In this document: in pieces, positions 1 to 64,000 of the stretch | Numbering within the stretch: position 1 is the stretch's first letter | Layout of the letters: every line of letters begins with the position of its first letter | Assembly: GCF_900115735.1 (NCBI RefSeq) | Contig: NZ_FOXO01000007.1 | Coordinates: 62,001-126,000, forward strand | DNA: 64,000 bases | Reading direction: 5' to 3' | From: Butyrivibrio proteoclasticus | GTDB lineage: Bacteria > Bacillota > Clostridia > Lachnospirales > Lachnospiraceae | Made by a program: the position numbers and the translations under genes | Notes under the pieces: generated by a model | Told to the model about the DNA's origin: nothing | Database searches by the model: none | What the model saw: the letters and a program-made list of their open reading frames with translations, nothing else

Positions 1-2
1 TT

Positions 3-1217
3 TTACATTTCGTATGCGTATATTATGCGACCATACTTGGTTTTTGTGCGCTTATGTCAGTGATCGTTATAGGGATCATCATGTTGCTCAGAAGTATTTT
101 GCTTTCCAAGTCCATATTTGGGAAAGCTGCTTTATGGGCGCTGATGATTCCTTGTTTATTTTGTGGAAAACTGCACTTTTACGTGGAAACAAAGCTTGGT
201 GTAAAGCTCTTTTACTGGTGGTATGCACTTTGTGGCAAGTGGCAGATTATTTCTCTGATATATATTCTTATAGGAATCAGTCTTGCAATCTGGCTCATTA
301 TTCGAAGGAGAAAGCTGCACAGACTGGTACGAAAACTTGATGACTATAAAGAGGATATGTCAAGATTCAGCATAAAGGTTATTGATGGAGACGTCTCCTC
401 CTTCTGTACAGGGTGTATTAGGCCGGTCATTGTTATTTCAAACAGATTGGAAAAAACTCAAATACAGACAGTTATTAAACACGAAGAAACTCACATAATG
501 CTGGGACACCTGTGGATTCAGCTTTTATGGGAGGCCATTCGAATACTGTTATGGCCCAATGTATTTCTGCATATCGGTGAAAGATATTTGAAAAGGGATC
601 TTGAAGATGTCTGTGATGCCGTAACGATGCAGCGAAATGATATAGGAGCGATAGAGTACGGCGAGGTTCTTTTGGATAATGCTAAACGACTATCTGGAAT
701 AAGAGGAATTTCTGGAGCCAGAAGCGGGTTGTCTTTTTCCTGGGACGATAACTATAAGGTACTCAAGAAGAGATTAGGAAGAATAACAGAGCATAGGAAG
801 TATAACAGGAGGCTTATTGCGGCAGGTATGTTTTTGTCTATAGTTCTTGTTATATCAATGATAGTAGGAATCAAAAACGTATCTTATGCAAGGTATAATC
901 CTATGGACATTTCGGGTATTTACAGTGAGGAAAAAATGGAGATTCTTGCGTATGATCGTGATGAGTCTATTGTTACTTATGATGATGAGTTCATTTTCAT
1001 CGATTGTACAGAGCTTAAGCGCCGGTGCCCGGAAATCTTGAATGAGGAAAAAGATATTTACTTTACCGTAGGAGGTTACTACAAGTTTCCTGGTATGGGC
1101 GGTGGCAGTGACATCGGATGGGTAAGTGCCAAGACTATAGCAGATAATGATGGAGTCATTAAGATAGAGAAGTACAGTGGAATTGATTTCTGGACCGGGA
1201 TAATCAAGTGGATGTGA
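3..1217 (+). CDS. M56 (BlaR1/MecR1-like) membrane metallopeptidase, 5' end cut off
   Basis: The reading frame is open to the window edge, so the true start lies upstream; the first internal ATG is at 54. Hydrophobic segments lie in the N-terminal third, followed by a cytoplasmic-type stretch with the zinc motif HEETH (about residue 142 counted from the ATG at 54), a downstream acidic motif EDVCDAV that can supply the third ligand, and another membrane segment near residue 265. This is the M56 arrangement. BlaR1 homologues sense a signal and cleave a BlaI-type repressor, but the extracellular C-terminus here is about 110 residues with no penicillin-binding motif, so beta-lactam sensing is not supported. 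A BlaI partner would be expected just upstream, outside the window. Family call good; substrate unknown. Confidence 0.8.
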   Translation, partial: LHFVCVYYATILGFCALMSVIVIGIIMLLRSILLSKSIFGKAALWALMIPCLFCGKLHFYVETKLGVKLFYWWYALCGKWQIISLIYILIGISLAIWLIIRRRKLHRLVRKLDDYKEDMSRFSIKVIDGDVSSFCTGCIRPVIVISNRLEKTQIQTVIKHEETHIMLGHLWIQLLWEAIRILLWPNVFLHIGERYLKRDLEDVCDAVTMQRNDIGAIEYGEVLLDNAKRLSGIRGISGARSGLSFSWDDNYKVLKKRLGRITEHRKYNRRLIAAGMFLSIVLVISMIVGIKNVSYARYNPMDISGIYSEEKMEILAYDRDESIVTYDDEFIFIDCTELKRRCPEILNEEKDIYFTVGGYYKFPGMGGGSDIGWVSAKTIADNDGVIKIEKYSGIDFWTGIIKWM

Positions 1218-1271
1218 CACTGGGGACGGAGTCAATGGCTTATTTTGTGAACGTGGACAGGAGGTGATTAT

Positions 1272-2117
1272 GTGAATGGATGGGAAGTTTCCGTAAGCGG
1301 CAATACAACGCATTACAGGAAAAAACTATACGATGCTTATGGCAATCATGTAGGAACCATAGGAATTTGCAAGCCTACCAAACAGACCGGAAAGAAAAAG
1401 AAACCTGTACTGTACAGCTTTAAGCAGGTTTCTTCACAGGTATTACAGGCAAAAACATCTACGAAGGCCATGCAGGTCTCTAATGGCATACGTGCAAAAA
1501 TAGGGCTGTTAAAAAAACAGCTTAAAAATGGAGATGTGGACGAAGAAGAAATCCTCAGAGCCATACTTCATGCTGAAATGGTCATGAGAGCCTGTGATAA
1601 GAAAAAGAAGAACCTCAAGATGGAAGAGACTGCTGAGAGAAACCTTGAGGGAGCTGAAGAGATTCCTACCGAGCCAGAAGAACCCGCTCCGGATGCGGAA
1701 TCAGAAGAAGAGATAAGAGAGCTTGAGCAGGAAGAGTTTGAGGCTCTGATGGAAAAGCTGGAACTTAGTGCTGATGAGATGATGGAAATGGCCGAAGAAA
1801 CTGTAGAGCTTGATGAGGAACTTGATGAGATGGCAGAAGCTCTATCAGGCTCTATGACACCGGAAGACCTTGAGCAGCTCAAGGTTAAGCACAGATCAGA
1901 TGAGGCCAGGGATATATTAAAAGCAGATCTTAAATATCTGAAGGCATTATTTGACAGGTTACAGTCAGAAAAAGAGAATGCAGGAAAGGCAAACTTTTCT
2001 GGAAATTATGATAGTGGAGTATCACTTTCACTTGGTGGAGGAATGGATATGCCAGTAATGACAACGCAGGAAGTACAGCAACCAGATATCGGTGGATCGA
2101 TGGATATTGAAGTGTGA
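1272..2117 (+). CDS. Acidic coiled-coil protein of unknown function (FliD-like cluster)
   Basis: I do not recognise a named family. Translation starts at GTG 1272, about 6 bases after a perfect AGGAGGT; no ATG is as well placed. The 281 residues divide into a basic N-terminal part (1-70), a helical region with conserved-looking KKQLKNGDVDEEEIL, a strongly Glu-rich middle (about 115-200) with high coiled-coil potential, and a Gly/Met-rich tail. There is no signal peptide or membrane segment. It is the first of a run of co-directional genes sharing the same style (no Sec signal, helical, Ala/Glu/Lys-rich), ahead of FliD-like genes. Role is unknown; a chaperone or structural partner for the exported-looking proteins is only a guess. 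Confidence 0.75.
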   Translation: MNGWEVSVSGNTTHYRKKLYDAYGNHVGTIGICKPTKQTGKKKKPVLYSFKQVSSQVLQAKTSTKAMQVSNGIRAKIGLLKKQLKNGDVDEEEILRAILHAEMVMRACDKKKKNLKMEETAERNLEGAEEIPTEPEEPAPDAESEEEIRELEQEEFEALMEKLELSADEMMEMAEETVELDEELDEMAEALSGSMTPEDLEQLKVKHRSDEARDILKADLKYLKALFDRLQSEKENAGKANFSGNYDSGVSLSLGGGMDMPVMTTQEVQQPDIGGSMDIEV

Positions 2118-2189
2118 ATAGTAGCGATTTTTTTACCTTGATGGTTAACAAATGTTAGCAAAATACAAATGGAAATATGTCAAGGTAGA

Positions 2190-2275
2190 AATACGCATTT
2201 GCTGCGTATTACGTAAGAAAATGAAACATGAGTGAGGGACGACCTTTTGCCTTGGCAAACTTAAAATGTCGTCCC
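2190..2275 (+). other. Structured intergenic leader with two strong hairpins
   Basis: AATACGCA (2190-2197) pairs with TGCGTATT (2203-2210). GGGACGAC (2236-2243) pairs with GTCGTCCC (2268-2275) and encloses an inner TTTGCC/GGCAAA stem. A further small GCGATTTAATCGC palindrome follows at 2288-2300. None has a U-tract, so these are not simple terminators. They lie in the untranslated gap before the ribosome binding site of the next gene (AAGGAGG near 2310) and may stabilise or regulate the message. Confidence 0.4.
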
Positions 2276-2320
2276 GAATTGATACGAGCGATTTAATCGC
2301 GAGTAGCAAAGGAGGCGCAG

Positions 2321-2851
2321 ATGGCTATTTCAAATGTTATGACAAGATCTCTCTTATCTGCCAGTTCTGCGATGAAGCAGGTAAGAGCACAGGAAGGAAT
2401 CAAAAAGCAGATGGAAGGCAAAGCTGGCGTTCTGAAAGCAGAGATAAAACAAGATTCCGGCAGAGGCGGTGATACAGCCAAAAAGGAAGAAGAACTTGCC
2501 GTAATGGAAAAGAAAGCAACTGATATCGGAAATATGCAGATGAATCAGTTGTCAGAGATGAATAAGAACATGGATAAGGCTCTAAAGGCTGATGCTGAAG
2601 AACAGAAGAGAGCAGAAAAATTAGAAGAGCAGCGTGATAAGAAGCGCGCTGAAAAGAGAGAACAGCTTGGGGAGCTTCAGGAGAAGATTGCAGAGAGTAC
2701 AGTTTCTGTGGATGGTGCTGAAGTTACAGTTGTTTCAGCACCTGATACTAAGACAGGGGAAGTGCATTTGGATGAAGCTATTGCTTCAACCAGTGCATCA
2801 GAAGTAAAAACAGCAATTACCGGATCAGTAACAATGGATACAAAGGTGTAA
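2321..2851 (+). CDS. Lys/Glu-rich coiled-coil protein of unknown function
   Basis: The 176-residue product starts at ATG 2321 behind AAGGAGG. The N-terminus (MAISNVMTRSLLSASSAMKQ) is polar and Ser-rich, followed by a long charged helical region (about 25-130) rich in Lys, Glu and Gln, and a Thr/Ser/Val-rich tail ending TMDTKV. There is no hydrophobic signal or membrane segment. No family recognised. Neighbours on both sides are similar helical proteins, so it belongs to the FliD-like cluster. A secreted or chaperone-like helical protein is a plausible but untested reading. Confidence 0.72.
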   Translation: MAISNVMTRSLLSASSAMKQVRAQEGIKKQMEGKAGVLKAEIKQDSGRGGDTAKKEEELAVMEKKATDIGNMQMNQLSEMNKNMDKALKADAEEQKRAEKLEEQRDKKRAEKREQLGELQEKIAESTVSVDGAEVTVVSAPDTKTGEVHLDEAIASTSASEVKTAITGSVTMDTKV

Positions 2852-2872
2852 AGAAAAACGACAAGGAGGTTA

Positions 2873-3556
2873 ATGATGAGTATGAGTATTACAAGTAATT
2901 ATGGAAACTATGGCTATTATAACAATTTTATAAAAGAAAATGAGAGCGGTTCGGTGCAAGCTGAATCGAAAAAACCGATTCAGGCACCTATCGCAGGGGC
3001 ATTACCGACACAGAGCACAGAACGCTCTGTGGGTCCTGCTCCCCAGGCGGCTGTATATGAAAAAAAGTCTGATGATAGCAGTAATAAGGCTGCTTATGAA
3101 ATCGCCAGGAAATCCCCTGCAGACAGAGCAGCTATTGTTCAGCAGATGAAAGCTGCAGAGGAGCAGCAGAGAAGCCAGCTGATGGCTATAGTCCAGAAAA
3201 CTCTACAGGGACAGGTAGGTGCATACGGCAAGGCCACAGGAAGTAATATGTGGCAGCAGCTTGCTGGTGGAAACATCAAGGTTGATGCAGCTACTAGAGC
3301 ACAGGCACAGAAAGATATTTCGGAAGATGGATACTATGGTGTAAAGCAGACATCCCAGAGGTTATTTGACTTTGCTGCAGCCCTTGCCGGAGATGATGTC
3401 GACAAGATGAAAGAGATGCAGAAAGCCATGGAAAAGGGATTCAAGCAGGCTATAAAGACCTGGGGACGTGAACTCCCGGCTATATGCAAAGAGACTATGA
3501 ATGCAGCCAATAAGCTGTTTGAGGATTACTATTCGTCTAAAGAACAAGTTGGTTGA
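2873..3556 (+). CDS. Protein of unknown function with Tyr/Asn-rich N-terminus
   Basis: Starts at ATG 2873 (a second ATG follows at once) after AAGGAGG. The first 20 residues are polar and aromatic (SNYGNYGYYNNF), a pattern repeated at the N-termini of other cluster proteins (SQSNYYD, TNSNYSYQK, NGNYYYTQ). Residues 30-75 look disordered; the C-terminal two thirds are helical with the motif ISEDGYYGVKQTSQRLFDFA. There is no Sec signal, no membrane segment and no cysteine except one near the end. No named family recognised. Spacing to the next small gene is short, suggesting one transcript. The shared aromatic N-terminus may be an export signal (inference). Confidence 0.74.
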   Translation: MMSMSITSNYGNYGYYNNFIKENESGSVQAESKKPIQAPIAGALPTQSTERSVGPAPQAAVYEKKSDDSSNKAAYEIARKSPADRAAIVQQMKAAEEQQRSQLMAIVQKTLQGQVGAYGKATGSNMWQQLAGGNIKVDAATRAQAQKDISEDGYYGVKQTSQRLFDFAAALAGDDVDKMKEMQKAMEKGFKQAIKTWGRELPAICKETMNAANKLFEDYYSSKEQVG

Positions 3557-3577
3557 TCAAGGAATGGGCTGTTAGGT

Positions 3578-3733
3578 ATGGTAGATGGACTTAAAAGTTT
3601 TTTCAGGGAGCTCTTAGATCCAAATCCTATCAAAGAAAAGCACGTCAACCTTACGGTGGAACAGCTTGAAGAGCTTCAGAAAATATTGGAGAACGCCTAT
3701 GAATATAAACATGCAAGGATTAAATCTTCTTAA
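3578..3733 (+). CDS. Small helical protein, 51 aa
   Basis: ATG 3578 opens a 51-codon frame ending TAA at 3731-3733. It begins MVDGLKSFFRELLDPNP and continues with a leucine-rich helix (LTVEQLEELQKILENAYEY). The upstream context GGGCTGTTAGGT is a weak ribosome binding site. The next gene starts inside it at 3699, a 35-base overlap typical of translational coupling. Codon use matches the cluster. Function unknown. Confidence 0.55.
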   Translation: MVDGLKSFFRELLDPNPIKEKHVNLTVEQLEELQKILENAYEYKHARIKSS

Positions 3734-4295
3734 CAGACCTATGAGCAAAGCTACGCAGGACCGGATGGAGAGGCAGGCAAAGCGCGACAATCAGATTGCT
3801 TTCTTTGAAAAGCAGAAAGAAAATCTTAAGAACATGAAAACTAATTCTCTGGAGGATATCCAGAGAAAGCTCGATATGTTCCAGCAGTATGATGATCAGA
3901 TTGATGCAGCTAAGGCTTCATATAACAATTCCCAGATGTTTCATATTTTGGATGAAGCCAGAGAGCGCGGTGAGAAAATTGCTGAAGAAGCTGAGAAGAT
4001 GGCTCCAAAGACACCGGAAGAGCGTCGTGAAGAAATGATCGAGGAAGCTACCGGCATTGATAAGGATAAAGGTACCCTTTCTGAGGTCATGGATGAGTTA
4101 GAGGAGCAGATTGAAGAAATCACTGAAATGACAGAGGATATGGCAGAGCTTAACGAGGAGAATCTCGAGGCACTATCAGATGAAGCTCTTGATGAAACTG
4201 ATGCCGCTGCAATTGAACAGGTAAAAGAACAAAATGACATGCTGGCTGACAGAACACTGCCTGAAAAATACAGGCATATTGATTACCACATTTAA
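3699..4295 (+). CDS. Acidic coiled-coil protein of unknown function
   Basis: The preferred start is ATG 3699, preceded by TTGGAGA at a spacing of 6; an upstream in-frame ATG at 3666 has no such site. The resulting 198-residue protein begins MNINMQGLNLLNRPMSK, has a basic helix (about 20-60), then a very acidic helical segment with repeated Glu/Met (about 105-180). It resembles the Glu-rich middle of the 1272-2117 product, suggesting distant paralogy. There is no signal peptide. It overlaps the 51-residue ORF and is followed after 38 bases by the first FliD-like gene. Function unknown. Confidence 0.72.
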   Translation: MNINMQGLNLLNRPMSKATQDRMERQAKRDNQIAFFEKQKENLKNMKTNSLEDIQRKLDMFQQYDDQIDAAKASYNNSQMFHILDEARERGEKIAEEAEKMAPKTPEERREEMIEEATGIDKDKGTLSEVMDELEEQIEEITEMTEDMAELNEENLEALSDEALDETDAAAIEQVKEQNDMLADRTLPEKYRHIDYHI

Positions 4296-4333
4296 GGAAC
4301 GGATTCCGGTAATTAGCAAAGGAGAGTGGATAT

Positions 4334-5128
4334 ATGTCAACAATCAGAGGATATTCACAGAGTAACTATTATGATAGCGCTGATAACGACTATAGCGCAT
4401 ATAACCAAAATGCAAGTTCATTCCTGGCTGGTCTAAGTATCAATTCAGGAGCTGGCAATAATAATGGCATCATGGGTGGGATAAACCTCTCAGATTATGC
4501 CAGCATAAAGAATGGATCCTATGGAAAACTTGTTAAGGCTTACTATGCAAAACAGAAAGCTGATAGTGTTTCATCAGGCAGAGATTCGTCAGCAAAACTT
4601 ACATCTATGGGAAGTGCTGCAGGAACTCTTGCAAAGTCCGCAGGTGCTCTTATGAAGGACTCGCTTTGGGAAAAGAAACAGATAAAGACAAAAGATGAGA
4701 AGACAGGCGAGGAAACTACAAAAGAAGATTATGATTGGGATTCCATTACTAAAGCAGTAAAGTCATTTGCCTACAATTACAACAAGACAATTGAGAGTGC
4801 AGGAAGTTCAAACACAAAGGATGTCCTCAGAAATGCTGCATGGATGACCAAGACAACAAAATCTACAGAAAGACTTCTGGAGCGTGCAGGTATATCTGTA
4901 GGAGCGGATAATAAGCTTGAGCTGGATGAGGATGCCCTCAAAAAAGCAGATATCAGCACTTTGAAGAGTGTATTTACTGGCTATAATTCTTTTGCATCAA
5001 AGGTTTACGATAAGGCGCAGTCCATGACAAATGCTGCAGCAAGAGCGGGTGGAACATATACGAGCACGGGCAATTATTCAGATGTTCTGTCATCGATTCT
5101 ACCGTCGAATATCGATAAAAAAGAGTGA
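4334..5128 (+). CDS. FliD C-terminal-domain-like protein (flagellar cap relative)
   Basis: The 264-residue protein starts at ATG 4334 after AAGGAG. The N-terminus is Tyr/Ser/Asn-rich without a Sec signal. From about residue 135 it follows the FliD C-terminal order: a helix with VKSFAYNYNKTIE, a segment NAAWMTKTTKSTERLLERAGISV, the typical L-LDEDALKKAD element, and a final FNSFASKV-like helix (GYNSFASKVYDKAQSM). Canonical FliD is about 450-600 residues, so this is a shortened form without the variable central domains. FliD proteins cap the filament and leave the cell by the flagellar type III route; this one lies outside any visible flagellar operon, so a role in motility is uncertain. A paralogue is at 8995-9753. 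Confidence 0.7.
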   Translation: MSTIRGYSQSNYYDSADNDYSAYNQNASSFLAGLSINSGAGNNNGIMGGINLSDYASIKNGSYGKLVKAYYAKQKADSVSSGRDSSAKLTSMGSAAGTLAKSAGALMKDSLWEKKQIKTKDEKTGEETTKEDYDWDSITKAVKSFAYNYNKTIESAGSSNTKDVLRNAAWMTKTTKSTERLLERAGISVGADNKLELDEDALKKADISTLKSVFTGYNSFASKVYDKAQSMTNAAARAGGTYTSTGNYSDVLSSILPSNIDKKE

Positions 5129-5171
5129 CAATTTACGTCATAAAAACGTCTATTCATGACATCGATATAAT
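5127..5171 (+). promoter_or_regulatory. Paired direct repeat and -10 box, probable LytTR-type promoter A
   Basis: Two imperfect 15-bp repeats begin at 5127 (GACAATTTACGTCAT) and 5148 (GTCTATTCATGACAT), 21 bp start to start, matching at 10 of 15 positions. TATAAT lies at 5166-5171, so the second repeat covers the -35 region and no good -35 hexamer is visible. This is the layout of activator-dependent promoters bound by LytTR response regulators. It serves the gene starting at 5268. Pairs B (6320) and C (8804) have the same spacing. Confidence 0.55.
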
Positions 5172-5267
5172 AAGAAGAAAGTACCATCCGATATATAGAT
5201 AAAGACAATTATTTCATAATCAGAATGTATGGGAAATGGACTTCCCAAAGATAAGGAGGGCAACGGA

Positions 5268-6128
5268 ATGTCATTATCGGTAAGTTCAGATTATAGTCAG
5301 TTTTATAAGGGAACAGAGCAGTTAAAGAGCTATGGTTCAGGAAATGGTAAAAAAGAAACCATTGTGCGTTATGAGTTTAATACTACAGATGAGCATGGGA
5401 ATAAGGTTATGGACAAAATGTCCAAAGAAGAAAGCTTTCGTGTTATGAATGATATCACATCCCAATATGGTGATAATGTGCTGGTATCTTTTTCAGGAGA
5501 TGGCTTGGCTGCCCTGGAGACAAGTAAAGGTAAGCTCCCAATTCCAGAGCAACCTCATAGGGAAATACCGGAGGGAACATTTACAGCTCTTGAAGGACCA
5601 AAGGTGCTGTCAGAGGAAGAGTTATCTGAAATGCGAAAATCGGGCGGTACTAACATGGCAGATGTGATGCGCAAACTTGATCCGAATGCATATAAAGAAT
5701 TCATGAGCATAAACGAAGAAGCCATGGAAAAAGGTGGAACAGAGAGCATTATTGCAGGATTCAGGTTTATGTATAAGTGGATTACAAACAATGCTGAAAA
5801 GAATCCTAACTGGATGGATTCATATGACCCTGAGGGGAAGTATGAAGCTGATCATGAGATTGAGCTTTCAGAGAGGCTTAATTTCGTGAAAACTAAAAAT
5901 CATTCTTATGGAAAGTCTTTTTACTCCGTGGAAGACTCCGGTAAAGATCTCCTTGAGGCGTATGCGAATTTGATGAATACTATAGTTAAAGGGCATGAAA
6001 ATGGCACAAGAAAGTCTTTCGTAAAAGATAATGGTGAACTTAGGGAGATGACCCTTCATGAAGAACTTGATGCGCTGGATGCTGCGTTTTTGAAATTGTC
6101 TGAGCGATCTGCTGCCGGTGGATTATAA
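5268..6128 (+). CDS. Protein of unknown function, LytTR-site-controlled
   Basis: The preferred start is ATG 5268, 7 bases after AAGGAGGG; an in-frame ATG at 5229 has no ribosome binding site. The 286-residue product begins MSLSVSSDYSQFYKGTEQ, again polar-aromatic without a Sec signal, then has a beta-rich part with VRYEFNTTDEHGN (about 35-80) and a mixed helical C-terminus with FRFMYKWITNN and SERLNFVKTKNHSYGKSFYSVEDSG. No named family recognised. It sits downstream of repeat pair A and so probably belongs to the regulon of the two-component system that follows. Confidence 0.75.
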   Translation: MSLSVSSDYSQFYKGTEQLKSYGSGNGKKETIVRYEFNTTDEHGNKVMDKMSKEESFRVMNDITSQYGDNVLVSFSGDGLAALETSKGKLPIPEQPHREIPEGTFTALEGPKVLSEEELSEMRKSGGTNMADVMRKLDPNAYKEFMSINEEAMEKGGTESIIAGFRFMYKWITNNAEKNPNWMDSYDPEGKYEADHEIELSERLNFVKTKNHSYGKSFYSVEDSGKDLLEAYANLMNTIVKGHENGTRKSFVKDNGELREMTLHEELDALDAAFLKLSERSAAGGL

Positions 6129-6221
6129 AGATAAGCTCGTTTCAGCTGCAAAATTGGTTATGGAACAGTTTAAGTCTAACCGCGGGTAACTATGCTTGTT
6201 TTGATTCACAAGGAGGGGATC

Positions 6222-6305
6222 ATGAGAATACAGCAGAACATCCTCAATAAGCTGAGCCTCCTTTCAAGTGATGTTAAGGGTAGCACTGTAGACAGCCAGA
6301 TATAA
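6222..6305 (+). CDS. Small peptide, 27 aa
   Basis: A near-perfect AAGGAGGGG (6210-6218) precedes ATG 6222; the frame ends TAA at 6303-6305. The product MRIQQNILNKLSLLSSDVKG plus seven residues is a short amphipathic helix without Cys or Pro. The strength of the ribosome binding site is the main evidence that it is translated. It lies directly upstream of repeat pair B and the two-component genes, so a signalling-peptide role is conceivable, but nothing in it shows processing or a modification site. Confidence 0.5.
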   Translation: MRIQQNILNKLSLLSSDVKGSTVDSQI

Positions 6306-6319
6306 GAACATTCAGTAAT

Positions 6320-6366
6320 GTCTATTCATTACATTAAAGTGTCCATTCATGACATGAACATATAAA
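6320..6366 (+). promoter_or_regulatory. Paired direct repeat and -10 box, probable LytTR-type promoter B
   Basis: Repeats at 6320 (GTCTATTCATTACAT) and 6341 (GTCCATTCATGACAT) match at 13 of 15 positions and are 21 bp apart. TATAAA lies at 6361-6366. The site is about 110 bases upstream of the response regulator gene, which suggests autoregulation of the two-component operon. Confidence 0.58.
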
Positions 6367-6409
6367 TACGAAGCGTTGTGATGATAATATAAATATAGGG
6401 ATTAAGGGA

Positions 6410-6462
6410 AAATGCTTACATGGATGTCCGTGCTAAGCATTTTTCTGTTAATGGGCAAATGA
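6410..6462 (+). promoter_or_regulatory. Leader peptide overlapping a terminator-like hairpin
   Basis: AAATGCTTA (6410-6418) and TAAGCATTT (6434-6442) form a 9-bp stem followed by a T-rich run, between promoter B and the response regulator. The same bases encode a 16-residue hydrophobic peptide (ATG 6412 to TGA 6460-6462, MLTWMSVLSIFLLMGK) after AAGGGA. A leader ORF reaching across a terminator stem is the geometry of translation-coupled attenuation. Either element alone could be fortuitous. Confidence 0.45.
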
Positions 6463-6478
6463 AAATTGAGGGTAATGT

Positions 6479-7243
6479 ATGACAAGGTACAGTATAGCAA
6501 TTTGCGATGATGAAGAGGATGTAAGGAGTCTTTTTCATGATTGGGTAAGCAAGGCAAAAGATGATGTGGATGTTAAAGAGTACTCAGGCGGAGATGAACT
6601 CATAAATGATATAGATGCAGGCGCCGGGATAGATATTCTTTTTCTTGATATAGCTATGGGCAAAAATGACGGAATAGAAACAGCAAAAGAACTTGGAAGG
6701 CGCATAGAGGCAAGTGGCAAAAGTATGAGAGCATCAAGGCCACTTATAATTTTTGTTACAGGTATACCGGATAGGATGGGAGATGCCTTTGGCGTTAAGG
6801 CATTTGATTATCTGCTAAAGCCGGTTTCGCAGGCTGCATTTGAGAGTGAGCTTCACAGAGCAATAGAGGAACTGAACAGACTTGATGCCCAGCTCATATG
6901 CGAGACAAAATATCAAAATGAGAAAGACAGGTTTATATCCATACAATCAGGTAAAGGGACAATAAATATAAAGCTTCGGGATATTTTATATATTGAGAGC
7001 TCGGGACGAAAAGCAATTGTCCATTTGCCAGGAATTAAGCATGAAGTGTATCGGCAGATGAATGACTTTGAGGATGAACTGGGGAACAGTTTTTTTAGGG
7101 TTCACAGAGGCTATCTGGTTAATATGAGGCATATAAAAGGCTACTCCAGATCAGAGGTACAGGTTGATAATGGGGATGCACTTATAATGTCAAAATACAA
7201 ATACGCTGATTTTATAAGGGCTTACATGGAGTTCATATCCTGA
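6479..7243 (+). CDS. LytTR-family response regulator (AgrA/VirR type)
   Basis: The 254-residue protein has a receiver domain (about 1-135) with the acidic pair CDDEED near the N-terminus, a phosphoacceptor Asp in LFLDIAMGKNDG (about 59), Thr in FVTGIPD and the Lys in LLKPVS. A C-terminal LytTR DNA-binding domain follows (about 155-254) with ILYIESSGRKAIVHL and FRVHRGYLVNMRHI. Proteins of this type are phosphorylated by AgrC-like kinases and bind pairs of direct repeats near promoters. The start at ATG 6479 follows GAGGGTAATGT. The kinase gene follows 17 bases downstream. The three 21-bp-spaced repeat pairs in this cluster are its likely targets (inference). Confidence 0.92.
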   Translation: MTRYSIAICDDEEDVRSLFHDWVSKAKDDVDVKEYSGGDELINDIDAGAGIDILFLDIAMGKNDGIETAKELGRRIEASGKSMRASRPLIIFVTGIPDRMGDAFGVKAFDYLLKPVSQAAFESELHRAIEELNRLDAQLICETKYQNEKDRFISIQSGKGTINIKLRDILYIESSGRKAIVHLPGIKHEVYRQMNDFEDELGNSFFRVHRGYLVNMRHIKGYSRSEVQVDNGDALIMSKYKYADFIRAYMEFIS

Positions 7244-7260
7244 CGATTGTAGGAGGCAGT

Positions 7261-8685
7261 ATGACAGAGGAAAATATCAGAATTATGGAACAAATCTACG
7301 GAGTATCTATGATATTGATACGTGGCCTGTTCTTTGGAATGTTTGCAGAGCTTTTTATAAATAAAGAGACACTTAGCAGACCAAAGAATATTGTATTGTC
7401 AGTGATAATCACGATTGAAGGGATAGTGTTGTTTTCAATTCCATATTCTACAAAAGGTCTGTACAGTATAATAAGCCTTCTGACTATAGTTGCAGTGTTC
7501 TATTTTTATAATCAAAAGATATTACCGCATATCATCTTTGTCTTCTTTCTCTGGCAGAACGTATTCTACGTATGGCACTTGATAAACTTTGCTATTTTCA
7601 ACAGTATTTCAGATTATGTTACAGCAACTATAGATTATTCCAGGGAAGGCGCAGTGGAAAACCTATGGAACTGGATGTTTATACTGATGGCTTTGCAGGT
7701 TATTTTTTTTGCAATTTTCCTATTTCTCGAATATTTCGTAACCGGAAAAATATGTACGGTCAAGTATGAAATGTCATGGACTGAAGCTCTATATTTATCG
7801 ATATATTCCGCGGTGTCATATATTATCTGTTACATAATTGTAGAAGTTATGGTTGTACCGCTTGATAAAGAGGTTTTTGTGCTGCTTGATGAGAAACGGG
7901 ATCTTAGATTTACTATTCCAATTCTGGCTGTGCTTATTTTTATCGGAGAAATGTCTGCAATTGCTACATGGCAGCGCTACAGGAGACTTAAAGAAGAGGA
8001 GCTTAGGCTACAGGAGCAGCTTCAGGAGCAGGAGTTTATCAGGAAAAAGATTGAATATACTGAAAAATACCATGACCGTATAAGAACGCTTCGGCATGAT
8101 ATGGCCGGAAAACTCATGATTCTTAAGAGCTTTTTGGAAAAAGACAGGATAGGCGATGCAAAAGAATTCCTTGGAGACATGGACATTGAGTTAAGCTCAG
8201 AAGCTATGCAGTATGCGACAAATAATCCTGTTACGGATGCTGTCATAAATGAGGCTGCAGCCCAGGCATGTAGCATGAACTGCGATTTTAAGTCAGAATT
8301 TCTTTTCCCTGATGACAATGGAATCAGTGCTTTGGATATGGGGATTATTCTTAATAATCTTATTGATAACGCTTTGGATGGAGTACTAACCGTGGCGGAG
8401 GATGATAGGTTTATCAGACTTATTGGGGAACAAAAGGATAACTTTTACTTGATAAAAATAGAGAATTCGTTTGATGGAAAATTGAAGCGTGCTTCTGATA
8501 ACAGCATTATCAGTACAAAGAAAATGGATTCTGACGCAGATAAGCACGGGCTGGGGTTAAAGAGCGTCATGGGAATCGCAGATAAATATCTTGGAGCGGT
8601 GGATATCAATTCAGACAATAAGGTTTTTAAGGTTAAGGTAATGTTGCAGAAGAAAAACTGTTACTGTTCAGTTCCTGACCAGTAA
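7261..8685 (+). CDS. AgrC-like sensor histidine kinase with GHKL ATPase domain
   Basis: The 474-residue protein starts at ATG 7261 after GTAGGAGG. Residues 1-235 are hydrophobic with about six membrane segments and no large extracellular sensor, as in AgrC-type peptide receptors. A coiled coil (about 240-265) leads to the dimerisation helix with the probable phosphoacceptor in TLRHDMAGKL. The GHKL ATPase domain has an N box (ILNNLIDNALDG) and a G box (KHGLGLKSVM). It is the partner of the LytTR regulator upstream. The ligand is not evident: no agrB- or agrD-like gene is present, though two small peptides (27 and 16 residues) are encoded just upstream. Confidence 0.92.
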   Translation: MTEENIRIMEQIYGVSMILIRGLFFGMFAELFINKETLSRPKNIVLSVIITIEGIVLFSIPYSTKGLYSIISLLTIVAVFYFYNQKILPHIIFVFFLWQNVFYVWHLINFAIFNSISDYVTATIDYSREGAVENLWNWMFILMALQVIFFAIFLFLEYFVTGKICTVKYEMSWTEALYLSIYSAVSYIICYIIVEVMVVPLDKEVFVLLDEKRDLRFTIPILAVLIFIGEMSAIATWQRYRRLKEEELRLQEQLQEQEFIRKKIEYTEKYHDRIRTLRHDMAGKLMILKSFLEKDRIGDAKEFLGDMDIELSSEAMQYATNNPVTDAVINEAAAQACSMNCDFKSEFLFPDDNGISALDMGIILNNLIDNALDGVLTVAEDDRFIRLIGEQKDNFYLIKIENSFDGKLKRASDNSIISTKKMDSDADKHGLGLKSVMGIADKYLGAVDINSDNKVFKVKVMLQKKNCYCSVPDQ

Positions 8686-8689
8686 CTAA

Positions 8690-8781
8690 GCAATTTTGCA
8701 ATTAAATCGCTTCGCGATGGGCAAAATTGCCACTTGAATCACTTTCTTACGCAGCCAGCCAGCAGCGTAGTGCTGGCTGCT
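8690..8781 (+). repeat. Two intergenic palindromes after the kinase gene
   Basis: GCAATTTTGC (8690-8699) and GCAAAATTGC (8721-8730) form a perfect 10-bp stem enclosing ATCGC/GCGAT. CAGCCAGC (8752-8759) and GCTGGCTG (8772-8779) form a second GC-rich stem. Neither has a long U-tract; the first may act as a weak terminator. With the repeats at 8804 and 8899 they fill the 309-base gap before the next gene. Confidence 0.45.
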
Positions 8782-8803
8782 GACTGAATAGTAATGAAAA
8801 ACT

Positions 8804-8848
8804 GACTATTCATTACATAAAAAGGTCCGTTCGTGTCAAAGCTATTTA
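8804..8848 (+). promoter_or_regulatory. Paired direct repeat and -10-like box, probable LytTR-type promoter C
   Basis: Repeats at 8804 (GACTATTCATTACAT) and 8825 (GTCCGTTCGTGTCAA) are again 21 bp apart; the second is more degenerate. A TATTTA sequence at 8843-8848 is at the same offset (18) as the -10 in promoter A. It precedes the second FliD-like gene. Confidence 0.48.
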
Positions 8849-8898
8849 ACTGCCTCCGGTCATAGACGATACTTGATATGGAACAGAAACTACCTGCT

Positions 8899-8974
8899 GC
8901 ACTAAACTCGACAGTACCTCGTTAAGTGCACAGGTATGGTTCGCACTAGACTCGGGAAGAACCTCGTCAAGTGC
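8899..8974 (+). repeat. Two tandem copies of a REP-like palindrome
   Basis: Units at 8899-8929 and 8943-8974 both start GCACTA and end CTCGTNAAGTGC, each folding into an imperfect hairpin. Their reverse complement (CACTTGACGAGG..., CACTTAACGAGG...) matches the core of the 83-bp repeats at 34204-34383, so this is a dispersed palindromic repeat family. The second unit ends just before the ribosome binding site of the next gene. Confidence 0.6.
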
Positions 8975-8994
8975 TCTACTCAGGAGGTGTTTTT

Positions 8995-9753
8995 ATGAAT
9001 TTTGGGCAAAACTATTTTGATGTCTTGACTAGCAGGATAGGCGGAGCCTCCAGTATTTGGAACAGACACGGAACGTCTAAAGTTAATAATCGCAGCAGGA
9101 CTACAGGTACAAGGAGCACATCACGAACATCAGGCGCTATAAATAATAGCTATTTTGGATTAAGCGCCAATACCGTGAAAACTATGAATAACGCATATAA
9201 CAGCACATACAATAGTGCATATATGTCTGATCAGAAGGTTGCTGATGGAGCTGTAAAGGTAGAAAGCGCCGGTAAGAAACTTGCAAACAGTGAGATTTAT
9301 GAAGAAAAGAACACAGACCAGCTGCTTAAAACTGTAAAGAATTTTGTGGATGGTTACAATGATGTCAACAGTGGAGCAAAAAATGCTACAAGCACCTCAG
9401 TTAGAAACAGAGCCGGATGGATGAGAGAAGATGCACTTAATAATGTGTCAGACCTTAGAAAGATAGGCATAGGTTACAACTCTAAGACAGGAGAGTTATC
9501 TGTTGATGAAGATGTATTAAAAGGAGCAGACAAAGCTACTGTCAAAAAGATATTAGGAGAAGCCGGATCATTTGGACAAAGGCTTAGAAGCAATGCATCT
9601 TTAACATCACAAGCAGCCATTACATCAAGCAGGTATTCGAGGAATACAGGCATCTATGGATCTAATGGCACATACAATACTGGAAACCTTTTGGGTGGAT
9701 TTGGTGGATATGGTAATTCACTCCTGTCATCGATGTTTTCACGATGGTTTTAA
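8995..9753 (+). CDS. Second FliD C-terminal-domain-like protein
   Basis: The preferred start is ATG 8995 after CAGGAGGTG; an in-frame GTG at 8971 lies inside the repeat. The 252-residue product has a Ser/Thr/Asn-rich N-terminus without a Sec signal, then the FliD-like order: VKNFVDGYNDVNS, NRAGWMREDALNNVSDLRKIGIGYNSKTGEL, the LSVDEDVLKGAD element, and FGQRLRSNASLTSQAA. It is a paralogue of 4334-5128, sharing layout and the terminal Gly/Ser/Tyr-rich tail. The typical flagellar cap is much larger. It lies behind repeat pair C and probably responds to the LytTR system. Confidence 0.7.
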   Translation: MNFGQNYFDVLTSRIGGASSIWNRHGTSKVNNRSRTTGTRSTSRTSGAINNSYFGLSANTVKTMNNAYNSTYNSAYMSDQKVADGAVKVESAGKKLANSEIYEEKNTDQLLKTVKNFVDGYNDVNSGAKNATSTSVRNRAGWMREDALNNVSDLRKIGIGYNSKTGELSVDEDVLKGADKATVKKILGEAGSFGQRLRSNASLTSQAAITSSRYSRNTGIYGSNGTYNTGNLLGGFGGYGNSLLSSMFSRWF

Positions 9754-9788
9754 ACCCAAAATGCGCAAGAGTATGAGGTAAATAGCAT

Positions 9789-10772
9789 ATGAAGATAGCA
9801 AGTAGTGATGTATATACTAATTCAAATTACAGCTATCAAAAGGATTTGAACAGTGGCGGCGCAGGGACAGGCAGATTTTTTGCCGGAATAGTAGAAAAGC
9901 ATGTAGAAAAGGAAAAAACTGATTATAAGGCAACAGGTAATATAAAAACAGAAGATGGAAGAGAAATAAATGTTGATGTTGATGTAAGTATGGTTCGAAA
10001 AAAGGAGCATGAAACATTTATACCGATATCGTCACCACTGGATAATCTTTATGATCCATTGATAATCAATACAGGAAGTCAGACAGCTTCTTTAAGTGAT
10101 ACGAAATTTAAATTTGATCTTGATGCGGACGGCAAGCAGGATGAAATATCAATGACCAAGTCAGGGAGTGGATTTTTAGCTCTTGATAAGAACGGAGATG
10201 GAAAGGTAAATGACGGCACTGAACTGTTTGGAGTAAAGAGCGGTGATGGCTTTAAGGATCTTGCCAAGTACGATACAGATGGCAATGGCTGGATTGATGA
10301 AAACGATGAGGTCTATGATAAGCTCAAAGTCTGGAGTAAAACTGATGATGGAAAAGATAATCTTAGGACACTAAAGGAATCCGGTGTCGGGGCTATTTTC
10401 CTGGGATCAGAAAGCACGGAATTTACTCTTGATGGTGCGGATGGTGTTTTAGATGGGAAAGTGAGAAAGACAGGAATCTTTCTAAAGGAGGATGGGACTG
10501 CAGGAACCATTCAGCACGTTGATCTAGCCATCAAGGGACGTGAGTCAGAACTTATGAGTGCTGCAGAGAAGCTTGATAAAGTTTTGGAGAAGATGCGCAG
10601 CGAGAACTCTCAGCGGAGCAGGCGAAATAACAACAATGATAATGCAAGACGCCGGGCTCAGAGAGCAGCGAGACAAAAGAAGCAGCTTGAGGACTATCAG
10701 AAAAGAAAAGAACTGAATCAAGAACTGACGGAAAAGGCCATAGAGCATAGAAAAATGTTATATGGCACTTAA
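9789..10772 (+). CDS. EF-hand-like calcium repeat protein
   Basis: The 327-residue protein starts at ATG 9789 with the aromatic N-terminal style of the cluster (SNYSYQKD) and no signal peptide. Residues about 105-185 carry two Asp-rich calcium loops of the kind found in FrpC/RTX-associated domains: LDKNGDGKVNDGTELFG and YDTDGNGWIDENDEVYD followed by LKVWS. Such modules bind calcium outside the cell and are usually parts of much larger secreted proteins. The C-terminus (about 255-327) is a basic, Arg/Gln/Asn-rich coiled coil. No RTX nonapeptide array is present. The link to secretion is inferred from the calcium loops and context. Confidence 0.75.
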   Translation: MKIASSDVYTNSNYSYQKDLNSGGAGTGRFFAGIVEKHVEKEKTDYKATGNIKTEDGREINVDVDVSMVRKKEHETFIPISSPLDNLYDPLIINTGSQTASLSDTKFKFDLDADGKQDEISMTKSGSGFLALDKNGDGKVNDGTELFGVKSGDGFKDLAKYDTDGNGWIDENDEVYDKLKVWSKTDDGKDNLRTLKESGVGAIFLGSESTEFTLDGADGVLDGKVRKTGIFLKEDGTAGTIQHVDLAIKGRESELMSAAEKLDKVLEKMRSENSQRSRRNNNNDNARRRAQRAARQKKQLEDYQKRKELNQELTEKAIEHRKMLYGT

Positions 10773-10813
10773 GGAGCAAAGCACTTATTCCGATAATATA
10801 TAGAGAGGTTAGG

Positions 10814-10918
10814 ATGGAACTGCCGGATATCAATGGATTGATAAATCTAATGATATTCGGCTTTTTAAGAAGGAAGGTGAAAGTAAAGAGCAAAGCGCCG
10901 CAACTGATAATCAATTAA
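10814..10918 (+). CDS. Small protein, 34 aa
   Basis: ATG 10814 follows GAGAGGTTAGG and the frame ends TAA at 10916-10918. The peptide begins MELPDINGLINLMIFGFLRR and ends with a basic Lys-rich tail, so it is a short hydrophobic helix followed by positive charge, compatible with peripheral membrane association. It lies between two cluster genes in the same direction. Coding status rests on the ribosome binding site and position only. Confidence 0.4.
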   Translation: MELPDINGLINLMIFGFLRRKVKVKSKAPQLIIN

Positions 10919-10984
10919 CCACTTGGTCCTTTCAGGAGAGTGGAGCAGCTCTGAATGACAGATGAGCTGCAGAAAGGAACACTT

Positions 10985-12757
10985 ATGCCAAATACCATAA
11001 CAAACGGAAACTATTATTACACGCAGAGCGCATTTGTACAGAGTGCCCACTTTTATTCAAATCAGACAATCGGAAACAGCGATTTCCAGAGTGCTATTCT
11101 TGAAAAAAATGAGGATTCACCTGAGGTTGTGGATGCCCTGGCAAAAGAAGAGCCTGCAAAGAAAGGCTATACACGAGTTATAACGGCAAATGTGTGGAAC
11201 TCAGGAATGACATCAACGCAACTTGCTGACGGCAAAACCGCCTATTCTTATCAGGGGATGATGCAGAAGTTTGAGATAAGAATCGATGTGATGGGCGATA
11301 GCAGGAAATATACAGCAACCGGAACAGATGAAAACGGCAATGAGTTTTCAAAGGAGATAGATCCTTACGACGTGGATCCGACAGACTCAGATTTTACGGA
11401 ATTTGCCGCGCTGTGCGCATATATCCGTGATACAGAAGATATCGCTGATGAAGCTATGCAGGCAGTAGATGACGTGGCTCCTAACGATATCTTTGAGAAA
11501 AAGAATTTTCTGTCAGAGCTTAATGGCTCCATAAATAACTTCAAGATGATGGGAGTAAGCACACTTGGAGCAGAGCAGCTTCTTTCCCACATAAACAGGC
11601 TTATGGAAGTAATGATGACTTCCGGCGTGGGGACAGGCATTTCTCCTGAACCTGTAGAAAATGCAACAACATTTGCAGGTGCTAAGGTATGGGGAGATAC
11701 AGGCAGTTTTGGAACATTTTCCGGAATCCGCTTCCAGACCATAAGTTACTATGGCACCAGAGAAATCGGCGGAGCTGATTCGGCAACTGCAGAGAAGCCT
11801 GTCGAGATAAGTGATAAGGAAGATGATCAGAAAGAGATAGTTAGTCCCATAATTGGAATGAGTTCTATTCCTGTAGGAAACATGAGCTATGTGATGACTG
11901 CATCAGAAGTGTTTAAGCCTGGATCAGATGAGGCTATAGTAAGAGTCCATGTTGGTGGCAAGGATATCGATGTTAACATAAATGAAGTGGATCCAAAGAA
12001 TGCCTCAGCTGTTGAGATGTTTGCATATTGTCAGTATGCAGATGCCCATGATACAGGTACCGGATATACTTTTGGCAGCTACAGTGTGTTAAAAGGGGTC
12101 ACTGATCCACTTGGGAAATCAGAGTATACTTCACTTGATGAGGCTATCTCCAAAAAGAGCAATTGGAACGATGCAATTTCCGGATCTAAAGTATCCTTTA
12201 CAAAAGAACAGACAGGCGAAACATTTGATGCGTCAGTCCTTCTAAAAATGCTGGAAGAGACCGCAGGATTATTTGCTTTGCAGAGTGGTGATAAGGATCT
12301 CGGAGAGCTGACGGATGAAGAATGGGAAAAACTCCTTGCCGATACAGATAAAGCGATAGATGAGGCAAAGGAGACTGCTATAGAAAATAAGCAGCAGGAA
12401 GAAAAAGAAGCAGAACACGTAAAGCGGCTCATAGCTGAGAACTATGAAAACGGTAAGATACAGAAAGCTATGGACGGATATGAGTTTATGAAGATGCAGG
12501 GTGAGTTAATTGAGCGTAACGTTGAGAAGCTCAGGCAGAATCAGAAGACTACCCGTGAAAGACTTCTTGAACAGGATCCCAATGCTGCCAGCAAATGGTA
12601 TATGTATGATGGTAGTAGTAAACGCTATTCCTTTGATGAGTTCTGTAAGTTTATGGACGCTAAGGACGCCGAGATGCGTGCCAATGCTCCTGAATGGAGA
12701 AACCCATATCTTGAGATGGCTAACTATTATTTGAGTCAAAGGAAAAAAGAAGCTTAA
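10985..12757 (+). CDS. Large cluster protein of unknown function, 590 aa
   Basis: The preferred start is ATG 10985, preceded by AAAGGAAC at good spacing; an in-frame ATG at 10955 is poorly placed. The N-terminus (MPNTITNGNYYYTQSAFVQS) has the polar-aromatic pattern of the cluster and no Sec signal. Two similar modules appear: residues about 60-135 (VITANVWNSGM..., IDVMGDSRKYTATGTDENGNEF, IDPYDVDPTDSDFTEFAALCAYI) and about 275-375 (NMSYVMTASEVF..., VHVGGKDIDVNINEVDPKNASAVEMFAYCQYADA), so it is probably an internal duplication. The C-terminal 150 residues are charged coiled coil. No family recognised. A strong terminator follows, closing the cluster. Confidence 0.8.
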   Translation: MPNTITNGNYYYTQSAFVQSAHFYSNQTIGNSDFQSAILEKNEDSPEVVDALAKEEPAKKGYTRVITANVWNSGMTSTQLADGKTAYSYQGMMQKFEIRIDVMGDSRKYTATGTDENGNEFSKEIDPYDVDPTDSDFTEFAALCAYIRDTEDIADEAMQAVDDVAPNDIFEKKNFLSELNGSINNFKMMGVSTLGAEQLLSHINRLMEVMMTSGVGTGISPEPVENATTFAGAKVWGDTGSFGTFSGIRFQTISYYGTREIGGADSATAEKPVEISDKEDDQKEIVSPIIGMSSIPVGNMSYVMTASEVFKPGSDEAIVRVHVGGKDIDVNINEVDPKNASAVEMFAYCQYADAHDTGTGYTFGSYSVLKGVTDPLGKSEYTSLDEAISKKSNWNDAISGSKVSFTKEQTGETFDASVLLKMLEETAGLFALQSGDKDLGELTDEEWEKLLADTDKAIDEAKETAIENKQQEEKEAEHVKRLIAENYENGKIQKAMDGYEFMKMQGELIERNVEKLRQNQKTTRERLLEQDPNAASKWYMYDGSSKRYSFDEFCKFMDAKDAEMRANAPEWRNPYLEMANYYLSQRKKEA

Positions 12758-12771
12758 CGTCCGGCAGTAAG

Positions 12772-12813
12772 ATAATACTCTGTTTTGTTTATACTGAGCA
12801 GAGTATTATTTTT
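12772..12813 (+). terminator. Intrinsic terminator closing the FliD-like cluster
   Basis: ATAATACTCTG (12772-12782) pairs perfectly with CAGAGTATTAT (12799-12809), followed by a T-tract. It marks the 3' boundary of the plus-strand cluster. Confidence 0.85.
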
Positions 12814-12937
12814 ACAAAAAAACTATTAACATATGTTAATTTATGTTACAGAGTTTAAGATTGAAAAAAGCGCCGAGCCAGGCACATGAAAAATGTGGAG
12901 AGCCTGCTTTTTTCTATGTAGAAGAGTAGGCTCTTTT

Positions 12938-13339
12938 TTATTCAATGTCTTTGGCGTTTTCAGAATGGAACATGTTTATGAAGCCCTTAACGAAGGGTAA
13001 AAGCTTTTTGGCTTCAGCATCAGAGCAGTTTGTCATGAGATAGTGAATTAAATCCATTAGATTAGTGTTTTCATCGTATTTTTCTCTATAAAAAATTTTA
13101 TAGGGATTCATATCCAAGTTTCTGACTAATGGGTGGTGTGTGGAATAGCGAGGATTGCCCTCGCCTCGTTCAATTCGTTTAATGCTCTCGGATTCCAGAA
13201 AAGATTTTTCAGCCAATCCTTCTTGTGTGACCTTCTTTTTTGCTGACTCGCGAGCTTCCTTTACTGCATCGCCGAGATCTTTTTGAGCTTGACGGAATTC
13301 ATTTATTTGTTTATCAGTTTTTGTCTGTGTCTTTTTCAT
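12938..13339 (-). CDS. XRE-family helix-turn-helix regulator
   Basis: On the minus strand, ATG 13339 follows AGAGGTG; an in-frame GTG at 13348 is less likely. The 133-residue protein has a Cro/CI-type HTH (about 20-75) with ARESAKKKVTQEGLAEKSFLESESIKRIERGEGNPR, which is longer than usual between helices, and a helical C-terminus (about 85-133). It is divergent from the remnants to its right and probably belonged to the mobile element that fills 12.9-20 kb. Target unknown. Confidence 0.78.
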   Translation of the reverse strand: MKKTQTKTDKQINEFRQAQKDLGDAVKEARESAKKKVTQEGLAEKSFLESESIKRIERGEGNPRYSTHHPLVRNLDMNPYKIFYREKYDENTNLMDLIHYLMTNCSDAEAKKLLPFVKGFINMFHSENAKDIE

Positions 13340-13369
13340 TATATACACCTCTAGACCTATTCTACTTCT

Positions 13370-13687
13370 GTGGTTATACCTGTAAATGAAGAATACTATG
13401 AAATAAAAAATGGCTCCAAACCAAAGAAAAAAGTTTGGATTGAGACTGAAACCAAAGATTTAAAGCAGAAAATCTTGGATTCGGGGTATACAAATAAAAT
13501 AAAACAAAACGTATTGAAGTTATATGAGAAAATCGGGACAGAGGTTTTTGGGAATTCTCGAGTAGTCGAAATTCTGGGATGTTCGGAAGTGACAGCAACG
13601 TCCTATTTGAAAAGGATGGAGGATGAAATGAAGATCATTGTTCCGGTAGAAGGAATGGGAAAAGGGAAATATAAGTTTTCTGTATAA
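13370..13687 (+). pseudogene. C-terminal winged-helix fragment, probably of an AlbA_2/Fic-type protein
   Basis: The frame begins without a plausible start (GTG 13370, no ribosome binding site) and encodes about 105 residues. The last 60 (KIKQNVLKLYEKIGTEVFGNSRVVEILGCSEVTATSYLKRM, ending VEGMGKGKYKFSV) have the winged-helix pattern found at the C-terminus of ATP-binding AlbA_2-domain regulators and Fic proteins. The N-terminal catalytic part is missing. I take it as a truncated relic; a small standalone DNA-binding protein cannot be excluded. Confidence 0.45.
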
Positions 13688-13803
13688 GTAATAGAAAAGG
13701 TTATATGGTGAAATTCTGCTGTTTAGTAGCTGTTTGATCGAAAATGGAGGAAAGGAATGCTCTGTGATGTTGTGAAGCATGATGAGTGAAGGGTGTGGTG
13801 TTT

Positions 13804-14199
13804 ATGGTAAAGAAAACAATGAATAGTTTGTTCCTGAATTATCTTCTACAAAGCCAGGACAACATCGAAGCAAATGTTGAAAAATGGACCAAGGATTTTA
13901 ATATCGCTGAGAATATAGATGAAATATCTGAAACACTTAATGAACATATGGTGTTTATAATGGCTTGTTGGGGAGAAATAGGATGGTGTTTGCCTAAGTG
14001 GAAGGAACAAGAAATAAAACTGGGGAAAATGCTTAATGATTTGAAAAATAATATTCCTATAAATAATATAAACGAAGGATTAGCTGAGTGCTTCAAAGAA
14101 AAGGAAATTGAAGCTCTGGTGATTTTAATTCAAAATCATTTCAATAATTCTGAAAAGATAAAATGGCGATCTCTCGCTCATCATGAATCCGGCATTTGA
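13804..14199 (+). CDS. Hypothetical protein, 3' end probably fused to foreign sequence
   Basis: ATG 13804 follows GAAGGGTGTGG. The 131-residue product has a helical, acidic character (KWTKDFNIAENIDEISETL, FIMACWGEIGWCLPKWKEQ) and no recognised family. The last residues (about from 14160) read through the junction with the aldo/keto reductase remnant in another frame (WRSLAHHESGI), so the native C-terminus has probably been lost. Base composition is more AT-rich than the core genes, as expected for acquired DNA. Confidence 0.5.
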   Translation: MVKKTMNSLFLNYLLQSQDNIEANVEKWTKDFNIAENIDEISETLNEHMVFIMACWGEIGWCLPKWKEQEIKLGKMLNDLKNNIPINNINEGLAECFKEKEIEALVILIQNHFNNSEKIKWRSLAHHESGI

Positions 14200-14461
14200 A
14201 GAAATCGGAGCAAAATACAACAAAACAAACGCTCAGGTGATACTCAGGTGGCATATCCAGTCTGGGATAATACCTATCCCATCCACAAGAGATATGGTGC
14301 ACCTTAGAGACAACGTAGATATTTTTGACTTTGAACTTTCTGATGAGGATATGAAGAGGATAGCCGATATCAACCGGGATAAAAGATATTTCAAAATGCC
14401 AATGTTTGTAAAACAGATAGCATTTACCAAAGGAAACATAGATTTTAACGATCAGGTATAA
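14162..14461 (+). pseudogene. Aldo/keto reductase, 3' fragment
   Basis: From 14162 the frame reads NGDLSLIMNPAFEEIGAKYNK and then AQVILRWHIQSGIIPIPSTR and DIFDFELSDEDMKRIADINR, the C-terminal signature of NADPH-dependent aldo/keto reductases (substrate-side helices and cofactor-binding IPxS-R motif). About two thirds of the gene, including the catalytic Asp-Tyr-Lys-His residues, is absent. The upstream junction is abrupt at about 14160. Non-functional relic. Confidence 0.75.
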
Positions 14462-14475
14462 ATGGAGGAGAAAAG

Positions 14476-14538
14476 ATGAGCACAGCAGAGTCAAGACCTA
14501 AAGCTCAGGTAAAAGCATGGCTTGAAAGCCTTGGCTGA
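14476..14538 (+). pseudogene. 20-codon remnant
   Basis: ATG 14476 follows ATGGAGGAG, so the start of a real gene seems present, but the frame stops after 20 codons (MSTAESRPKAQVKAWLESLG). It looks like a gene start cut by a deletion. Original product unknown. Confidence 0.3.
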
Positions 14539-14558
14539 TTGCAACGGAGGACTAACAC

Positions 14559-15136
14559 ATGCTTAAGAATAATATCAAATATGTGGCAGGAATGTTGCTG
14601 ATTACAGTATTGTTATCCTCCTGCGGTGAAGAGTAAAATGCTCCGGCAGAGAAAGCTGTGGCGGATAATGAAGTAAAAGAGTCATCAGACGCTAAAAGCA
14701 CGAAGGATGAGGAATCAAATATGAATGAGATAGTATCTGCAATTTCACAGACCGGATGGACTGATGCTGTTCCAACATCATATCGCAGTGCTGCATCAAA
14801 GCAGGGAAGTATAACCCAAATAGACTATGCTTCCAAAGACTATGTGAATGACAGTTCACTTATAACAAAGACTGCATACGTCTACACTCCATATGGATAT
14901 GATGAAAAAGATAGCGAAACGAAATATGACATCATATATCTGATGCACGGCTGGGGCGTACATGCAGGGGAGTACTTTGAGTACACCAAAGATCTTTTTG
15001 ACAATCTGATCGAGAAAGGGGATATCCCTCCTGTGATAATTGTTTCGCCAACATTTTATAATGCAAACAGTGACACAGGATTTGGCGGTTCTGTAAGTGA
15101 GTTTCGCCAGTTCCATCTTGATTTTGAAGATACAAA
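14559..15136 (+). pseudogene. Esterase lipoprotein (feruloyl-esterase-like), interrupted and truncated
   Basis: ATG 14559 after ACGGAGG encodes a lipoprotein signal (MLKNNIKYVAGMLLITVLLS, then SCGEE), then an in-frame TAA at 14634-14636 breaks the gene. The same frame continues through a linker into an alpha/beta-hydrolase fold: KTAYVYTPYGYD, KYDIIYLMHGWG (oxyanion region) and PPVIIVSPTFYNAN. This is the N-terminal half of the Fes/esterase D type found beside xylanases in rumen Lachnospiraceae. At about 15136 it changes abruptly to phage tail protein, so the catalytic Ser and His are lost. Confidence 0.7.
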
Positions 15137-15725
15137 CAAAGTTAAGTTTGGTCTCAAAAACTGCCATTATGCAAAGGCTACTTTTGGAGCAGATGGCAGC
15201 GTAACATATGCAAAGCCGGTACCAATTCCCGGTGCTGTAAACTTATCACTTGATCCTGAAGGAGAGAGTGATTCATTTTTTGCTGATGATGGTGTTTATT
15301 ATGCCATTGCAGCAAACAATGGATATAAGGGTGACTTGGAGATTGCCATCATCCCTGAGTCCTTTGTTACAGATATCATGCATGAGGAAGAGGATGCTAA
15401 TGGCGTTCTTGTAGAGAATAAGGAAGTGGAGCCTGAGCACTTTGCACTTCTTTTTGAGTTCTCCGGTGATCAGAGAAAGATTCGTCACTGCATTTATAAC
15501 TGCGCTGCCAAGAGGACAGGTATCAGCAGTGGCACAATCGAGAACAGCAAGTAGCCAAAGACAGATAAGCTTTCTCTTGTAGCTACATCTATTAACGGCG
15601 GCTATGTAAAGGCCAAGACCGGAACCAACACAACTGATGCGACATACGAAGGCTGGTTTGGAAATGTCTATATGCCTACAGCAAAAACATCCGGAACCAC
15701 TACAACTGGTAAGACCAGTACTTAA
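15137..15725 (+). pseudogene. phi13-family phage major tail protein, 5'-truncated with internal stop
   Basis: In the same frame as the esterase fragment the sequence continues KVKFGLKNCHYAKATFGADG, then VPIPGAVNLSLDPEGES and a C-terminal GYVKAKTGTNTTDATYEGWFG, as in phi13-type major tail (tube) proteins. The first dozen or so residues are replaced by the esterase fusion and TAG at 15552-15554 interrupts the frame before the C-terminus. The next two ORFs are the genes that normally follow in siphophage tail modules, confirming the assignment. Confidence 0.72.
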
Positions 15726-15738
15726 GGAGGAGTAACAG

Positions 15739-16101
15739 ATGGCAGTAACAAAAATCATCAAGATAGATGATAAGGATGTAACATTCAAAGCCAGTGCAGC
15801 AACTCCAAGAATATACCGTAACCTCTTTGGCAGGGCCATCTTCAAGGAACTGTCAAAGCTGGAAAAGGACATCGATAAAAATGGAGATGAAGACCTGGAT
15901 ATGTTCTCACTTGAGATGTTTGAGAACCTGGCCTATGTCTTTGCAAGGCAGGGTGAGCCTGATAAGAAGTTTACAACTCCTTATGAATGGCTTGATCAGT
16001 TTTCAACTTTCTCTATCTATGAGATTCTTCCGGAGCTTATATCTCTTTGGGGAATGAATATCCAGCAGCAGGAAGAGTATAAAAAAACTTCCAGCAACTG
16101 A
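15739..16101 (+). CDS. Phage tail assembly chaperone, upstream frame
   Basis: ATG 15739 after AAGGAGGAG encodes 120 residues (MAVTKIIKIDDKDVTFKASA...) with the features of the small chaperone encoded between major tail protein and tape measure in siphophages. It ends KKTSSN at TGA 16099-16101. The frame passes through a run of seven A (16081-16087); shifting there joins the downstream frame, as in the known frameshifted G/GT-type chaperone pairs. It is a remnant of a prophage tail module of which only three genes are left. Confidence 0.7.
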   Translation: MAVTKIIKIDDKDVTFKASAATPRIYRNLFGRAIFKELSKLEKDIDKNGDEDLDMFSLEMFENLAYVFARQGEPDKKFTTPYEWLDQFSTFSIYEILPELISLWGMNIQQQEEYKKTSSN

Positions 16102-16273
16102 TAGAGAAATGATGACAGCGCTTTTCCTTCTACGATGCGTACAGGTCGGGATTTCCATAAGAGACCTCGACCTGATTACCATCGGGACGGTAAATGACAT
16201 GTACGTTGAAAGTGGAAATGATACCTGCGATTATGATGTACTGGCCACTCAGGATGATTTTGATGCGTTCTGA
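16088..16273 (+). CDS. Phage tail assembly chaperone, frameshift-extension frame
   Basis: In the +1 frame from the A7 run the sequence reads KKLPATDREMMTALFLLRCV then QVGISIRDLDLITIGTVNDM, ending TGA 16271-16273. This is typical of the T half of tail chaperones, which is made only by ribosomal frameshifting. An ATG at 16109 exists but has no ribosome binding site. Either +1 or -2 slippage at 16081-16087 would make the fusion. It may also be read as a simple relic. Confidence 0.6.
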   Translation, partial: LPATDREMMTALFLLRCVQVGISIRDLDLITIGTVNDMYVESGNDTCDYDVLATQDDFDAF

Positions 16274-16302
16274 CATAAATAGTTTAATCATGATTATACT
16301 TT

Positions 16303-16337
16303 ATGATAAAATTAATCATATAAACTAATTTTATCAT
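16303..16337 (+). promoter_or_regulatory. 12-bp inverted repeat abutting a ribosome binding site
   Basis: ATGATAAAATTA (16303-16314) and TAATTTTATCAT (16326-16337) are perfect inverted repeats with an 11-base loop. The ribosome binding site GAAAGGA starts immediately after, so it could be a repressor operator or a translation-controlling hairpin for the lipoprotein gene. Confidence 0.4.
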
Positions 16338-16352
16338 GAAAGGATAAGTGAT

Positions 16353-17615
16353 ATGAGAAGGTGCTTGGCATTATTGTTGATATCATTGATGCTAGTGGGG
16401 TGTGGTAATACGACTAGTGATGCGTCAAAGACAGAGGATAGTAGCGGTGTTGCCGAAGATAATACTGAAACAGTTAATTTTGCTGGAACGTACATAGGAC
16501 TGCATGGTAGTGGGATAACATTATTTGATAATGGAGGGGCAGAGTACTATTGGAAAGAGTGGACTGATGTTGAAACTGGGGATACTTGGGAGTATGAAAA
16601 CAATAGGATTATCTTTCATAGTAGGAGTCTTGGATACGATATTTATGCTGAAGTGGAAGGTGCGAATACTTCTAATTTAAATTTCCAAAGTGATGAAGCA
16701 ACATGGCAAGATGAGTTATTTGTCAAGATATCAGGCGATATAAATAGTAAGGGGATAGAGGACTATAAAGCCCTTATTGAGAATCAGCTCAATATTTCGT
16801 TAGCAAAAGATGATAGCAATGATCTGAAGAATGATACATTAGCAGGATTTTATTTTGAGTACTATGAGAATTATGAACAAAGCGATAATGATGATGAAAT
16901 GATGGCTTATGTAGACGAAAATAATGATCGTGGGTTAATTGTTCCTAAAGCATCTTTGGAAAGTCAGGAATTATCAGAAAGTGATAAACAGCAAATACAG
17001 GACCGATCTGATGAGTACATTGATTGGAATCTTTCTAAGATGATTGATGTTTATGGAGACGGTAGGACATTGGATTCTGATGGTGTAAGTATTGTTAATA
17101 TTTCTAATGACAACCTAATGACTAAAACAGCAAAGATTGATGGCGATGACGAATTCAACGCATATGTTACAATTTATTATGATCAAGATACTACATCAAG
17201 ATTCTTTACTGTATTCATGGCAAAAAAAGATGATGTCAATGCTGAACAGGACTATAAACAAATTGTTAAATCAGTTAAATATATTGGGGATGAATCAAAA
17301 TCTGTCCAAACTAGTAATTCGAGTGAAAAGGAAACTGTTACTACTAATAATGACGTGGTATCAGCAGATTTAAAAGAGTTTCTTGACAACTATGAGTCAT
17401 TTATGGACGAGTATGTTGATTTTATGAAAAAATATAAAGACAACCCATCAGATTTATCATTACTAGCTGATTATGCGGATATGCTTCAAAAATATAGTGA
17501 TTTTGCAGAAACTGCTGAGCAGTATGATACAAATGAGATGTCTACTGAAGATGCCAAATACTATCTTGACGTGATGAACAGAATTAATAAAAAGCTTTTG
17601 GAAGTCGCAGGCTAA
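16353..17615 (+). CDS. Lipoprotein of unknown function (DUF6591-like C-terminus)
   Basis: ATG 16353 after AAAGGA encodes 420 residues. The N-terminus is a lipoprotein signal (MRRCLALLLISLMLVGCGNT) with the lipobox Cys at 17. Residues 40-130 resemble a small beta domain of the DUF5640 or lipocalin-like kind (FAGTYIGLHGSGITLFDNGG). The C-terminus (about 340-418) is a helical domain (LKEFLDNYESFMDEYVDFMKK, YADMLQKYSDFAE) seen in many Lachnospiraceae surface lipoproteins and close to DUF6591. Codon use is AT-rich, as for cargo of the surrounding mobile element. Substrate or role unknown. Confidence 0.75.
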   Translation: MRRCLALLLISLMLVGCGNTTSDASKTEDSSGVAEDNTETVNFAGTYIGLHGSGITLFDNGGAEYYWKEWTDVETGDTWEYENNRIIFHSRSLGYDIYAEVEGANTSNLNFQSDEATWQDELFVKISGDINSKGIEDYKALIENQLNISLAKDDSNDLKNDTLAGFYFEYYENYEQSDNDDEMMAYVDENNDRGLIVPKASLESQELSESDKQQIQDRSDEYIDWNLSKMIDVYGDGRTLDSDGVSIVNISNDNLMTKTAKIDGDDEFNAYVTIYYDQDTTSRFFTVFMAKKDDVNAEQDYKQIVKSVKYIGDESKSVQTSNSSEKETVTTNNDVVSADLKEFLDNYESFMDEYVDFMKKYKDNPSDLSLLADYADMLQKYSDFAETAEQYDTNEMSTEDAKYYLDVMNRINKKLLEVAG

Positions 17616-17679
17616 TGTAGACGTAGTTAAGTTTATAACTAATATGGCAGATAAGAAATGATAGGAGGATAGCTAAGAG

Positions 17680-17916
17680 ATGCGATTTGAAGAATCACCC
17701 GCTACAGAAGAAGAGGATTCCTATGGGTATAGAATTGAATGGAACAATTATTATCCCAAAATGGATGGCAACGGGTTAGGACCAGGTTCAATGCCAGGTG
17801 GAGGCTTTGATAATGCGTGGGAACAATTCACTAAAATGAGGGAAGGCATAAAGTATAGTGGCGTTAAACTAATTAAAATTGATAAGGATGGAAACGAAAC
17901 TGTTTATGCCTCTTAA
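17680..17916 (+). CDS. Small hypothetical protein, 78 aa
   Basis: ATG 17680 lies about 15 bases after ATAGGAGGATAG. The product is acidic at the N-terminus, has a Gly/Pro-rich centre (GLGPGSMPGGGF) and a beta-like C-terminus (GVKLIKIDKDGNETVYAS). No family recognised and no signal peptide. A terminator follows directly, so it ends a transcription unit, possibly with the lipoprotein gene upstream. Confidence 0.5.
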   Translation: MRFEESPATEEEDSYGYRIEWNNYYPKMDGNGLGPGSMPGGGFDNAWEQFTKMREGIKYSGVKLIKIDKDGNETVYAS

Positions 17917-17940
17917 TTAAAAAAATTATGTGAAAAGTAA

Positions 17941-17977
17941 AAGCATCTACCTTTCAAAGGATAGGTGCTTTTTTCAT
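17941..17977 (+). terminator. Intrinsic terminator
   Basis: AAGCATCTACC and GGATAGGTGCTT form a stem with a short loop, followed by TTTTTT. Confidence 0.75.
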
Positions 17978-17996
17978 GCCCTTTTGGAGGTAAATA

Positions 17997-18281
17997 ATGG
18001 CTGATAGGCTTAGAGAAATTACAGTAGAAATCGGTGGAGATACTACAAAACTGTCGGCTTCACGTAAACAAGTAAATAGTGATATGAGACTTATGAACTG
18101 TGGGAACAAAAAGATTAATGAGCTTTTGAAGAAATTGGAGAAATATGATCTTGTTCAGAGAAAGCACAGAGGGCTTGGGAAGCCAAACAGGATTTATGTG
18201 TACGATCTTCTTTCACCGTACAATCTAAATTGGAAGCCCGGAGTAAAGAAAACTATGGAAGGAGAGGAAAAATATGCTTAA
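17997..18281 (+). pseudogene. Chimeric remnant: tape-measure start fused to RepA end
   Basis: ATG 17997 after TTTGGAGGT encodes MADRLREITVEIGGDTTKLS, the usual opening of phage tail tape-measure proteins. After about 30 residues it switches to a winged-helix end (KKINELLKKLEKYDLVQRKH, then GLGKPNRIYVYDL) typical of the replication initiator RepA of integrative elements. The in-frame fusion records a large internal deletion that joined a prophage to a conjugative-element end. It overlaps the following Xis gene by 8 bases. Confidence 0.65.
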
Positions 18282-18639
18282 TACAAATCTTGGATGCAAC
18301 AATGCAAACGGAATAACTCTGATACATGAGATTACAGAACGTCCCGCTAAAGTTCCGACGATGGTTCCGCTTGCTTATGGAATTCTTTGTGAGCTGAAGA
18401 AGACTATGAAAAAAGCGGTTCCGGTAAAAGTGGTGAAAGATAGCCCCGCTGTTTCTATTGCGGACAAGTACTCTCTATCGATACAGGAAGCTGCTGAGTA
18501 TTACGGGATTGGAGAAAAAAGACTTAGAAGTATTATATCAGAGCACTATAATGAGCCGTTCATTCTTGAAATAGGATCGCATCAGCGCATTAAGCGAAGA
18601 CTCTTCGAAGAGTTTCTTGATCAGGCAACGGCGGTATGA
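18274..18639 (+). CDS. Tn916-type excisionase (Xis)
   Basis: ATG 18274 after GGAGAGG gives 121 residues. The C-terminal 65 residues (IADKYSLSIQEAAEYYGIGE, then KRLRSIISEHYN and IKRRLFEEFLDQ) match the winged-helix Xis of Tn916-like elements, which bends DNA at element ends and directs Int to excision. The N-terminal 45-50 residues are additional; the family is usually about 67 residues, so an internal start near MKKAVPVKVVKD is possible. It lies 120 bases upstream of the integrase gene. Confidence 0.78.
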   Translation: MLNTNLGCNNANGITLIHEITERPAKVPTMVPLAYGILCELKKTMKKAVPVKVVKDSPAVSIADKYSLSIQEAAEYYGIGEKRLRSIISEHYNEPFILEIGSHQRIKRRLFEEFLDQATAV

Positions 18640-18683
18640 ATAAACACATGAAATGATGAAAACAGAACAAAAATTACGTGGCA

Positions 18684-18733
18684 GGCGAACAGCCCGATTG
18701 ATATAATGTCAATGTCGGGTAGTTCGCCTTTTC
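18684..18733 (+). terminator. Hairpin between xis and int
   Basis: GGCGAAC (18684-18690) pairs with GTTCGCC (18722-18728), with an inner CCCGA/TCGGG stem, then TTTTCT. It could attenuate int transcription. Confidence 0.6.
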
Positions 18734-18758
18734 TAATTAGACAAGGAGGACTACTAAT

Positions 18759-19955
18759 ATGAGTGAAAAAAGAAAGGATAACAGAGGAAGAGTTTTACAC
18801 AACGGAGAAATTCAGCGTAAAGACGGTAGATACCAGTTCAAGTATATTGATGCTGATGGGAAAGAGAGATTCGTATATAGCTGGAGGCTTGATCATAATG
18901 ACGCTACACTGCCTGGAAAAGTAAGAACATTGTCGCTTCGCGAGATGGAGAGAAAGATTCAGGCTGATCTGTTTGATAACATCGTTTCTAACGGAGGCAA
19001 TATGACAGTGCTGGAACTTTTGGAGAAATACATTTCTACGAAGACCGGTGTGAGACCTACAACAAAGGCGGGGTATAAGACGGTGACCAATTTCCTGAGT
19101 AAGGATCCCTTTGGCAGAAAGCGCATTGATACAGTGCGCCTCTCAGATGCAAAATGCTGGCTTGTTAAGCTTCAGGCAGATGGAAAGAGTTATAGCTCAA
19201 TTCATTCTTTAAGAGGCGTCTTAAGACCGGCTTTTAAGATGGCTGTAGACGATGATCTGATCTGCAAGAGCCCGTTTGATTTCGAGTTGGCATCCGTGAT
19301 CGTAAATGATAGCCATACAAGGCTTTCGATAACAAGGGACGAAGGGAGAAAATTCCTTAAGTTTGTAAAAGAGGATCCTCATTTTGGCAAATACTATGAT
19401 GGGATTTATATTCTTTTCCATACGGGGCTTCGCATCTCGGAGTTTTGCGGACTGACTCTTGGGGATATCGATTTTGAGAATCACAAGATCAATGTGGACC
19501 ATCAGCTTCAGAAACGTGCACATATCGGATACTACATCAAGAGCACAAAGACTACGTGCGGAACCAGAGTACTACCCATGACAGAAGACGTTGCGGCTTG
19601 CTGTAGGAAGATCATCTCTGAACGCAACGCGCCCAAGGTTGAGCCGATAGTAGACGGGTATACCGGATTTCTGTATTACGACAAGGATGGAAGCATTACA
19701 TACTCGCTTCACTGGGAACATTACTTTAAGCATATAGTGGACAAGTATAATTCCATTTACAAGCTTCAGATGCCCGAGATTACACCTCATGTATGCCGCC
19801 ATACCTACTGTTCCAACATGGCGAAGTCCGGGATGAATCCGAAAACGCTTCAGTATCTCATGGGACATGCGGACATCGGAACCACGCTTAATGTCTATAC
19901 TCAAGTGAATTTTGAGGATGCAAAAGCAGAGATCGAGAAGCTTAACGTTGTGTGA
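18759..19955 (+). CDS. int: Tn916-family tyrosine integrase
   Basis: ATG 18759 after AAGGAGG encodes 398 residues, close to the 405 of Tn916 Int. Residues 8-55 form the three-stranded arm-binding domain (GRVLHNGEIQRKDGRYQFKY). A SAM-like core-binding domain (about 85-175) follows. The catalytic domain shows Arg in HTGLRISEF, HVCRHTYCS (His-x-x-Arg), GHADIGTTLNVY (His and nucleophilic Tyr). All catalytic residues are present, so it may be active. It recombines att sites using Xis upstream. Repeats that look like arm sites follow directly. Confidence 0.93.
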   Translation: MSEKRKDNRGRVLHNGEIQRKDGRYQFKYIDADGKERFVYSWRLDHNDATLPGKVRTLSLREMERKIQADLFDNIVSNGGNMTVLELLEKYISTKTGVRPTTKAGYKTVTNFLSKDPFGRKRIDTVRLSDAKCWLVKLQADGKSYSSIHSLRGVLRPAFKMAVDDDLICKSPFDFELASVIVNDSHTRLSITRDEGRKFLKFVKEDPHFGKYYDGIYILFHTGLRISEFCGLTLGDIDFENHKINVDHQLQKRAHIGYYIKSTKTTCGTRVLPMTEDVAACCRKIISERNAPKVEPIVDGYTGFLYYDKDGSITYSLHWEHYFKHIVDKYNSIYKLQMPEITPHVCRHTYCSNMAKSGMNPKTLQYLMGHADIGTTLNVYTQVNFEDAKAEIEKLNVV

Positions 19956-19962
19956 AAATCTT

Positions 19963-20015
19963 AAGGTGTAAACGACAAATAATTACACCTTACTTTACAC
20001 CTTTTGCTGGTGTAA
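19963..20015 (+). repeat. Integrase arm-type repeats
   Basis: AAGGTGTAA (19963-19971), TTACACCTT (19983-19991 and 19995-20003) and GGTGTAA (20009-20015) form a set of short direct and inverted repeats just after int. This is the usual place for arm-type Int sites at an element end. A 12-bp match (TACACCTTTTGC) recurs at 22184-22195. Confidence 0.5.
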
Positions 20016-20097
20016 ATATGCCAAAATATGCATATATTATGCCGGCAAATGAAAATGAAAAAGGTGTCTAAGCCCTGATAAAACAAGGAAAAACGAT

Positions 20098-20151
20098 ATG
20101 ATTAAGATACTATTCATCTGCCACGGCAATCCACTGCCAAAATGCCTATAA
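20098..20151 (+). pseudogene. 5' fragment of a low-molecular-weight phosphatase gene (likely att remnant)
   Basis: ATG 20098 after AAGGAAAA encodes MIKILFICHGN, nearly the start of the intact phosphatase at 23568 (MIRILFVCHGN), then departs into PLPKCL and stop. The break falls inside the P-loop. It is best explained as the displaced 5' end of the phosphatase gene left when an element inserted at the CHGN codons and supplied a replacement 5' end. Confidence 0.6.
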
Positions 20152-20398
20152 GCCAGATAAAAAGGGCATTGATGATTTTGAAAAAGCCCTTTTACTCAAA
20201 GTTTACTCAAAGCGAAATGACCAATGGAATATGCCATAAACTAGCATAAACACTAGTGATTTTACTGTTTTTTGGCGTTATAATCCCTCCAAAATTATTA
20301 GAAAATCTGATATATGAGAAATATCTTGATCTTGCCATGGTTTATTATATTGGTGTTGATTTTCCTGTCGAGGGGGTTGGGAATATCATGGTAAAGAA

Positions 20399-20785
20399 AT
20401 GCTTAAGACCTGGGGAATCAGAAAGTCTGACCTACGAGCAGCATCCAAAGATAATATGAAAAAGCAGCCCTATAAACTGGAAAACATATTTGATCTTATA
20501 ATCAGAATAAACGGACTTGACGGGGAACAGCTGTATCCTGAAGAAATGCGCGGAGAAAATGGAGATGTGTTTGTTTTATCAAATCCGGACAGGCTTTATG
20601 GAGGCAGGTTGTTATATGATATAGACAAGTTGAGTGAATTAGCAGACAAGTTAGGAAAGTGTTTCTATATCATACCCAGCAGCATACATGAGCTTATTTT
20701 GATAAGGAGCAAGTTGGATTTGGAATTAGACTTCATCAGACAGATGGTGCATGAAGTCAATAGAACGACTGTAGTTCCTGAATAA
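20399..20785 (+). pseudogene. DUF5688-family protein, C-terminal fragment
   Basis: The 128-residue frame begins MLKTWGIRKSDLRAASKDNM and contains FVLSNPDRLYGGRLLYDIDK and CFYIIPSSIHELILI, the C-terminal landmarks of DUF5688, a family frequent on Lachnospiraceae mobile elements. Complete members have about 300 residues; here the N-terminal half is absent and the start has no good ribosome binding site. Function of the family is unknown. Confidence 0.6.
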
Positions 20786-21025
20786 GTGCTTAGCGATAGT
20801 GTTTATGTTTATGACAATGACAGCAAGAGTGTAAGAATAGCTTGATAAAGGATTTCAATTATTTTATGAAGCAGGAGGATTACTCTTCCTGCTTCATGTT
20901 ATTTAAAGAGATATAGCTATTTAGTAGGGAAAGTGGTTTGTGGAATATATTATATTAGATTGAAAGATGATATAATAATTTCGATTAAAGAAAATATGTA
21001 AACATTTTTTATGAGGAATAGAGTT

Positions 21026-21325
21026 GTGATAGCTACCAAGTATTCAATCAAAGAAATAAAGGATATGATCAGGCCACTTGTTGAGAAATACTCAGCTGAT
21101 GGGGCTGTTATTTTTGGTTCCTATGCAAGAGGAGATGCTACAGAGGACTCTGATATTGATGTGATGATCATTGGAGGACAATATTTTGATCCGACAGATG
21201 TATTCTGTATAGCTGATGAACTCTATGACATCTCGGGCAAACAAGTTGATGTTTATGAGGAACGTGAGATAGATAGAAACTCAGAGTTTTTTAGAAATAT
21301 ACTTAAGGACGGAGTAAAGGTTTAA
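21026..21325 (+). CDS. MntA-type minimal nucleotidyltransferase (antitoxin)
   Basis: GTG 21026 is preceded by TGAGGAA, better than ATG 21011, which has no ribosome binding site. The protein has the nucleotidyltransferase motif FGSYARGDATEDSDIDVMI (GS...DxD) and a third Asp in QVDVYEE. Proteins of this size paired with HEPN partners act as antitoxins, AMPylating a Tyr on the HEPN toxin. The HEPN gene starts on the base after its stop codon. It sits in the mobile remnant zone, as such modules often do. Confidence 0.85.
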   Translation: MIATKYSIKEIKDMIRPLVEKYSADGAVIFGSYARGDATEDSDIDVMIIGGQYFDPTDVFCIADELYDISGKQVDVYEEREIDRNSEFFRNILKDGVKV

Positions 21326-21661
21326 ATGCAGTATACTGACGAGCAGAGAATTGAAAAAATAAAAGTAACAGTTTCAAAGCTTCAGGAATATGTTACCAGT
21401 TCAGGGCTTACAAGAGACAAAATTTTAGAAGATGAAACAATAAGATGGACTTTAACAACACCGCTATATAACATAGGTGAGCATGCATATTATCTGAGCA
21501 AGGAGTTTAAGGAAACGAACTCAGATATTCCATGGGCAAAAATATCAGGACTTCGGCATAGGTTGGTTCACGACTATGACAACACCAACTGGACGATAAT
21601 CTGTGATATTGTATTTGATGTTATTCCGGAGTTTAAGAAGCAGCTTGACGGGATAAAATAG
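21326..21661 (+). CDS. HepT-type HEPN-domain RNase toxin
   Basis: The 111-residue helical protein starts at ATG 21326, directly adjoining the MntA stop. The motif RHRLVHDY (Arg77, His82, Tyr84) is the RX4HXY active site of HEPN ribonucleases; the Tyr is the residue AMPylated by MntA in characterised systems. Length and layout match HepT (DUF86). Toxicity and neutralisation are inferred from the family. Together with 21026-21325 it forms an apparently intact toxin-antitoxin pair. Confidence 0.87.
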   Translation: MQYTDEQRIEKIKVTVSKLQEYVTSSGLTRDKILEDETIRWTLTTPLYNIGEHAYYLSKEFKETNSDIPWAKISGLRHRLVHDYDNTNWTIICDIVFDVIPEFKKQLDGIK

Positions 21662-21665
21662 GTAA

Positions 21666-21959
21666 ATGAAAATGACAAAGAAACAGAATAATACCGTATT
21701 AAAGCCTCTACCTTTTATTGCCCCAGGTTCGGAGAAGAAGATTACTCCGGAAGAAATGAATAAAAGAAAGATAAAGTTTGAGAGACTAGAGAAGATTGGT
21801 GAGAAACATACTGTTATCACCGGTCATGATGTTGATGGCGAAACTGAAAATCCTTCTAGGATCAAAGCCATGATTTTGATAAATCAGGACAAAGATGTGC
21901 CGGAAGAGTTATTAAAACAGATTGAGGAATACGATAAAGAATTGTTGAAAACTAAGTGA
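21666..21959 (+). CDS. Hypothetical protein, 97 aa, third gene of the TA operon
   Basis: ATG 21666 lies 4 bases after the HepT stop. The product is charged and mostly helical (PEEMNKRKIKFERLEKIGEK, VPEELLKQIEEYDKELL) with a central beta-like HTVITGHDVDGETENPSR. No family recognised, no membrane or signal sequences. Position and the terminator after it suggest cotranscription with MntA-HepT; it may be unrelated cargo. Confidence 0.6.
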   Translation: MKMTKKQNNTVLKPLPFIAPGSEKKITPEEMNKRKIKFERLEKIGEKHTVITGHDVDGETENPSRIKAMILINQDKDVPEELLKQIEEYDKELLKTK

Positions 21960-21991
21960 AGAGTTTACAACAATAAAATAATTACAGTGAG

Positions 21992-22032
21992 CACCTGTTT
22001 TACTCCGTGTGAGAGTAAGACAGGTGTTTTAT
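21992..22032 (+). terminator. Terminator of the MntA-HepT unit
   Basis: CACCTGT...TTACTC pairs with GAG-AGTAA...ACAGGTG (ending 22026), followed by TTTTATTT. The rest of the 21960-22387 gap shows no ORF; it contains only the 12-bp repeat TACACCTTTTGC at 22184-22195. Confidence 0.75.
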
Positions 22033-22387
22033 TTGTTCGTTTTTTAATCTACGGACAACTTCGGCAATCTCTCTAAAATATCAAATACATCGTAAGCGCG
22101 AAATATTTAGGCGGATAGCTACCGCCATTAATTAAGTTCATAATGGATTCGAATAACGTACATTTTACTATGGCACCTTTTTCTACACCTTTTGCCCATC
22201 AAAATTCGTAAAAAACATCAAATTATATCAAGCTCATTAATCGAGAAATCCAGTAAAATAGAGGCTTTGGCGATAGCTATTCTTGAAAACCTCTTAATAA
22301 AGAAAAACTAATATTATTGATAAAACGCAGTTTATAGGAAGGCTAATCCAAATTGATTTAGGATTGGCCTTCTCTTAATACAAATAA

Positions 22388-22938
22388 AAGGAAGCAATTG
22401 CATTTTTTTAATGCCTTGCAGATAAGTCAAGACTGTCCATACTAAAGTCGCTTATGGTAGAAGATATGTACGTTGAGCGCCTTGCAGAGCGCCTTGAACT
22501 GACCTCTGTCACAGTTTCTTTTCACCTGAAAAAACTCGAAGATGCCGGGGCTGTTAAGTCTTACAAAGATCAGTACTATACTATGTACTCCATCAATAAG
22601 GATATTTTTGAGGTTAATATCATTGATATCTTAAGTGAAAAGACATCTGAGAGTGAACTGCAAAAAGAGCGCGACGATGCATATCGCAAAAGGTTATTGA
22701 TGCTTTCTTTGAATATGGCAAGCTTAAAGCTATTCCCAGTCAGCGTAAGAAGGAAAAGATTGTCCTTGAAGAAATTTGGAAAGCATTTAAGAAGGGAAAA
22801 AAATATACAGAGAAAGAAGTAAATCTGATCAGCGCTGATTTCCATGATGACTTTTGCACGATCAGGAGAGATATGGTTGCAGAAGGAATTTTGGAGAGAA
22901 AAGACGGGGTGTATACTATCACTGATATCCTAAAGTAG
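22388..22938 (+). pseudogene. ArsR-type HTH with DUF2087 domain, broken
   Basis: Reading across two lesions gives a normal ArsR-DUF2087 regulator: KEAIAFF, a TAA at 22409, then CLADKSRLSILKSLMVEDMY and LELTSVTVSFHLKKLEDAGA (HTH), then after a one-base loss in an A-run near 22690 the other frame continues KVIDAFFEYGKLKAIPSQRK and FHDDFCTIRRDMVAEGILER, ending TAG 22936-22938. No start codon is left. Nonsense mutation, frameshift and lost start all point to a decayed gene. Confidence 0.75.
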
Positions 22939-23061
22939 AAGCCGGATAATAAGCAGAAAATACATTGTATACGGATTTGAAAGAACTGGCAGAAGGTCAA
23001 ATATTTAGAATATGGGTAATAAATTGTATAGGAATGACTCATATCATAATTTGCAGTATTT

Positions 23062-23340
23062 GAGTCAACGAATTTGGAAATCTCTTATGACCGCAAATTG
23101 CAATGGTTGAAAAATGAATCAATCATCTGGATAGAAATTATTGACCGCAAATGAAGTTATGAAGTTTTTGAATCATCTGACAATATGATTAGATATGACC
23201 GCATAATGCATAATTGAATAATGAGTCAATTGCAAGCACTTATCATCATGACTTCAAGTGTAGAGATTGGAAATTGAGTCAATCGCAAGCGCTTATCACT
23301 TTGACTTCAAATGGAGAAAACATCAAATGAAGTCAAACTG
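23062..23340 (+). repeat. Five-unit 53/54-bp array of alternating short inverted motifs
   Basis: GARTCA motifs start at 23062, 23116, 23170, 23223 and 23276, and GAAGTCA follows at 23329 (steps 54, 54, 53, 53, 53). In each of the five units a TGAC motif (TGACCGCA in the first three, TGACTTCA in the last two) starts exactly 26 bases after the unit start. Units 4 and 5 share long blocks (GAGTCAATYGCAAGCRCTTA). Regular phase with otherwise diverged sequence implies selection on the motifs or an old tandem expansion. No ORF. Confidence 0.7.
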
Positions 23341-23351
23341 CTAAGCCAGAA

Positions 23352-23380
23352 AAGAGACCATAGCGGCCTCTTTTTCATTC
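23352..23380 (+). terminator. Terminator-like hairpin after the 53-bp array
   Basis: GAGACC and GGCCTC form a short stem followed by TTTTTC. If the array is transcribed on the plus strand, transcription would end here. Confidence 0.5.
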
Positions 23381-23567
23381 CTCCGAATATCTCAGAATCA
23401 CCAACCCCGCCTGACTACTTTTGATGTCCATGATTTTCCCAGATATTCGTAGTTATTACACAAACTGTGATATTATAGTTCTGTGACCGTGATATGTGAA
23501 CACTTTTCTAATCCCGCAACGGTGCGCATTACAGGGAATAACTCAGAATTTCAAGGAGTCAAAATCA

Positions 23568-24161
23568 ATGATTAGAATTTTATTCGTCTGCCATGGGAAT
23601 ATTTGTCGCTCGCCGATTGGGGAGTTCATTATGAAAGATATTGTTTGTAAGCAAGGCCTTTCTGACAAGTTTCACATAGAATCATCTGCAACACATACGG
23701 ATGAGATTTGGAATGGAGTTGGAAGCCCGGTGTATCCTCCGGCCAGAGCCAAACTAAGAGAGCATGGCATAGGGACAGATGACAATGAGCTTGGAGTAAG
23801 TGAAAAGAGAGCCAGACTGACAAGTAGAACAGACTATGACAGGTTTGATTTTATAATTGGGATGGACAGTGCTAATATGCGCGACCTCAATCGCATATTT
23901 GGCGGAGACCCCGATAAAAAGATATATAAAATGTTGGACTTTACTGACAGAGATGGAGATGTAGCTGATCCTTGGTACACCGGCAATTTTGATGCTACCT
24001 GGAGAGACTGCAGTGATGGATGCCACGGACTGTTTAGGCAGATAATGGTAAGTCCTGAGTTTTCAGAAGTGTTGGCAGATGATAATGATGACAATAATGA
24101 TGAATATGGAGATGGTACCGGAGATTTAGGCCTTATTCACGATGATTTTCCAAGAGGATAA
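23568..24161 (+). CDS. Low-molecular-weight protein tyrosine phosphatase
   Basis: The start is ATG 23568, after CAAGGAGTC; an in-frame ATG at 23496 is not supported. The P-loop CHGNICRS (nucleophile Cys8, Arg14) stands at the N-terminus and the general-acid loop is ADPWYTGNFDATW (Asp near 137), so all catalytic elements are present. The enzyme dephosphorylates phosphotyrosine, in bacteria often on kinases controlling exopolysaccharide. The product is 197 residues against the usual 150-160, with an acidic tail (DDNDDNNDEYGDGTGD). The divergent 5' copy at 20098 suggests this locus is an integration target. Confidence 0.9.
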   Translation: MIRILFVCHGNICRSPIGEFIMKDIVCKQGLSDKFHIESSATHTDEIWNGVGSPVYPPARAKLREHGIGTDDNELGVSEKRARLTSRTDYDRFDFIIGMDSANMRDLNRIFGGDPDKKIYKMLDFTDRDGDVADPWYTGNFDATWRDCSDGCHGLFRQIMVSPEFSEVLADDNDDNNDEYGDGTGDLGLIHDDFPRG

Positions 24162-24355
24162 AGAAATAACCAGGTAGATTATGATAAAAGCCAATAGCCT
24201 TTGCCTATTTTGAAAAATGACATTGACAATGTTGTATAATTGTGTATATTGCAAGACGTAATTATGATAAAATGATATTGTATCATTTACTCGAAAGTGG
24301 GAGTCAAAACATACTTGATTAAGATTCCCATGTTTTTACATTAGGAGGTTTCGCT

Positions 24356-24730
24356 ATGAAATTTTACAGATGTGAACATTGTGGCAACATTATTACAAAA
24401 CTAAATGATTCAGGTGTTCCTGTAGTTTGCTGTGGAGAGCCTATGAAAGAGCTTGTTCCAGGCGCTACTGACGGAGCTATGGAAAAACATGTTCCTGCAG
24501 TTACAGTAGATGGCAACACTGTTACTGTTGTTGTTGGCGAAGTAGAGCACCCAATGCTTGCTGAACATTACATCCAATTCATTTGCTTAGAGACAGATAA
24601 GGGCTGCATGATGAAGAAGCTTAACCCCGGCGAGAAGCCTTGCGCTCAGTTTGTTCTGGCAGAAGGTGAGAAGGCAGTTGCTGCGTATGAATACTGCAAC
24701 CTCCATGGACTTTGGGTAAAAGAGATCTGA
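24356..24730 (+). CDS. dfx: Desulfoferrodoxin (superoxide reductase)
   Basis: ATG 24356 after TTAGGAGG encodes 124 residues, the normal full length. The N-terminal desulforedoxin domain has CEHC (6,9) and CC (25,26) as Fe(SCys)4 ligands. The neelaredoxin domain has His45, His65, His71, Cys114 and His117, the His4Cys site that reduces superoxide to peroxide without making oxygen. It is cytosolic and protects anaerobes during air exposure; electrons usually come from rubredoxin, not seen here. It forms its own unit with a strong terminator behind it. Confidence 0.94.
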   Translation: MKFYRCEHCGNIITKLNDSGVPVVCCGEPMKELVPGATDGAMEKHVPAVTVDGNTVTVVVGEVEHPMLAEHYIQFICLETDKGCMMKKLNPGEKPCAQFVLAEGEKAVAAYEYCNLHGLWVKEI

Positions 24731-24746
24731 TCTTGACCACGCATAG

Positions 24747-24786
24747 TGCTGTCACTTTAACTTCCAAGTGACAGCATTTTTTTACT
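24747..24786 (+). terminator. Terminator of dfx
   Basis: TGCTGTCACTT (24747-24757) and AAGTGACAGCA (24766-24776) form a perfect 11-bp stem followed by seven T. Confidence 0.9.
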
Positions 24787-24887
24787 TATTTTTTATACTC
24801 ATTTCTACAAAAAAAAAGTTCTTGTGCTAAGCACTTTAAGATGGTAAAGTAGAAAAGATAATTAAAAATAGTTTTTGGAGGAGTGAA

Positions 24888-27800
24888 ATGGCACAGAGAA
24901 CAGATATTCACAAAGTACTGATCATCGGCTCGGGACCAATTGTCATCGGGCAGGCCTGTGAATTTGATTATTCGGGAACGCAGGCTTTAAAAGCGCTTCG
25001 CAGTCTGGGGTATGAAATAGTACTGGTTAATTCGAATCCGGCAACGATCATGACTGATCCTGAAATGGCGGATAAGACTTATATTGAACCACTTAATGTG
25101 GAACGTGTTACAGCAGTTATTGAAAAAGAAAGACCGGATGCTCTACTACCTAATCTTGGTGGTCAGTCCGGACTTAATCTGTGTTCTGAGCTTTATAAAG
25201 CAGGTACCCTTGATAAATTTAATGTAAAAGTTATAGGTGTTCAGGTTGACGCTATTGAACGTGGCGAAGACAGAACAGAGTTCAAAAAGACCATGGATAT
25301 GCTTGGTATCGAGATGGCTCGTTCAAAGGCTTGTTATAGTGTAGAAGAGGCCCTTGAAGAAGCTGACGTACTTGGTTATCCTGTTGTTCTTCGTCCTGCT
25401 TATACAATGGGAGGCGCCGGAGGCGGTCTTGTTTACAATAAAGAGGAACTTCAGACTGTCTGCTCCCGTGGCCTTCAGGCTTCGATCATTCATCAGGTCC
25501 TTGTTGAGGAGTCAATCCTTGGTTGGGAAGAGCTTGAGCTTGAGGTAGTAAGAGACAAAGACAATAACATGATCACTGTATGTTTCATTGAAAACGTTGA
25601 TCCTGTCGGCGTTCATACAGGTGATTCTTTCTGTACAGCTCCTATGCTCACAATAAGTGAGGATCTTCAAAAAGAGCTGCAGCGTCAGGCTTATAAAATT
25701 GTTGAACACATTGGAGTCATCGGAGGCACTAATGTTCAGTTTGCTCACGACCCTAAAACAGGTCGTATCGTCGTTATCGAGATCAATCCACGTACATCAC
25801 GTTCATCTGCCCTTGCCAGCAAGGCTACAGGCTTCCCTATCGCTCTTGTTTCAGCTAAGCTTGCAACAGGACTTACTCTTTCAGAACTTCCTGATTCTAA
25901 ATTCGGAACTCTTGATAAATATGTTCCGGGTGGAGACTATGTTGTTGTTAAATTCGCCCGCTGGGCATTTGAGAAATTCCATGGAGTTGAGGACAAACTT
26001 GGAACTCAGATGAGAGCTGTTGGTGAAGTTATGAGTATTGGTAAGAACTTTAAAGAGGCATTCCAAAAGGCAATCAGATCTTTGGAAAAAGACCGCTATG
26101 GTCTTGGCGCTATAGAGAAGTTTGAAAAAATGCCCAAAGAAGAGCTTCTCCGTATGCTCAAAGACGCCTCTTCTGAGAGATATTTCCTTATATATGAAGC
26201 TATGAAAAAAGGTGTATCAGTCGATGAGATACATGATATCACCAAAGTAAAGCACTACTTCCTTAATGAGATGAAAGAACTTGTGGAAGAGGAAATGGAG
26301 CTTACATCAAAATACACTTCTAAAGTTCCGGAAGCCCTTGATCTTATTAAGGCCAAAGAGGATGGTTTCTCCGATAAATACCTTTCAAAGCTTCTTGGTG
26401 TTACAGAAGATGACATCAGAAATGAAAGAGAAAAAGCCGGACTATGCGAGACTTGGGAAGGGGTTCATGTATATGGCACTGACGGAAGCGCATATTACTA
26501 TTCAACCTATCAGCATGAAGATGAGGGAATCGTTGTTGAGAGCGCTCCTGATTCAGACAATAAAAAGATAATGATCCTTGGCGGTGGCCCTAACAGGATC
26601 GGTCAGGGTATCGAATTTGACTACTGCTGTGTTCACGCTGCTATGGCTCTTAAGAAACTTGGCTTTGAGACAATTATTGTCAATTGCAACCCTGAGACAG
26701 TTTCAACAGACTATGACACATCAGACAAACTCTATTTTGAACCGCTTACACTTGAGGATGTACTTCAGATCTACAGAAAAGAAAAGCCTATCGGCGTGAT
26801 TGCCCAGTTTGGTGGACAGACACCTCTTAATCTTGCAGCAAAGCTTAAAGAAGAAGGCGTTAACATCCTTGGCACAACGCCTGAAGTAATTGACCTTGCT
26901 GAGGACAGAGACCAATTCCGTATGATGATGGATAAGCTTGGCATTCCTATGGCAGAGTCAGGAATGGCTTCTGATGTTGAAACGGCAAAAGAAATTGCTG
27001 CAAAGATCGGTTATCCTGTAATGGTTCGTCCATCTTTTGTTCTTGGCGGACGCGGAATGGAAATAGTAAGAGATGAAGAGAGCATGGAAGGCTACATGAA
27101 GGCAGCTGTAGGTGTAACACCTGACAGACCAATCCTTATTGACAGATTTCTTCACAATGCCCTTGAATGTGAGGCTGATGCTATAAGTGATGGCAGTGAG
27201 GCTTTTGTGCCTGCAGTAATGGAGCATATTGAACTTGCCGGTATCCACTCAGGAGATTCCGCATGTATAGTGCCATCCAAGCATATCTCAGAAAAGCACC
27301 TTAAGACTATCGAGGAATATACAAGGAAGATCGCTGTCGAAATGAATGTAGTGGGACTTATGAACATGCAATATGCCATCGAAGATGACACTGTTTATGT
27401 ACTTGAAGCAAATCCCCGTGCATCAAGAACTGTTCCTCTTGTTTCCAAGGTTTGCGGCATCAAGATGGTTCCTGTTGCAACAGATATCATAACTGCATCT
27501 ATAACAGGGCGTCCTTCACCGGTAAAAGAGCTGATCAAGGAAAAAGAGAAAAAGCAGGAGCCGCCATATTACGGCGTAAAAGAGGCAGTATTCCCATTTA
27601 ATATGTTCCCTGAAGTTGACCCGGTACTTGGACCTGAAATGAGGTCTACAGGTGAAGTACTTGGACTTGCAAAGACTCCCGGCGAAGCTTTCTTTAAGGC
27701 ATCAGAAGCTGCAAATTCAGCCCTTCCTTTAGATGGAGCAGTGCTTATATCTTTAAATACAGAAGATAAGCCTGCTGCAGCTGAACTTGCAAAGAGCTTT

Positions 27801-28139
27801 GCTGAAGATGGATTCAAGATATATGCTACAGGTAAGACATACGAAACAATCGCAGAGGCTGGAATCAATGCCACCAGGATAATGAAGAATTATGAAGGCG
27901 GAAGGCCTAACGTTGAGGATGTGATCAAAAACGGCGAGGTACAGCTTATTATTAATACTCCTATTGGCAAATACACTAAACATGATGATGCATATTTAAG
28001 AAAAGCAGCAATAAAAGCGCGCATTCCATACATTACTACTGTTGCAGCAGGCAAGGCGGCAGCGGAAGGAATACATGAAGTTAAGGCCAAAGGATGCGGA
28101 TGCATAAATTCTCTTCAGGATTACCATAAACAGCTCTAA
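24888..28139 (+). CDS. carB: Carbamoyl-phosphate synthase large subunit
   Basis: ATG 24888 after TTTGGAGGAG encodes 1083 residues, the family length. Two homologous halves each carry an ATP-grasp domain: GSGPIVIGQACEFDYSGTQA near residue 13 and GGGPNRIGQGIEFDYCCVHA near 564, with GGQSGLNL and GGQTPLNL and the metal-binding IEINPRTSRSSA and LEANPRASRTVP. A methylglyoxal-synthase-like allosteric domain ends the protein. It makes carbamoyl phosphate for arginine and pyrimidines with the glutaminase CarA; no carA lies beside it, unlike the usual carAB order. pyrBI lie 31 kb away. Confidence 0.97.
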   Translation: MAQRTDIHKVLIIGSGPIVIGQACEFDYSGTQALKALRSLGYEIVLVNSNPATIMTDPEMADKTYIEPLNVERVTAVIEKERPDALLPNLGGQSGLNLCSELYKAGTLDKFNVKVIGVQVDAIERGEDRTEFKKTMDMLGIEMARSKACYSVEEALEEADVLGYPVVLRPAYTMGGAGGGLVYNKEELQTVCSRGLQASIIHQVLVEESILGWEELELEVVRDKDNNMITVCFIENVDPVGVHTGDSFCTAPMLTISEDLQKELQRQAYKIVEHIGVIGGTNVQFAHDPKTGRIVVIEINPRTSRSSALASKATGFPIALVSAKLATGLTLSELPDSKFGTLDKYVPGGDYVVVKFARWAFEKFHGVEDKLGTQMRAVGEVMSIGKNFKEAFQKAIRSLEKDRYGLGAIEKFEKMPKEELLRMLKDASSERYFLIYEAMKKGVSVDEIHDITKVKHYFLNEMKELVEEEMELTSKYTSKVPEALDLIKAKEDGFSDKYLSKLLGVTEDDIRNEREKAGLCETWEGVHVYGTDGSAYYYSTYQHEDEGIVVESAPDSDNKKIMILGGGPNRIGQGIEFDYCCVHAAMALKKLGFETIIVNCNPETVSTDYDTSDKLYFEPLTLEDVLQIYRKEKPIGVIAQFGGQTPLNLAAKLKEEGVNILGTTPEVIDLAEDRDQFRMMMDKLGIPMAESGMASDVETAKEIAAKIGYPVMVRPSFVLGGRGMEIVRDEESMEGYMKAAVGVTPDRPILIDRFLHNALECEADAISDGSEAFVPAVMEHIELAGIHSGDSACIVPSKHISEKHLKTIEEYTRKIAVEMNVVGLMNMQYAIEDDTVYVLEANPRASRTVPLVSKVCGIKMVPVATDIITASITGRPSPVKELIKEKEKKQEPPYYGVKEAVFPFNMFPEVDPVLGPEMRSTGEVLGLAKTPGEAFFKASEAANSALPLDGAVLISLNTEDKPAAAELAKSFAEDGFKIYATGKTYETIAEAGINATRIMKNYEGGRPNVEDVIKNGEVQLIINTPIGKYTKHDDAYLRKAAIKARIPYITTVAAGKAAAEGIHEVKAKGCGCINSLQDYHKQL

Positions 28140-28156
28140 GTAGTTTTTTATAGACT

Positions 28157-28197
28157 AAACAGAAAACCTGCAGTAAAATGCAGGTTTTCTGTTTATT
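28157..28197 (+). terminator. Terminator of carB
   Basis: AAACAGAAAACCTG and CAGGTTTTCTGTTT form a 14-bp perfect stem followed by ATTTG; the A-rich 5' side may make it work in both directions. Confidence 0.85.
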
Positions 28198-28263
28198 TGA
28201 AATGTATATATAGCGAAAACGTGATAAAATATTGCTTATAAATATGTTTGTTGGGAGGTCGGT

Positions 28264-29841
28264 ATGTATAAAGATGGTAAGATCTGGGTGGCAAATAATG
28301 AGAATGGGGAAAAGGTATTTCTTTTGCCTAAAATGGCTAACAGACATGGCCTTATAGCCGGTGCAACGGGTACAGGAAAGACAGTTACCCTTAAAGTGCT
28401 TGCAGAGGGCTTTAGTGACATGGGAGTTCCTGTTTTTCTGGCTGATGTAAAGGGCGACCTTTCCGGAATGGTCAGTGAAGGCCGGGATTCTGAGGATATG
28501 CAGACAAGGATCAGAAGATTTGGCCTTGATGAAGCTCACTTTTCTTATACAAAATATCCTGCAACGTTTTGGGATGTTTTTGGCAAAGAAGGAATCCCTC
28601 TTCGCACAACAGTTTCAGAAATGGGACCACTTCTTTTATCCAGGATTCTTGGACTTAATGATCTTCAGAGAGATATATTGTCAATAACTTTCAAGATTGC
28701 AGATGACAATGATCTTCTCCTTGTAGATACCAAGGACCTTAAGGCAATGCTCAACTATATTTCCGAAAACAATAAAGAGTTTGCTGCAGACTATGGAAAT
28801 ATCAGCAAAGTTTCAATTGCAGCGATTGTGAGAGCTATTGTTTCTCTTGAAATTGAAGGAGCTGACAAGTTCTTTTTCGAGCCTGCGCTTAATATTAGAG
28901 ACTTCTTTACAACGGGTGAAGGCGGAAAGGGTATGATAAATATCCTCGACAGCACAAGCCTTATAAACAATGGCACTTTGTACGCAACATTCCTTTTGTG
29001 GATGCTTTCAGAGCTTTTTGAGACCCTTCCTGAAGTGGGAGACCTTGATAAGCCTAAAATGGTATTCTTCTTTGATGAAGCACACCTTCTTTTTGCAGAT
29101 ACACCAAAGCTTTTGATGGATAAGATCGAGCAGGTTGTTAAGCTCATCAGATCAAAAGGTGTTGGTATCTATTTTGTAACACAGAATCCTCGTGATATTC
29201 CGGATGGGGTTCTCGCGCAGCTTGGAAATAAGATACAGCATGCTCTTCGCGCCTATACTCCGTCTGATATGAAAGCTGTTAAGGTGGCAGCTGATTCATT
29301 TAGGGAGAATCCTGCATTTAAGACTGCTGATGTTATTCAGGAGCTTGGAACAGGAGAAGCAGTATGCTCACTTCTTGACGAAGATGGCATTCCTACTGTT
29401 GTAGAGAAGGTATCAATACTTCCACCACAGTCACTTATGGGCGGTATCGATGATTCTTTAAGAGAAAAAGAGATAAAGCAGAGCGTTCTGTACAGTAAAT
29501 ATTATGAGGCTGAAGACCCGGATTCTGCCTATGAATTCCTCGAAAGAAAGGGCCTTGCAGATGCTGAGGCAAAGGCAAAGCTAAAAGCGGAGGAAGAGGC
29601 AGCCAAGGCAAAGGCCAAAGAGGAAGCCGCAGCAGCCAGGGCAAAAGAAAAAGAAGAGGCTGCAGAGGCAAGAAAGAAAAAGCAGGCAGCTAAATCAGTT
29701 GGAAATGCCGTTGCCGGAACAGTTGGACGAGAGGTGGGGAAGACTTTCGGCGGTAAGTTTGGCAAATTTGGAAAAACCCTTGGCGGAAATCTGGGAGCAA
29801 GCCTTGGAAGAGGCATTCTTTCAACACTGTTTAAGGTCTGA
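28264..29841 (+). CDS. DUF853/HerA-like ATPase
   Basis: ATG 28264 after TTGGGAGG encodes 525 residues. Walker A is GATGTGKT (about 34-41), Walker B KMVFFFDEAHLLF (about 258-270), and DVKGDLSGM follows the first strand, as in the YjgR/DUF853 branch of the HerA-FtsK superfamily. The last 90 residues are an Ala/Lys/Glu coiled coil and a Gly-rich basic tail. Members are cytosolic ATPases; a DNA-translocation role is assumed from HerA, not shown. It is monocistronic between two terminators. Confidence 0.88.
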   Translation: MYKDGKIWVANNENGEKVFLLPKMANRHGLIAGATGTGKTVTLKVLAEGFSDMGVPVFLADVKGDLSGMVSEGRDSEDMQTRIRRFGLDEAHFSYTKYPATFWDVFGKEGIPLRTTVSEMGPLLLSRILGLNDLQRDILSITFKIADDNDLLLVDTKDLKAMLNYISENNKEFAADYGNISKVSIAAIVRAIVSLEIEGADKFFFEPALNIRDFFTTGEGGKGMINILDSTSLINNGTLYATFLLWMLSELFETLPEVGDLDKPKMVFFFDEAHLLFADTPKLLMDKIEQVVKLIRSKGVGIYFVTQNPRDIPDGVLAQLGNKIQHALRAYTPSDMKAVKVAADSFRENPAFKTADVIQELGTGEAVCSLLDEDGIPTVVEKVSILPPQSLMGGIDDSLREKEIKQSVLYSKYYEAEDPDSAYEFLERKGLADAEAKAKLKAEEEAAKAKAKEEAAAARAKEKEEAAEARKKKQAAKSVGNAVAGTVGREVGKTFGGKFGKFGKTLGGNLGASLGRGILSTLFKV

Positions 29842-29859
29842 ACTGAAAATAATAATCTT

Positions 29860-29902
29860 GAAACCGGCTTCTGTGATACAATAGAAGCTGGTTTCTTTAT
29901 TT
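29860..29902 (+). terminator. Terminator of the DUF853 gene
   Basis: GAAACCGGCTTCT (29860-29872) and AGAAGCTGGTTTC (29883-29895) pair, followed by TTTATTTTC. Confidence 0.85.
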
Positions 29903-29918
29903 TCAGACTCTTTTGACA

Positions 29919-30035
29919 AAAAGAAAAGAGCCTTTAAAAGGCTCTGGATTTTGGGAGGAGGGGTTGCCAGGTGGGGAACCAGACAACCCGTGTATGAAAA
30001 AAAGTATTGTTGGGGGTTCAGAAGTTTTGTCCTTC
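29919..30035 (-). ncRNA. Candidate C-rich small RNA, about 117 nt
   Basis: On the minus strand TTGGAA (30070-30065), a 17-base spacer and TATAAT (30047-30042) form a promoter. About 7 bases on, the transcript would begin AGAAGG. It has a 5' hairpin (AGAAG/CTTCT), a strong stem GGGTTGTC.../...GGCAACCC with a CCCC loop, then the unpaired run CCCCTCCTCCC, which is complementary to Shine-Dalgarno sequences, and ends in an intrinsic terminator (AGAGCC/GGCTCT, 29945-29927, then TTTTCTTTTT). There is no ORF. The layout resembles SD-blocking sRNAs of Firmicutes; I cannot assign an Rfam family. Confidence 0.6.
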
Positions 30036-30134
30036 TGATAGATTATATAGTACAGGGTAAGTGTTTCCAAAATGTGTACGAACTATTAAAGAAATATAAT
30101 CTATTATAAAAAATAAATTGGAGTAAAAGAAAAA

Positions 30135-30572
30135 ATGTCAAAAAACAAACGAAAAAACGCATATTATAAAAGTAAGAAAGAGGATAAAAACAGCGCTTTC
30201 GGGCATTTGATGATATCCATCATCATTTTGGGAGTTGTTGTTTTATTGTTCATAAATGTAGCTCTCCCTATTATAAAAGAGGGAACTAAAAAGATTGTTG
30301 CTGAGAAAACAGTTGATCTCATTGAAGATAATATTGATAAGATCGCAGCAGATCATCCTGAGGTAAAAGAAGCTCTGGAGTCTCTTTCTGAAGAGGATAG
30401 AGAAACCGTTACAGAAATAATAGCAGATCATATTGACACAGAAACTGCCGGAGAGGTTATGGAGTATGTAAATGAAGGTGACAAAGATGGCCTTATGGAA
30501 TATGCAGTTGAGAATCTTTCACCTGAAGAAATAAGTAAATTAGCGGAGATATACGGCAGATACTCACATTGA
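30135..30572 (+). CDS. Small membrane-anchored protein of unknown function
   Basis: ATG 30135 after TTGGAGT encodes 145 residues. A basic N-terminus (MSKNKRKNAYYKSKKEDKNS) precedes one membrane helix (about 25-50, LMISIIILGVVVLLFINVAL), then an acidic helical exterior domain with regular Glu/Asp spacing (SLSEEDRETVTEIIADH, NLSPEEISKLAEIYG). Topology would be N-in, C-out by the positive-inside rule. No family recognised. The gene is flanked by the two small-RNA candidates. Confidence 0.75.
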   Translation: MSKNKRKNAYYKSKKEDKNSAFGHLMISIIILGVVVLLFINVALPIIKEGTKKIVAEKTVDLIEDNIDKIAADHPEVKEALESLSEEDRETVTEIIADHIDTETAGEVMEYVNEGDKDGLMEYAVENLSPEEISKLAEIYGRYSH

Positions 30573-30646
30573 TCAGCCTGATTAAAAAAAAGTACTTCGC
30601 CTTTTCTCCACAAAAAGTTCACAAAAAAGATTATTTTATTCACTTT

Positions 30647-30778
30647 TTGAACACAATTATAGTTTATATTGTTAATTAAGGTTAGTGATGAAACAGTTCT
30701 CTAAGCCGTTTAGAGACAATCACTATCTCCCCCTCATAAGAAAATCGCAGGCACTCACGTCCCCCCGTGGGTGTTTTT
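30647..30778 (+). ncRNA. Candidate small RNA with nested stem and C-rich loops
   Basis: A promoter TTGAAC (30647-30652), 17-base spacer, TGTTAA (30670-30675) leads to a predicted start near 30682. The transcript has an outer stem TAGTGAT/ATCACTA, an inner hairpin TCTCTAA/TTAGAGA, an unpaired CTCCCCCTC and an intrinsic terminator CACTCACG/CGTGGGTG (30752-30773) with a CCCCC loop and T5. No ORF or ribosome binding site. Both single-stranded C-runs could pair with ribosome binding sites, as in RsaE/RoxS-type sRNAs. The rest of the 30573-30977 gap holds AT-rich sequence leading to the next gene. The -10 match is weak. Confidence 0.55.
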
Positions 30779-30977
30779 GCGTTATACGGAAAAACACATT
30801 TTGAAGTTCCAAACTAACATTGGTTAATAGTTTCTTTTATTTCTTCATTTGTATGAAACATCATTTCAAATTTCCAGATAATTTATAATTTTTCATCTAG
30901 TATTTTCTTTGCTTAATGATAGGATTATCTTAAGCTAGAATATTTTTTGCTTCGCATGATGAGAAAAGGAGGTTGAT

Positions 30978-31745
30978 ATGAGCAGTATTTCATCTGTGAG
31001 TGGATACGGTAGTTATTCTCCATATTCCACTATAACAGCAGGCGGAACGTATCAAAGTGCTTCTCAGGGAGCTTCAGAGCTGGCAATTCAGGAGAAAACC
31101 AAGACACAGGTTAATGGTCTTGATGCCGGTAGCGAGAACCTTACATCTGCGAAATCTGTTTTGAACATTGAAGATGGAGCAATGGACGGAATAACTGATT
31201 ACCTTCAGTCCATCAGAGAACTTTCTGTTAAGGCAAAAAACGGAATATTATCAGACAGCGACAGACAGTCAATTCAGAATCAGATCGAGCAGTATAAGCA
31301 GGGAATAGAAGATATAGCAGGAAGTACAAATTACAACGAGAAGAATCTTCTTGATGGCTCAAATGGGGACTTTAAGGTTGCTACTGACAGCAATGGATCC
31401 GTGTCTACAGTTTCTACTTACAATTCTACATTGGAAGCCCTTGGAATAGCAGATTATGATGTTACAGGAGATTTTGACATAGGTGCAATTGACAGTGCTC
31501 TGGAAAAGGTTACAAGTTCAAGGGCAAACGTAGGGGCACAGTCAAATGGAGTTGATTATGCATTATCATATAACTCTCATGCTGCACTTGAACTCAATGG
31601 GTATCAGATGGATAAAGAAGAGGATAATTCCATAAAGGCTTATCAGAAACTCAAGACCCAGCAGGCGCTGGATTCTTACCAAATGATTCTCCAGAAAAAA
31701 CAAATGGAAGACAAAGAGCAACAAAGCTTGATGCTTTTCGCCTGA
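30978..31745 (+). CDS. Flagellin-like protein, isolated
   Basis: ATG 30978 after AAAGGAGG encodes 255 residues. After a Ser/Tyr/Gly-rich N-terminus (SSVSGYGSYSPYST), residues 30-125 follow the flagellin D1 pattern (GLDAGSENLTSAKSVLNIED, MDGITDYLQSIRELSVKAKN, RQSIQNQIEQYKQGIEDIAG, NEKNLLDGS). The C-terminus has IDSALEKVTSSRANVGAQSN as in flagellin C domains, but then an extra Gln/Lys-rich helix. No flagellar gene is adjacent. Flagellins are exported by the flagellar type III system; whether this forms filament is unknown. Its N-terminus resembles those of the 1-12.8 kb cluster. Confidence 0.78.
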   Translation: MSSISSVSGYGSYSPYSTITAGGTYQSASQGASELAIQEKTKTQVNGLDAGSENLTSAKSVLNIEDGAMDGITDYLQSIRELSVKAKNGILSDSDRQSIQNQIEQYKQGIEDIAGSTNYNEKNLLDGSNGDFKVATDSNGSVSTVSTYNSTLEALGIADYDVTGDFDIGAIDSALEKVTSSRANVGAQSNGVDYALSYNSHAALELNGYQMDKEEDNSIKAYQKLKTQQALDSYQMILQKKQMEDKEQQSLMLFA

Positions 31746-31790
31746 CTAATCGATTAATTATACTCGATTAAAGCTATATTTAATTTAATT

Positions 31791-31837
31791 AAAAAATCTA
31801 CGTAATTATGATATAATAATTACGTAGATTTTTTTAT
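31791..31837 (+). terminator. Bidirectional-looking terminator after the flagellin-like gene
   Basis: ATCTACGTAATTAT and ATAATTACGTAGAT form a 14-bp stem, with A6 before and T7 after, so it can act on both strands. The remaining gap to 32179 contains only the opp promoter. Confidence 0.85.
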
Positions 31838-31969
31838 GTTAATCAGAAAAAAATTAAAAAAAATCAAAGAACAATTAGTAGTAAATGTACGCCATATGCG
31901 GACATATGTATTTTGCACAAAGATACTTGATGTTTATTAATCAGTTAGAGCGAAATTAACCTAATTAGC

Positions 31970-31998
31970 TTGACATAAAGTAAGCTCTCTTATAACAT
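31970..31998 (+). promoter_or_regulatory. Probable promoter of the opp operon
   Basis: TTGACA (31970-31975) is followed by TATAAC at a 15-base spacer or TAACAT at 17. It gives a leader of about 180 bases before oppB, without recognisable riboswitch structure. Confidence 0.5.
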
Positions 31999-32179
31999 AA
32001 GTGCAGTTGCATGATTATATGCGTGTATACAATCTTGTTGACGAGTGCAATGGCGCACAAATAGAGGTGTCATTGCAATTTTTATAACGCAAACGATGTA
32101 GCACGTTGAAGCGTCAACGCTTTGCACCATTAATGGCAACTGGATAGAAACAAATAAAACAGGTAGGTGGAGATTTAGA

Positions 32180-33109
32180 ATGAACACAAAGACACTAATG
32201 TACATTGTTAAGAGAGTCATCCTTGCAATTGTTACAGTCTGGGTAGTTATCACGGTTACGTTTTTCGTAATGCATGCAGTTCCAGGCGGACCATTCACAG
32301 GTGAGAAAGCAGTTACCGAATCGGTAAAGGCAGCGATGGAGGCCAAATATGGTTTGGATAAACCCCTTGGAATCCAATATCTTACGTATTTGAAGGATGT
32401 CGTTACGAAATTTGATTTCGGGCCATCATTAAAACAAAGAGGTCGTAATGTAAATGACATTATTTTTGACGGAATGAAGACATCAGCTAAGCTCGGAGTG
32501 ATCGCTGCTGTTATTGCGCTTATCTGCGGCGTGATCCTTGGCTCTGTTGCAGCCCTTAGAAGGAACAAGCTTATTGACAGAGTAATAATGATAATTACGA
32601 CAGCATTTGTGTCCATGCCATCATTTATCATGGGGTCACTTCTTCTCATTCTTTTTGCTATAAAGCTAAAAGTGTTTCCGGCAAACGGGGCATCACAAAA
32701 TGGATTGGTTCTTCCGGTCATTACCCTTTCTCTATATCCGATGGCATATATTACAAGACTTACAAGGTCATCAATGCTTGAGGTTCTTGGTCAGGACTAT
32801 ATTAGAACAGCCAAGGCAAAAGGTGTTTCAGGAATGAAGATAGTTTTCGGACATGCCCTTAAGAATTCACTGATTCCTGTAATCACATACTTTGGGCCAA
32901 TGCTTGCGGGAATTGTTACGGGTTCTCTTGTAGTTGAGCAGATATTTGCAGTTCCCGGAATTGGAAGAGCTTTTGTAAATAGTATTACAGGCCGTGATTA
33001 TCCACTAGTTATGGGAACGACAATCGTTCTTGCGACACTTATCGTAATCATGAATCTTGTGGGAGATATCATGTACAAGGTTGTAGATCCTAGAATCACA
33101 TTAGAATAA
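32180..33109 (+). CDS. oppB: Oligopeptide ABC transporter permease OppB
   Basis: ATG 32180 after TAGGTGGAG encodes 309 residues with six membrane helices. It opens with the conserved MNTKTLMYIVKRVILAIVTV block and contains the cytoplasmic EAA-type loop YIRTAKAKGVSGMKIVFGHA that contacts the ATPases, ending VVDPRITLE. It forms the channel with OppC. First gene of oppB-oppC-oppD-oppF-oppA. DppB would look similar; substrate is set by the binding protein. Confidence 0.93.
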   Translation: MNTKTLMYIVKRVILAIVTVWVVITVTFFVMHAVPGGPFTGEKAVTESVKAAMEAKYGLDKPLGIQYLTYLKDVVTKFDFGPSLKQRGRNVNDIIFDGMKTSAKLGVIAAVIALICGVILGSVAALRRNKLIDRVIMIITTAFVSMPSFIMGSLLLILFAIKLKVFPANGASQNGLVLPVITLSLYPMAYITRLTRSSMLEVLGQDYIRTAKAKGVSGMKIVFGHALKNSLIPVITYFGPMLAGIVTGSLVVEQIFAVPGIGRAFVNSITGRDYPLVMGTTIVLATLIVIMNLVGDIMYKVVDPRITLE

Positions 33110-33146
33110 AAGCAATATTTCAATAAATTGTTAGGAGATTTTCCAG

Positions 33147-34205
33147 ATGGATATTTCAAAGCTTAGTTCGCAGGTTAACATGGACGATTTCATCCCTGCT
33201 ACAGAAGAAGAAAAAGAATATATGGTTCAGATGCGTCCTTCATCAACATTCTTTAAGGACAGCGTTAAGAGACTTTTAAAAAATAAAGTTGCAACAGTTT
33301 GTTTCTTTATTATAGTGATCATTACACTGGCAGCAATTTTTATTCCAATGTTCTGGCCATATTCATATGATCAGATGCTTGGTATGACACCGGGTAAGCC
33401 GGTAGATAATTCCTTCAATGATCTTAGACCCTTTGAGTATGGAAGGTCGGAAATCAGAAGAATGGAAGCAGGAGAGACAGTCATTCCTCATATTTTTGGA
33501 ACTGACTCTCAGGGAAGAGATTATTTCATCCGTGTAGTTTATGGAACAAGGATTTCTTTAGCAGTTGGTTTTTTTGCCAGCATTATCGTTCTTATCATTG
33601 GCATGACAATCGGTTCGGTTGCCGGATATGCCGGAGGAAAGGTCGACCTGATAATCATGAGAATAGTTGATATTATCTATTCACTTCCTGATATGCTTAT
33701 GGTCATCCTTCTTTCGTCAGTACTTAAGGTTGTAATGGAAGGAGCTTTGGATGGAACGGTACTTGCCAAGATCGGTTCAAACATCATCAGTTTGTTTATA
33801 GTGTTTGGTGTTCTTTACTGGGTTTCTATGGCAAGACTCATAAGAGGTCAGATCCTTTCACTTCGTGAGCAGGAATATGTTCTTGCATCACAGGCAGCAG
33901 GTGCAAGAGGCAAATGGATCATTTTAAAGCACCTCATTCCTAACTGCTTCTCAGTAATCATTATTTCAACAGCTCTTCAGATTCCAAGTGCTATTTTCAC
34001 TGAGAGTTACCTCTCATTCCTTGGACTTGGTGTAAATGCACCTATGCCTTCACTTGGTTCTCTGGCTTCAGATGCACTTAATGGTATTTCATCATATCCA
34101 TACAGACTTGTAATACCTGCACTTGTTATTTCACTTATAGTTCTTTCACTTAACCTTTTTGGTGATGGCCTTCGCGATGCATTTGACCCCAAGTTGGAAA
34201 AGTAA
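33147..34205 (+). CDS. oppC: Oligopeptide ABC transporter permease OppC
   Basis: ATG 33147 after TTAGGAGA encodes 352 residues. A cytoplasmic N-terminal stretch of about 45 residues (STFFKDSVKRLLKNKVAT) leads to the first helix, then a large loop with HIFGTDSQGRDYF, typical of OppC. The coupling loop is YVLASQAAGARGKWIILKHL and the end FGDGLRDAFDPKLEK. Thirty-seven bases separate it from oppB. After it lies the 83-bp repeat region, unusual inside an opp operon. Confidence 0.93.
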   Translation: MDISKLSSQVNMDDFIPATEEEKEYMVQMRPSSTFFKDSVKRLLKNKVATVCFFIIVIITLAAIFIPMFWPYSYDQMLGMTPGKPVDNSFNDLRPFEYGRSEIRRMEAGETVIPHIFGTDSQGRDYFIRVVYGTRISLAVGFFASIIVLIIGMTIGSVAGYAGGKVDLIIMRIVDIIYSLPDMLMVILLSSVLKVVMEGALDGTVLAKIGSNIISLFIVFGVLYWVSMARLIRGQILSLREQEYVLASQAAGARGKWIILKHLIPNCFSVIIISTALQIPSAIFTESYLSFLGLGVNAPMPSLGSLASDALNGISSYPYRLVIPALVISLIVLSLNLFGDGLRDAFDPKLEK

Positions 34206-34385
34206 TCACTTAGCGAGGTCCTTTCGAGCTTAGTGTACTACTTTGTTCTGGCTGGCACAAAGTGTCAGAGCAGAACTTCATTAGAAAATCACTTAGCGAG
34301 GTCCTTTCGAGTCTGGTGTACTACTTTGTTCTGGCTGACACGAAGTGTCAGAGCAGAACTACATTAGAAAATCACTTGACGAGGC
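34204..34385 (+). repeat. 83-bp tandem repeat with palindromes, inside the opp operon
   Basis: Two units (34204-34286, 34287-34369) and a partial third (from 34370) each contain two hairpins: CACTTAGCGAGGT paired with a CGAG...GTG arm, and GTTCTGGCTG.CAC paired with GTGTCAGAGCAGAAC. The first hairpin is the same family as the palindromes at 8899-8974. Placed between permease and ATPase genes, it could stabilise upstream mRNA or reduce readthrough. Confidence 0.75.
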
Positions 34386-34430
34386 AAAACTAAGATCAGA
34401 AATACAATAAATAATCGGGAGTATAAATTG

Positions 34431-35417
34431 ATGAGATTACTTGAAGTAAGAGACCTTCATACCTCATTCTTCACAGACGCCGGTGAGGTAAAGGCAGTTA
34501 ATGGAATATCTTTTAACCTGGACAGAGGAAAAGTCCTGGGAATTGTAGGAGAGTCAGGTTCCGGTAAATCGGTTACTGCATATTCGATAATGCAGATACT
34601 TGCAGGAACAGGAAAAATAGTTTCCGGTTCAATCAAACTTGACGGCCAGGAACTTGTAGGATCCGGCGAAAAAGTCATGAAGACTGTACGCGGAAATAAA
34701 GTGTCAATCATTTTCCAGGATCCAATGACATCACTCAATCCTACTTATACAATCGGACATCAGCTGATGGAGGCGATTCTCCTTCATACAGACAGAAATA
34801 AAGAGCAGGCAAAAGAGCGTGCGATAGAAATGCTCAGACTTGTTAATGTAAATGAGCCCGAAAAGAGAATGAATCAGTATCCTTACGAGTTTTCAGGCGG
34901 TATGAGACAGCGTGTAATGATAGCGATGGCACTTGCCTGCGAGCCGGATATTCTTATTGCGGATGAGCCTACAACAGCTTTGGACGTTACGATACAGGCT
35001 CAGATCCTTGATCTTATGAAGTCACTTCAGAAAGAACTTGGAATGGCGATAATAATGATCACACATGACCTTGGGGTAGTAGCCCAGATGTGTGATGAAG
35101 TAATTGTTATGTATGCCGGTTCAATATGTGAGCAGGGTACAGCGGATGAGATTTTCTATAATCCATGCCACGAATATACGAAAGGACTTCTTCGTTCAAT
35201 CCCTACAGAAGGAAAAGAGGGCAAGAAACTTGAACCTATCGCAGGTACTCCTATTGACCTTCTTAATATGCCTAAGGGATGCCCATTTGCACCCAGATGC
35301 GATGCGGCTATGAAGATATGTTTGCGCGAAAGAGCAGAGCGTATGCAGATCAATGATGATCATGCTGCCGGTTGCTGGATGAACGTTAAGAAGCAGATGG
35401 AAGGCAGGGTTAACTGA
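34431..35417 (+). CDS. oppD: Oligopeptide ABC transporter ATPase OppD
   Basis: ATG 34431 follows CGGGAG; an adjacent TTG at 34428 is less likely. The protein (328 residues) has Walker [10 protein letters not shown]-loop [11 protein letters not shown], signature FSGGMRQRV, Walker [13 protein letters not shown] and the switch His in MITHDLGVV. The C-terminal Opp-type Cys cluster ([14 protein letters not shown]) can bind an iron-sulfur cluster, as in other OppD/DppD proteins. It pairs with OppF; its stop overlaps the oppF start (ATGA). Confidence 0.95.
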
Positions 35418-36433
35418 TGAGTGAAGTATCAAACAAAAAGAATCTTGTAGAAATAAAACATCTTAAAGAATATTTCAATGTAAACGTAGGATTCTTTAAG
35501 ACTAAGCCTCTCAAGGCAGTAGATGATGTCTCTTTTACCATAAAAAAAGGAGAGACACTTGGACTTGTAGGAGAATCAGGATGCGGAAAGACGACAGTAG
35601 GACGTACAATCCTGAATCTTTACAAGCCAACAGCCGGAGAAATCTGGTATGACGGCAAACAGATAAAGACCAAGGAAGATATTAAAGAGTTTAGAAAGAA
35701 AGCCACAATGGTTTTTCAGGACCCGTATTCTTCACTTAATCCAAGAATGACGGTTTCTGATATTATCGGAGAGCCTCTTGATATCCACGGCCTTTACAAG
35801 ACCAAGGAAGAGAGAAGAGAGCGTATCCTTGAGCTTATGAGCTATGTAGGACTTAACTCTGAGCATGCTTCAAGATATGCACATGAGTTCTCAGGCGGAC
35901 AGCGTCAGCGTATTGGTATTGCCAGATCTTTGGCCGTAAATCCTGAATTTATCGTGTGTGATGAGCCGGTTTCAGCCCTTGACGTTTCTATCCAGGCTCA
36001 GGTCATTAACATGTTTGATGAACTTCAGGACAAATTGGGACTTACATATCTTTTTATAGCTCATGATCTTTTGGTAGTAAGACATATCAGTGACAGAATA
36101 GCAGTTATGTACCTTGGAAAAATGGTAGAACTTGCTGATGCAGAGGAAATATACAACAATCCGCTTCATCCATACAGCAAGTCCCTTCTTTCATCTGTAC
36201 CTGTACCTGATCCAAAGATTGCAAGGGCTAATAAGAGAATTGTCCTTTCCGGCGATATCCCAAGCCCTCTGAATGCTCCTTCTGGATGCCCATTCAGAAC
36301 AAGATGTCCATATGCTCAGGAGGATTGTGCCATGAGTATGCCTGAGTTTAAAGAGGTTTCATCAGGACATTTTGTTGCATGTCACCATATTGAAGATGTT
36401 GCAAAGATTCAGAACAAGATAGTTCTTAACTAA
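35417..36433 (+). CDS. oppF: Oligopeptide ABC transporter ATPase OppF
   Basis: The start overlaps the oppD stop, so the two are translationally coupled. The 338-residue protein has Walker [23 protein letters not shown], signature [10 protein letters not shown], Walker [13 protein letters not shown], switch FIAHDLLVV and the C-terminal [14 protein letters not shown] cluster. It energises the OppBC channel as a heterodimer with OppD. Confidence 0.95.
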
Positions 36434-36494
36434 AGCTAAAAGATGCTTTAAGGCATTTTTTAATAAAATTATTATCTTAATAAGGAGGATAATT

Positions 36495-38393
36495 ATGAAA
36501 AAGAAGTTATTATCAGTATTACTTGCTTCATCAATGGTACTGAGCCTTGCAGCTTGTGGTGCATCATCAGAGACAGCTCCACAGAGCACAGATACTCAGC
36601 AGCCACAGAGCACAGAAACAACAGCTTCTGATGCTAATGCTTCAACAGATGCTGCTCCAGCAGCTGATGCAGGAACAAACAAGGGTGTAATAAATGTTTG
36701 TCTTGCTTCTGAACCTGCAACACTTGATCCAGCACTTAACTCTGCAGTTGATGGTGCAACAATGATCAACCACCTTTTCTCAGGTCTTGCAAAGTGGGGA
36801 CTTGATGCAAACGGAAATCTTGAGCTTCAACCAGACTGTGCAGAAGCACTTGTAGATGGTGTTGAGAATGAGGATGGAACAGTTACTTATACTTACACAC
36901 TTCGTGATGGTCTTACATGGTCAGATGGACAGCCTGTAACAGCAAATGACTTCGTATTTGCATGGAACCGTGCAGCAAGCCAGGCTCTTGCAGCAGACTA
37001 TGGCTACATGTTTGAGGTTGTTGACGGATATGCTGATATTTGGGCTGACGGCGCAACAGGTGAAGAAAAGCTTAATGTAAAAGCTATCGATGACAAGACT
37101 CTTGAAGTAACACTTGCTAACCAGATTGCATATTGGAACGAGCTTCTTGCATTCCCAACATACATGCCTGTTCGTGAGGATGTAGTTGCTAACGAAGCAT
37201 GGGCTACAGATCCTTCTACATATGTAAACAACGGTGCTTACACAATGACATCTTGGGATCATAACTCAGTTATCACTCTTACAAAGAACGAGAACTTTGT
37301 AGATGCTGCTAACGTAACAATGAACGAGATCAACTTCTATCTTTCAGATGATGCTAACAACCAGCTTGCTAACTTTGAGAATGGTGACTGGGAGTTCATC
37401 GATGATGTTCCTACAAATGAGATCGCATCTCTTAAAGAGAACTATCCTACACAGTTTGTAACAGCTGGTCAGCTTGGAACATACTATGTATGCTGGAACA
37501 TCAATGAAGAAATCCTTCCTTCAACAAGCACTCTTACAGGCGTTGAAAAAGCAAAAGCTGAGAATGAAGTTCGTAATGCACTTGCACTTCTCATCGACAG
37601 AAATTACATTGTTAACGACATTGCACAGGGCGGACAGGTTCCTGCTTCTTCATTCGTTGCTATGGGTCTTACAGATGCTGATGGATCTCAGTTCTATGAG
37701 AATGCCGGACCAGATTCAAGCTTCACAGGTTACTATGATGTAACAGATGCAGCTTACGAAGCAAACTGGACTTCAGCACTTGAGACACTTAAGAAGTACT
37801 ATACATTTGATGAGTCTACACAGCAGTTCACAGACTTCCCAACACTTACATACCTCTACAACACATCAGAGGGACACAAGGCAATTGGTGAAGCTATTCA
37901 GTCAACATTTGCAGGTGTAGGTATCACACTTAACCTTGAGAACCAGGAGTGGGCTACATTCCTTGATACACGTAAAGCTGGTAACTATTCAATCGCTCGT
38001 AACGGTTGGCTTGGTGATTACAACGATCCTATTTCATTCCTTGATATGTGGACAACAGCTTCAGGTAACAACGATGTTCAGTTCGGTAAGGGCGACAACG
38101 CTAAGGTTGCTGCATACTCAATCGATCTTACAGACCTTGGATATGACACAAAGGTTGAGAACGGAACCTGGGCTGAGACATATGATGTAGTTATCGCTGA
38201 CATCAAGAAGTGCACAGATGCTAACACACGTTATGCACTTATGCACAGAGCAGAAGACCTTCTTATGTCAACAGGTTGCATCTGCCCAATCTATTACTAC
38301 ACAGATCTTTACATGATCTCTGACAAGGTAAACGGCTTCTTCTCAAGCCCACTTGGATACAAGTACTTCATGTACTGCACAGTGGCAGAATAA
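36495..38393 (+). CDS. oppA: Oligopeptide-binding lipoprotein OppA
   Basis: ATG 36495 after TAAGGAGG encodes 632 residues. The lipoprotein signal ends SLAACGASS (Cys22), followed by a Thr/Ser/Ala linker to about residue 55. The SBP family 5 domain shows VCLASEPATLDPALNSAVDG, LRDGLTWSDGQPVTANDFVF and NPI-type GDYNDPISFLDMW. It captures peptides outside the cell for OppBC. Length is above the usual 540-600 because of the linker. Codon use is strongly biased, consistent with high expression. A terminator follows. Confidence 0.94.
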   Translation: MKKKLLSVLLASSMVLSLAACGASSETAPQSTDTQQPQSTETTASDANASTDAAPAADAGTNKGVINVCLASEPATLDPALNSAVDGATMINHLFSGLAKWGLDANGNLELQPDCAEALVDGVENEDGTVTYTYTLRDGLTWSDGQPVTANDFVFAWNRAASQALAADYGYMFEVVDGYADIWADGATGEEKLNVKAIDDKTLEVTLANQIAYWNELLAFPTYMPVREDVVANEAWATDPSTYVNNGAYTMTSWDHNSVITLTKNENFVDAANVTMNEINFYLSDDANNQLANFENGDWEFIDDVPTNEIASLKENYPTQFVTAGQLGTYYVCWNINEEILPSTSTLTGVEKAKAENEVRNALALLIDRNYIVNDIAQGGQVPASSFVAMGLTDADGSQFYENAGPDSSFTGYYDVTDAAYEANWTSALETLKKYYTFDESTQQFTDFPTLTYLYNTSEGHKAIGEAIQSTFAGVGITLNLENQEWATFLDTRKAGNYSIARNGWLGDYNDPISFLDMWTTASGNNDVQFGKGDNAKVAAYSIDLTDLGYDTKVENGTWAETYDVVIADIKKCTDANTRYALMHRAEDLLMSTGCICPIYYYTDLYMISDKVNGFFSSPLGYKYFMYCTVAE

Positions 38394-38423
38394 TAGATTG
38401 ATATAAATATGTGAAAAAATAAG

Positions 38424-38467
38424 CACGGAAGATGCGGGAAAAATAATGCATCTTCCGTGTTTTTTTC
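38424..38467 (+). terminator. Terminator of the opp operon
   Basis: CACGGAAGATGC and GCATCTTCCGTG form a perfect 12-bp stem followed by seven T. Confidence 0.92.
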
Positions 38468-38538
38468 TTGCTTATTGTTTTAGTTGTTGTATTATATTTC
38501 TTGGTGATTTTTAGTTTATTTATATAGGTGAGGAGATT

Positions 38539-40182
38539 ATGGAAAACGAAAAATTAAAACCCATGTTATTCACGGCCCTTAAGGGTTATAATGGCAAGCA
38601 GTTTGCAACTGATCTTGTTGCGGGAATCATTGTAGCTATCATAGCACTTCCCCTTTCAATTGCACTTGCTCTTGCTTCAGGTGTTGGACCACAGGAAGGT
38701 CTTTACACAGCAATCGTTGCCGGATTTATTATTTCATTCCTTGGCGGCAGCAGAGTTCAGATAGCAGGACCGACAGCTGCATTTGCTACTATCGTAGCAG
38801 GTATCGTAGCAACAAAGGGAATGGATGGTCTTGCCCTTGCAACTATTTTTGCGGGTGTTTTACTTATTCTGATGGGGGTATTTAAGCTTGGCTCTCTTAT
38901 AAAATTTATCCCTTATACAATTACAACCGGATTTACAGCAGGTATTGCAGTAACAATTGCAATAGGTCAGGTAAAAGACTTTTTGGGACTTACATATCCT
39001 GCCGGAACAGCTACTGTTGAGACAGTTGATAAGGTGGAAGCCATTGTAAAAAATATTGGAACCTTTAACTGCCAGGCACTTCTTGTGGGACTTCTTTGTC
39101 TTGCTATCCAGATTGTATGGCCTAAGGTTAATCAGAAGATTCCCGGATCTCTGATAGCAGTTATTGTTGGTATCCTTATTGTTAAATTTGGTGGCCTTCA
39201 TGTTAATACTATCGGTGATCTTTATGAGATAAGCGGAAAACTTCCTACACCACATATGCCGGCATTTAGCTTTAAAACAATTCAGTCTGTAGCAGGAGAT
39301 GGATTCACTATAGCAATTCTTGCTGCAATAGAATCTCTTTTGTCTTGTGTTGTTGCTGACAGCATGATCGATTCCAAGCACAGATCTAATATGGAACTTG
39401 TTGCCCAGGGTGTTGGTAACATCGGATCAGCTTTATTCGGTGGTATCCCTGCTACAGGCGCTATTGCCAGAACAGCTGCAAACATAAAAAATGGCGGAAG
39501 AACTCCTATTGCAGGTATGGTTCATGCAATCTGCCTTGTTTTGGTACTTGTTATTCTTATGCCACTTGCTGCGCTTATTCCTATGCCGACCATCGCATCA
39601 ATTCTTTTCATGGTTGCTTACAATATGTGTCAGTACAAAACTTTTGTTCATCTGTGCAAAACAGCTCCAAAGAGCGATATTATAGTACTTGTAACTACTT
39701 TTGTGCTTACTGTTGTATTTGATCTTGTTGTAGCTATTGAAGTTGGCATGGTTGCAGCTTGTGTTCTTTTCATGAAGAGAATGAGCGAAGAGTCAAGAGT
39801 TCGCGGATGGAAGTATTTTGATCCTGAAGATGACCCTGATGGAACAGAGCTTAAGGATATTCCAAAGCACGTAAGAGTATATGAGATTTCAGGACCTATG
39901 TTCTTTGGTGATGCTGAGCAGATTGCAGAGATCAGCTTCAAGGACTTCACAAGAGCACTTGTTATCCGTATGCGTGGTGTACCTGCTATCGATGCAACAG
40001 CTATGCATTCACTTGAGCAGCTCTATGACAGATGTAAGAAAAATAATGTACAGCTTGTCTTTTCACATGTTAATGAGCAGCCTATGAACACTATGGAAAA
40101 AGATGGTTTCGTAGACCTTGTGGGAAGAGAAAACTTTAAACCTCATATTGAGGATGCACTTAAGAGAGCATCTGAAATTTGA
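38539..40182 (+). CDS. SulP-family anion transporter with STAS domain
   Basis: ATG 38539 after GTGAGGAG encodes 547 residues. The membrane part (about 20-415) contains the SulP signature region (GLYTAIVAGFIISFLGGSRV, QIAGPTAAFATI) and about 12-14 helices. The STAS domain (about 435-545) follows, with LVIRMRGVPAIDATAMHSLE. SulP proteins carry sulfate, bicarbonate or other anions, often with Na+ or H+. Substrate cannot be read from sequence. It stands alone between terminators, but is next to the hydroxy-acid locus. Confidence 0.92.
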   Translation: MENEKLKPMLFTALKGYNGKQFATDLVAGIIVAIIALPLSIALALASGVGPQEGLYTAIVAGFIISFLGGSRVQIAGPTAAFATIVAGIVATKGMDGLALATIFAGVLLILMGVFKLGSLIKFIPYTITTGFTAGIAVTIAIGQVKDFLGLTYPAGTATVETVDKVEAIVKNIGTFNCQALLVGLLCLAIQIVWPKVNQKIPGSLIAVIVGILIVKFGGLHVNTIGDLYEISGKLPTPHMPAFSFKTIQSVAGDGFTIAILAAIESLLSCVVADSMIDSKHRSNMELVAQGVGNIGSALFGGIPATGAIARTAANIKNGGRTPIAGMVHAICLVLVLVILMPLAALIPMPTIASILFMVAYNMCQYKTFVHLCKTAPKSDIIVLVTTFVLTVVFDLVVAIEVGMVAACVLFMKRMSEESRVRGWKYFDPEDDPDGTELKDIPKHVRVYEISGPMFFGDAEQIAEISFKDFTRALVIRMRGVPAIDATAMHSLEQLYDRCKKNNVQLVFSHVNEQPMNTMEKDGFVDLVGRENFKPHIEDALKRASEI

Positions 40183-40206
40183 TGGAAACTGAATAGAACA
40201 ACAGGG

Positions 40207-40254
40207 AATGGTTTGTAAATGGAAATAATCACCATTTATAAACCATTTTTTTTG
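40207..40254 (+). terminator. Terminator of the SulP gene
   Basis: AATGGTTTGTAAATGG and CCATTTATAAACCATT pair, followed by TTTTTTT. Confidence 0.87.
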
Positions 40255-40288
40255 TCACTTTTTTGGTCGAAAAATAGATAAAACCACA

Positions 40289-40342
40289 TTGTAATATCAG
40301 ATGCACGAGTCTACAATGAATGTATGATGTATACATGATACA
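40289..40342 (+). promoter_or_regulatory. Promoter and palindromic operator of the larA-like operon
   Basis: TTGTAA (40289-40294), a 17-base spacer and TACAAT (40312-40317) form a promoter. The near-perfect palindrome GTATGATGTATACATGATAC (40322-40341) covers the predicted start point, an ideal repressor position. The FCD-GntR protein encoded at 44769 is the obvious candidate. Confidence 0.55.
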
Positions 40343-40360
40343 TCTTATTGGAGGCGGGGC

Positions 40361-41647
40361 ATGAAAAAAACAATTTCTATTCCTTACTACACGTCCACCA
40401 TGGACATTCATGTGGAAGAGGAGAATCTTAAAGCTGTTATCACAGCAAAAATGCACGAATTTAAAACTGAAAAAACAGAGGTAGAGCTTGTAAAAGAGGC
40501 TTTAGAACATCCGATTGGAGTGGCACCACTTTGCGAACTTGCCAAAGGTAAAAAGAAAGTTGTGCTGGTTACAAGTGATCACACCAGAGCTGTGCCTAGT
40601 AAAATAACACTTCCATTGGAGCTTGCAGAGATCAGGAAGGGAAGTCCTGATGCTGATATCACGATACTTATTGCCACAGGTCTTCACAGGGCAACAACCG
40701 AGGAAGAACAGCGCAGAATGTTTGGCGATGAGATAGTAGATAACGAGAAGATTGCCATCAATAATGCATTTGAGCCGGCTGACTTTGCTGATATGGGAAC
40801 ACTTCCATCAGGCGCTGAATTCCATGTTAATAAGCTCGCGACAGAATGTGACCTTCTTATTTGCGAAGGCTTTATTGAACCTCATTTCTTTGCCGGATTT
40901 TCCGGTGGAAGAAAGAGTATTTTGCCTGGAATCTGTTCACAGGAAACTGTAAACATGAATCATTCCTATCAGGCAATAGCCAGTAAGTATGCAAAAACCG
41001 GTGTACTTGAGCATAATCCTATACATGAGGATATGTTGTGTGCTGCAAGAAGAGTGAACGTGCAGTTTATCTTAAATGTAGCACTTAACGCTGAGAAAAA
41101 AGTTATTGCTGCCTGGGCCGGTGACCTTGAGGCTGCGCATGCACAGGGAGTTAAGTTTATAAGAGAGTGGTCACAGTGCCCTAGCATTACAGGAGATATA
41201 GTTGTTACAAGCAATGGAGGCTATCCTCTTGATCAGAACCTTTATCAGAGCCCCAAGGCAGTTGCTACAGCAGAAGCCTGTGCCGGAGAAGACGGCGTGA
41301 TCATTATGTGTTGCAGCTGTGCTGATGGTATGGGAGGAACTCATTTTGAAAAGCTGATCCAGATGGGAACACCTGAGGAAATTGATGCTTATCTATCCAA
41401 AATCCCTGCAAAGGATACGATCCCTGAGCAGTGGTGCCCTCAGATCTATGCAAGGATCCTTCATAAGCACAAAATGATCCTTGTCACAACATATCTTGAT
41501 CCTGAGACTGTGAAAAAGTGCAACATGATACCAGCAAAAACTCCTGATGAAGCACTTGAGATAGCTTATGGAATAAAAGGAAAAGATGCCAGTGTAGTTG
41601 TGATCCCTGACGGGGTAAGTGTACTTGCTGTTGCACCTGAAAATTGA
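40361..41647 (+). CDS. LarA-family nickel-dependent 2-hydroxyacid racemase/epimerase
   Basis: ATG 40361 after TTGGAGGCGGGG encodes 428 residues. Residues known in LarA are conserved one position later: His109 (TGLHRATT), His175 (EPHFFAGFSGG), Lys185 (GGRKSILPG) and His201 (MNHSYQ), plus SDHTRAVPS. LarA carries a nickel-pincer cofactor made by LarB, LarC and LarE; none of these genes is in this window. The family includes racemases of lactate, malate, phenyllactate and hydroxyglutarate and a gluconate 2-epimerase. The neighbours (split dehydratase, GntP, glycerate kinase) point to a sugar-acid or glycerate-like substrate, not lactate. Confidence 0.85.
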   Translation: MKKTISIPYYTSTMDIHVEEENLKAVITAKMHEFKTEKTEVELVKEALEHPIGVAPLCELAKGKKKVVLVTSDHTRAVPSKITLPLELAEIRKGSPDADITILIATGLHRATTEEEQRRMFGDEIVDNEKIAINNAFEPADFADMGTLPSGAEFHVNKLATECDLLICEGFIEPHFFAGFSGGRKSILPGICSQETVNMNHSYQAIASKYAKTGVLEHNPIHEDMLCAARRVNVQFILNVALNAEKKVIAAWAGDLEAAHAQGVKFIREWSQCPSITGDIVVTSNGGYPLDQNLYQSPKAVATAEACAGEDGVIIMCCSCADGMGGTHFEKLIQMGTPEEIDAYLSKIPAKDTIPEQWCPQIYARILHKHKMILVTTYLDPETVKKCNMIPAKTPDEALEIAYGIKGKDASVVVIPDGVSVLAVAPEN

Positions 41648-41659
41648 GAAGGAGGGAGT

Positions 41660-41980
41660 ATGGAGGAAGTAAAGATTGCTCTTAAAGTAAATGACCTCGA
41701 TAATGTCGCCACCATTTTTGCAGAAAATATAACTGATGGAACAGAAGTTGAGATCAGAGATAAAAAGGGCCAAAAGACAAATGTAAAAGTAATTGGAAAT
41801 GTTCCTTACGGTCATAAGATTGCCGTAAAAGATATAAAGAAAGGCGAGCAGATAACAAAGTACGGCGAGGAAATAGGAGTAGCCACTCATGATATAAAGT
41901 TTGGCGAATATGTACACGTTCACAACCTTGATAGCATGAGAGGAAGAGGAGATCTTGAGAAAAAGGGGGATAAGTCATGA
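41660..41980 (+). CDS. UxaA/SuyA-type SAF-domain dehydratase small subunit
   Basis: ATG 41660 after AAGGAGGGAG encodes 106 residues. The pattern LDNVATIFAENI...GHKIAVKDIKKGEQITKYGE and DIKFGEYVHVHNL, then RGRGD, is the SAF domain that forms the N-terminal part of altronate/galactarate dehydratases and the separate SuyA subunit of sulfolactate sulfo-lyase. The large subunit starts 4 bases before its stop, so they are coupled. Together they form a metal-dependent lyase on a 2,3-substituted hydroxy acid. Confidence 0.85.
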   Translation: MEEVKIALKVNDLDNVATIFAENITDGTEVEIRDKKGQKTNVKVIGNVPYGHKIAVKDIKKGEQITKYGEEIGVATHDIKFGEYVHVHNLDSMRGRGDLEKKGDKS

Positions 41981-43143
41981 CAACTTGGAATGGTTATCGA
42001 AGAAAAGATGGCTCAGTTGGCTCTAGAAATTATGTGGCTGTCATCCCATCTGTAACCTGCGCAAATGACGTAGCAAATGCCATCTGCAGGGAGGTTCAGG
42101 GAACTGTTACCTACATGCATCATCAGGGATGCTGTCAGCTTCCACCTGATCTTGACAGGGTTACAGATACGCTTATCAGTTTGGGGAAAAGCCCTAACGT
42201 AGGAGCTGTGCTGATTGTAAGCCTTGGCTGTGAGGGAACCGATCATGCCAGAATGTATGAGGAGCTAAAGGCAACAGGTAAGCCAACAGAAATCATTCAC
42301 ATCCAGGCCCTTGGCGGAGTTTCAAAGGCTATACGAGAGGGAACTGACATAGCAAGAAGACTTGTAATAGAGATCTCAGGCCAGCAAAGGGAAAAGGCTG
42401 ACGTATCAGAAATAGTAATGGCAATTAAATGCGGCGCTTCTGATACCACCAGCGGAATGGCATCAAACTGCGTTATCGGATATGTGGCTGATAAGCTTGT
42501 TGACCTTGGGGCAACAGTAGTCTTTGGCGAGACTACAGAGTTCCTTGGAGGAGAACATCTTTTAGCTAAAAGAGCTGTCAATAAGCAGGTGGCAGATAAA
42601 ATATATCAGATCGTTACTGAAATGGAGGACAGAGCAAAGAGTATAGGCTGTGATATGAGAAGGGGACAGCCTACACCGGGAAATATTGCAGGAGGTCTTT
42701 CAAGTATAGAGGAAAAGAGCCTTGGAGCTATTGTAAAGAGCGGCACAAGACCAATTCAGGGTGTTTTGGAGTATCCGGAACACATTACTGATCAGAAAGG
42801 TCTTTGGATAAAGGATACGCCAGGAAGAGAACCTGAAATCCTTACCGGCATGGCTGCAACGGGGGCGCAGTTCATGTGCTTTTCAACAGGACGCGGAGCA
42901 CCACAGGGGTTCCCTAGCATGCCTGTAATCAAAATCTGTGGCAATCCAAATACTTATGAAAATATGAAGGACGATATGGACCTCAATGCCGGTCTTATCA
43001 TAACGGGAGAAAAAACTATAGAACAGGTAGGGGAAGAGGCATTTGATAAATTATTGCGGGTACTGAACGGAGAGATGACAAAAAATGAGGCGATTCAGTA
43101 TTTCAGCGCAATAGACATTCACTGTCTCGGACCTGTTATATAA
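41977..43143 (+). CDS. UxaA/SuyB-type dehydratase large subunit
   Basis: The overlap ATGA with the small subunit gene fixes the start at 41977. The 388 residues match the C-terminal UxaA domain: GYRRKDGSVGSRNYVAVIPS, CANDVANAI, HHQGCCQLPPD, VSLGCEGTD, IKCGASDTTSGMASNCVIGY, GETTEFLGGEH and PVIKICGNPNTY. Conserved Cys residues would hold the metal site. Split subunits of this size are annotated as SuyAB or as altronate-dehydratase-like; no sulfite-handling gene besides the nearby SulP transporter is present, so a sugar-acid dehydratase is equally likely. Confidence 0.87.
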   Translation: MTTWNGYRRKDGSVGSRNYVAVIPSVTCANDVANAICREVQGTVTYMHHQGCCQLPPDLDRVTDTLISLGKSPNVGAVLIVSLGCEGTDHARMYEELKATGKPTEIIHIQALGGVSKAIREGTDIARRLVIEISGQQREKADVSEIVMAIKCGASDTTSGMASNCVIGYVADKLVDLGATVVFGETTEFLGGEHLLAKRAVNKQVADKIYQIVTEMEDRAKSIGCDMRRGQPTPGNIAGGLSSIEEKSLGAIVKSGTRPIQGVLEYPEHITDQKGLWIKDTPGREPEILTGMAATGAQFMCFSTGRGAPQGFPSMPVIKICGNPNTYENMKDDMDLNAGLIITGEKTIEQVGEEAFDKLLRVLNGEMTKNEAIQYFSAIDIHCLGPVI

Positions 43144-43174
43144 AATTCACAAAAAGTGAAAGGGGGTTTCTTTT

Positions 43175-44635
43175 ATGAATCCAGTATTAGCAATGCTTAT
43201 CGGTATTGTTGTGATGATGGTTCTCATCATCTGCACACGTCTTCATCCCTTCCCGGCGATGATCGTGTCTGCTATCTTTATTGCAATCCTTTCAGGAAAC
43301 GCACTTCTTGTTGGAACAGGTAATGAAGGTGGCAATCTTTTATCAGTTGCAGTAAGCACTGTAACTGGCGGTTTTGGAAGCACCATGACTTCCATTGGTA
43401 TTGTTATTGGCTTTGGTACAATAATGGGTATTTTTATGGAAAAGAGTGGAGCAGCCAAGAGAATGGCACTTACAATATTAAAACTTGTAGGTGTAAAAAA
43501 TGCAGATGTTGTTCTTGGACTTACAGGATTTGTTGTTTCTATTCCTGTATTTTGTGACAGCGGTTTTGTAATTCTTTCTTCTCTTGCAAAAGAGTTCTCA
43601 AGACTTACCAAGAAATCAATGGTATGGCTTGGCGGTATTCTTGGAATGGGCCTTTACATTACTCATTTCATGGTTCCTCCGACACCCGGACCACTTGCTG
43701 TTATCAGCACATTCCAGCAAAATGGCATAACAATTGATCTTGGACTTTTCATTATTGCAGGACTTCTTTTCTCAATTCCTCTTTTCATCGTATCAGTATT
43801 CTTATTCCGTTGGTTCGGTGAAAAGTATAAGGACAAATTCGTTGTTCCATCTGAGATTGACAGATCAAAATATACAGCAGATCAGCTTAAGGTTCTCGAC
43901 AGGATCGAAGCTAAGTTAAATGCAGGAAAAGACCTTGAAAATACAGATTTTGCTGAGCTTCTTTCAACAGAAAAGCTCCCTGGAGCATTTATTTCATTTA
44001 CAATTCTTCTTTTACCTGTAGTACTCATTCTTTTAAACACATTGGTAGGACAGACAGCACTTAAGGCCACAATGGTCGGACAAATCGTACAGTTCCTTGG
44101 AACACCAATCATCGCCCTTTTCATCTCTCTCTGCATTGGTGCATTTGGACTGGCAAAAGACCTTGATAACAAGACTGTAATTGCTATGATGGGAGAAGCT
44201 TGTAAGGACGCAGGTCCTATAGTATTTATCACAGCAGCCGGTGGTGCTTTAGGTGCTGTTGTTAAAGCAACAGGTGCAGCTCAGATAATGGCTAACGGAA
44301 TCGTAGCTATGGGTATTCCTGCAATCCTAGTTCCACTCCTCATTGGAACAATCATGAGATTCCCACAGGGTTCAGGAACAGTTGCAATGATCACAGGTTC
44401 AGCAATCGTAGCTCCTATGATGGCTACACTTGGAATCAATCCATATCTTGCAGCTTTGGCAGTCTGCCTTACAGCTATGATGCCTTCATTCCTTAATGAC
44501 TCTTACTTCCATGTTGTAACTAACTTCTCAGGAATGGACATCAAAACATCTCTAAAGACATGGACAATTTCAACATTTATTATTCCAATCTTTGGATCGA
44601 TTCTTATAATCATTCTTAGCTTGTTCATTCATTAA
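43175..44635 (+). CDS. GntP-family gluconate/hydroxy-acid permease
   Basis: ATG 43175 after GAAAGGGGG encodes 486 residues with about 12-14 helices. GntP-type motifs include ILGMGLYITHFMVPPTPGPL and a C-terminal PQGSGTVAMITGSAI; the opening block MLIGIVVMMVLIICTRLHPF is also typical. The family imports gluconate, glycerate, idonate or serine by proton symport. Being the last gene of the larA-like operon, it presumably imports the substrate of the racemase and dehydratase. A strong terminator follows. Confidence 0.92.
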   Translation: MNPVLAMLIGIVVMMVLIICTRLHPFPAMIVSAIFIAILSGNALLVGTGNEGGNLLSVAVSTVTGGFGSTMTSIGIVIGFGTIMGIFMEKSGAAKRMALTILKLVGVKNADVVLGLTGFVVSIPVFCDSGFVILSSLAKEFSRLTKKSMVWLGGILGMGLYITHFMVPPTPGPLAVISTFQQNGITIDLGLFIIAGLLFSIPLFIVSVFLFRWFGEKYKDKFVVPSEIDRSKYTADQLKVLDRIEAKLNAGKDLENTDFAELLSTEKLPGAFISFTILLLPVVLILLNTLVGQTALKATMVGQIVQFLGTPIIALFISLCIGAFGLAKDLDNKTVIAMMGEACKDAGPIVFITAAGGALGAVVKATGAAQIMANGIVAMGIPAILVPLLIGTIMRFPQGSGTVAMITGSAIVAPMMATLGINPYLAALAVCLTAMMPSFLNDSYFHVVTNFSGMDIKTSLKTWTISTFIIPIFGSILIIILSLFIH

Positions 44636-44650
44636 GACTATATGCGAAAG

Positions 44651-44695
44651 ATCCGGTCCAAATATACAGACTTTTGGACCGGATTATTTTTTTTA
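44651..44695 (+). terminator. Terminator of the hydroxy-acid operon
   Basis: ATCCGGTCCAAA (44651-44662) and TTTGGACCGGAT (44673-44684) form a perfect 12-bp stem, followed by TATTTTTTTT. Confidence 0.92.
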
Positions 44696-44768
44696 ACAGC
44701 TCGAAATTTGGTATAATTCTGATGATAAGTATTTTTATCAGAAATCGTATTATATGGGGAAAAAACGT

Positions 44769-45452
44769 ATGCCAACAAAAAAACTGCAGGTAAATACAAT
44801 AAGTCATCAGGTATATTCTATTATTAAAAAAGCTATTGTTTCAGGGGAGTATGCGCCGGGGTTCTGGCTTCAGGAAGTGGAGCTTTCCAAGGAGCTTGGA
44901 GTTAGCAGAAGCCCTGTTCGCGAAGCCCTAAAGCAATTATCTGCAGATGGGCTTGTAAAAGAAATTCCAAATAAGGGGACATTTGTAAGAGAATTTACAC
45001 AAAAAGAGATAATTGAGATATATGAGATAAGAGAGCTTTTAGAGTCCTACGCTATATTGAACCTTCCAAAAGAGCTTACAAAAGAGCAGCAAAAGAAGCT
45101 TACGGATTATAAAAAAGACTTTAAAAAGTACCATAAAGAAGATGATCTGGACATGTATATTGAAGTTGATTCCAAATTTCACAGATTTATCATTGAGTGT
45201 TGTGATAACAGTATTCTGATGGAGCTTTACAGAAAAGTCAGGAATATGAATATGCTATTTAGAATATTCTCTTTATCTACAAGAGAACGTTTTGATGAGT
45301 CTCAAAAAGAGCATTCAGATATAATTGATAAACTGATAAGTGGTGATTATAAAGGCGCAGACAGGATAAACAAAACTCATCTGACCTATGCAAAGGATAC
45401 AGCTTTGGAGCACTTGCTTGGAGAATGTTCTAAAGACGATGAGGATGAATAA
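44769..45452 (+). CDS. GntR-family regulator, FCD (FadR) subfamily
   Basis: ATG 44769 follows ATGGGGA at a spacing of 8 and is preferred over ATG 44754. The 227-residue protein has a GntR winged helix (about 5-70: SHQVYSIIKKAIVSGEYAPG, GVSRSPVREALKQLSADGLV) and an all-helical FCD domain (about 80-215) with the metal-ligand pattern D...H (DSKFHRFIIE), H (QKEHSDII) and H (NKTHLTYA). Such proteins release DNA on binding a small acid. An inverted repeat TTCTGAT/ATCAGAA upstream (44716-44742) may be its own operator; the palindrome at 40322 is a likely second target. Confidence 0.9.
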   Translation: MPTKKLQVNTISHQVYSIIKKAIVSGEYAPGFWLQEVELSKELGVSRSPVREALKQLSADGLVKEIPNKGTFVREFTQKEIIEIYEIRELLESYAILNLPKELTKEQQKKLTDYKKDFKKYHKEDDLDMYIEVDSKFHRFIIECCDNSILMELYRKVRNMNMLFRIFSLSTRERFDESQKEHSDIIDKLISGDYKGADRINKTHLTYAKDTALEHLLGECSKDDEDE

Positions 45453-45483
45453 ACAGGCTGCATAAGTATCAATGGGGGAAAAC

Positions 45484-46716
45484 ATGGGTATAAGAGAAGA
45501 TGCAAAAGAAATAATCAATGCTTCAATTGCAAGCGCACTACCTGATAATGCGGTAAAAAAAGCTCTTAAGAAGTTACCTGCATGTGATGGGAAAATATAT
45601 CTCGTCGCAATAGGTAAAGCTGCCTGGCAGATGACCAAGGCTGCAAAAGATGAACTTGGCGATAAAATTACAGATGGTGTGTGCATTACCAAGTATGATC
45701 ATGTTAAAGACCAGATAGAAGGGATCAGATGCTTTGAGGCAGGACACCCTGTTCTTGATGAAAACTCTGTAGCTGCAACAAAAGAAGCAGAAAAGCTTGT
45801 ATCAGGTCTTTCTAAAGATGACTTTGTTATTTTCCTTGTTTCAGGTGGCGGTTCAGCTTTGTTCGAAGATCCCAAGGTTCCACTGTCTGAACTTCAGGAT
45901 ATCAACAAGCAGCTTCTCTCATCGGGAGCAAGTATCACAGAGATAAACACTATAAGAAAGAGACTCTCAAATGTAAAGGGCGGCCGTTTTGCCAAAATGT
46001 GCGAACCGGCAACAGTTTTTTCAATTATCCTTTCAGATATAATCGGAGATCCTCTTGATATGATTGCTTCAGGGCCGGCGTATCCTGACTCAGCAACGAC
46101 TGAGGATGCAACTGGGATCATAAATAAATATAGCCTTAAAGTGATAGAAGATGTGAAAGCTCTTTTAACTGAGGAGACACCAAAAGAGCTATCTAATGTT
46201 AAAACTATAGTCACAGGAAGTGTTAAGCAGCTTTGTGCCTCTGCATCCATAAAGGCCAAGGAACTTGGATATGAACCTATTGTCCTGACAGCATGTCTTG
46301 ACTGTGAAGCAAAGGCAGCAGGGCAGTTTATTTCTGCCATTGCCAGAGAACACTCAAAAGATGGCAAAAAGCTTGCATATATCATGGGCGGTGAGACAGT
46401 AGTAAAGCTTACAGGAAAAGGTCTTGGTGGCAGGAACCAAGAGCTTGCCCTGGCTTGTGCAGAAGGCATTGGCGGACTTAAGAACGTATGTGTATTTTCC
46501 GTCGGAAGTGATGGAACAGATGGGCCAACAGACGCCGCAGGCGGCATTGTAGATGGCGATACAAAAGAAGCTCTTTTATCAAAAGAAATAACAATATCTG
46601 ATGTTCTTGCCAATAATGATTCATATAATGCATTAAAGCTCGTAGATGGTCTTGTTATAACAGGCCCCACTGGGACAAACGTTAATGATGTTGCAGTACT
46701 GCTGATAGGAGTTTAA
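45484..46716 (+). CDS. Glycerate 2-kinase (MOFRL type, type-2 glycerate kinase)
   Basis: ATG 45484 after TGGGGGAAA is preferred over ATG 45472. The 410-residue protein has the DUF4147 N-terminal domain with KIYLVAIGKAAWQMTKAA, FLVSGGGSALFEDP and NTIRKRLSNVKGGRFA, and the C-terminal MOFRL domain with GGETVVKLTGKGLGGRNQEL and FSVGSDGTDGPTDAAGG. These enzymes phosphorylate D-glycerate to 2-phosphoglycerate, feeding glycolysis. Next to the GntR regulator, it gives the locus an exit into central metabolism. Confidence 0.92.
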   Translation: MGIREDAKEIINASIASALPDNAVKKALKKLPACDGKIYLVAIGKAAWQMTKAAKDELGDKITDGVCITKYDHVKDQIEGIRCFEAGHPVLDENSVAATKEAEKLVSGLSKDDFVIFLVSGGGSALFEDPKVPLSELQDINKQLLSSGASITEINTIRKRLSNVKGGRFAKMCEPATVFSIILSDIIGDPLDMIASGPAYPDSATTEDATGIINKYSLKVIEDVKALLTEETPKELSNVKTIVTGSVKQLCASASIKAKELGYEPIVLTACLDCEAKAAGQFISAIAREHSKDGKKLAYIMGGETVVKLTGKGLGGRNQELALACAEGIGGLKNVCVFSVGSDGTDGPTDAAGGIVDGDTKEALLSKEITISDVLANNDSYNALKLVDGLVITGPTGTNVNDVAVLLIGV

Positions 46717-47048
46717 GTCAATAAAAATGCTATAAAAGAATATCGTTGTAGATTAGGGAGAGGATTCTTATGTGTGCAATTAGCATATATCAGAGTACTC
46801 TCTTTTTGTATATGCGTAAGTAATTGGCACCGTACGCCACTATTGACTGAGTCTGAGAAAAACGCCCTGCAGGCTTTGCCGACGGTGAGGATGATGGGAA
46901 CAGTAGATTTTCTCGCACCGTCAGATTCAGCATTGTAGCGTTTTCCTCAGAACCCGTCAATGGCAAGCACCTGCGGTGTGGCTAGGTTAAGGTGCCTCAG
47001 GATCCAATTCCGAGAACAGTAGGGGTGGCCACTTTCAAGAATATGTAG

Positions 47049-47252
47049 AGCTATATGCCCGCAGCTCCCAATGTAATTAGAGCTGAGATGCTGCTTTGGG
47101 CATATAGCTCGTTTTCAATAGTCCGGCCACCTGCAATCAGACAAGTTTTGGGCTCATAGCCTGATTTCAGACTTTACCCCTCATCATGGTGGCCCGAAGC
47201 TTGAAATCGGCCTATAAGCCCATTTGAACTTTCATGAGGGGTGTAACATCGC
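47049..47252. repeat. Nested inverted repeats in the left core of the element
   Basis: GAGCTATATGCCC (47049-47061) and GGGCATATAGCTC (47099-47111) are perfect 13-bp inverted repeats. GGGCTCATAGCC near 47151 pairs imperfectly with GGCCTATAAGCCC near 47211, and ACCCCTCAT with ATGAGGGGT (about 47177 and 47234). A related pair GGGCATATACG/CGTATATGCCC lies in the right core (about 47892 and 47990). The motif is repeatedly a variant of GGGCnTATAGC. Confidence 0.55.
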
Positions 47253-47462
47253 AAAAAGTTGCTATAAGGACAAAATTGTAAAAATCAGAGGTGACTGGAA
47301 GCTTTCCAAATCGCTATATGCTCAAAACAATTATTTCCACTGTATGGATTGTTATACGGACGGAATGACATGGATTTAATTAGCATAAGGATTCATGCAA
47401 ATCATTACAATGGCTATCTGGGGGCGATTCAAACATTGGATAAATATGGGAGTAGCGGGGAT

Positions 47463-47785
47463 GTAGGATAAAACCGAAAAAACTGTAATACTTATCCCAT
47501 TCAACCCAAGCCAATTTTCTGAGACGTGGGATAAAACATGAAATTTTATTGAAGTTATCCTACACTTTCAGCCTTCTGAACACTGCGCTTGAATGAAAAG
47601 TAGGATAAACGCGATAAAAACAATGGTTTTATCCTACAAACCAGCATAATTGTTAACAAAAATGATAAGAATAGTGGGAGAAAAACCCGCAAAAGTCAAA
47701 CACTTATCCTACTCATGAGAAAACACACTATACGGAATGTTAAATCCATAGGATAAGATGAACAATAATTAAGCACTTATCCCAC
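47463..47785. repeat. Five-unit array of GTRGGATAA / TTATCCYAC hairpins, 74-bp period
   Basis: Left arms begin at 47463, 47526, 47600, 47674 and 47748 (steps 63, 74, 74, 74); each is followed by its inverted partner, making units of 37-39 bases (ends 47499, 47563, 47637, 47712, 47785) separated by 35-36 bases in the 74-bp part. Unit 3 has perfect 10-bp arms GTAGGATAAA/TTTATCCTAC. Loops and gaps are unrelated in sequence, so only arms and phase are kept. No ORF. Confidence 0.7.
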
Positions 47786-48490
47786 ATCACTCCGGCATCT
47801 TTTTCAACATCTCCGGTTTGTCACAGTGAAATGGGTAAATAGTCATATTTTTAAGCTAACACATCCATCGACAAAATTTTTAGGAAGTGAAAATGGGCAT
47901 ATACGAGAAAAAATGGATTGCCACATCCATTGGATGAGTGAACTGAGACATATGATCAGCTATATGATGGTGCGTGAACTTCAAAAAAGCCGTATATGCC
48001 CAAAATCGCAAGTCAAAATCATTGTCGAATGGTGTTGTAAGCTCAAAAATCAGGCTATATTTCCAAAACATAATCTTCGCTCTCTTTACATTGGAAGCCG
48101 CAGGTATATAGTTCCAGATTTCCTTGAAAGTAGCCGCCCATACTGTTCTCGGAGTCAGAACCCGAGGTATTAAAACCCAGCCACACCGTAGGTGCTTGCC
48201 ATTGACGGGTTCTGAGGAAAACGCTACAATGCTGAATCCGACGGTGCGCGAATCTAATTACTGTTCCCATCATCCTCACCGTCGGCAAAGCTGACAAGGC
48301 GTTTTCCTCAGGTTCAGTCAATGGTGGCGTACGTAGCCGCAATCTAAAATTTTTAGAGAGTTAGAGAAGTCACTTACGCATATACAAATAAAAAGGATTT
48401 TTATTACATATCTTTTTCATTTTGTATCCCTCAACCACTATATGTGGTATAATTACAATATAAGTCATACAAATAGAGGGGGACCTACGC

Positions 48491-49882
48491 ATGAAGAAGA
48501 TCTACGTACTGGACACCAACGTTTTGATTCAGGCACCACACGCCTTAAAGTGCTTTGATGATAACGAGGTCGTTCTTCCGCTGGTAGTGTTAGAGGAGCT
48601 TGACGCCCACAAGAGAGATGAGGGCGAGAGAGGAGCGAATGTACGAGAGGCAATCAGAATTCTCGATCAGCTTCGAGGATCAGGCGATCTGGTTGCAGGT
48701 GTAGAGCTTGACAATGGGGGACTTCTTAGAGTTGAAAAGAACTTTAAAGATGTAGAACTCCCTAAGGATATGGCAGATTATAAATCTGATAATCGTATCC
48801 TGAAAGTATGTAAGGGTCTAAGTGAGGTATCCAAGTTTCAGGTAATTCTTGTAACTAAGGACATTCTGATGAGGATTAAGGCACAGCTCCTTAGTATTAA
48901 GTCAGAGGACTTCACAACAGAACAGGTTGCAGACCATGGCGAGCAGTATAGCGGACGAATATCTGTTTTTGCGCCGGAAGAAATCTTTAAGGATTTCAAG
49001 AAAAAAGGTATTCCTGTTGATAAAGTCTATTGCTGTGATGACGATGGAAATCAGTATTCACCTGAGCTGTATGAAAACGAATTTGTTATAGTAAGAGCAG
49101 ATCAGTCAACTAATAAAACCCAGATGGGCCGTGTATCTAAAGGCTTCATAAAAAAGCTTGAGTTTGAAAAGAGTCAGCCATATGGAGTTAAACCCAGAAA
49201 TGCCGGACAGTATTTCCTTCAGGAAGCGCTCATGCAGCCTGCTGATGTAGCTCCGCTTGTAATTGTAAAGGGCATGGCTGGTACAGCCAAGACATTTTAT
49301 TCACTTGCTGTAGGTCTTGAAAAGATGATAAACAGACCGACTGGTGAATATCGAAGGATTCTTGTCTGCAGACCAAACTCTCAGTTTGATGATGATATTG
49401 GTTTTCTCCCCGGCGATGAACAGGAGAAGATATCACCTCTTATGAGACCGATTATCGACAACCTTGAGCAGCTCATTGACTCCAATGAAGAAGAGAGATA
49501 TAAGGATGAAAAAGAGCTGCAGGGAAAGACAGATGAGGTCTTTGAAAGAGGAATCGTTCAGTGTGAAGCATTAAACTTCATCAGAGGAAGGTCAATACTT
49601 AAGACCTATCTTATTATTGATGAAGCTCAGAACATGACTCCAACTCAGGCAAAAGGAATCATTACAAGAGCCGGAAAGGACACCAAGATAATCCTTTTAG
49701 GTGATCCTAACCAGATAGACAGACCTTTCCTTGATGAGAGGACAAATGGTTTGTCATATGCTTCAGAGCATATGAAGGGAAGTCCTTATGCATGGCAGAT
49801 ATCCCTTTCTGCAGCAGAGTGCGAGAGAAGTAAACTTGCTATGGATGCTATTGAGAGAATGAAGGACAAAAAGTATTTTTAA
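48491..49882 (+). CDS. PIN-PhoH protein (PhoH2-like RNase/ATPase)
   Basis: ATG 48491 after AGAGGGGGAC encodes 463 residues. The N-terminal PIN nuclease (about 1-140) has YVLDTNVLIQAP, LVVLEELDAHK and DNRILKVC acidic residues. The PhoH ATPase (about 225-460) has Walker A VKGMAGTAKTFYS (GMAGTAKT, Ala in place of the usual Gly) and Walker B YLIIDEAQNMTP, then GDPNQIDRPFLDE. PhoH2 proteins unwind and cleave RNA in studied bacteria. Monocistronic, with a terminator behind. Confidence 0.92.
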   Translation: MKKIYVLDTNVLIQAPHALKCFDDNEVVLPLVVLEELDAHKRDEGERGANVREAIRILDQLRGSGDLVAGVELDNGGLLRVEKNFKDVELPKDMADYKSDNRILKVCKGLSEVSKFQVILVTKDILMRIKAQLLSIKSEDFTTEQVADHGEQYSGRISVFAPEEIFKDFKKKGIPVDKVYCCDDDGNQYSPELYENEFVIVRADQSTNKTQMGRVSKGFIKKLEFEKSQPYGVKPRNAGQYFLQEALMQPADVAPLVIVKGMAGTAKTFYSLAVGLEKMINRPTGEYRRILVCRPNSQFDDDIGFLPGDEQEKISPLMRPIIDNLEQLIDSNEEERYKDEKELQGKTDEVFERGIVQCEALNFIRGRSILKTYLIIDEAQNMTPTQAKGIITRAGKDTKIILLGDPNQIDRPFLDERTNGLSYASEHMKGSPYAWQISLSAAECERSKLAMDAIERMKDKKYF

Positions 49883-49903
49883 TTGAACAATGCGCTTGAT
49901 CTG

Positions 49904-49939
49904 ACTGGCTTATGCGTTTTGCATGAGCCAGTTTTTTTA
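49904..49939 (+). terminator. Terminator of the PhoH gene
   Basis: ACTGGCTTATGC (49904-49915) and GCATGAGCCAGT (49921-49932) pair with a short loop and are followed by seven T. Confidence 0.9.
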
Positions 49940-49996
49940 TTTCATAGAAGATTCCTTTAAAGCCATCTCCTTTATCAAAGATTAATCAATATTTTA

Positions 49997-50164
49997 TTGA
50001 CATTATTTTTCAAAAAGGATATTATTTAGAAAAAGAAGTTAGCAATAGCTAACAAGAATCATTATAATTTTCCTAATAAAAAATAAATATTAAATTGTGC
50101 AAAACCTGTTGTTGACAAAAAATATCAGTTAGAATAAACTAACATTTGGTTAGCAAGAGGTAAC
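49997..50164 (+). promoter_or_regulatory. Tandem feo promoters with three 16-bp operators
   Basis: Promoter 1: TTGACA (49997-50002), 17 bases, TATTAT (50020-50025), with operator GTTAGCAATAGCTAAC (50038-50053) at the start point. Promoter 2: TTGACA (50112-50117), 17 bases, TAAACT (50135-50140), overlapped by GTTAGAATAAACTAAC (50128-50143). A third, GTTAGCAAGAGGTAAC, is at 50149-50164. The GTTAG-N6-CTAAC shape is that of DtxR/IdeR-type metalloregulators, consistent with iron repression. Confidence 0.75.
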
Positions 50165-50180
50165 GAAAAGGAGTACTGAT

Positions 50181-50393
50181 ATGACATTAAATGAAGCTGT
50201 ACTTGGTCAAGAGTATGTTGTTACTGGCGTAGATACAGGTGATGATGAGGACATGAAGAGTTTTCTCTTTTCACTTGGATGCTATAGCGGAGAGAAGATC
50301 ACAGTTGTAGATAAGAAGCGTAATCTTGTAGTTGCAATCAAGGATGCAAGATATAACATCGATCCTGAACTTGCAAGCGCTATTACAATCTGA
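50181..50393 (+). CDS. feoA: FeoA ferrous iron transport accessory protein
   Basis: ATG 50181 after AAAGGAG encodes 70 residues forming the SH3-like FeoA fold: VVTGVDTGDDEDMKSFLFSL, GCYSGEKITVVDKKRNLVVA and IKDARYNIDPELASAI. It is a cytosolic partner of FeoB. It is the first gene of the feo cluster, downstream of the operators. A hairpin terminator separates it from feoB, so feoA may be made in excess. Confidence 0.93.
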   Translation: MTLNEAVLGQEYVVTGVDTGDDEDMKSFLFSLGCYSGEKITVVDKKRNLVVAIKDARYNIDPELASAITI

Positions 50394-50408
50394 TCATTAT
50401 CTGAAAGA

Positions 50409-50463
50409 CTGGCATATCAATTTATGCCAGATATTTTTTCACAGGCTGTTAGCCATAAGTAAC
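50409..50463 (+). promoter_or_regulatory. feoA-feoB intergenic terminator and fourth operator
   Basis: CTGGCATA (50409-50416) and TATGCCAG (50423-50430) form a stem followed by ATATTTTTTC. Then GTTAGCCATAAGTAAC (50448-50463) repeats the feo operator with the same 16-bp layout. feoB may therefore have both readthrough and its own regulated transcription. Confidence 0.65.
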
Positions 50464-50539
50464 TTAGTTTGCTCGGATTCATCGTAAGGTGCGTCCCTGA
50501 TAAATAAAATACAATTAGTTTATTTCAGGAGGAAAAGAA

Positions 50540-52531
50540 ATGAGAATCGCAATGGCTGGTAATCCAAACAGTGGAAAAACTACCATGTACAATGCTCTCA
50601 CCGGTCGTAATGAAAAAATAGGTAACTGGGCGGGCGTTACAGTAGACAAAAAGGAGAGTCCTATTAAAAAGAGCTTCTATGATGGGGACAAGGAGCTTAT
50701 CGCTGTAGACCTTCCTGGTGCATATTCAATGTCACCATTTACATCAGAGGAGAGCATCACAAGCGGTTACGTTAAAAATGAGCATCCTGATGCAATCATA
50801 AATATTGTTGACGCTACAAACCTTAGCAGAAGCTTATTCTTCACAACACAGCTTCTTGAGCTTGGAATTCCTGTTGTAGTTGCACTTAATAAGACAGATT
50901 CCAATGATAAAAAAGGTAACAAGGTTGATGTAAAGACTTTGTCAGAAAAGCTTGGTTGCCCTGTAATAAATACAGTTGCAACATCAGAGACAGGTCTTAA
51001 GGACGTTGTTAAGGCTGCTGCAGAGCTTGAAGGAAAAGGACAGAAGGCAGCATATTCAGAAGGAAATATCGACCTTTCTAACAAGTCTGAAGTTGAAGAG
51101 GCAGACAGAAAGCGTTTCGAATTTGTAAATAAGATTGTTGCAGATGTTGAAAACCGTAAGGTTCTTACAAAAGATAAGAACATCGGCGATACAATTGATA
51201 ATATTATTACTCATCCGGTTATCGGTATCGTAGTTTTCGCTGCTATTATGTGGCTTGTATTCTACATCTCACAGACAACAGTAGGTACATGGCTTGCAGA
51301 TATTCTTGCCGGATGGATCGAAAGCTTCCAGGGATGGGTTGGAGATGCTATGGCAGATGCTAATCCACTTCTTTATGCCCTTCTTGTTGATGGTATTATC
51401 GGTGGTGTTGGTGCCGTAGTAGGTTTCCTTCCACTTGTTATGGTTATGTACTTCCTCATCGCTCTTTTAGAGGATTGCGGATATATGTCAAGAGCAACAG
51501 TAGTTCTTGATCCTATCTTCAAGAGAGTAGGTCTTTCAGGTAAGTCTGTAATTCCTATGATCATTGGTACAGGTTGTGGTATCCCTGCTATCATGGCATG
51601 CAGAACTATCAGAAATGAGAGAGAAAGACGTGCAACAGCTATGCTTGCAACTTTCATGCCATGTGGTGCTAAGCTTCCTGTTATAGCTCTTTTTGCAGGC
51701 GCATTCTTCCCTGAATCAAAATGGGTTAGCTTCATCTGCTACATGGGTGGTATCCTCCTTATCCTTTTAGGAGCTCTTCTCATCAAGGCTGTTACAGGTA
51801 TGAAGTACAGAAAGTCATTCTTTATCATTGAGCTTCCTGAGTACAAGGTTCCAAGTCTTACATTTGCACTTAAGTCAATGCTTGAAAGAGGTAAGGCTTA
51901 TATCGTTAAGGCAGGAACAGTTATCTTAGTATGTAACACAGTAGTTCAGATCATGCAGACATTTGACTTCTCATTCCAGCCTGTTGAAGAGGGAATGGAG
52001 AGCACATCAATCCTTGCAGGCGTAGCAGGACCATTTGCTTATCTTCTTGTTCCTGTAGTTGGTATCGTAAGCTGGCAGCTTGCTGCAGCAGCTATCACAG
52101 GCTTTATTGCAAAAGAGAACGTTGTAGGAACAATCGCTACAGTTTATGCTATCTCTAACCTCATTGATACAGAGGAACTTGAGCTTATCGGTGAAGGAAA
52201 TGCAGTAGCAGCAGTTATGGGAATAACAAAGGTTGCAGCACTTGCATATCTTATGTTTAACTTATATACACCACCATGTTTCGCAGCACTTGGTGCTATG
52301 AACTCTGAAATGAAATCTGCTAAGTGGCTTTGGGGTGCGATCGCTCTCCAGCTTGCAACAGGATTTACAGTTGGATTCCTTGTATACCAGATTGGTACAC
52401 TTATCACAACAGGTTCTTTTGGAACAGGCTTTGTAGGCGGACTTGTTGCAGTAGCAGTATTTGCAGCAATTATCACATATATCATCAAGAGAAATCAGAA
52501 ACAGATGGTACTTGAGTACAAACTTGGCTGA
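50540..52531 (+). CDS. feoB: FeoB ferrous iron transporter
   Basis: ATG 50540 after TCAGGAGGA encodes 663 residues. The N-terminal G domain has G1 GNPNSGKTT, G2 NWAGVTVDK, G3 DLPGAYS and G4 NKTD. The membrane part (about 230-655) includes the two Gate regions with IGTGCGIPAIMACRTIRNER and FMPCGAKLPVIALFAG. It imports Fe(II), important in anaerobic habitats. Next to FeoA and the FeoB-associated Cys-rich peptide. Confidence 0.96.
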   Translation: MRIAMAGNPNSGKTTMYNALTGRNEKIGNWAGVTVDKKESPIKKSFYDGDKELIAVDLPGAYSMSPFTSEESITSGYVKNEHPDAIINIVDATNLSRSLFFTTQLLELGIPVVVALNKTDSNDKKGNKVDVKTLSEKLGCPVINTVATSETGLKDVVKAAAELEGKGQKAAYSEGNIDLSNKSEVEEADRKRFEFVNKIVADVENRKVLTKDKNIGDTIDNIITHPVIGIVVFAAIMWLVFYISQTTVGTWLADILAGWIESFQGWVGDAMADANPLLYALLVDGIIGGVGAVVGFLPLVMVMYFLIALLEDCGYMSRATVVLDPIFKRVGLSGKSVIPMIIGTGCGIPAIMACRTIRNERERRATAMLATFMPCGAKLPVIALFAGAFFPESKWVSFICYMGGILLILLGALLIKAVTGMKYRKSFFIIELPEYKVPSLTFALKSMLERGKAYIVKAGTVILVCNTVVQIMQTFDFSFQPVEEGMESTSILAGVAGPFAYLLVPVVGIVSWQLAAAAITGFIAKENVVGTIATVYAISNLIDTEELELIGEGNAVAAVMGITKVAALAYLMFNLYTPPCFAALGAMNSEMKSAKWLWGAIALQLATGFTVGFLVYQIGTLITTGSFGTGFVGGLVAVAVFAAIITYIIKRNQKQMVLEYKLG

Positions 52532-52563
52532 TATTTAAAAGCAATTGTTAGTTAGGAGTTATC

Positions 52564-52725
52564 ATGATAGATATTTTAATCTCAATTATAATCTTACTTT
52601 GTGTTGGACTTGCTGTTTTCTATATCTATAAGGAAAAGAAAAAGGGCACACACTGCATAGGTTGTCCAATGGCGGGAAACTGCAGCAAAGCAAAAGCATG
52701 TAGCTCTTTAACAAAAAAACAATGA
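52564..52725 (+). CDS. FeoB-associated Cys-rich membrane protein
   Basis: ATG 52564 after TTAGGAG encodes 53 residues, too short for most ORF cut-offs. One membrane helix (about 3-21, DILISIIILLCVGLAVFYIY) is followed by a basic turn and a Cys-rich tail HCIGCPMAGNCSKAKACSS with four cysteines. This is the small protein that accompanies FeoB in Firmicutes, thought to help iron handling at the inner face. Thirty-two bases separate it from feoB. Confidence 0.88.
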   Translation: MIDILISIIILLCVGLAVFYIYKEKKKGTHCIGCPMAGNCSKAKACSSLTKKQ

Positions 52726-52795
52726 TCAGATGTCTAGTGTCTTGTCAGGCAGATAAGGCACTAGATTTGTATTAGAATCTGTTGGAGGTAACAGT

Positions 52796-53161
52796 TTGAA
52801 CGTTTCCAATATAATAATTATTCTGGTTATTTCTGTGATCCTTTTCTTTGCTGTCAGAGGTACGATCCAGCACATGAAGGGAGAGGGATCATGCTGTGGA
52901 GGCCCCAAAGAAAAAGCTCCCAAAAAGAAAATTCCCGGAAAACCTTTGTCCAAACTTAAAGTGACGATAGAGGGCATGCACTGTGATAACTGTAAGAACA
53001 GGGTTGAAAGAAAACTTGATGAGCTGGACGGGGTAGTGGCAAAAGTTAAGTTATCCCAAAAGGCGGCGTATGTTTCTTTATATAAGGAGATTCCTGAAAG
53101 CCTTATTTGTGACACCATAACTAAGGCTGGCTATGAAGTTATAAGTGTGGAGGCACTATAA
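52796..53161 (+). CDS. Membrane-anchored heavy-metal-associated (HMA) domain protein
   Basis: The start is TTG 52796, 7 bases after TTGGAGG; no ATG fits. The 121-residue product has an N-terminal membrane helix (about 4-20), a short CCGG motif, a Lys/Pro linker (PKEKAPKKKIPGKPLSKL) and an HMA domain with GMHCDNC near residue 60 and the usual CTIT-like end GYEVISV. Such domains bind Cu(I) or similar soft metals for a pump; here it is within the iron operon, so it may serve metal homeostasis broadly. The Fur-like gene follows 17 bases later. Confidence 0.85.
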   Translation: MNVSNIIIILVISVILFFAVRGTIQHMKGEGSCCGGPKEKAPKKKIPGKPLSKLKVTIEGMHCDNCKNRVERKLDELDGVVAKVKLSQKAAYVSLYKEIPESLICDTITKAGYEVISVEAL

Positions 53162-53178
53162 GGAGGGGGAGCAGTAGT

Positions 53179-53427
53179 ATGAGCAGTGAACAGGTTATAG
53201 ACAGACTTAAACAAAACGGATGCCGTATTACCAAGCAGAGAAAACTGATAGTTGATGTTATTATGGGAAATGACCATTCTTCCTGTAAAGATATATATTA
53301 TAAGGTCATGGCAAAGGACAACAGCGTAGGAATGGCTACTGTCTACAGAATGATCCGGGTACTTGAAGATATTGGAGTGATAAACAGGATCGATATGATC
53401 GAGATCAATAATGAAAACAGAGGATAA
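53179..53427 (+). CDS. Short Fur-like protein, DNA-binding domain only
   Basis: ATG 53179 follows GGAGGGGGAG within normal range. The 82 residues (VIDRLKQNGCRITKQRKLIV, DHSSCKDIYYKVMAKD, MATVYRMIRVLEDIGVINRI) are the Fur winged helix. The protein stops where the metal-binding and dimerisation domain (with HxH and CxxC) would begin; ordinary Fur has 130-150 residues. The stop lies just before a terminator, so this looks like a settled short form and not a recent break. It may act as an unmetallated DNA binder or compete with full-length Fur. Confidence 0.8.
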   Translation: MSSEQVIDRLKQNGCRITKQRKLIVDVIMGNDHSSCKDIYYKVMAKDNSVGMATVYRMIRVLEDIGVINRIDMIEINNENRG

Positions 53428-53456
53428 CAGGTATTTTGCCTGTTATTCTTTTTTTG
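53413..53456 (+). terminator. Terminator of the feo operon
   Basis: ATAACAGGT and GCCTGTTAT form a stem with a short loop, followed by TCTTTTTTT. The T-tract also serves as spacer of the next promoter. Confidence 0.82.
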
Positions 53457-53464
53457 GTTATAAT
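53436..53464 (+). promoter_or_regulatory. Promoter giving a probably leaderless mRNA
   Basis: TTGCCT (53436-53441), a 17-base spacer and TATAAT (53459-53464) predict transcription start at 53471-53472, coinciding with ATG 53472 of the pseudouridine synthase gene. No ribosome binding site is present before that ATG. Confidence 0.55.
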
Positions 53465-53471
53465 GCTACGT

Positions 53472-54389
53472 ATGAATAACAGCTATAGAGAAATCAGATT
53501 TAAATTAAAAATAGAAGATGGAGTTATGAGAGCGGGCGATATAATGCGTGAAAGATTAAAGCTCTCAAGCAGGGAAGTAACGAGGTGCAAACTCTTTGAA
53601 GACGGCGTTATGTGTGAAGGAAAGGCTGTAAGGATCATTGATGAAATAAAGCCGGGACAGGAGCTTGTAGTCAGGATCTATGAAGATACAGACAATGCTT
53701 CAGAAATTGTTCCAAGTGATGATCCAATAGATATAGTCTATGAAGATGAAGATATTGTTGTAGTCAATAAGCAGGGGAATGTGGTTGTTCATCCCTCATA
53801 CTGCCACTTTACGGATTCACTGAGCAATGCACTAATGGGGTATTACAACAGAACCGGTCAGAATCACGTTATAAGAGTGATTGGCCGACTTGACAGGGAA
53901 ACATCGGGACTTATTATTTTTGCCAAGAACAGATACAGCGCAGCGCTTCTTTCTGAACAGTGCCTTGATATGTCCAGGAGAAAAGAGTACCTTGCTCTTT
54001 GCGATGGAGTTTTTTCTGAAAAGCAAGGAACCATAGACGCTCCAATATGGGAAAATCCCAAGGAGAAAATGGTCAGGGAAGTAAGAGATGACGGGAAAAG
54101 AGCTGTCACTCATTACAAGGTTGAAAAACAGTTTGACGATTTTGCTCTTGTGAGACTTAAACTCGATACGGGAAGAACACATCAGATAAGAGTACACATG
54201 TCTTATATTGGACATCCATTACTGGGAGACAGCCTCTACGGAAAAGAAATAGCTGATAATCATGGAATGGAGAGAGCGGCTCTTCATGCATGTGAACTTT
54301 TATTCTTACAGCCGATTTCAGGACAGGAGCTGCGTTTTTTGGCACCGATGCCTGATGATATGAAAATGGTAATAAAAAATGAAGAGTGA
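53472..54389 (+). CDS. RluD-family pseudouridine synthase
   Basis: The best start is ATG 53472 (ATG 53463 overlaps the -10 box). The 305-residue protein has an N-terminal S4-like RNA-binding part (about 20-75: MRERLKLSSREVTRCKLFED) and the catalytic domain with RLDRETSGLIIFAKN (catalytic Asp), then DTGRTHQIRVHMSYIGHPLLGDSLYG. This is the RluA/RluD group acting on 23S rRNA or tRNA. No ribosome binding site precedes the start, fitting a leaderless message. Confidence 0.92.
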   Translation: MNNSYREIRFKLKIEDGVMRAGDIMRERLKLSSREVTRCKLFEDGVMCEGKAVRIIDEIKPGQELVVRIYEDTDNASEIVPSDDPIDIVYEDEDIVVVNKQGNVVVHPSYCHFTDSLSNALMGYYNRTGQNHVIRVIGRLDRETSGLIIFAKNRYSAALLSEQCLDMSRRKEYLALCDGVFSEKQGTIDAPIWENPKEKMVREVRDDGKRAVTHYKVEKQFDDFALVRLKLDTGRTHQIRVHMSYIGHPLLGDSLYGKEIADNHGMERAALHACELLFLQPISGQELRFLAPMPDDMKMVIKNEE

Positions 54390-54420
54390 CCTTTATGATC
54401 ATTCTTCATTTTTTTATTTT
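54378..54420 (+). terminator. Convergent terminator between rluD-like gene and dinB
   Basis: AATGAAGA and TCTTCATT (with a few internal mismatches) form a stem with A5 before and T7 after, so it can stop transcription from both sides. Confidence 0.75.
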
Positions 54421-55715
54421 AATCCTTTTTTGATTATGTCTTTGCCATATGCAGAAGTGAGCTTCTGTGTCATGGCATCAAGTTTTTTTCGTTTTTCTTC
54501 TGATATGGAAGACTCTTTTACCGATTCAGAAGTCAGTGGCATGATGTCCTCGAAGAGATTGAGCTGATGGAAACTTCCATCATCCATTTTGCTGACACCA
54601 ACTCCTACAAGTCTTATTACCTCACCTTTTATGAAAAGGCCGTTATCACCAAGAAGAAGTTTATCAGCAAGTTCTTTTGCATGTTTAAGGATCTTATCAG
54701 CATCATTTATGGAGCTTTCAAGTCCCATCTGGCAGGAATGTCTTTTAAAATTCCCTGTTTTTACGCTCACTGTGACAGTTTTCCCGTAAACATTATCTCT
54801 TTTCAGTCTCCTTGAAACGCTTTCGGAGAGCCATTTAAGGATGCCTCCTATATCTTTGTCATAGTTATCGGCATTTAGGTCATAGGACAGAGTGGTCTCA
54901 TTGGAATAGCTCTTGGCATCGTCATATTCGTCAGAAACATTGCTGCTTCCGATTCCGTTGGCACTTGCGTAAATGTATTTACCGCCGTTTTCACCAAGGA
55001 TACTGCACAAAAAAGTCAGTTCGCTGTTTGCAGCATCTCCAATAGTTCTGATGCCTATGCTCTCAAGCCTTTCTGCAGTGGCCTTGCCACAGCCAAAGAG
55101 GTCTCTTATAGGAAGCGGCCACATTTTGGATGGGACTTCATCAGGAAAAAGAGTGTGTACTCTGTCAGGCTTTTGAAAATCACTGGCCATTTTGGCGAGA
55201 AGTTTATTATTGGAAATACCGACGTTGACAGTAAATCCAAGGCTGGTTTTTACTTCGTCCTTTATGGCATAGGCAATTGACAGTGGAAAGGGATGCTCAC
55301 TAGTCTCTAAATGCCTGTAAAGATTCCTTGTACCTGAAAAATCAACATATGCCTCGTCTACAGAAACCTGTTCCACAAGCGGAGAATACTTTTTCAAAAT
55401 GTCGATGAAAGCGTGAGAGTAGCGCCTATAGGTGGCAAAGTCTGAAGGAACCATGACGAGTTTAGGACATTTCTGAAGCGCTTTTATTACTGGCTCACCT
55501 GTGACAATTCCATACTTTTTGGCAGGGATTGATTTGGCAGTAATGATGCCATGCCTTGAATTGACATCGCCTCCAACAGCAGAGGGAATTGTCCTAAGAT
55601 CGATGCTTCCTGGTTCTTCCTCAAGCTTTTTTAAAGCTGACCATGAAAGAAAAGCAGAGTTGACGTCTATGTGAAATATTATTTTTTCATTTTCGGATTG
55701 ATTAAACTCATTCAT
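54414..55715 (-). CDS. dinB: DNA polymerase IV (Y family)
   Basis: The minus-strand gene encodes 433 residues. The catalytic acids are in FHIDVNSAFLSW and SVDEAYVDFSG; YGIVTGEP and SNNKLLAKMASDFQKPD are typical of the fingers and thumb, and the little-finger domain follows (about 240-350). It copies past damaged bases. The last 60 residues are a linker and a tail (VKESSISEEKRKKLDAMTQK) where a clamp-binding motif would be expected. Upstream is a perfect LexA box within the promoter, so it is SOS-regulated. ATG 55715 has no ribosome binding site and lies at the predicted start point. Confidence 0.94.
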   Translation of the reverse strand: MNEFNQSENEKIIFHIDVNSAFLSWSALKKLEEEPGSIDLRTIPSAVGGDVNSRHGIITAKSIPAKKYGIVTGEPVIKALQKCPKLVMVPSDFATYRRYSHAFIDILKKYSPLVEQVSVDEAYVDFSGTRNLYRHLETSEHPFPLSIAYAIKDEVKTSLGFTVNVGISNNKLLAKMASDFQKPDRVHTLFPDEVPSKMWPLPIRDLFGCGKATAERLESIGIRTIGDAANSELTFLCSILGENGGKYIYASANGIGSSNVSDEYDDAKSYSNETTLSYDLNADNYDKDIGGILKWLSESVSRRLKRDNVYGKTVTVSVKTGNFKRHSCQMGLESSINDADKILKHAKELADKLLLGDNGLFIKGEVIRLVGVGVSKMDDGSFHQLNLFEDIMPLTSESVKESSISEEKRKKLDAMTQKLTSAYGKDIIKKGLK

Positions 55716-55750
55716 AACAATATAATACGCCGAACAAAAGTTCGACGCAA
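55715..55750 (-). promoter_or_regulatory. dinB promoter with LexA (SOS) box
   Basis: Reading the minus strand: TTGCGT (55750-55745), a 17-base spacer and TATTAT (55727-55722). The spacer contains CGAACTTTTGTTCG (55744-55731), an exact CGAAC-N4-GTTCG box as bound by Gram-positive LexA. Transcription is predicted to start at 55715, the A of the dinB ATG, so the message is leaderless. Confidence 0.85.
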
Positions 55751-55778
55751 TGATTCTTTTGTATGTTTTTATTAGTCA

Positions 55779-56702
55779 TCATTCCCAGATATTTGTGGGC
55801 TTCTTTTTGCTTTTTACGCCCCACACAACAACAAGTATTGCGCATATGACGTTTACGGATACTGCAACTATTGTTTCTTCAACACCAAACTCAACACTGT
55901 AGAAAAAACTGTCTGTTGCTGTTGATGCATCTAGTTTGAATAATGAAAACCTGGATACAAGGCCACTGTTTGGAAGTCCAAAAACAATACTCTGCGTATA
56001 GTTCCATGCTGCATGGGCTGCCATTGGCATCCATAAGCTGTCACAATAATAGACCATTACTGAATAACATATACCTACAGTAACTATGGAAACAATAGCT
56101 AAAGTGCTGACGCCTGGATTAGCAATGTGCAAAAAGCCAAAAAACATAGCGTTTACGATAATTGCTACAGCTGGGTGGCGGTAACCTCTTCGTATTCTCT
56201 GATAGAGAAATCCTCTGCATAAAAGTTCTTCTGCTGATGACTGTATAAATACTGCTATGAAAATGCCCAAAAGTGCAAAGAAATTGGCTCCTGAGAAATA
56301 GAGATAAATATCTTTGTGTAAGACAGCAAGAAGAATGCAGAAACCATTCATGACAAAACCGATCAAAAGGCCAATTCCGAGGTGTTTTAATGTATTTCCC
56401 TTACATTTTTTCCAGACTGCTCCGAATATTGGTCTGTTTGAAGGAATAAGACACCACAGAAAAATAACTATCCAAATGCCAATAAAACTGGCGTACATAG
56501 CAAGAAAAGCGACATAATCATAATTGGTATCATTGATTATCATTGATGCAGGATAATTGATAATAAGACTTCCTACTATATTGCCTAAAACTATAAGAAA
56601 ATATGCAAGAATGAAAGGAATAAGAATGAAATCATTCAATTTGAAGTTGTCTGTGTGATAGCTTTTGATAAAACTAATAAGTTTGTTTTCTTTTTTCTCC
56701 AT
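55779..56702 (-). CDS. CPBP-family intramembrane metalloprotease
   Basis: The start is ATG 56702, preceded on the minus strand by GAGGAGA; the frame is open further but without support. The 307-residue protein has about eight membrane helices and the CPBP motifs SSAEELLCRGFLYQRIRRGY (EExxxR), AMFFGFLHIANP (second His) and HAAWNYTQS. Relatives are Rce1/CAAX-type proteases; bacterial members are often linked to bacteriocin immunity or peptide processing. No bacteriocin gene is adjacent. The substrate is unknown. Confidence 0.87.
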   Translation of the reverse strand: MEKKENKLISFIKSYHTDNFKLNDFILIPFILAYFLIVLGNIVGSLIINYPASMIINDTNYDYVAFLAMYASFIGIWIVIFLWCLIPSNRPIFGAVWKKCKGNTLKHLGIGLLIGFVMNGFCILLAVLHKDIYLYFSGANFFALLGIFIAVFIQSSAEELLCRGFLYQRIRRGYRHPAVAIIVNAMFFGFLHIANPGVSTLAIVSIVTVGICYSVMVYYCDSLWMPMAAHAAWNYTQSIVFGLPNSGLVSRFSLFKLDASTATDSFFYSVEFGVEETIVAVSVNVICAILVVVWGVKSKKKPTNIWE

Positions 56703-56800
56703 ATAAATTTTCTCCTCATAAAAAATGTTACTACTTAAAATTATCGTATATTTGTTATGCATTAGCAAATGATTTATAATATTTGTGAAGGGGAGAAAAT

Positions 56801-57568
56801 ATGGTAAAGAAAGTAATAAGAATTGTTGCACTAATTATCTGTCTGGTCATAATTGTCTATGAAGGAGTGATGATCTATGTTGATCAGAAGGAGTATCAGG
56901 TTGCTTCTGATGAATACGACGAGATAAGAAGTGTGGCTGTCGATTATATTCCGGAAGATGAAGCGGAGATAGTCGATTATCCTGTGCTTAATATCAACTT
57001 TGGTAAGCTTGAAGAGATAAATCCTGACGTCACTGCCTGGATTTATTTTCCATGTCTTGAAATAAGTTATCCTGTGGTAAAAGAGTCTGAGGTTGATGAA
57101 TATCTTTATAAGACCTTTGAACTTGAAAAAAATAAGGCAGGATGTATTTTTGAGGACGTTATGAGTGATGCGGGATTTAACGGGTATCATGACATTGTAT
57201 TTGGTCATAATATGAAAGATAAATCCATGTTTGGCAGGTTAAAAGACCTTTATCAAAAGGGAAATGAATCCCTTCTTGAGGATAATCCATATATTTACAT
57301 ATATACTAAGGACCACGTATATCAGTACAGAGTATTTGCTTATTACATCACTAAAGTTGGAAGCGGTGCTTATTCAGTAGTTTCAAATCTTGATGAGTAT
57401 AAAGATTTTATTTCTTTTATCCAGACTCATTCAGCATATAAGATTCCTTCAGACCTTGACCTTGAAAGCGGGAACAGTATTCTCACACTTTCTACCTGCA
57501 GTGGAAGGGCAGGAGGCAGTCAGAGGTTTGTGGTTCACTCATTAAAAGTGAATGCATGGGAAAAATAA
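56801..57568 (+). CDS. Class B sortase
   Basis: ATG 56801 after AAGGGGAG encodes 255 residues. An N-terminal membrane anchor (about 5-27) precedes the sortase barrel. Catalytic residues are His in DIVFGHNMKDKSMFG, Cys in LTLSTCSGRAGG and Arg in SQRFVVHS, and the extra N-terminal helix of class B is present. Sortases join surface proteins with a C-terminal sorting motif to the cell wall; no substrate gene is adjacent. Divergent from the CPBP gene. Confidence 0.9.
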   Translation: MVKKVIRIVALIICLVIIVYEGVMIYVDQKEYQVASDEYDEIRSVAVDYIPEDEAEIVDYPVLNINFGKLEEINPDVTAWIYFPCLEISYPVVKESEVDEYLYKTFELEKNKAGCIFEDVMSDAGFNGYHDIVFGHNMKDKSMFGRLKDLYQKGNESLLEDNPYIYIYTKDHVYQYRVFAYYITKVGSGAYSVVSNLDEYKDFISFIQTHSAYKIPSDLDLESGNSILTLSTCSGRAGGSQRFVVHSLKVNAWEK

Positions 57569-57701
57569 TTTCATTTCTTAATAAAAACTTTGAATATTTA
57601 TTATTGATTTAGAAAAATGTTATCTGTTATTCATTGAATGAACTATGGCGTTAAGGTACCATGGTATTAGGAATAAGTATTAAATTCACAGGAGTGTGTT
57701 T

Positions 57702-58259
57702 ATGAGAAAAATAAAAAAATATATTGCTTTGGTGGTGGCTGGTGTTTTGGCCTGTACGTTTGTTGCCTGCGGAGCTGTTAAAGAAGGGGCAATCGATGAT
57801 CAGGCTGCAACCAGAGGAATCCACGAAGGTGAAGGTGAAATTTATATTGATGATGAAGCAATTGCTCTTGCAGGATCTGCTGCATCAAGTCAGGCGGCAT
57901 TGGATGCCTGTACTGCAGTATTTAATCTCATGAATCAGCAGAGAGCAGCACAGGGACTTGCAGCACTTGTTTGGAGCGATGCTCTTACAGATGCAGCTCA
58001 GGTTCGTGCCAATGAGATTACAACTTCTTTTTCACATACAAGACCTGATGGTTCAGCATTCTGGACAGTTAACAGTAACGTTCAGTATGGTGAGAATCTT
58101 GCAAAGCTCTATCAGTCAGCAGATAGTGTTTACGCAGCATGGATGAATTCACCAACCCATGCCGCAAACATTATGGACAGCGGATACAAAACAGTCGGTA
58201 TTGCCATTTGCCAGACAGGCGACGGCAGCTGGTACTGGGCACAAGAATTTGGCTATTAA
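57702..58259 (+). CDS. CAP/SCP-domain (PR-1-like) lipoprotein
   Basis: ATG 57702 follows CAGGAGTG; GTG 57696 is less likely. The 185-residue protein has a lipoprotein signal (VLACTFVACGAVKE) and a CAP domain (about 70-185): LNMMNQQRAAQGL-like LMNQQRAAQGLAALVWSD, ITTSFSHTRPDGSAFWTV, YGENLA and MNSPTHAANIMDSGYKTVGI. The cavity residues His and Glu are kept. Related to YkwD of Bacillus; function outside the cell is poorly known. It may be attached near the sortase gene by chance. Confidence 0.9.
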   Translation: MRKIKKYIALVVAGVLACTFVACGAVKEGAIDDQAATRGIHEGEGEIYIDDEAIALAGSAASSQAALDACTAVFNLMNQQRAAQGLAALVWSDALTDAAQVRANEITTSFSHTRPDGSAFWTVNSNVQYGENLAKLYQSADSVYAAWMNSPTHAANIMDSGYKTVGIAICQTGDGSWYWAQEFGY

Positions 58260-58283
58260 TGAGCCATGCATAACTAGAAAAAT

Positions 58284-58330
58284 TAGAGTTGTTGGGAGCT
58301 TGCTCACATACAACTCTATATTTTTATAGT
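58284..58330 (+). terminator. Terminator of the CAP-domain gene
   Basis: TAGAGTTGT (58284-58292) and ACAACTCTA (58310-58318) pair, followed by TATTTTTATAG. Confidence 0.82.
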
Positions 58331-58336
58331 TATATA

Positions 58337-58463
58337 CGGCGAAGCCGCTCCAGCGAGGAACTAAAGTTCCGAGCGGGAGGCATGGCGGAGTGAATGCCAT
58401 TAGGAAGTAGCACGGTAGTGCGGATTCCGAATGGTGTTTAGGATTACGAAAGCGAAGTAATCC
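58337..58463. repeat. String of five consecutive hairpins
   Basis: CGGC/GCCG (58337-58347), GCTC-GGAAC/GTTCC-GAGC (58347-58374), GGCAT/ATGCC (58379-58398), CCATTaGGAA.../...TTCCgAATGG around GCAC/GTGC (58397-58435), and GGATTAC/GTAATCC (58441-58463) follow one another with almost no unpaired base. No ORF or U-tract. It looks like a composite palindromic (BIME/REP-like) element. Confidence 0.6.
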
Positions 58464-58531
58464 GTACTTAATATCCGTATATTGAAAGACGTAAATGTGA
58501 TACAATTATCTCATGAGGGAGGTACACTATT

Positions 58532-58702
58532 ATGTTTGGAAAATCATCAAAAGACATCTATGTAAACAAAGAGACAACTCCGATTTCAGTATCAGGAGCC
58601 AACGACAATCCTTACATGCAGGAGATGCTTAGAAATGAAGAAAAGCGTCGTGTAAAACATGGGGATGATATTTACTACAGACAAAACGGATACATAAAAT
58701 AA
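58532..58702 (+). CDS. Small hypothetical protein, 56 aa
   Basis: ATG 58532 lies 10 bases after TGAGGGAGG. The product MFGKSSKDIYVNKETTPISV... is polar, has an Asn/Gly-rich middle and a basic-charged helix (LRNEEKRRVKHGDDIYYRQNGYIK). No membrane segment or Cys. A strong terminator follows within 20 bases, which supports real expression. Family unknown. Confidence 0.6.
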   Translation: MFGKSSKDIYVNKETTPISVSGANDNPYMQEMLRNEEKRRVKHGDDIYYRQNGYIK

Positions 58703-58716
58703 CTTATTACAAAGAA

Positions 58717-58770
58717 AAAGGGCGCTGCGAGGATGATGTTCATCCAGGCAGCCGCCCTTCATTTTTTACT
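58717..58770. terminator. Convergent terminator between the 56-aa gene and pyrI
   Basis: AAGGGCG-CTGC and GCAG-CGCCCTT form the stem with an inner GGATGA/TCATCC hairpin; A-rich before and T-rich after, so usable from both strands. Confidence 0.85.
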
Positions 58771-58774
58771 CTCT

Positions 58775-59218
58775 TTAGTGTGATACTACATCGCCTTCTG
58801 AATATTTCTCATCACAGTATTTGCAGCGATAAATCTCATTCTTTTCATCTGCAAGGTAAAAAATCTGTGGAAGTTCCTGTTCAATTGAAGAAATACACCT
58901 TGGATTATGGCATTTGATTACACCTTCAATCTGCTTTGGAAGAACGAGAGATCTTTTCTCTATTATCTGACCGTCCTTTATTACATTTACAGTAATATTG
59001 TGATCAATAAAGGCAAGAACATCAAGGTCAAGTGAATCGATATCGCATTCGATTTTAAGAATGTCTTTTTTGCCCATTAGTTTACTTTTTGCATTTTTAA
59101 TTATGGCTACTGTTGAATCAAGTTTATCAAGGCCCAGATGCTTGTATATCTGCATGCTTTTTCCTGCCTGAATATGATCCAGAACAAAGCCTTCTTCAAG
59201 TTTTCCAATATTTAACAT
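58775..59218 (-). CDS. pyrI: Aspartate carbamoyltransferase regulatory subunit
   Basis: The 147-residue protein starts at ATG 59218 after AGAGGAAA (minus strand). The N-terminal allosteric domain (MLNIGKLEEGFVLDHIQAGK) and the C-terminal zinc domain with CHNPRC and CKYC are present. It transmits nucleotide feedback to PyrB. It follows pyrB by 45 bases, giving an E. coli-like pyrBI pair, which implies a dodecameric regulated enzyme. Confidence 0.95.
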   Translation of the reverse strand: MLNIGKLEEGFVLDHIQAGKSMQIYKHLGLDKLDSTVAIIKNAKSKLMGKKDILKIECDIDSLDLDVLAFIDHNITVNVIKDGQIIEKRSLVLPKQIEGVIKCHNPRCISSIEQELPQIFYLADEKNEIYRCKYCDEKYSEGDVVSH

Positions 59219-59263
59219 AATTTCCTCTTTCTGTAGGTGTGATGTATCTATATGAGTGGTATA

Positions 59264-60220
59264 TTAGAATTTTCTAAGTAAGTCATGGTTCATATGAGCG
59301 TCTGTCATATCAAGCAAAGTAAGGATTAGAGCCATTCTTACATAGAGTCCGTATTGAACCTGCTTGAAATATGCTGCTCTAGGATCGGAATCGATTTCAA
59401 CTGAAATTTCATTTACACGTGGAAGAGGATGGAGAATATACATTTTTTCTTTTGCCAGAGCCATCTTAGCTTTATCGAGTATATAGAAGTTCTTCAATCT
59501 GATATAATCCTCTTCATTGAAGAATCTTTCCTTCTGAACTCTTGTCATGTACAGGAAATCAAGGCGAGGCATTACCTCTTCAAGCTTTATTACTTCTTCG
59601 TAGGTTATCCCCTTGGAATCAAGCATTTCTGTTATATAATCGGGTACTTTAAGTTCTTTTGGTGAAATGAAAATGAAATGAATGCCGCTATATCTTGTAA
59701 GGGCATTTATTAAAGAATGGACAGTACGACCAAATTTAAGGTCTCCACAAAGTCCGATGGTGAAATTATTAAGTCCGCCATATAAAGATCTGATAGTTAA
59801 TAAATCTGTAAGTGTCTGAGTGGGATGTTGGTGACCACCGTCACCTGCATTGATAACAGGAATAAGAGATTTAGAAGCTGCAACCATTGGAGCACCTTCC
59901 TTTGGATGACGCATCGCACATATATCTGCGAAACAGGAAATAACTCTTATAGTGTCGGAAACACTTTCGCCCTTGGCGGCTGAAGAATTACTGGCATCTG
60001 CAAAGCCCAGACACTTACCTCCAAGTCGTAACATTGCAGTTTCAAAACTAAGTCTCGTTCTGGTACTTGGTTCGTAGAAACAGGTGGCCAATATCTTACC
60101 ATCGCACATATGTGCGTATTTATCCATGTTTCTTTCGATGTCACCAGCAACATCGAACAGAGCCTCTAGCTCGTCAACCGAGAAATCTAGAGGATTCATC
60201 ATGTGTCGCAAATTATTCAT
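59264..60220 (-). CDS. pyrB: Aspartate carbamoyltransferase catalytic subunit
   Basis: The 318-residue protein starts at ATG 60220 after GAGGAGAC. It shows the carbamoyl-phosphate site [13 protein letters not shown], the aspartate loop [20 protein letters not shown] and HPLPRVNEI. It condenses carbamoyl phosphate with aspartate, the first committed step of pyrimidine synthesis. The DUF5050 gene lies 40 bases upstream on the same strand and may share its transcript. Other pyr genes are not in the window. Confidence 0.96.
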
Positions 60221-60259
60221 ACCGTCTCCTCATTTGAATATATTGTTAATCGCACCTGT

Positions 60260-61264
60260 CTAATTTAGAACAAATAATGAAGCAGGTGCAGATCCATCCA
60301 AAGGCATATGATACATCACATCGTCCTGTCCGTAAACCTTAAAATATATAAAACGTGATGTTAAATTTATGCTGTTAACGACCCCTTCATAAAGATCGAC
60401 CTTTCCTGAACCATCCAAACCACATCTTCGAAGGGCGGGAGAGTCTGTATTTGAATATGAGTAGTATATATACTGGTCATTTAAATTGAAGCAGTCAACT
60501 CTGTCTGAAGTAATAAGTTCAGTCTCGCCTGAATACAGATTAGTTCTCCAAAGACTGTAATTTGAGTCACCATTTAAATAATAAATATATCCATAGTGAA
60601 CAATTGGAAAGAAGCAGTGACCGGAAAGTACATCTTTTATGGCATCACCATTTTGAGTGTCCATAGAATGAATAGCATGGTCATTATCAACACCTGTGTA
60701 ATAAATGATTCCACTGTCATAGCATACAGGTGAGATCATTTCAGATGATACAAGGGTTTTATTCTTTTTATCCACTCTTATCTTATTGAGAGATCCGCCA
60801 TCTGTTTTTACCTGATAATATACATATTCTCCGCAAAGAGACAGTTCACCACAGAAATCACGTAAAAGACATGTCTGATCTCCACCGTTTATCTTGCATC
60901 TGTAGATTCCGTACTGATTGGTGGCATTACCAAGTCCGCCTACACCTTTTCCTACTGAAGTTGAGTCCATATAAAAATATAATAATCCGTTTGCACCATT
61001 GATATATTTTACGCCCATACTTGTAAGACGCTTTGGCTTTGTCTCATCAAGGTTCATTGAATACAGACAGTTGCTATCATATGGATTGGAAAAATAGACA
61101 TTGCCGTCCATTTCAAAAAAATATCCATTATTGTGGAGATTACCGGCTGAATTGCCGGAATCAGAAGAAGACATAGGAATTTGGTGTCCGTGGATATACA
61201 AAGCCAACGTTCCTACAGTTAACAGCGCAATGATAGAAACAACAATAATTGCTCTTTTACTCAT
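60260..61264 (-). CDS. DUF5050 beta-propeller-like protein, membrane anchored
   Basis: ATG 61264 follows GAGGGG on the minus strand; a GTG at 61273 overlaps that site. The 334-residue protein has an N-terminal membrane helix (about 4-25), a Ser/Asn linker and repeated blocks of the DUF5050 type: NGYFFEMDGNVYFSN, GLLYFYMDS, YGIYRCKINGGDQTCL, YVYYQVKTDGG, YGYIYYLNGDSN and YIYYSYSNTDSPALRRCGLD. The repeats suggest a propeller facing outside. Function unknown; a link with pyrBI is positional only. Confidence 0.85.
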   Translation of the reverse strand: MSKRAIIVVSIIALLTVGTLALYIHGHQIPMSSSDSGNSAGNLHNNGYFFEMDGNVYFSNPYDSNCLYSMNLDETKPKRLTSMGVKYINGANGLLYFYMDSTSVGKGVGGLGNATNQYGIYRCKINGGDQTCLLRDFCGELSLCGEYVYYQVKTDGGSLNKIRVDKKNKTLVSSEMISPVCYDSGIIYYTGVDNDHAIHSMDTQNGDAIKDVLSGHCFFPIVHYGYIYYLNGDSNYSLWRTNLYSGETELITSDRVDCFNLNDQYIYYSYSNTDSPALRRCGLDGSGKVDLYEGVVNSINLTSRFIYFKVYGQDDVMYHMPLDGSAPASLFVLN

Positions 61265-61390
61265 GTGCTTCACCCCTCATCAGAAATAACCCTACAATCA
61301 TTATATGCGTGTTATTTCTTGCTATCAAGGGATAATTAAGCTAAACTTTATGTTATGAGATTGTAAAAAAAATTACTTGGAGTGTTAATC

Positions 61391-62518
61391 ATGGACTTAA
61401 ATGAACTGCGAAATGAGATTGATGTTGTAGACAGGCAGATAGTTGAGCTTTTTGAAAAAAGAATGGATATTGCTTCCCGAGTTGCTGATTACAAGATAGC
61501 AAACGGAAAAAAAGTATTTGATAAAGAGCGTGAAGATATAAAGCTTAGGGCTGTAAAAGAGCTTGCACATTCTGATTTTAATAAAGTGGGCGTAGAAGAG
61601 CTTTTTTCACAGCTTATGTCCATGAGTAGAAAGCTTCAGTACCAAAAACTTTCTGAGGCTGGAGCATCAGGAAAACTTCCTTTCATGCAGGTTGACGGAA
61701 TAGACAAAGAAACTTCCAGGGTTTGTTATCAGGGAGCGGCAGGATCTTATTCAGAAATGGCTATGAACGCATTTTTTGGGGATAAGGTAAATGCAATCTC
61801 TGTAGAGACCTTCAGAGATGCCATGTCTGTTCTGGAGGATGGAAGCTGCGATTTTGCAGTACTTCCCATTGAAAATTCCACTGCGGGAATAGTGAGTGAG
61901 ATATATGATCTTTTGGCTGAGTATGAGCATTATATTGTCGGAGAGCAGATAATAGAGATAAAGCATTGTCTTTTAGGTGTTCCGGGGGCAAAGCTTGAGG
62001 ATATAAAAACAGTTTATTCTCATCCTCAGTCTCTTATGCAGAGTGCAAGGTTTTTGTCAGAGCATAGCGATATTCAGCAGATAAGTATGAAAAACAACGC
62101 TTTTGCAGCCAGAAAAGTTGCAGAGGATAAGGACATTACAAAGGCGGCTATTGCAAGTGAGAAGGCTGCAGAAGTTTATGGACTTGATGTCCTTTTAAAA
62201 GGTGTGAATCAGGCAGATTCCAACTCCACCAGATTCATAGTAGTAACCAATCAGAAAATTTTTTGCAAAGATGCTAAAAAGGTCAGTCTAATCATGGAGA
62301 TACCTCACGAGACTGGAGCTCTTTATCATCTGATGTCACATTTTATATATAATGATCTTAATATGAGCAAGATTGAGTCTCGGCCTATTGAGGACAGAAA
62401 CTGGGAGTACAGATTTTTTATCGATTTTGAGGGAAATCTGTCTGACAGCGCAGTGAAGAATGCTTTAAGAGGCCTTAGGGAAGAAGCAAAAATGCTCAGG
62501 ATCCTTGGAAATTATTGA
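61391..62518 (+). CDS. pheA: Bifunctional chorismate mutase-prephenate dehydratase
   Basis: ATG 61391 after TTGGAGTG is preferred over GTG 61382. The 375-residue protein has an AroQ chorismate mutase domain (1-85: LNELRNEIDVVDRQIVELFE, RMDIASRVADYK), prephenate dehydratase (about 110-290: YQGAAGSYSEMAMNAFF, LPIENSTAGIVSEIYDLL, NSTRFIVV with the catalytic Thr) and a C-terminal ACT domain (about 300-375: HETGALYHLMSHF, ESRPIEDRNWEYRFFIDFEG) for phenylalanine feedback. It makes phenylpyruvate. Confidence 0.95.
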   Translation: MDLNELRNEIDVVDRQIVELFEKRMDIASRVADYKIANGKKVFDKEREDIKLRAVKELAHSDFNKVGVEELFSQLMSMSRKLQYQKLSEAGASGKLPFMQVDGIDKETSRVCYQGAAGSYSEMAMNAFFGDKVNAISVETFRDAMSVLEDGSCDFAVLPIENSTAGIVSEIYDLLAEYEHYIVGEQIIEIKHCLLGVPGAKLEDIKTVYSHPQSLMQSARFLSEHSDIQQISMKNNAFAARKVAEDKDITKAAIASEKAAEVYGLDVLLKGVNQADSNSTRFIVVTNQKIFCKDAKKVSLIMEIPHETGALYHLMSHFIYNDLNMSKIESRPIEDRNWEYRFFIDFEGNLSDSAVKNALRGLREEAKMLRILGNY

Positions 62519-62538
62519 TAAAGGAAGGTATTTTCTTT

Positions 62539-64000
62539 ATGATGGGTGAAGTTTTTGCAGCAGTTGATGTTGGTTCGTATGAGATTGCACTTAAGATATT
62601 TGAACTGTCTATGGACAGGGGGGTTCATGAAATAGACTATATCAGACATAGAATGGATATTGGAAGTGAGACTTATGCTTCCGGTCATATATCTTCAGCT
62701 CATGTTGATGAGATGATAAGGATACTTTCTGAGTATAAAAAGATAATGAGAAGCTATGATGTTACTCATTATCAGGCCTATGGGACGAGTGCCTTAAGAG
62801 AAACATCCGACATTCTTATTGTAAGGGACCTTATCGAGCAGAGAACCGGTATTCATATCGATATCTTAAGTAACTCCGAGCAGAGGTTTTTGGATTATAA
62901 ATCAATCGCTTTAAAATATGATCAGTTTGAGGAAGTTATTTCCAGACCAACAGCGATTGTCGATATAGGTGGCGGCAGCATTCAGATATCATTATTTGAA
63001 AAGGATGCGCTTTTTGCTACGCAGAATCTGAAAATGGGTGTTCTTCGTCTTCACACGGCAATGAAGCAGGTTCAGGCCACAAGAGCAAGGTCCATGGAAC
63101 TAATTCCTGAACTTGTTAATTCACAGCTTCAGGTTTTTGCAAAAATGCATATGAAGGATAAGAAGATAGAGAATATTATACTAATTGATGACTATGTTTC
63201 ACCTCTTATTCAGAAGATTGACCGGGCAAAAAAAGATTGCGGAAGTGTTACAGGGAAGGAGTTTAAGAAATTTATAGAAAAAGGAGCATCTGTGAGTGAT
63301 CAGCAGGTTGCAAAGATGCTCACCATACCTGAAGATAATGTTCCGTTATTGTTTGTTTCCAGTGCTCTGATAAAGTGTATTCTAGATATTACAAAGGCAG
63401 AGAACATTTGGGCGCCGGGAATAACTCTTTGTGACGGAATTGCCTATGAATATGCAGATAAAAAGAATTATATAAAATCGCCCCATGATTTTGAGCAGGA
63501 TATCATCGCATGTTCTCAGAATATATCTAAAAGATTTCTTGGAAGTAAGTCAAGAAGAGAGACTCTTCAGAAAATTGCACTTACCATTTTTGACAGTACG
63601 ATGGAACTTCATGGTCTTTCAAAGAGGGACAGGCTCCTTCTTAATATCGCAACTATTCTTCATGACTGCGGTAAATATATAAGCCTTGTGTATCTGGGTG
63701 ACTGCTGTTATAACATCATAATGTCTACAGAAATCATAGGTCTTTCACATATAGAAAGGGCTATAGTGGCCAACGTTGTAAGATTCAATCATGAGGAATT
63801 TGAGTATTATAATGGTGGAAATGGTCATTATATGGGATTTTCAAGAGAGGATTACCTTAGAATGACCAAACTTACTGCAATAATGAGGGTAGCTAACGGC
63901 CTTGACAGAACTCATAAGCAGAAGTTTAAAGATGTAACTGTTAAGCTTAAGGACAAAAAGCTCATTATAAACGTGGATACTATGGCAGATACAACTCTTG
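62539..64000 (+). CDS. Ppx/GppA phosphatase with HD domain, 3' end outside the window
   Basis: ATG 62539 (or the adjacent 62542) follows AAGGAAGG. The frame is open to 64000, at least 487 codons. The N-terminal ASKHA fold has AAVDVGSYEIALKIFE, YGTSALRE and AIVDIGGGSIQISLFE, typical of exopolyphosphatase and pppGpp phosphohydrolase. From about residue 330 an HD-type domain has LLNIATILHDCGKYI and IVANVVRFNHEE. It lies 20 bases after pheA and may be cotranscribed. Substrate (polyphosphate or pppGpp) not determined. Confidence 0.93.
   Translation, partial: MMGEVFAAVDVGSYEIALKIFELSMDRGVHEIDYIRHRMDIGSETYASGHISSAHVDEMIRILSEYKKIMRSYDVTHYQAYGTSALRETSDILIVRDLIEQRTGIHIDILSNSEQRFLDYKSIALKYDQFEEVISRPTAIVDIGGGSIQISLFEKDALFATQNLKMGVLRLHTAMKQVQATRARSMELIPELVNSQLQVFAKMHMKDKKIENIILIDDYVSPLIQKIDRAKKDCGSVTGKEFKKFIEKGASVSDQQVAKMLTIPEDNVPLLFVSSALIKCILDITKAENIWAPGITLCDGIAYEYADKKNYIKSPHDFEQDIIACSQNISKRFLGSKSRRETLQKIALTIFDSTMELHGLSKRDRLLLNIATILHDCGKYISLVYLGDCCYNIIMSTEIIGLSHIERAIVANVVRFNHEEFEYYNGGNGHYMGFSREDYLRMTKLTAIMRVANGLDRTHKQKFKDVTVKLKDKKLIINVDTMADTTL

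What the first reader, a model, noticed from the sequence alone, without database searches (positions are those of the whole stretch)
5127..8848. Three direct-repeat pairs with exact 21-bp spacing define a LytTR regulon
Repeats starting at 5127/5148, 6320/6341 and 8804/8825 share GnCnATTCATnACAT-like cores, and each pair is 21 bp start to start, two helical turns. The second repeat sits 18-20 bp upstream of a -10 box in each case, replacing the -35. LytTR regulators such as AgrA and ComE bind pairs of direct repeats at about this spacing. A LytTR gene sits between the sites and has one in front of itself.
Basis: partly seen in the sequence, partly recalled or inferred. Interest (0 to 1): 0.7.

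Follow-up and report, generated by a model that had tools for sequence, protein, structure and literature searches.

The report
LytTR boxes upstream of flagellar-type promoters
In this rumen Butyrivibrio, paired DNA boxes that a sensor-controlled regulator probably binds sit before the regulator's own gene and before flagellum-type (sigma-28-like) promoters of unnamed, partly flagellum-like genes, which would link an unknown signal to the motility programme.

Summary
Three 12-mer direct-repeat pairs start at 5130/5151, 6323/6344 and 8807/8828, each 21 bp start to start; exact half-sites form no pair at other spacings from 13 to 40. A two-block model finds only these three strong sites in the 4.17-Mb genome. 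The pair precedes the LytTR gene in 14 of 14 orthologues and follows the kinase gene in 12 of 12 with sequence there. A small, local LytTR regulon is strongly supported.

One claim fails: the second repeat does not replace the -35. The best-conserved -10-like elements lie 26-29 nt after the 12-mer, so the boxes end 10-11 bp upstream of the -35, as reported for other LytTR sites (PMC6193735).

New: the target promoters (sites 1 and 3) look like sigma-28 promoters: CGATA with TTAAC (site 3) or a weak -35 (site 1) 16 nt upstream, the layout before the genus's flagellin genes. The regulator's own promoter has an extended -10. A LytTR activator on sigma-28-type promoters of partly FliD-like proteins was not found described in the searches made. 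Binding, activation and sigma use are inferred, not shown.

The parts
5128..5162 (+). Site 1: box pair ACAATTTAC(12)TCTATTCAT, 21 bp start to start; begins on the last base of the upstream ORF's stop codon
   Evidence: (E 1e-6)
5168..5194 (+). Sigma-28-like promoter of site 1: TAATA-N16-CGATAT (weak -35, good -10)
5229..6128 (+). Target ORF of site 1 (start more likely 5268, MSLSVSSDYSQFYKG...), no Pfam or NCBIfam family, no hydrophobic signal or TM segment
6321..6355 (+). Site 2: box pair TCTATTCAT(12)TCCATTCAT, upstream of the regulator's own gene; pair present in 14 of 14 orthologues
   Evidence: (E 3.9e-9)
6382..6390 (+). Extended -10 TGATAATAT of the regulator promoter; the TGn-hexamer pattern is kept in 14 of 14 orthologues
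6406..6447 (+). Leader hairpin with U-tract between that promoter and the LytTR start codon; conserved and covarying
6479..7243 (+). LytTR-type response regulator (receiver + LytTR DNA-binding domain), presumed binder of the pairs
7261..8685 (+). GHKL-type sensor kinase (HATPase_c_5), six hydrophobic peaks, AgrC-like topology
8805..8839 (+). Site 3: box pair ACTATTCAT(12)TCCGTTCGT, downstream of the kinase and upstream of the next operon
   Evidence: (E 7.3e-7)
8846..8872 (+). Sigma-28-like promoter of site 3: TTAAC-N16-CGATAC, same layout as flagellin promoters of the genus
8995..9753 (+). Target ORF of site 3 (MNFGQNYFDVLTSR...); FliD_C match just over the Pfam cut-off (scanned as 8971-9750), no hydrophobic signal segment
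9789..10772 (+). Second ORF downstream of site 3 (327 aa, DxDGDG-like stretches, EF-hand match below cut-off), conserved next to it
10769..10796 (+). Sigma-28-like promoter without a LytTR box (TTAAG-N17-CGATAA) before ORF 10985-12757
4334..5128 (+). FliD_C-like ORF upstream of site 1, distant paralogue (27% identity) of 8995-9753

Best explanation
A local two-component circuit in Butyrivibrio. The GHKL kinase (7261-8685) senses an unknown signal and phosphorylates the LytTR regulator (6479-7243). The regulator binds as a pair to the 9-12-9 direct repeats, whose proximal copy ends 10-11 bp upstream of the -35, and recruits RNA polymerase. At its own promoter (site 2) it works with an extended -10 of housekeeping type and so feeds back on itself. 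At sites 1 and 3 it sits upstream of sigma-28 (FliA/SigD)-type promoters, so the flanking operons of unnamed proteins without signal peptides, partly FliD-like, would fire only when both the motility sigma factor and the sensed signal are present. Shown by sequence: the sites, their spacing, specificity and conservation, and the two promoter classes. Inferred: binding, activation rather than repression, sigma-28 use, the AND logic, and possible export through the flagellar apparatus.
For: Genome-wide specificity: three strong sites in 4.17 Mb, all here; in a sample of 200 genomes of the family 2 of the 199 others have a hit at E <= 1e-4. Conservation: the pair lies 64-197 bp upstream of the LytTR match in 14 of 14 near-full matches at 59-100% identity and after the kinase gene in 12 of 12 with sequence there. 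Homologues at 36% and 33% identity (L057, L059) and the LytTR-type gene at L154 have diverged pairs in front of them. PMC6193735 (passages) reports 9-bp repeats mostly 12 bp apart and a strong bias to 10 bp upstream of the -35. Sigma-28 layout: among 23 clusters of sites, CGA stands at offset 26-28 after the box in 15 (shuffle mean 0.71, maximum 5 in 5000); CGATA at 25-28 in 9 representatives (mean 0.10, maximum 2 in 2000), or in 8 when half of a cluster's members must have it. Flagellin upstream regions (420 nt) carry TTAA[GCA] (<=1 mismatch)-N15-17-CGATA in 18 of 31 (shuffle mean 2.4, maximum 7), with spacing 16 in 17 of the 18. Box clusters match it with <=1 mismatch in 6 of 23 and <=2 in 9 of 23, also with one representative each (best-of-cluster shuffle means 0.30 and 0.84, maxima 3 and 5). 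FliA is encoded (266.7 bits, cut-off 189.6). In another genus (L199, not used for the model) a pair precedes TCCGATAT and lies beside a frame that I read as a LytTR domain.
Against: No binding or transcript data exist. The -35 of site 1 is poor (2 mismatches). GATACT/GATATA with TTTAAC could also be read as weak sigma-A hexamers with 16-17-bp spacing. 8 of 23 clusters lack CGA at that place: three autoregulatory clusters with an extended -10, one with TATAAT, two GH3-type hairpin clusters and two others. Strict CGATA is found in only 9 of 23. The regulator promoters at L057 and L154 have CGATA, so the split 'own promoter sigma-A, targets sigma-28' is not general. The offset was chosen after seeing the sites. 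13 of 31 flagellin regions lack the sigma-28 pattern. The second family hit outside the genus (L200) has no CGATA. Site 1 at this place was not seen in the relatives held. Conservation of box and regulator is linkage of neighbours and does not prove that one binds the other.
Confidence: 0.72

Rival explanations
1. Ordinary LytTR regulon: the same boxes and regulator, but all promoters are weak sigma-A promoters and the CGATA -10s are sigma-A hexamers such as GATAAT.
For: The LytTR spacing and position are as published; site 3 also reads TTTAAC-N17-GATACT; LytTR activators usually work with the housekeeping sigma (recalled; the promoters tabulated in PMC6193735, look of that type).
Against: CGA at one fixed place in 15 of 23 clusters and the same TTAA[GC]-N16-CGATA layout before the genus's flagellin genes are not a sigma-A signature.
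Confidence: 0.2
2. The pair is a repressor site of the regulator, or of another protein, and expression of the operons is sigma-28-driven and merely damped by it.
For: Nothing in the sequence proves activation; the kinase and regulator genes sit next to the sites.
Against: The proximal repeat ends 10-11 bp upstream of the -35, the activating position of known LytTR sites (passages); the -35 of site 1 is imperfect.
Confidence: 0.06
3. The second repeat replaces the -35 and the regulator works from within the core promoter.
For: TATAAT at 5166-5171, TATAAA at 6361-6366 and TATTTA at 8843-8848 follow the second repeat closely, and TATTTA is kept at site 3 in relatives.
Against: TATAAA is kept at site 2 in 7 of 14 orthologues while the extended -10 further down is kept in 14 of 14; the downstream CGATA has the -35 distance of flagellin promoters.
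Confidence: 0.04

Closest known systems
LytTR direct-repeat sites of AgrA/ComE/VirR type and of LytTR regulatory systems (PMC6193735, PMC4227749: passages seen; ComE and VirR recalled)
   Same: 9-bp repeats 12 bp apart, position about 10 bp upstream of the -35, a pair before the regulator's own gene, target operons next to the regulator genes.
   Different: Repeat sequence TCYATTCAT with a conserved ACAT/GACAT extension; target promoters sigma-28-like; no AgrB found in the genome; the regulator has a receiver and a kinase partner, unlike the LytTR regulator/membrane-protein pairs of PMC6193735.
Sigma-28 (SigD/FliA) promoters, TAAA-N15-GCCGATAT (recalled consensus)
   Same: CGATA -10 with TTAAG/C/A 16 nt upstream, as before many flagellin genes of the genus.
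   Different: Preceded by a LytTR box pair at fixed distance and, at some, a poorer -35; sigma-28 promoters are usually thought to need no activator (recalled).
Flagellar cap FliD and its C-terminal family
   Same: ORFs 4334-5128 and 8971-9753 pass the FliD_C cut-off narrowly (25.8 and 26.7 against 25.4 bits); Foldseek ranks E. coli FliD second (probability 1.00).
   Different: Short (about 260 aa), weak match (Foldseek E 0.1, no hit at E <= 0.001, model pLDDT 64.8). Whether a canonical fliD exists elsewhere was not searched.

Membership tests
LytTR direct-repeat operator | Two 9-bp direct repeats 12 bp apart | tested here: met
   three pairs, all 21 bp start to start
LytTR direct-repeat operator | Proximal repeat about 10 bp upstream of a -35 | tested here: met
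   sites 1 and 3: 10-11 bp; rule from PMC6193735 passages. Site 2 has no clear -35 but an extended -10 at the matching distance
LytTR direct-repeat operator | Repeat fits the general consensus [TA][AC][CA]GTTN[AG][TG] (recalled; the source paper is not held) | tested here: inconclusive
   of the six window copies only TCCGTTCGT of site 3 fits at all nine places; the others have A at place 4 and some differ elsewhere. ACCATTCAA in the table of PMC6193735 is similar
LytTR direct-repeat operator | Bound by a LytTR protein | not testable with these tools
   only linkage and conservation with the gene
Agr quorum-sensing system | AgrB peptide-processing membrane protease | tested here: not met
   no PF04647 match at E <= 0.001 in the genome; only 1 of 14 control genomes rang and none over the cut-off, so the control is weak
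Agr quorum-sensing system | AgrA equivalog score | tested here: not met
   31.5 bits against a cut-off of 400
Sigma-28 promoter | TTAA[G/C/A]-N16-CGATA as before flagellin genes of the genus | tested here: met
   site 3 exact; site 1 exact -10 and spacing but 2 mismatches in the -35; site 2 not met and not claimed
Sigma-28 promoter | Genome encodes FliA/SigD | tested here: met
   C46:188807, 266.7 bits over the cut-off of 189.6
Sigma-28 promoter | Transcription depends on sigma-28 | not testable with these tools
   needs a fliA mutant or in vitro transcription

The most novel reading that the evidence does not exclude
A family of LytTR two-component circuits in Butyrivibrio, and at least one related genus, acts as a co-activator of sigma-28 RNA polymerase. 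Gating promoters of a large, fast-changing set of proteins without signal peptides and with Tyr/Asn/Ser-rich N-termini (some FliD-like), it defines a signal-dependent sub-regulon of the flagellar programme whose products are exported through the flagellar secretion apparatus.
Probability: 0.35. Interest if true: 0.8.

Novelty: new variant of a known kind. Interest (0 to 1): 0.55.

Why it matters
LytTR boxes are well known, but in the passages I read they go with housekeeping-type promoters. Boxes at a fixed distance from sigma-28-type promoters would be a clear case of a two-component activator joined to the flagellar sigma factor, and would name candidate members of a signal-gated late flagellar regulon made of uncharacterised rumen proteins (DUF6033 among them in relatives). 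It also corrects where these promoters probably start, so the right 5' ends can be mapped.

Tried and rejected
Rejected: the '-35 replacement' reading (see rivals). Rejected: a wide genome regulon. Of 14 exact single 12-mers in the genome the 4 in the window have a 21-bp partner; the other 10 have none with fewer than 4 mismatches, and the model gives three strong hits. The list of 1-mismatch 12-mers was cut off by the tool and only the first of them became loci. Rejected: canonical agr with AgrB. Rejected: a conserved leader peptide in the hairpin before the LytTR gene; the frame is lost in L054/L072 while the stem is kept (read by eye). The AlphaFold model of 9789-10769 is useless (pLDDT 40.1) and was not searched. 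The model of 8995-9750 gives no Foldseek match at E <= 0.001. NCBIfam and Pfam scans of the target ORFs gave nothing usable beyond FliD_C and, in relatives, DUF6033 in two proteins and an HD domain in one. Papers: searches for LytTR + flagell + sigma + response regulator (50 papers, 15 listed), Butyrivibrio + LytTR (4), sigma28 + LytTR (1), DUF6033 (0), FliA/AgrA/direct repeats/flagellin/sigma D (1), LytTR + FliA (8), sigma D promoter with activator terms (861, 12 listed) showed no description of this combination in the titles and abstract starts listed. The library lacks most subscription journals, so this is weak evidence of absence. Passages of PMC6222199 (OmpR-type regulator) and PMC7438776 (C. 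difficile sigma factors) were seen and not used.

Rows dropped before counts: of 86 unique sites with score >= 13, 70 with score >= 21 and >= 45 nt downstream were clustered into 23. Of 34 flagellin loci 31 were kept as non-redundant. One search listed many more flagellin places than the loci read. The box-cluster shuffle used one member per cluster and so was too lenient; one search repeats it fairly.
Full report
Setting. The window lies in a 4.17-Mb genome whose nearest named relatives are Butyrivibrio. The LytTR response regulator 6479-7243 (LytTR 67.1 bits, Response_reg 48.7 bits) is followed by a GHKL kinase 7261-8685 (HATPase_c_5 80 bits; six hydrophobic peaks). The genome has 13 LytTR matches and no AgrB match (weak control).

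Observation. The three pairs exist and are the only exact pairs of their kind in the window: 9 exact half-sites on the + strand, forming 3 pairs at spacings of 13-40, all at 21 bp. That pattern was derived from the sites themselves, so the real tests are external. A sequence-only model of 21 pairs from several genomes, 3 of them the window's own, finds three hits at E <= 1e-6 in the whole genome, all in the window; the next has E 0.0125. This weak fourth hit (L102) lies about 2.7 kb from another LytTR gene, before a gene that I read as a GH3 beta-glucosidase (recalled likeness). In a 61-genome genus sample, own genome included, 34 have a hit at E <= 0.01; in a 200-genome family sample 2 of the 199 others at E <= 1e-4.

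Conservation with the regulator. All 14 near-full matches to the regulator at 59-100% identity have the pair upstream, with a gap of 64-197 bp and at most two mismatches to the half-site pattern. The pair behind the kinase gene is present in 12 of 12 where the contig reaches that far; two contigs end too early. In G004 it shows only with the matrix, not under the two-mismatch limit. More distant regulator genes (L057 and L059 at 36% and 33% identity; L154) have diverged pairs in front of them. This is what a cognate regulator and operator should show, but it is linkage of neighbours and does not prove binding.

Where the promoters are. Aligning sites from many genomes on the box shows two downstream patterns. 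In front of the regulator a TGn-hexamer extended -10 begins 25-26 nt after the 12-mer in 14 of 14 orthologues (TGATAATAT at 6382-6390 here), while the nearer TATAAA is kept in 7 of 14. In front of other genes CGA, often CGATA, stands 26-28 nt after it. Of 23 clusters (70 sites grouped by downstream sequence), 15 have CGA there, against a shuffle mean of 0.71 (maximum 5 in 5000). By my own sorting, the 15 clusters that are neither regulator promoters nor GH3-type hairpin sites have CGA in 13 and CGATA in 7 (in one of the 7 only in 4 of 10 members). The offset was chosen after looking, but the other offsets in the same scan give 0-2 clusters. The proximal repeat therefore ends 10-11 bp before the -35, as passages of PMC6193735 report for LytTR sites, and not far from the AgrA repeat centred at about -60 in PMC4227749 (passages).

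Sigma-28. Flagellin upstream regions (420 nt) of the genus carry TTAA[GCA] (<=1 mismatch)-N15-17-CGATA in 18 of 31 non-redundant regions, with spacing 16 in 17 of the 18 (shuffle mean 2.4, maximum 7). Box-linked promoters carry it with <=1 mismatch in 6 of 23 clusters and <=2 in 9 of 23 (best-of-cluster shuffle means 0.30 and 0.84, maxima 3 and 5). Site 3 is exact: TTAAC 8846-8850, N16, CGATAC 8867-8872. Site 1 is TAATA-N16-CGATAT, 5168-5194, with a weak -35. A box-free version, TTAAG-N17-CGATAA, stands at 10769-10796 before ORF 10985-12757 (that scan also lists chance-like hits elsewhere in the window). FliA is encoded at C46:188807. In another genus of the family a pair not used for the model precedes TCCGATAT next to a frame that I read as a LytTR domain and another Tyr/Asn-rich ORF (L199). 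The second outside hit (L200) has no CGATA there, which counts against generality.

Targets. The target ORFs show no signal peptide or membrane segment by hydropathy. Two pass the FliD_C cut-off narrowly, and a model of 8995-9750 (pLDDT 64.8) ranks E. coli FliD second but without significance (E 0.1). Box-linked operons of relatives include DUF6033 proteins. Gene content differs between relatives: a 347-aa gene upstream of the regulator in several of them is a 27-aa remnant here (6222-6305, read by eye). Flagellar export is a hypothesis suggested by these features, not a result.

Mechanism and confidence. Operators of the LytTR regulator: about 0.9. Sigma-28 use at sites 1 and 3: about 0.75. 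Signal-plus-motility AND gate: inference from the two. The finding is upgraded from an ordinary LytTR regulon to a new variant, LytTR boxes on sigma-28-type promoters. The paper searches named in Tried and rejected found no earlier description, with the stated limits of the library.

Noticed in passing
6406-6447: Strong terminator-like hairpin (stem with A/U tract, about -21 kcal/mol) in the leader of the LytTR mRNA; across 13 leaders 18 predicted pairs, 4 of them with compensatory changes. Possible attenuator between the autoregulated promoter and the gene. The leader of L052 is too short for it (by eye).
   Followed up: partly
6222-6305: 27-aa remnant (MRIQQN...VDSQI) whose ends match a 347-aa gene of relatives (L074, L075, L077, L082, L083), which looks like an internal deletion in this genome (by eye).
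   Followed up: partly
L102:1497-1560; also L134, L135, L137, L163, L164, L166, L169: A second box type, ACCGTTCATGACAAAAATCGTACCGTTTATGACAA, runs straight into AACGGCACGATTTTTT: the proximal repeat lies inside a terminator-like hairpin before GH3-like genes (recalled likeness) in several Butyrivibrio genomes. Operator and terminator may overlap.
   Followed up: no
10769-10796: Sigma-28-like promoter without a LytTR box overlapping the stop codon of ORF 9789-10772.
   Followed up: no
L078:16271-16325: Three tandem boxes instead of two before a DUF6033 ORF, with CGA but not CGATA at the -10 place.
   Followed up: no
31032-31364: Partial flagellin N-terminal match (positions 28-138 of 139) in the window, 260-aa frame.
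   Followed up: no
L078:14288-16269 and L080:14243-16227: A second, diverged LytTR-type regulator and kinase pair (about 27-28% and 23-25% identity) sits in the same cluster in some relatives.
   Followed up: no
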